NCBI GenBank assembly: GCA_002869605.1
Contig: PKUI01000215.1
Span: 1-16,202 of the forward strand
Length of the DNA: 16,202 nucleotides
From: Desulfuromonas sp.
GTDB taxonomy: Bacteria; Desulfobacterota; Desulfuromonadia; Desulfuromonadales; SZUA-401
Reading direction: 5' to 3'
Part shown: positions 1 to 16,202 of the stretch, piece by piece
How the letters are laid out: each line of letters opens with the position of its first letter
How positions within the stretch are numbered: position 1 is the stretch's first letter
Translations under genes and position numbers: made by a program
The notes under the pieces: generated by a model
The model's input: only the letters and a program-made list of their open reading frames with translations
Told to the model about the DNA's origin: nothing
Databases searched by the model: none

Positions 1-362
1 AAACATCGGCTGCCGGTTTCCCAAAAACAGATAACAAACATACCATTGTTTGCGGCAGAGTGAAGTCACCCTGTCCTCATCCCCGACGCTAGCAGCAACC
101 CCAATAAGATCGCTCTCTGGTAGTCAAAGCCTCCCTCTACAGCTTGCTCTGCTTTGAACCCCGGTCGCCGGCGTGACAGAGCGATGTCTTCAACTAAAAC
201 TAAGCCTTTCATACTCTTGCCATAAACTACAATTGAATATAAATTACCCTAGTAGACATATAATCACTTATTTTTATTCAAAAATTTGCCTTTATCGCTC
301 GAACCGTTTGAAGTTCATTTTTTGAGCTTTAATTTTGTTGTTTTCTGGGGGGGGGAAGGAAA
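1..362. other. intergenic leader of the CHAT gene
   Basis: I find no convincing gene here. A plus-strand frame is open from the left edge to a TGA at 61-63 (20 codons). It could be the tail of a gene outside the window, but I recognise nothing in it. Positions 180-345 are strongly AT-rich and hold the candidate promoter elements listed separately. A run of nine G (347-355) directly precedes the AAGGA Shine-Dalgarno-like sequence of the next gene. Confidence 0.6.
217..264 (+). promoter_or_regulatory. candidate promoter region of the CHAT-lipoprotein operon
   Basis: Two weak sigma-70-like arrangements lie in the AT-rich leader. TTGCCA at 217-222 is followed after 17 bases by TAAATT at 240-245. 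A perfect TATAAT at 259-264 has only a poorly placed TTGAAT (233-238, spacer 20) upstream. Either would give a leader of about 90-120 nt before the GTG at 363. The sequence does not decide between them. Confidence 0.3.
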
Positions 363-3300
363 GTGAAAGCCGTCTGCCGCATTGTATCTCTAGCCGTTGC
401 CATCCTGCTTATGTTCCAATCCCTCTCTTTGGCTGAGCGCTCTATCCGCCTTGAACAAAGTCCTTCATCAGTCCCAAAAACAGAAACTGTCACACTCCCA
501 GACCTTGAAGGCACCTCGAACTACGAAGCTGGCGAAGCCCTTTTTGCACGGGGATTCTACCAAGAGTCTGCAGCAAGATATTTCCTGGCTCTTGATGACC
601 ATCGTGACCAGCTTGAAAAACCCTATCTGACACTTGGAACCTCGGGGAGAACAGCCGCAAAAGTTGCCAGCTCACTATTGATGGGTACCTTTACGCTTTT
701 GATCGTCAACAGCCCATCTGCCTATGGAATGACCTATGGCGGCAAAATGAAAAACGAGTCGGATGCACTGAATGACAAGGGCTTTTATGTCATCAACACC
801 CCTCTGCACATCTACAAGCGTCTCATTCAGGCAAGTTTTAAAAGTGGCAATCTGGTCCAGGCAGAAAAATATATCAGCGAAGGGATGAGCTATGCCCTAC
901 AAATCAAGCAGGCGACAAAGTCATCACCCGGCCTTAACCTTGCGGACACCCAAAAGGCTTCCTCCATTGTCTCTCTGGAAGCCACACTCTATGAAATCGA
1001 ATACCTTTCCGCCCAGGCTGACATCCGCAGTCTCTGCGGCAAATACCTCGACAGCCTGGGCAAGGTCAGACAGCTCAATAGAAAAATTGCCGAACTCCAA
1101 ACCGCGGCAGAAGAACAAGCTGTTTTAAAAGCCAAGGTTGCCATGCTTGTTGCGCGCCTGTTGACCGAAACCGGAGACTTCCAAAAGGCCCTCGCCCTAT
1201 ACGATTTCGCCTTGAAAAACCTCGACCATCCAAGCGGAGAGTTTTCTTTCAATTACGCCAAGGATGCTAAGTATAGCTTCAAGGTACCGTTGGTTGAAGA
1301 TCTGGTCACAGCCTACCAAGGCAAAGCAAGCATTCTGCACCGCCTCGGGCAAACGCAAAAAGCCATAGAAACCTGCAATCGTTGCTTCGACTACTTTTCA
1401 ACCTCTGCGCTCAAAAATCACTTCTCTCCCGAATACATTGAGTACCTTCTCAACCCTATCCGCCTTGAAAAAACCCGGTTCTACGTTTTCCTGCGTCAAT
1501 GGGAACTCGCCAAGGAGCAGCTAAGCCCTCTCATTTCTGGCAATCAGGACCTGTTCCTAGGCGCGGAAAGCAACCTGCTGCTCTCCGAAATTCATGTCCA
1601 GACAGGTGAGGTTGCAGCCGGCAAGCAAGCCACAGAAAAGGGTATTGCCATGGCGAAAGCGATAGACGCTGACACGCTCCAGCGCAAGGGTCTTTTAATG
1701 CTGGCCACTCTGATGCTTTCAGATGAACCAGACAAGGCGATTGAAACCCTTGAAAAAGTACAAAAACTTGAAAAAAAAATGGGGATCATGCGCCCCGACG
1801 TTAAGCTACTTCAAATAGAAGCGTATCTTTCCGTAGGGAACATCAAGAAAACACGCCATCTCCTTGGCGAAGTTCAAAAAGAACTCCCCCAATACAATGA
1901 CCCCCATCTTCACCAAGCCTTCTATCACCTCAAAGCAAAGTCGCTCTACAACATGCAACAACCCAAAAATGCCGTCGAGAACTACAAGAAAGCCATCTCG
2001 TATCTCGAGAAATTACGTGGTGAAATTGGCGTCGACAACTTTAAAACCACATATTTTGCGAACAAGACCGTCCTGTACAACGAGATGATCGACATCCTTA
2101 TCGAATTGGGCAACATCGAAACTGCCCTCCAGTTCCTGGAAAAGACTAAAGGACGCACCATGGTCGACCTGTTATCACAGGGTAGATATAAGGCATCGAC
2201 AGCGCAGAATGCACTCTACCAGGAGTTGAAAAGCAACGAGGTTTTGCTTACTGCCAACCTGCAAAAACAAACCCGGCTCTCAGAATTGAACGAGGGGCAG
2301 AGATCCGTTCAAAACGATCTGACCGGAGAGCTTCGCTCACTTGAAGATAAAAATCGAAGCATCAGGCTAAAAATCCAGGAACGCGACCGCTATTTCTCCT
2401 CCGTTGTTTTGGGGGAAACCACCGGCTACCAGAAACTTAAAAAGACTCTCGATTCCAAGACACTCCTGGTCGAATATTACCTCGGCGAAAAGAAGAGTGG
2501 GGCCTTTCTCGTTAGTCGCAAGGCGCTTAAATATGTCCCCCTATCTATCAAACTTAAAGACCGGGTACACGCGTTGTTGGAAAATCATGGCCTCAGCGAC
2601 AGGGAACGCTACCGAAATCTCGGGAAACTACTTATTGCCCCCCTGCAGGACAAATTCACGGCCTTCAAACAGATTGGCTTCATCCCTTCTGGCCCACTTA
2701 ACAACGTCTCCTTTGTGGCCCTCGATTACATGGGCAAACCTTTGATAGATAATAAATCGGTCTTCGTCGTTCCCAGTGCCTCGATCTACGAGATGGTGTC
2801 ACAGAAACCCTTCAAACCAAGCGGTAAAGCGCTGGTCTTTTCAGATCCGCATTACGATGACCAGGTACTCGGCCTGCCCAATGCCCAGAAGGAAGGACAG
2901 ATGATCGCCAAAATTTTCAACCAGGCGACGCTGTATGACAAGAAGGCAGCCACGGAAGACGCATTCAAACAGCAAAACGGACCTTATGACTTTTATCACT
3001 TTGCTACGCATGGTTTCTTCAATGAAAACAATCCGATGCTTTCGTATATTTCATTACGTGACTCTTCTGAAGACGACGGCAAACTGTTTGCCAACGAAAT
3101 TATCGGCCATGATCTTTCAAGTGATCTGGTCGTCATCAGCACTTGCCAGAGCGGACAGGTAAAAGTCATCGGCGGTGATGAAATCATGGGTTTAAATCGA
3201 TCATTTCTGATCGCAGGAACCAAAACGCTGATATCCACACTCTGGAATATTGACGACGCAGCAACCTACACCATGATGAAAGAATTCTATCGCCGCTATC

Positions 3301-3413
3301 ACCCTGGGGGCAATAAGGCAGAAACCTTCAGAACTGCGCTATTGAAAATGAAAACGGAATTTCCTGACTACAGATACTGGGCTGCTTTTCAATTGAGCGG
3401 GTCCATACATTGA
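363..3413 (+). CDS. exported TPR-repeat CHAT-domain protein (caspase-like cysteine peptidase family)
   Basis: This is a 1016-aa protein starting at GTG 363, two bases after an AAGGA. The GTG is preferred to the in-frame ATG at 411 because only the longer form carries a full signal peptide: basic start, hydrophobic residues 7-19, predicted cleavage after SLA (A24). Residues about 50-600 are helical TPR-like repeats (roughly nine or ten), ending in the LEKTKGRTMVDLL type of segment that often precedes CHAT domains. A charged, probably coiled-coil stretch spans about 615-680. Residues about 700-1014 are a CHAT domain with both expected catalytic residues: His883 in HFATHG and Cys928 in STCQSG, followed by GGDEIMGL and TLWNIDD. 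CHAT domains belong to the caspase/separase clan, so proteolysis is likely but not shown. The signal peptide places it outside the cytoplasm. An unusual hydrophobic stretch lies at 101-117. The lipoprotein gene follows 11 bases later and is probably cotranscribed. Confidence 0.92.
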   Translation: MKAVCRIVSLAVAILLMFQSLSLAERSIRLEQSPSSVPKTETVTLPDLEGTSNYEAGEALFARGFYQESAARYFLALDDHRDQLEKPYLTLGTSGRTAAKVASSLLMGTFTLLIVNSPSAYGMTYGGKMKNESDALNDKGFYVINTPLHIYKRLIQASFKSGNLVQAEKYISEGMSYALQIKQATKSSPGLNLADTQKASSIVSLEATLYEIEYLSAQADIRSLCGKYLDSLGKVRQLNRKIAELQTAAEEQAVLKAKVAMLVARLLTETGDFQKALALYDFALKNLDHPSGEFSFNYAKDAKYSFKVPLVEDLVTAYQGKASILHRLGQTQKAIETCNRCFDYFSTSALKNHFSPEYIEYLLNPIRLEKTRFYVFLRQWELAKEQLSPLISGNQDLFLGAESNLLLSEIHVQTGEVAAGKQATEKGIAMAKAIDADTLQRKGLLMLATLMLSDEPDKAIETLEKVQKLEKKMGIMRPDVKLLQIEAYLSVGNIKKTRHLLGEVQKELPQYNDPHLHQAFYHLKAKSLYNMQQPKNAVENYKKAISYLEKLRGEIGVDNFKTTYFANKTVLYNEMIDILIELGNIETALQFLEKTKGRTMVDLLSQGRYKASTAQNALYQELKSNEVLLTANLQKQTRLSELNEGQRSVQNDLTGELRSLEDKNRSIRLKIQERDRYFSSVVLGETTGYQKLKKTLDSKTLLVEYYLGEKKSGAFLVSRKALKYVPLSIKLKDRVHALLENHGLSDRERYRNLGKLLIAPLQDKFTAFKQIGFIPSGPLNNVSFVALDYMGKPLIDNKSVFVVPSASIYEMVSQKPFKPSGKALVFSDPHYDDQVLGLPNAQKEGQMIAKIFNQATLYDKKAATEDAFKQQNGPYDFYHFATHGFFNENNPMLSYISLRDSSEDDGKLFANEIIGHDLSSDLVVISTCQSGQVKVIGGDEIMGLNRSFLIAGTKTLISTLWNIDDAATYTMMKEFYRRYHPGGNKAETFRTALLKMKTEFPDYRYWAAFQLSGSIH

Positions 3414-3424
3414 AGGAGGGCCCT

Positions 3425-5293
3425 ATGGCTTGTCGCAAATTTTTCATATTACTGACACTCTTGCTTTGCTCGTTTACTCTCAGCGGATGTTTGTCCTTGA
3501 TGGCCTATCCCGCAGGGGCACTGTTGAAAGTTGAATCGGAAGCACAACTATTACCGTTGACTCTCACAGCGCCTCTGGAAATTGAAGCGATTCACCATCG
3601 CAATTATTACGTCTACGTTGACAAAAGCACGCTTAAAAACGATGTATGGATGCGCACTACAACCAAATTCAATGAGCTCACCGAGTCTTATAAGGATTCC
3701 GTCATAAGACTGCTGAACGAAAATTTTGCTGCAAGTGCTAAAGGAGAAGTCCTAGTTTCTGAAACAAACCTTCAAAGCTTAATCAAACAGAAAAACGACG
3801 ATATCTACCTGAAAATATCATTGCTGAAAATAACGACCGAATTATCGAATCCAATAATTGAATTGGCTGACGGCATTTATACAGTTTCAATTTCTGTCGA
3901 AGCTTTTGATTCCGAAGGGAAAAACCTTTTTAAAGAAGGATATGAAAGCGAATTTCAAATAGGCGCTTTGAACCTAGAAGCGGCAAAGCAGTCGTTCACA
4001 AAACCGCTTTCAGAGGTCACAACTAAGGCACTGAACGACATCCTTACCTCTCCAAAAGTGAACAAGTACCTCGCATCTCTTGGAACAACCAAAAACCTCG
4101 ATGAAGAAATCGTCGATATTCTGCATGAAATCGACTCGAATATCGCGACAAGCTTTAAGAAATCCGGGACACTTTCCTTGAAAATTCTCAGCCCCCTGGA
4201 ACCAGAGAACGTTGATTACTACTTTCGGAGCGACCGACTCAATAAACCCCAACGAAGCGATAAAGCGTTCAGCTTAAATCGCCGAAAATTTCTTCTCGTG
4301 CTCGATGGAAAGGAACAATTTTCCTGGTCCTTCTTCCCCTTTAACATGGTCGCCAAGCAGCACCGGGGGAAACAAGGTCGGAATTACTCCATTCGTTACG
4401 AGCCTGTTCCCATAGACTTTTCAATCAACCCCGGAAAGCATCGTATCGAGGTGTTCGAATACGAGACGTCGGATTTAGACCAGGAAGTCCTTCCCTACCC
4501 TCCACTCTATGCTGTCGATACTTTTGAAAAGGTGGTCGAGCAGGCCATAGCTCCTGACGCCAATTATGAGATCAACCAGTGGCAGAAAAAGTTCCTTGTT
4601 TTTTCTCGTGAGGTCCAAGTGAAGGAAAACAACACAACAAATGTTGCCTTCGGAGACAAAAATACACCGAAAAAGTCATTTAATTACCTAAAAGAACAAC
4701 ATTCTTCGCACCTCAACAGGGGGGCTCTAACCCGAAATCGAAATTTACTGGACATTAACCTTGATGCAAATTTCAAGGCATTCAGAAATGTCAGTCAACG
4801 TATCTATCTCGCACAAAACTATCTCGACAAAAAAATTGAAACCCTAAGTATCTCCGAGCCCAGGATAACCTTCAAAATTCCTGGAATAGTTCTGGACGAG
4901 AGCAAACATGCAACGTTCATAAAGAGAAAAGACAACTGCTATCCTAGAATTGAAAACGGACTGACATACATCTTCAGGAACCTGCCTTTTATAGATAAAG
5001 TTGTCCCGACGTCCAGCCATCCAGACTACACTCTTGAAACAGATGTCGAGATTTACATCCCCAACATCGGGCAAAGACGCGCTATTGCAATTTTCGGGAA
5101 TAGAAATCTCAAGGGGTGGCATAAGTTCATTTTTGAACTCAAGGACAACCGCACAGCGGAAACGGTTTATAAACAGATCTACTGGGAAGAATCACCCCAG
5201 TCCTCCGCTAGAATCAATTACGTGGATCCCGAAAAAGCGATCCAGTCGGCGTTGAATGATTTGGATATGAACTTTAAACTCCTTAACCCCTAA
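3425..5293 (+). CDS. large lipoprotein of unknown function, partner of the CHAT protein
   Basis: This encodes 622 aa from ATG 3425. That start sits five or six bases after a strong AGGAGG (3414-3419), which makes the in-frame TTG at 3410 unlikely. The N-terminus is a lipoprotein signal peptide: short basic start, leucine-rich core, lipobox LSGC with Cys22 as the lipidated residue. The +2 residue is Leu, not Asp, so outer-membrane sorting is possible. The rest is mixed alpha/beta and soluble-looking. Residues about 85-215 and about 530-615 each read like a small alpha/beta domain of the kind found in outer-membrane accessory lipoproteins; this is a visual impression only. I recognise no catalytic motif and no family name. 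It is GC-poor like the CHAT gene. Spacing and shared composition suggest one operon and a shared role in the envelope, for example as anchor, regulator or substrate of the protease. That role is inference. Confidence 0.85.
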   Translation: MACRKFFILLTLLLCSFTLSGCLSLMAYPAGALLKVESEAQLLPLTLTAPLEIEAIHHRNYYVYVDKSTLKNDVWMRTTTKFNELTESYKDSVIRLLNENFAASAKGEVLVSETNLQSLIKQKNDDIYLKISLLKITTELSNPIIELADGIYTVSISVEAFDSEGKNLFKEGYESEFQIGALNLEAAKQSFTKPLSEVTTKALNDILTSPKVNKYLASLGTTKNLDEEIVDILHEIDSNIATSFKKSGTLSLKILSPLEPENVDYYFRSDRLNKPQRSDKAFSLNRRKFLLVLDGKEQFSWSFFPFNMVAKQHRGKQGRNYSIRYEPVPIDFSINPGKHRIEVFEYETSDLDQEVLPYPPLYAVDTFEKVVEQAIAPDANYEINQWQKKFLVFSREVQVKENNTTNVAFGDKNTPKKSFNYLKEQHSSHLNRGALTRNRNLLDINLDANFKAFRNVSQRIYLAQNYLDKKIETLSISEPRITFKIPGIVLDESKHATFIKRKDNCYPRIENGLTYIFRNLPFIDKVVPTSSHPDYTLETDVEIYIPNIGQRRAIAIFGNRNLKGWHKFIFELKDNRTAETVYKQIYWEESPQSSARINYVDPEKAIQSALNDLDMNFKLLNP

Positions 5294-5353
5294 AACATTT
5301 AAAAGCTAATCCAGTCGTCAAAAAACAGATTCACAACAAGCAATTCATCATAA

Positions 5354-5391
5354 AAGAAACGCCCCGCCTCAATAGAGACAGGGCGTTTCTT
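5354..5391 (-). terminator. terminator hairpin of the vestigial tRNA-Glu unit
   Basis: Arms of 17 bases (5354-5370 and 5375-5391) surround a 4-base loop. On the minus strand the arms pair completely if two G-U pairs are allowed. On the plus strand the same positions are C/A mismatches. It therefore seems to have evolved for minus-strand transcription, as the terminator of a tRNA-Glu unit now lost. It may also end the CHAT-lipoprotein transcript arriving from the left. Confidence 0.7.
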
Positions 5392-5397
5392 ATTGAT

Positions 5398-5418
5398 TGG
5401 CGTCCCCAGGGGGATTCG
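5398..5418 (-). pseudogene. 3' remnant of a third tRNA-Glu
   Basis: These 21 bases match the last 18 bases of the intact tRNA-Glu (one T-arm strand, the 3' acceptor strand and the discriminator) plus an encoded CCA. The match stops at the TTCG region, and what follows at 5419 is unrelated. The flank towards 5354 also matches the flank of the intact copy, so the remnant keeps its own terminator. It is either a decayed tandem tRNA copy or an attachment-site duplicate left by an element that recombined at the tRNA 3' end. Confidence 0.75.
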
Positions 5419-5541
5419 CCCACTACGTCGCGCTTGCGCACGCCTGCGTCGGCTCCCCTCCGCTCGCTTCCGCGGCCATACTGACCGCTTGTCTGACATT
5501 AGGTCAGCGCTCGCTCCGCTTCAAATCCCGACATGTCAGAA
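5419..5541. other. GC-rich non-coding insert between tRNA-Glu remnant and intact tRNA-Glu unit
   Basis: About 123 bp stand where the body and leader of a tRNA-Glu would be expected. The stretch is GC-rich, contains repeated CGCTCGCT(T)CCGC-like words and several short inverted repeats (CTGAC/GTCAG around 5493-5507; TCTGACAT and ATGTCAGA near its right end). No credible reading frame or integrase gene is present. It may be a copy of a dispersed repeat or the scar of an excised element. Confidence 0.5.
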
Positions 5542-5587
5542 CAATAAGAAACGCCCTGCCAAAACCATAGCAGGGCGTTTCTTATTG
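5542..5587 (-). terminator. terminator after the distal tRNA-Glu
   Basis: A perfect 18-bp inverted repeat (5542-5559 and 5570-5587) with a 10-base loop starts three bases past the CCA of the tRNA-Glu at 5590-5667. The arm contains AAGAAACGCCC and its complement, so the minus-strand transcript ends its stem in a U-rich run. Being perfect, it could work in both directions. Confidence 0.8.
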
Positions 5588-5589
5588 AT

Positions 5590-5667
5590 TGGCGTCCCCA
5601 GGGGGATTCGAACCCCCGTCGCCGCCGTGAAAGGGCGGTGTCCTGGGCCAGGCTAGACGATAGGGAC
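5590..5667 (-). tRNA. tRNA-Glu (anticodon UUC), distal copy, CCA encoded
   Basis: A complete cloverleaf is readable on the minus strand. The acceptor arm is GTCCCTA with TGGGGAC. The anticodon arm is CCGCC-CTTTCAC-GGCGG, giving anticodon UUC, and the T arm is GGGGG-TTCGAAT-CCCCC. The discriminator G is at 5593 and CCA is encoded at 5590-5592. It is the last intact gene of the Lys-Glu-Glu cluster. A hairpin terminator lies upstream of it in transcription order (5763-5798), so it needs either read-through or a promoter of its own; I see no strong one in 5668-5762. Confidence 0.96.
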
Positions 5668-5762
5668 TTAAAACTTCAAGCACCTAGCAGGAAATGATCC
5701 TGCATGAACGCCATTTTTTAATTGTTGCTGCAGTGTCGCGAAACTTATTAAAAGGTAACTAA

Positions 5763-5798
5763 GAAACAACCCCGCTGGCTGTGCAGCGAGGCTGTTTC
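5763..5798 (-). terminator. terminator after the proximal tRNA-Glu
   Basis: Arms 5763-5777 and 5784-5798 give a 15-bp stem on the minus strand (two G-U pairs) with a 6-base loop, beginning a few bases past the 3' end of the tRNA-Glu at 5805. The weak pairs fall correctly for minus-strand RNA only. Confidence 0.7.
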
Positions 5799-5804
5799 AT
5801 TGGG

Positions 5805-5879
5805 CGTCCCCAGGGGGATTCGAACCCCCGTCGCCGCCGTGAAAGGGCGGTGTCCTGGGCCAGGCTAGACGATAGGGAC
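5805..5879 (-). tRNA. tRNA-Glu (anticodon UUC), proximal copy, CCA not encoded
   Basis: The 75-nt body is identical to the copy at 5593-5667, with the same acceptor, anticodon (UUC) and T arm. The three bases after the discriminator read CCC on the minus strand, not CCA, because an extra G follows the TGG on the plus strand (5802-5804). Mature ends must therefore come from the CCA-adding enzyme. It lies between tRNA-Lys and the second tRNA-Glu in the same transcription direction. Confidence 0.95.
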
Positions 5880-5936
5880 TTAAAAAACTTCAAGCACCTA
5901 GCAGGAAATGGTCCTGCATGAACGCCAATTTTTAAA

Positions 5937-6012
5937 TGGTGTGCCGCGTAGGGATCGAACCTACGACCATCTGATTAAAAGTCAGATGCTCTACCAACTG
6001 AGCTAGCGGCAC
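5937..6012 (-). tRNA. tRNA-Lys (anticodon UUU)
   Basis: On the minus strand the acceptor arm is GTGCCGC with GCGGCAC. The D arm begins GCTCAGTTGG. The anticodon arm ATCTGA-CTTTTAA-TCAGAT gives anticodon UUU. The T arm is CGTAGG-TTCGATC-CCTACG. CCA is encoded at 5937-5939. It is the first gene of the cluster, eight bases or so from the expected start point of the promoter at 6027-6055. Confidence 0.97.
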
Positions 6013-6026
6013 ACAACGGAATGCTG

Positions 6027-6055
6027 TTTATACTCATTTAGCGCGAACGAGTCAA
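6027..6055 (-). promoter_or_regulatory. promoter of the tRNA-Lys-Glu-Glu cluster
   Basis: On the minus strand TTGACT (6050-6055) is separated by exactly 17 bases from TATAAA (6027-6032). This is a near-consensus sigma-70 promoter whose start point would fall around 6020, just before tRNA-Lys. A GC-rich GCGCG segment in the spacer half and the short leader fit a stable-RNA promoter. Confidence 0.8.
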
Positions 6056-6117
6056 CCTCTTTTTTTTATCGCGCAAAACAAGGCGTAACATGCCGAAGTT
6101 AAAACCTTTTAGAAGCT

Positions 6118-7413
<1,296 letters not shown>

Positions 7414-7480
7414 CTATTTCTACTCCTGTATAGGTGGCGCACCTCTTGGTACACCACGAAATAATCGTTTGGTTTAAATG

Positions 7481-8761
7481 CTATAGAGTGAATTTCTCGT
7501 TGAACAGTTCATCGAACGGCAGCGTGCGCGACTGCTCATCGGCAAGTCCCAGGACCTCGACACTGCCACCCTCCAGCCAGATGACGTGCCGATAGTGCAT
7601 CTTGCGTGCATAGTCGAGGGTCTCCTCGCGGGGACGCACGATCATGTCCCGGGCCACGGCATAACCGCGCTGACGCAGGTGGATCGCGAGCCGCTGCGCC
7701 GGGCCCTTGTCGTCACCGGCCTGGCTCAAAAGCACGTCGCAGCCACGCTGCACGCGGCCGTTGAGTTCCCGATCGAGCGCAAACAGCAGTTCGAGGATAT
7801 TGAAGGTGAAACCGGTGGCCGGAGCCGGGGCACCGTAGCTCGCCATCAGGCCGTCGTAACGTCCACCGGAACAGACCGCCTGCCCGACCCCCGGAAGAAA
7901 ACCCTGCAGGGTAATACCGGTATGGTAGTCGAGCCCGCGCAGTTCGCCGAGGTCGAAGGTGACATGCTCCTCAACCCCGTAAACCTTGAGGATATCGCGT
8001 ACCGTGAACAGCGTCTCGAGGGCTCTTTTCGAGCGCTCGTTGCTGACCGTGGCGGCGGCCCGCTCAAGCACTTCGACACCGCCGAACAGGCGGGGCAGCG
8101 CCATCACCTCGCTGCGCGCACGCTCGTCGATATCGAGTTCGGCAAGCAGCTCGCGCAGGCTCGAAGCATCCTTGCGCGAAATCGCCTCGGTGACCCGATG
8201 TGCCGCTTCCCCTTCAAGATCCAGGCTATCGAGAACCCCACGGAAAAACTCGACCTGCCCGAGATCGACGGAGAACTCCTTGGCACCGACCGCGCGGAAG
8301 CACTCGACCACCATGGCGATCATTTCGGCGTCCGCCTCGAGGCTTTCCAGGCCGATCAGTTCAACCCCGGCCTGCAGGATCTCACGATCCTTGCCGGCCT
8401 GCTGCTCGGCATGGCGTAACACCCGGCCGGTGTAACAAAGACGCAGCGGCAGAGGCAGTTCGCTCATGCGGGTCGCGGCAATACGGGCGATCTGCGGGGT
8501 CATATCGGGAGAGAAGGCGACCATGCGCCCGCTCTGACGATCGTCGAAGCGCACGGTATGGTTGACCAGATCGCTCCCCAGGCCCCGTTCGAGCACCTGC
8601 AGATGCTCAAGCGACGCGGGAATGATCCGTTCGAACCCCCAGCGAGAGAAGACCTCCTGCAGGGTACTGGTGAGATAACCGATTTTTGCGGCCCGGATAG
8701 GGAGAAAATCCTTGACCCCTTTGGGCAGGGCATTCTCCAGGGCATGATCTGAAAACTGCAA
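7481..8761 (-). CDS. hisZ: ATP phosphoribosyltransferase regulatory subunit HisZ
   Basis: HisZ is a histidyl-tRNA-synthetase-like protein without aminoacylation activity. It binds the short form of HisG and is needed for the first step of histidine synthesis. This 426-aa protein begins with the LPKGVKDFLP segment typical of the family. It has the PLRLCYTGRVLRH region, where the synthetase motif 2 is changed to HAEQQAGKDREILQ, and the later LDYHTGI (277-283) and CSGGRYDGL segments. The altered motif 2 argues for HisZ over HisS. The start is TTG at 8761, supported by a GAGG six bases upstream (8768-8771) and by the absence of a nearby ATG. hisG is not in the window. It lies between serA and purA, same strand, with gaps of 87 and 67 bases, so cotranscription is plausible. 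Confidence 0.93.
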   Translation of the reverse strand: MQFSDHALENALPKGVKDFLPIRAAKIGYLTSTLQEVFSRWGFERIIPASLEHLQVLERGLGSDLVNHTVRFDDRQSGRMVAFSPDMTPQIARIAATRMSELPLPLRLCYTGRVLRHAEQQAGKDREILQAGVELIGLESLEADAEMIAMVVECFRAVGAKEFSVDLGQVEFFRGVLDSLDLEGEAAHRVTEAISRKDASSLRELLAELDIDERARSEVMALPRLFGGVEVLERAAATVSNERSKRALETLFTVRDILKVYGVEEHVTFDLGELRGLDYHTGITLQGFLPGVGQAVCSGGRYDGLMASYGAPAPATGFTFNILELLFALDRELNGRVQRGCDVLLSQAGDDKGPAQRLAIHLRQRGYAVARDMIVRPREETLDYARKMHYRHVIWLEGGSVEVLGLADEQSRTLPFDELFNEKFTL

Positions 8762-8848
8762 GTTTAGCCTCGTTTACATGGATTGATTATTGATTATCAC
8801 GCTGTCCTTTGGACCTTGTAGGCCAGGCAGCGCCCCCTACGTCACGCG

Positions 8849-10432
8849 CTAGAGTTTTACCTGGTCGGCCGCCACGATGTAATCATCGTTACGCAGCGTC
8901 TCCAGCACCGCCTCGGGAATTTCATCATCGATGGTCAGCAGCGAAACCGCCTGGCCATCGATCTTGCGTCGCGAGAGGTTCATCATCGCGATATTCACCC
9001 CGGCTTCGCCGAGGACCTTGCCGATAAAACCGACCACGCCGGGGCGGTCATGGTTGCGCAGCACCAGAATATATCCCTCGGGGACCGCCTCGACCGGGAA
9101 GCCGTCGATGCGCACCAGGCGGATGTCGTGTTCGCCGAACAGCGCCCCGCTGACCGTATGCGTCCCGTCGGTCGTCTCGACCTCCAGTTCGACCAGGTTG
9201 GAGAAACCGTCACTGACGCTGTACTTCGCCTCGACCACGGTAATGCCGCGCTCCCGTGCCAAATGCGAGGCATTGACGAAGTTCACCTGCTCGCCGAGCA
9301 TCGGCGTCAGCAAACCCTTGAGAGCCGCAACCGTCAACGGTTGCAGCGGATAGTCGGTCACGCTGCCGGCGTAGCGCAGGGTAATCTTATGCAGCCCCTT
9401 GGCCCGATACTGCGCCTGGAATCTGCCGAGCTTCTCCGCCAGCGTCAGATAGGGGCGCATGACCGTCAACAGTTCGGCGTTGAGCGATGGGACATTGACC
9501 GCGTTCTCAACCTCGCCGCGCAACAGAAAGGCGACGATCTGACCGGCCACCTGGCGCGCCACGTTGGTCTGCGCATCGAGGGTCGCCGTGCGCAGGTGCG
9601 GCGTAAAGATCACGTCCTCGCGGCTCAACAGCGGATGGTCGCGATCGGGCGGTTCCTTGGCAAACACGTCCAGGGCCGCTCCGGCCACGCGCTTCTCCTG
9701 CAACGCTTCGAGCAGTGCCTCCTCGTCGATCAGGCCACCTTGAGCGCAGTTGATGATCCTGACCCCCGGACGGACCTTGGCCAACGCATCCGTGTCAAGC
9801 AGGTTCTCGGTCTCCTCGGTGAGCGGCAGATGCATGGTGAGAAAGTCACACTGCGACAACAGCTTGTCGAATTCGACCTGCTCGGCCCCCATCTGGTGGA
9901 CACTCTCTTCGCTCAGGTAGGGGTCATACACCAGCACCCGCATCTTGAGCCCCAGTGCCCGCTCAACCACCAACCTCCCGATCTTGCCGGCGCCGAGGAC
10001 ACCGAGGGTCTTGCCGGTGATCTCGACCCCGAAAAACGGTTCCTGCTCCCAGAAACCACGACGTATATGCCGATCCCCCTGGGGGATCTTGCGGGCCAGG
10101 GCGAGCAGCATGGCAAGGGTATGCTCGGCGCTGGTTGTCGCGCTGCCGAACGGGGTATTGACCACCACCACGCCACGGCGGGTCGCCTCGGCCATATCGA
10201 TATTGTCGGTGTCGATACCAGCCTTGCCGATCATCCTCAGTTTTGCAGCGGCCTGCAGCACTTCGGCAGTGACCTCGGTACCGCTGCGCACCACCAGGGC
10301 GTCACAATCCTGCACCTCGGCAAGCAGCTCTTCGGGCTCAAGGCCCGGCAGGTAGCTGACCGTAAGCGCCTCGTTCTCCTCGAAGACCTGTAGCCCTTCG
10401 GCGGAGAACCTGTCGGTAACCAGAACTTTCAT
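8849..10432 (-). CDS. serA: D-3-phosphoglycerate dehydrogenase homologue with ACT domain
   Basis: By family this enzyme oxidises 3-phosphoglycerate with NAD to 3-phosphohydroxypyruvate, the first step of serine synthesis. The 527-aa protein has the substrate-binding half, an NAD-binding Rossmann fold (GAGKIG at 147-152, acidic Asp170), an intervening domain at about 310-440 and a C-terminal ACT domain from about 450 (NHDRPGVVGFIGKVL), which usually binds serine as feedback inhibitor. ATG 10432 is preferred to an upstream ATG at 10471 because the protein then starts MKVLVTD like its family, and the promoter would start RNA near 10480. Odd points: the catalytic Arg of the N-x-x-R-G motif is Gln231 (INCAQGG). 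The loop after the catalytic His279 reads HLRTAT instead of the usual HLGAST. The usual GRAG is GKAG (Lys70). Glu260 is kept. It may be a divergent or altered-function member. Confidence 0.9.
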   Translation of the reverse strand: MKVLVTDRFSAEGLQVFEENEALTVSYLPGLEPEELLAEVQDCDALVVRSGTEVTAEVLQAAAKLRMIGKAGIDTDNIDMAEATRRGVVVVNTPFGSATTSAEHTLAMLLALARKIPQGDRHIRRGFWEQEPFFGVEITGKTLGVLGAGKIGRLVVERALGLKMRVLVYDPYLSEESVHQMGAEQVEFDKLLSQCDFLTMHLPLTEETENLLDTDALAKVRPGVRIINCAQGGLIDEEALLEALQEKRVAGAALDVFAKEPPDRDHPLLSREDVIFTPHLRTATLDAQTNVARQVAGQIVAFLLRGEVENAVNVPSLNAELLTVMRPYLTLAEKLGRFQAQYRAKGLHKITLRYAGSVTDYPLQPLTVAALKGLLTPMLGEQVNFVNASHLARERGITVVEAKYSVSDGFSNLVELEVETTDGTHTVSGALFGEHDIRLVRIDGFPVEAVPEGYILVLRNHDRPGVVGFIGKVLGEAGVNIAMMNLSRRKIDGQAVSLLTIDDEIPEAVLETLRNDDYIVAADQVKL

Positions 10433-10486
10433 CGCACCATCGTCTCTGTAAAGCCCAGCGAAGCGGGGCATTCGACCGAACGGGTT

Positions 10487-10515
10487 AGGGTAGCAACAGC
10501 CCCCGGGAGTGTCAA
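10487..10515 (-). promoter_or_regulatory. serA promoter
   Basis: On the minus strand a perfect TTGACA (10510-10515) is followed after 17 bases by TACCCT (10487-10492), itself preceded by TGC as in extended -10 promoters. The start point would be near 10480, leaving a leader of about 48 nt before the ATG at 10432. Confidence 0.65.
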
Positions 10516-10589
10516 GCCTTTGCCCTCATCAGCCCCTACACTCCCATTGAGGTTTCCTCCATAGGCTGCGATGCTCCGCCTTTTCAAGC

Positions 10590-10627
10590 AAAAAACAAAA
10601 GCTCCATGCCTTGAAGCATGGAGCTTT
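10590..10627 (-). terminator. terminator of the cold-shock gene
   Basis: A perfect 12-bp stem (10598-10609 with 10616-10627) has a 6-base loop. On the minus strand the stem is followed by TTTTGTTTTTTG-like U-rich RNA. It lies about 25 bases past the stop of the cold-shock gene and separates it from serA. Confidence 0.88.
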
Positions 10628-10652
10628 ATACATCTTTCGTGTCGGTAGCCAT

Positions 10653-10853
10653 CTACAGTGGTGTCACCTCAACGGCCTGTGGGCCCTTGTCCCCGTCACG
10701 CACCTCGAAAGCGACCCGGGTTCCCTCTTCGAGGGTCTTGAAACCATCCATGACGATGGATGAGAAATGGACAAAAACATCTCCCCCATCAGGTTGCTCG
10801 ATAAAACCATACCCCTTGGAATTGTTGAACCACTTCACAGTACCTTCAGCCAT
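10653..10853 (-). CDS. cold-shock family nucleic-acid-binding protein (CspA type)
   Basis: This is a 66-aa single cold-shock domain, the usual length. It keeps the GTVKWFN opening, the RNP1-like KGYGFI and the RNP2-like DVFVHFSSI, which form the RNA/single-stranded-DNA binding face, and the C-terminal GPQAVEV strand. Such proteins melt RNA structure at low temperature or in growth. The ATG at 10853 fits the family start [14 protein letters not shown] lies ten bases upstream (10864-10868). A longer reading from 10895 would add an unrelated 14-residue head. It is followed by a strong terminator and is probably a single-gene unit. Which paralogue it is cannot be told. Confidence 0.96.
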
Positions 10854-10890
10854 TTTCCAACCACTCCTTTTCGATTTAATCTGCACGGGC

Positions 10891-10919
10891 ACCATACCCG
10901 CGCCTGCATCACATATGAA
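10891..10919 (-). promoter_or_regulatory. possible promoter of the cold-shock gene
   Basis: On the minus strand TTCATA (10914-10919) and TATGGT (10891-10896) are 17 bases apart, each matching four of six consensus bases. The leader would be about 30 nt, much shorter than the long leaders of some enterobacterial csp genes. A 7-bp hairpin (10883-10903) overlaps the -10 box, so it would not be transcribed whole. Confidence 0.35.
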
Positions 10920-10931
10920 TATGCACTCCGC

Positions 10932-11099
10932 TCAGCTGCCGGAGCCCTGCCGCTTATGCCGCTCATGCTCAAAATGCTGCTGACGACAGGCCGGACAGAT
11001 CGTCGACGTATCGATCTCACTGCGCCCCGGAACGATCTGGTAACCTTCTCCCGGCTTGGACCCCATAAAGTTTCCACACCAGGCACAATAGCGTAGCAC
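10932..11099 (-). CDS. small two-CxxC (zinc-ribbon-like) protein
   Basis: This 55-aa protein has CAWC at residues 5-8 and CPAC near residues 36-39, spaced as for a single zinc-binding ribbon, followed by a basic, His-rich tail (HFEHERHKR). I do not recognise a named family. The GTG start at 11099 is chosen for two reasons: GGGAGG lies four bases upstream (11104-11109), and the only upstream ATG (11150) lies inside the promoter spacer and so before the transcript starts. The gene follows pepA on the same strand but seems to have its own promoter. A binding role in regulation or protein contact is possible; nothing in the sequence fixes it. Confidence 0.7.
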   Translation of the reverse strand: MLRYCAWCGNFMGSKPGEGYQIVPGRSEIDTSTICPACRQQHFEHERHKRQGSGS

Positions 11100-11128
11100 A
11101 CCGCCTCCCTTAGTCTTCGGTTTTGAAA

Positions 11129-11156
11129 AAGGTAGCAAACCCTCGGGCATTGTCAA
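11129..11156 (-). promoter_or_regulatory. promoter of the small CxxC gene
   Basis: A perfect TTGACA (11151-11156) is followed after 16 bases by TACCTT (11129-11134) with TGC directly before it. The pattern closely resembles the serA promoter. The start point would be near 11122, giving a leader of about 20 nt before the GTG. Confidence 0.6.
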
Positions 11157-11175
11157 ACAACCGACGGCACTTGCC

Positions 11176-12672
11176 TTAAAGCGCCTGCAGATAATCGAGC
11201 AGCAGACGCACGCCGAACCCGGTCCCCCCTTTGGGCTGATGGGGTTTCCCCTGTTCCTCCCAGGCGGTTCCAGCGATGTCGAGGTGGGCCCAGTTGAGAT
11301 CCTTGGTGAAGTGCTGCAGAAACGCCGCCGCAGTAATCGTCCCGGCGGTGCGGCCACCGATGTTCTTGATATCCGCCACGTCACTCTTGATCTGCGCCCT
11401 GTAGGGTGCCCACAGCGGCAGCTGCCAGAGCCTCTCGCCACTGCGCTCTCCTGCCTTGAGCAGTTTCTGGACCAGGCGCTCGTCGCTGCCGAGGACCGCC
11501 GCCGCATGGTTCCCCAGGGCGATGATACAGGCTCCGGTGAGCGTCGCCAAATCGATCACCGTGCGCGGCTGGTAACGCCGTGCATAGGTCAGGGCATCGG
11601 CCAGGATCAGGCGCCCCTCCGCATCGGTGTTGAGAACTTCGACGGTAGTTCCGGAAAGTGTGGTCAGGATATCCCCGGGGCGGATCGCCGTCCCAGAGGG
11701 GAGGTTCTCCACCGCCGGCACGATGCCGACCAGGTTCAGCGGCAGTCCGAGCAGCGCCGCCGCGTACATGGTGCCGAGCACCGCGGCACCGCCGGCCATA
11801 TCCATCTTCATCTCGTCCATCTTCTCGGCCGGCTTGAGCGAGATGCCGCCGGCATCGAACACCACCCCCTTGCCGACCAAAGCGATCGGAGCCTCCCCTT
11901 CGGGCCCGCCGCGATGCTCGAGCACAATCATGCACGGTTCACGCTCGCTTCCCTGGGCCACTCCGAGCAGCGCCCCCATCTTCTCCTCCTGCAATGCCTG
12001 CTTGTCGAGGACCGTACACTCGAGACCGACCTCGGCGGCGATCTCCCGGGCACGCTCGGCGAGGTGCTGCGGTGACTTGACGTTGCCCGGCTCGTTCACC
12101 AGGTCGCGCGCAAAGCAGACCCCGCGCAGCACCTGCTGCGCCTGCTCCAGGGCGGCTTCGGCCACCGACAGGTCATCGCGCGGCGCGACCAGCAGCAGCG
12201 CCCGCTCAAGCGCCGGTTCCAGCTTGTCGGCCTCCTCGGTACGATAGCGATCGAAGCGGTAGTCCGCCAGCAGCATCCCCTCGGCGACCGCGGCAACCCG
12301 CCCTCCGAGATCACTCTTGGGCACTTCGCACTGCGCCATGGCCATCACGCAGCTGCGGATCCGCCGTGCCTGCAGCTGACGCACCGCATCGGCCGCCGCC
12401 TGGCGCAAGCCCCCCAGATCGGCTTCACGCACCCTGCCGAGACCCACCAGCATCACCCGCTCGGCGGGGATCTCCGCCGCGGCATGCAGCAGCAGGGTCT
12501 GCTGCGCGGCACCGGTGAACTCCTGTTGCCGCCAGGCCCGGGTCAGTGCTCCATCGAGGGCCTGATCGAGTTCCTGCAACTCCTTGCCGGGGCGCTTCCC
12601 TTCGAAAGCCCCCACGACGACACATGCACCTTTTTGTTTGAGGATTTCCCCCCGCTTAACCGTCATCTCCAT
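11176..12672 (-). CDS. pepA: leucyl aminopeptidase (M17 family)
   Basis: PepA is a cytoplasmic two-metal aminopeptidase, usually hexameric, that removes N-terminal residues from peptides. The 498-aa protein has a variable N-terminal domain (about 1-165) and the catalytic domain. In the latter are VGKGVVFDAGGISLKP (catalytic Lys268, metal ligand Asp273), the MDMAGGAAVLG segment and the family signature NTDAEGRL at 348-355 (metal ligands Asp350 and Glu352, catalytic Arg354). All expected active-site residues are present. The start is uncertain by a few codons: a GTG at 12681 is only two bases from AAGGAG, the ATG at 12672 is eleven bases from it and was chosen. glpD ends 41 bases upstream on the same strand, so both may share a transcript. 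Some PepA proteins also bind DNA; this cannot be judged here. Confidence 0.95.
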   Translation of the reverse strand: MEMTVKRGEILKQKGACVVVGAFEGKRPGKELQELDQALDGALTRAWRQQEFTGAAQQTLLLHAAAEIPAERVMLVGLGRVREADLGGLRQAAADAVRQLQARRIRSCVMAMAQCEVPKSDLGGRVAAVAEGMLLADYRFDRYRTEEADKLEPALERALLLVAPRDDLSVAEAALEQAQQVLRGVCFARDLVNEPGNVKSPQHLAERAREIAAEVGLECTVLDKQALQEEKMGALLGVAQGSEREPCMIVLEHRGGPEGEAPIALVGKGVVFDAGGISLKPAEKMDEMKMDMAGGAAVLGTMYAAALLGLPLNLVGIVPAVENLPSGTAIRPGDILTTLSGTTVEVLNTDAEGRLILADALTYARRYQPRTVIDLATLTGACIIALGNHAAAVLGSDERLVQKLLKAGERSGERLWQLPLWAPYRAQIKSDVADIKNIGGRTAGTITAAAFLQHFTKDLNWAHLDIAGTAWEEQGKPHQPKGGTGFGVRLLLDYLQAL

Positions 12673-12713
12673 TGCGTTCACTACTCCTTCGTATATTCGT
12701 GGATCGTGTCCTG

Positions 12714-14348
12714 TTAACTCTCATCAAGCGCCGTCTGGCGTCGATATTCCTCCTGCCAGCGCTGAACAACCTCGGCATCGGCTCCGAGCAGCTTCGCCAT
12801 CTGTTCGGCGACCGCTTTCAGCTCGGTCAGCCCGCGCCCCTTGCCGAGCGCCAGTGGCGTTCGGCGTCGCAGCAGGTCTGCCGGGCAGCGTGCCATTTCG
12901 TGCAGAACACCATAGGCCACCTGGACCCTCAGCAGCTCGGAGCCGGCGCAGACCGGCTCGGCCAACCCCGGGTCATCCTCGAGCATCGCGAGCAACTGCC
13001 GGGTCCGCGCACCGTAGAGCGCCGCCAACCGTTCGACCTGAGCGGCACTCACCCCCCCCAGTTTGCGCAGCATCCGCCAGTGGTGGCGATGCCCTGCGCG
13101 GATCTGCATCCCCTCGCCGCCCGGCAGCGCCACCCGGTCGGTACGACACCCCGGGTCTTTCAGGCCGAGCCGTGCCACCACCAGATCGGCAACTTCCTCT
13201 GCCACCGCCCGGTAGGTGGTGTATTTCCCCCCGCCAACAGAAATCAACCCCGAGGAGGAGACGACGACGCGATGCTCGCGCGACACCTTGGAGGCGCTCT
13301 CCTGGTCCTCGGCAATCAACGGGCGCAACCCGGCGAACGCGGCGACCACATCGTCGCGTCCGAGTTCGACATCGCGCAGATGTCGGCGGCTCTCCGCGAG
13401 CAGGTAATCGATATCGTCACGGGTCGGCATCACCCGATCGGGATCATCGCTATAATCGACATCGGTGGTACCGATCAGTGACAGGTCGCCCCAGGGGATG
13501 ACAAAAAACAGCCGTTCATCGCTGCCGGCCGTCAGGTAGAGGGCCTCGGCGCACTGGCCGATACGCGGTACCAGGATATGCGTACCGCGGGTCGGTCGCA
13601 ACAGCTCGCCATATTCCCCGTCAAGAGCGCGTACCTTATCGAGCCAGGGCCCGGCGGCATTGACCACGCAACGCGCGTGCACCTTGATCTCGCGCCCCGA
13701 CTCGAGATCGCGCAGTGTCGCTCCCGACAGCGTTCCCCCGCAATAGCTCAGAGCCACCGCCTCGAGGTAGTTGCCGACCTGCGCGCCGGCCTCTGCGGCG
13801 GCGATGACGTTCTCCAGGCAGAGGCGAGCGTCGTCCATACGGCAGTCCCAGTAACGAGCCACGCCGCGCAGCCCCTGTGGCTGCAGCACCGGGGCCAGCG
13901 AGAGCGCTCGCACCGCGGAAAGGATGCGATGATACCCGACACTGCGAAACGTCGAGAGCAAATCGTAGAGCATCAGGCCGGCCCGCACCATCCACAACGG
14001 TCGTGGGTCACCACGATAGACCGGGATAAAAAACGGCAGCGGCTGTACCAGGTGGGAAGCGATCTTCTGCAGCACCGCCCGTTCACGGCACGCCTCGAAG
14101 ACCAGGGAAAAATCGAAGTTTTCCATGTAGCGCAAACCGCCATGCACCAGCTTGGTGGAGGCACTCGAGGTCCCCGAAGCGAAGTCGCCCTTGTCGACCA
14201 GCAAGACGTCTAGACCACGCATGGCGAGATCACGCGCCAGTCCGGCACCGTTAATCCCGGCGCCGATAACCAGCACATCGAAATCCCGGGACGACCAATC
14301 TTCAATCGCACGCCGACCATAGGCGGAATGTGTCGATATCGCTCTCAT
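12714..14348 (-). CDS. glpD: glycerol-3-phosphate dehydrogenase, FAD-dependent
   Basis: The enzyme oxidises sn-glycerol 3-phosphate to dihydroxyacetone phosphate at the membrane and passes electrons to quinone. The 544-aa protein has an N-terminal FAD-binding GAGINGAG (residues 29-36), the acidic end of the second strand (VDKGDFASGTSS), the STKLVHGGLRY segment, NAAGPW, the RPTRGTH and IPWGDLSLIGTTD segments, and a late SVGGGKYTTYR, followed by a C-terminal helical domain. The order matches the GlpD/GlpA-like family. ATG 14348 is preferred to an in-frame GTG at 14396; no good Shine-Dalgarno lies before either. No glpK or glpF is nearby. The gene is divergent from the lipoprotein gene at 14506 and may be transcribed together with pepA. 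Confidence 0.95.
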   Translation of the reverse strand: MRAISTHSAYGRRAIEDWSSRDFDVLVIGAGINGAGLARDLAMRGLDVLLVDKGDFASGTSSASTKLVHGGLRYMENFDFSLVFEACRERAVLQKIASHLVQPLPFFIPVYRGDPRPLWMVRAGLMLYDLLSTFRSVGYHRILSAVRALSLAPVLQPQGLRGVARYWDCRMDDARLCLENVIAAAEAGAQVGNYLEAVALSYCGGTLSGATLRDLESGREIKVHARCVVNAAGPWLDKVRALDGEYGELLRPTRGTHILVPRIGQCAEALYLTAGSDERLFFVIPWGDLSLIGTTDVDYSDDPDRVMPTRDDIDYLLAESRRHLRDVELGRDDVVAAFAGLRPLIAEDQESASKVSREHRVVVSSSGLISVGGGKYTTYRAVAEEVADLVVARLGLKDPGCRTDRVALPGGEGMQIRAGHRHHWRMLRKLGGVSAAQVERLAALYGARTRQLLAMLEDDPGLAEPVCAGSELLRVQVAYGVLHEMARCPADLLRRRTPLALGKGRGLTELKAVAEQMAKLLGADAEVVQRWQEEYRRQTALDES

Positions 14349-14356
14349 GACAGCCG

Positions 14357-14384
14357 ATTCTACCTGTTTGCCTGCACGACGCAA
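14357..14384 (-). promoter_or_regulatory. possible glpD promoter
   Basis: On the minus strand TTGCGT (14379-14384) and TAGAAT (14357-14362) are 16 bases apart. The start point would fall near 14350, right at the ATG at 14348, which would make the mRNA nearly leaderless and fit the missing Shine-Dalgarno. The -35 match is poor. Confidence 0.3.
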
Positions 14385-14425
14385 ACCCGACGGCACAAAA
14401 AAGTGTTGGTGCAGGGCTGCATTTT

Positions 14426-14453
14426 TTGACAGTTCTTTCGTAGGAGTTAGAAT
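14426..14453 (+). promoter_or_regulatory. promoter of the divergent lipoprotein gene
   Basis: A perfect TTGACA (14426-14431) is followed after 16 bases by TAGAAT (14448-14453). The start point would be near 14460, giving a leader of about 45 nt that ends in AAGGAG and the ATG at 14506. Confidence 0.65.
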
Positions 14454-14505
14454 ACTTTATACTTTTTCTATTGTTTCTATCGGCATGAGGAAGGAGTCCC
14501 GATCG

Positions 14506-15363
14506 ATGATCAGATTTCGCCCGCTATCCCTCGTTTGGCTGGCCCTGTTGCTGCTCAGCGCCTGCGCCCCTGCGACTCAACCCGAGACCTGTGACCCGGC
14601 ATCTACACTCGGTGCCGACCGGATTGCCAGCACCTATCGCGACACCCCCGGCACCACCGCGATTGCCGGCAACGTCCACCTGGCCGAAACCACCGAGCCG
14701 CTAACCGACGCCTACGTCAACGTCTACCCCGACACCATCTCGAACCTGCTCGGCCCCAGCCAGTACATCTCCCTGCCGACCGCAGCCGATGGCAGCTACA
14801 GCATCGAGCTCCCTCCCGGCACCTACTACGTGGTGGCCCGCAAACGGGTCAGCGGCGACCCGACCGGCCCCCTCTCCCCCGGCGATTTCTACTCCGAGCA
14901 CCAGCGGGTGGTGGCCAACGTCGTGCCCGACCGTACGGTACTGGTCGACCTCGAAGTGGTCGCCATGCAAGCCCCAATGTTCTTCAAGAAGATGGTCATC
15001 GAAAAAGAGACCGCGACCGGCTTCCGCGGACACCTGGTCGATGCCAACGGACAGCCGATCATGGGCGGCTTCGCCATGGCCTACAGCGACCCCGACATGA
15101 AGCGCCTTCCCGACTTCGCCTCGACCCTCTCTGACCGCGAGGGGAGCTTCACTCTCTACCTCCCCGCCGGCGGCACCTATTACCTCGCAGCCCGCGTTCA
15201 CGCCTGGGACATGCCGCGCCCCGGCGAACCCTACGGGATCTACGGCGGCGACACCCCCACGGCAATGGAGATCGCCACCGGCAGTTTCCGCGAAAAGATC
15301 GAGATCGTCATGACCCCGTTCAGCGGCAATTACCAGCCGGGCAAGAGCCGCCGCCCCTTCTGA
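14506..15363 (+). CDS. lipoprotein with two carboxypeptidase-regulatory-like repeats
   Basis: This is a 285-aa protein with a lipoprotein signal peptide: MIRFRP start, leucine-rich core, lipobox LSAC with Cys20. Two beta-sandwich-like repeats follow. The first (about 45-155) has AIAGNVHL and DGSYSIELPPGTYYVVAR. The second (about 170-278) has GFRGHLVD and REGSFTLYLPAGGTYYLAAR. These are the G-x-[VL] and D-G-x-[FY]-x-[FL]-x-[LV]-P-x-G-x-Y-x-[VL]-x-A patterns of carboxypeptidase-regulatory-like (transthyretin-like) domains, which usually act as stability or binding modules. ATG 14506 is preferred to the ATG at 14485 because AAGGAG lies nine bases before it and the signal peptide begins there. 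GC is high (40 of 60 at 15061-15120), like the core genes. It has its own promoter and terminator. The role is unknown beyond an envelope location. Confidence 0.87.
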   Translation: MIRFRPLSLVWLALLLLSACAPATQPETCDPASTLGADRIASTYRDTPGTTAIAGNVHLAETTEPLTDAYVNVYPDTISNLLGPSQYISLPTAADGSYSIELPPGTYYVVARKRVSGDPTGPLSPGDFYSEHQRVVANVVPDRTVLVDLEVVAMQAPMFFKKMVIEKETATGFRGHLVDANGQPIMGGFAMAYSDPDMKRLPDFASTLSDREGSFTLYLPAGGTYYLAARVHAWDMPRPGEPYGIYGGDTPTAMEIATGSFREKIEIVMTPFSGNYQPGKSRRPF

Positions 15364-15385
15364 GCACAACCACCGATTTCAAACC

Positions 15386-15416
15386 GGGCCGGCAGCCATG
15401 CCGGCCCATTTATTTG
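15386..15416 (+). terminator. terminator of the lipoprotein gene
   Basis: A perfect GC-only 8-bp stem (15386-15393 with 15400-15407) with a 6-base loop is followed by ATTTATTT. It begins about 20 bases past the TGA at 15361-15363. Confidence 0.85.
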
Positions 15417-15477
15417 GGACCTTCTGAATCCATCATTGAAACTCCTTTGGCTGTTCCTGGAATGCGGGATTTGCATC

Positions 15478-16197
15478 ATGCCAACAAAGACGGTTAGTGA
15501 AGAGGTAGCCCTAACAACATCCCCTCGCCAGTGGGTCAGAGTAGTTATGTTTTATCTAGTCATCCCGCTGAGCTTGGTGATATGCGGGGGTGATCTTGGT
15601 TGGTGGCAGGCGTGGAGCTATGCCCTACTGATTGTTGCCGTAGGTCTAGGGGGGCGCATTTGGGCGGAACGGCGACACCCGGGGTTGTTGGCCGAACGAC
15701 AAAATATAGAAAAGGTCCAGAGTGCGAAAGCTTGGGACAAAGTTCTTGCTCCATTGATGGCGTTGAGTGTGAGTTTCCCTCTGGTTATTGTTGCCGGGCT
15801 GGATCATCGCCTTGGCTGGTCACCCGTATTTCCGTTGTGGATCATCGTGCTCGGGCTCCTCTTAATTCTGTTCGGATACGCTTTTGCGGCGTGGGCATTG
15901 ATAGAGAATCGCTTTTTCTCCAGCGTGGTGCGTATTCAGGTGGAACGAGGGCACGTGGTGTGTGACAGTGGACCCTATCGAATTGTGCGACATCCGGGCT
16001 ATGCAGGAAATATGTTGGCAATCCCGGGTATGGTGCTGGCCTTAAACTCAATGTGGACACTTATTCCTGCGGTAGTAGCGCTAATCATCGCGGTGATTAG
16101 AACAATGCTGGAAGACCAGACGCTACAGGACGAGTTGCCAGGCTATCGCGACTATGCACGACGCGTGCGCTATCGGTTGATTCCGGGACTTTACTGA
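15478..16197 (+). CDS. membrane methyltransferase of the isoprenylcysteine carboxyl methyltransferase type
   Basis: This is a 239-aa integral membrane protein with about five hydrophobic segments (near residues 20-36, 45-57, 90-107, 119-140 and 183-207). The C-terminal part carries the family hallmark: RHPGYAGN (Arg171-His172-Pro173), then Glu212 in RTMLEDQTL, then LPGYRDYARRVRYRLIP. In this family that region binds S-adenosylmethionine and the lipid-side substrate. Bacterial members act on varied and mostly unknown lipids or proteins, so the substrate cannot be named. ATG 15478 is used; a TTG at 15436 would add 14 residues without a better ribosome site. GC is lower than in the preceding gene (32 of 60 at 15841-15900). 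It follows a terminator, so it should have its own promoter, but I see no strong one. Confidence 0.85.
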   Translation: MPTKTVSEEVALTTSPRQWVRVVMFYLVIPLSLVICGGDLGWWQAWSYALLIVAVGLGGRIWAERRHPGLLAERQNIEKVQSAKAWDKVLAPLMALSVSFPLVIVAGLDHRLGWSPVFPLWIIVLGLLLILFGYAFAAWALIENRFFSSVVRIQVERGHVVCDSGPYRIVRHPGYAGNMLAIPGMVLALNSMWTLIPAVVALIIAVIRTMLEDQTLQDELPGYRDYARRVRYRLIPGLY

Positions 16198-16202
16198 AGG
16201 GG

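Follow-up and report, generated by a model that had tools for sequence, protein, structure and literature searches.

A predicted exported TPR-CHAT protease and an orphan lipoprotein on a probably acquired segment in Desulfuromonas sp.

CHAT and separase-like proteases are best known from inside cells. Among described systems, Csx29, the TPR-CHAT protein of type III-E CRISPR (Craspase), has its dyad at H585/C627 according to the available portion of its source (PMC9729208) and is bound to an RNA-guided effector. DdvA of Myxococcus xanthus (8rot, 8rw5) is a transmembrane anti-sigma factor of DdvS whose signal is given as unknown in the accessible part of the source (PMC4374960), and its TPR-CHAT part would lie outside the cytoplasm. 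We compared these systems with a 1016-aa protein encoded in a 16,202-nucleotide stretch of a Desulfuromonas sp. contig, hereafter the window. This protein has the TPR-CHAT fold and the His-Cys dyad in common with Csx29, from which it differs in that Csx29 is effector-bound; it scored 17.8 bits against the NCBIfam Csx29 model, below the cutoff of 300. Unlike DdvA, it has a predicted signal peptide and no anti-sigma match in Pfam. In a computed model, its fold resembles those of Craspase TPR-CHAT, separase and DdvA.

The window protein matched the Pfam CHAT family (PF12770) at 1.1e-54 (186.3 bits; cutoff 24) as well as TPR families, and these were its only Pfam matches. Its N-terminus is of the Sec type (MKAVCRIVSLAVAILLMFQSLSLA followed by ER) and lacks a lipobox, as judged by home-made rules and not SignalP, in agreement with the signal peptide placed before the TPR/CHAT protein by the first-pass annotation. 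The His883/Cys928 pair reported there as intact was found at those codons, was present in 42 out of 42 CHAT relatives compared, and was unchanged in every row of two alignments (47 and 51 rows). The structure model was confident mostly from about residue 400, and the dyad region was confidently modelled. As background for the nine-G run upstream of the gene, we counted 16 G/C runs of at least nine bases in 2,554,320 bases of other loci. GC content differed by codon position in both the CHAT gene and the lipoprotein gene, and all eight terminator-like sites reported within positions 1-6100 were on the minus strand.

Table 1. Positions of the features of the gene pair and its surroundings within the window.
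Feature	Position	Strand	Basis or remark
Nine-G run just 5' of the CHAT start, possible slippage site	347..355	+	Base-run count
TPR-CHAT protein with export signal, 1016 aa	363..3413	+	GTG start; ORF finder, Pfam, structure model
Sec-type signal peptide of CHAT protein	363..434	+	Residues 1-24; home-made rule and sequence; predicted cleavage between SLA and ER
Helical region with TPR repeats	498..2300	+	Spans roughly residues 46-646; TPR stretches by Pfam lie between residues 261 and 547
CHAT domain	2607..3404	+	Residues 749-1014; Pfam
His883 codon of dyad	3009..3011	+	Comparison with CHAT relatives, alignments
Cys928 codon of dyad	3144..3146	+	Comparison with CHAT relatives, alignments
Ribosome site AGGAGGG of lipoprotein gene	3414..3420	+	Sequence
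Orphan lipoprotein, 622 aa	3425..5293	+	Lipobox Cys22 at 3488-3490; position +2 after Cys is Leu
Remnant: last 20 bases of tRNA-Glu (5399-5418) plus terminator-like hairpin	5354..5418	-	86% repeat of 5546-5610
tRNA-Glu (ttc), duplicate copy	5590..5667	-	tRNA and repeat analysis
tRNA-Glu (ttc), duplicate copy	5803..5879	-	tRNA and repeat analysis

The ORF finder called the lipoprotein ORF from a TTG at 3410; the true start is likely the ATG at 3425, which lies 11 bases past the CHAT stop and is preceded by the AGGAGGG site. The lipobox by our home-made rule is LSG followed by the cysteine at residue 22. The downstream lipobox protein with its own ribosome site was thus as first described, and so was its place outside known families: we obtained no match at E 1 in Pfam or PADLOC, and the matches seen in NCBIfam (E 0.3), in PHROGs (E 0.29) and among PDB sequences (E 0.08 or worse) all stayed below threshold. 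A protein database search returned the lipoprotein itself alone, at the sensitivity of a tool that scored just the 7996 candidates with the most words in common. Genome contigs gave two pattern stretches, neither of them a relative, and no copy was seen in viral contigs or plasmids. No lipoprotein relative was detected in 136 genomes of the order or 277 of the class, nor any match to CHAT residues 28-480 queried alone in the 277 class genomes; by the genome tool's own warning, an empty answer that lacks a positive control proves nothing. Two matches among 395 genomes of the phylum (L091 and L092; E 0.025 and 0.081) were judged to be noise, and inspection by eye, which covered L091, showed a PAS/methyl-accepting-type protein. 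BLASTP against the ORFs neighbouring the CHAT relatives (L123-L178) gave nothing below E 0.18. By eye, the L154 lipoprotein has a VxVDKxxL stretch similar to one in the window lipoprotein; hhalign did not confirm a shared fold (score 18.2; 60 shuffles, mean 15.2, maximum 20.9). An internal repeat was likewise not borne out (12.6 versus a shuffled mean of 12.9), and a single-sequence structure model was unusable (pLDDT 31.8).

The idea that an exported CHAT protein is unusual was not supported: among the 42 relatives treated as untruncated, 33 carried a signal peptide or lipobox by home-made rule. One of the 42, L125, was entered as signal-less yet is cut, and a signal peptide is present in its full form (L199); L160 may be cut as well. 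To this we added a count of lipoproteins beside CHAT genes in L123-L178, excluding L132 and L162 as duplicates of L178 and L177; our home-made caller returned no CHAT ORF for L150. By rule, a lipoprotein adjoined 8 out of 56 CHAT genes, as against 8 out of 407 other genes (p 1.7e-4) and 5 out of 107 exported non-CHAT genes (p 0.063, not significant), with the 56 CHAT genes not independent and 14 of them marked as truncated where a region or contig ended. Partner genes resembling those of L163/L164 and L176 also occur in L165 and L177 but escape the lipobox rule. The neighbours were of the LEA_2, ankyrin-caspase and DUF1318 types, plus three without a family (L154, L167 and L172), each taken singly; the L154 lipoprotein found itself alone in a database search. 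In L163-L165, an envelope CHAT adjoins a lipoprotein, as in the window; unlike in the window, the CHAT protein is itself a lipoprotein by rule and its ankyrin partner has a caspase domain (Peptidase_C14). Envelope CHATs therefore often adjoin lipoproteins, clearly so relative to all genes but not relative to exported genes. Of the pairing outside this strain that was at issue in the first-pass annotation, the arrangement of CHAT beside lipoprotein recurs, whereas the exact pair did not reappear within the range of our searches; because no search returned a lipoprotein relative, its conserved pairing cannot be demonstrated.

In a tree of the CHAT region, the window protein fell inside a supported 21-row set (99/97) together with giant CHAT proteins, although its place is unsure because its branch is long (1.71). 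Thirteen of the 21 rows were labelled as lacking an export signal, most of them being 5'-incomplete; even L208, which represents L123 at full length, lacked one. We examined 33 giant-CHAT loci (L176-L208, from the class and phylum of L001, the nearest genome), a chosen subset (3 + 20 + 10 from three listings) of the giants listed. One of the giant-CHAT genomes (G003) is that of L004, Geobacteraceae bacterium GWC2_53_11. Using tblastn (E 1e-4) with L176 and L178 proteins as queries, which match themselves, and demanding the same strand but not adjacency, we found a DUF1318 lipoprotein match in 31 out of 33 loci, usually along with genes for SH3 and M48 protease proteins. The exceptions were L208 and L203, the latter having no called gene upstream. 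DUF1318 is presumably the YdbL family of E. coli. A long gene upstream of the DUF1318 gene was present in 29 out of 33 loci; we rejected the label 'YdbHlike', as the whole 1205-aa L209 protein had no Pfam or NCBIfam match, and our claim is therefore limited to an unidentified conserved gene. We found no published name for the giant-CHAT loci.

The cassette of CHAT and lipoprotein genes has low GC and ends at tRNA-Glu repeats, and L001 has a different low-GC insert at its tRNA-Glu site, the single long ORF of which is another lipoprotein-like gene; for these reasons the cassette was probably acquired. As a query, the CHAT region gave distant matches only, on 164 of the 72,556 plasmid records and on a single one of the 50,697 phage records.

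With slightly less than even confidence, we favour a probably acquired two-gene envelope module, in which an exported CHAT protease would be tethered and a lipoprotein would be its regulator or substrate; the best reading is a mobile, diverged envelope CHAT module with a mechanism that we infer. The first gene would encode a separase/caspase-like TPR-CHAT cysteine protease exported through Sec to the periplasm, and the closely spaced second gene a lipoprotein whose destination is probably the outer membrane. There the lipoprotein may tether the protease and keep it inactive until an envelope signal arrives; the freed protease would then cut a nearby protein, with the lipoprotein itself as first candidate. 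The computed basis comprises both genes, their rule-based export signals, the dyad, the fold, the kinship with envelope CHATs and the low GC beside tRNA-Glu repeats. Against the module stand the non-significant enrichment relative to exported genes, the partner families, whose variety is also compatible with chance among envelope genes, the signal-less rows of the tree set (L208 included) and the long window branch, the hhalign result for L154, the failed lipoprotein model and the lack of any lipoprotein homologue in the searches made. The 48 of 56 CHAT genes without an adjacent lipoprotein by rule also count against it, and they speak for an envelope CHAT that works by itself or together with host proteins, in which case the lipoprotein would be unrelated cargo on the same acquired segment. 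The orphan status of the lipoprotein and the different lipoprotein-like gene in L001 point the same way, but the 11-base gap with its strong ribosome site and the repeated lipoprotein neighbours of envelope CHATs, family-less ones included, make this somewhat doubtful.

The low-GC segment at a tRNA site that varies in L001 too would also suit a fast-diversifying cassette for inter-strain or anti-phage conflict, one that passes from strain to strain and pairs a periplasmic death protease with a sensor or immunity lipoprotein. Such a cassette is consistent with the self-only matches of the window and L154 lipoproteins, with the lipo-CHAT and lipo-ankyrin-caspase pairs, and with the use of caspase-like and CHAT domains in bacterial conflict systems noted in the available part of PMC10907252. 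It seems quite unlikely given that PADLOC returned one weak match, to the candidate family PDC-S05 (19.7 bits, TPR part only), that viral contigs and plasmids gave no lipoprotein copy and plasmid and phage records gave distant CHAT-region matches only, and that the closest CHAT kin occupy loci with conserved gene order. That the CHAT protein is a scaffold devoid of protease activity is highly improbable: the literature we found gives no substrate or activity for any exported CHAT, but the dyad is unchanged in 51 out of 51 aligned rows and lies in a confidently modelled region.

Returning to the acquired envelope module, its wider setting may be a family of periplasmic separase-like proteases in Desulfobacterota, each with an outer-membrane lipoprotein, that serves envelope surveillance. 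The form with DUF1318 and a BepA-like protein would keep its gene order, and the window would be a mobile, fast-changing offshoot whose lipoprotein has given way to a new one that possibly senses targets; we regard this picture as rather doubtful. Should proteases of this type work in the periplasm, they would represent a novel switch for envelope stress or death; the window pair would then hint that these switches travel from strain to strain and can exchange their lipoprotein partners. Like the window protein, the giant CHATs carry an export signal by rule (29 out of 33) and have a lipoprotein gene beside them; in 20 out of 33 loci this gene overlaps the mechanically called start of the CHAT ORF, by 4 or 16 bases. 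They differ in length (2672-2944 aa versus 1016 aa) and, as shown for L176 alone (about 2750 aa), by a TolB-like N-terminus that the window protein lacks. Their typical DUF1318 lipoprotein lies upstream, with SH3 and BepA-like M48 genes downstream, whereas the window has a different lipoprotein, matching no Pfam family, downstream of CHAT and followed by tRNA genes. Our comparison shows rule-based export signals in most relatives and a related group with a conserved order of envelope genes.

The two window genes lie on the same strand, each preceded by a ribosome-site-like sequence. Pfam assigned the first product to the CHAT family (1.1e-54) and to several TPR families and returned no match for the second, in agreement with the first-pass annotation, which knew of no family for the lipoprotein. 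The export signal and the closely following lipobox protein that it had described were likewise recovered: by home-made rules, the TPR-CHAT protein begins with a Sec-type signal peptide without a lipobox, and the lipoprotein has a lipobox with Cys22, followed by Leu. In E. coli, the residue after the lipobox Cys decides sorting, with Leu directing the protein to the outer membrane; by this rule, the window lipoprotein is predicted to reside there. A run of nine G residues (347-355) lies immediately 5' of the CHAT start, and variation in its length could switch CHAT expression.

Coordinates of the window pair and of CHAT-lipoprotein arrangements at comparison loci from related genomes (lipo-CHAT, CHAT protein with a lipobox by rule)
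Locus	Coordinates	Strand	Feature	Remark
Window	363-3413	+	TPR-CHAT protein, 1016 aa	ORF call, Pfam
Window	ATG 3425, stop at 5293	+	Lipoprotein, 622 aa	Starts 11 bases after CHAT gene
L154			CHAT with export signal; lipoprotein gene, 331 aa	Lipoprotein gene 4 bases on
L160			LEA_2 lipoprotein	Beside CHAT
L161			DUF4384 protein, lipoprotein-like by eye	188 bases past CHAT
L163	1138-5015		Lipo-CHAT; ankyrin-repeat and caspase-domain protein	Lipobox-like N-terminus on the latter
L164	4529-9835		As L163	As L163
L165	3679-7413		As L163	As L163
L167, L172			Lipoproteins without family	CHAT-adjacent

The window CHAT protein as a query found matches in 8 of 136 genomes of the order and 68 of 395 of the phylum (E 1e-10), and in 59 of 277 of the class (E 1e-20). 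The best matches mostly ran from residues ~480-540 to 1014 at ~30% identity, and residues 28-480 as a separate query matched nothing in the class genomes. A tree of 80 CHAT regions placed the window protein inside a 21-row set (support 99/97) dominated by giant CHATs (2672-2944 aa at the fetched loci L176-L208), nearest to three lipo-CHATs, L126, L127, and L131 (support 95/73); with its long branch (1.71), this position is uncertain. The fetched loci contain 56 CHAT genes, 42 of which were counted as not cut off. By rule, 18 of these encode a lipobox, 15 another signal peptide, and nine neither, with at least one of the nine (L125) proving to be cut off after all. Giant CHATs fetched with upstream DNA carried a signal by rule in 29 of 33 cases. 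Of the 407 non-CHAT genes at the loci of the 56 CHAT genes, 107 were flagged as exported.

Same-strand matches recurred across the 33 giant-CHAT loci for a long upstream gene (29), a DUF1318 lipoprotein (31), an SH3 protein (28), and an M48 peptidase (27). The DUF1318 assignment was made for L176, L178, and L204, and the SH3 protein and the M48 peptidase were assigned to SH3_3 and Peptidase_M48. Overlap between the lipoprotein ORF and the mechanically called start of the CHAT ORF amounts to 16 bases at 17 loci and 4 bases at three. The order that recurs among L176-L207, in genomes of the class and phylum of Desulfuromonas sp. BM509 (L001), is long gene, DUF1318 lipoprotein, giant CHAT, SH3 protein, and BepA-like M48 protease, most clearly at L178, L181, and L183. 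For the M48 protein of L176, BepA is the closest match, yet with a score far below the BepA cutoff, and TolB propeller models match the N-terminus of the L176 giant CHAT below cutoff. Elsewhere, the L154 lipoprotein matched only itself in the protein database (record Deltaproteobacteria bacterium GWC2_42_11); at the same locus, an ORF without a Pfam family (8892-9758) lies upstream of the CHAT ORF and shares 4 bases with its mechanical start. Judging by N-terminal signals, two caspase-like proteins may sit together on the envelope at L163, L164, and L165; L164 has an extra caspase-domain gene upstream. L147 (11-11051) holds four same-strand CHAT ORFs, of which two encode lipoproteins by rule; two short ORFs precede the fourth.

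Among the matches listed, the PurA encoded in the window shares 72% identity with its counterpart in Desulfuromonas sp. BM509 (L001), and HisZ and SerA are 63% and 58% identical; from these values, we infer a Desulfuromonas-like host of a different species. In 1-kb windows, the cassette has 42-49% GC and the sequence from 6001 onward 57-68%; the gene at 15436-16197 by itself has 53%. The cassette end adjoins a 20-base remnant of a tRNA-Glu 3' end with a hairpin, after which come two identical tRNA-Glu genes. At the same purA-tRNA-Lys-tRNA-Glu site, L001 carries a 42% GC insert (11486-13546) flanked by two tRNA-Glu copies (102-base repeat, 99%; second copy at the contig end), and its single long ORF looks on inspection like a lipoprotein gene and differs from the window genes. 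Low-GC cargo seems to accumulate at this site. Since both the cassette and this insert are low in GC and share the site, the cassette was probably acquired. We saw no integrase gene in the window. A further protein, lipoprotein-like by eye and with a carboxypeptidase-regulatory-like domain, is encoded at 14347-15363.

We tentatively read the window pair as a functional module in which the lipoprotein would act as tether and as regulator or substrate. That the lipoprotein stands beside the CHAT gene as chance cargo is somewhat less likely. A lipoprotein gene on the same strand within 60 bases accompanied 8 of 56 CHAT genes versus 8 of 407 other genes (Fisher p 1.7e-4), and 8 of 56 versus 5 of 107 exported other genes, which is the fairer test and was not significant (p 0.063), genes of one locus type not being independent in these counts. 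The window lipoprotein matched only itself in the protein database; relatives numbered 0 among genome contigs, plasmids, and viral contigs, 0 of 136 order genomes, and 0 of 277 class genomes, and the matches in 2 of 395 phylum genomes were both at noise level. Because no relatives were found, the count of pairing with exported CHAT genes has the window as its single case.

We regard it as unlikely that the pair is a conflict cassette. In favor of this reading, excerpts of PMC10907252 describe a conflict-system protein containing a caspase-like CHAT domain; against it, CHAT matches in 164 of 72,556 plasmid records and 1 of 50,697 phage records were all distant, none covering 80%. That the CHAT protein is an inactive scaffold is highly improbable: His883 and Cys928, called intact in the first-pass annotation, were matched in position and are the same in every row of two alignments (47 and 51 rows).

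In the portions retrieved from the mostly open-access CHAT-domain literature, we found no description of an exported CHAT-lipoprotein pair. According to excerpts, some prokaryotic metacaspases appear extracellular, and a role in surface death or fratricide has been proposed (PMC3501461); DdvA acts as the anti-sigma factor of DdvS, and the signal to which DdvA responds is given as unknown (PMC4374960); and two Bacteroides CHAT proteins lie near T6SS effectors, one of them presumed to span the membrane (PMC11854122). DdvA is a Myxococcus xanthus transmembrane protein with a TPR-CHAT part. For the window lipoprotein, the step from neighbor to substrate would be taken solely from the precedent of Craspase, the type III-E CRISPR effector with the Csx29 TPR-CHAT protease. 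There, as excerpts of PMC9729208 state, Csx30 gets cut and the protease dyad is H585/C627; the same excerpts say of CHAT substrates that their genes often lie close to that of the protease.
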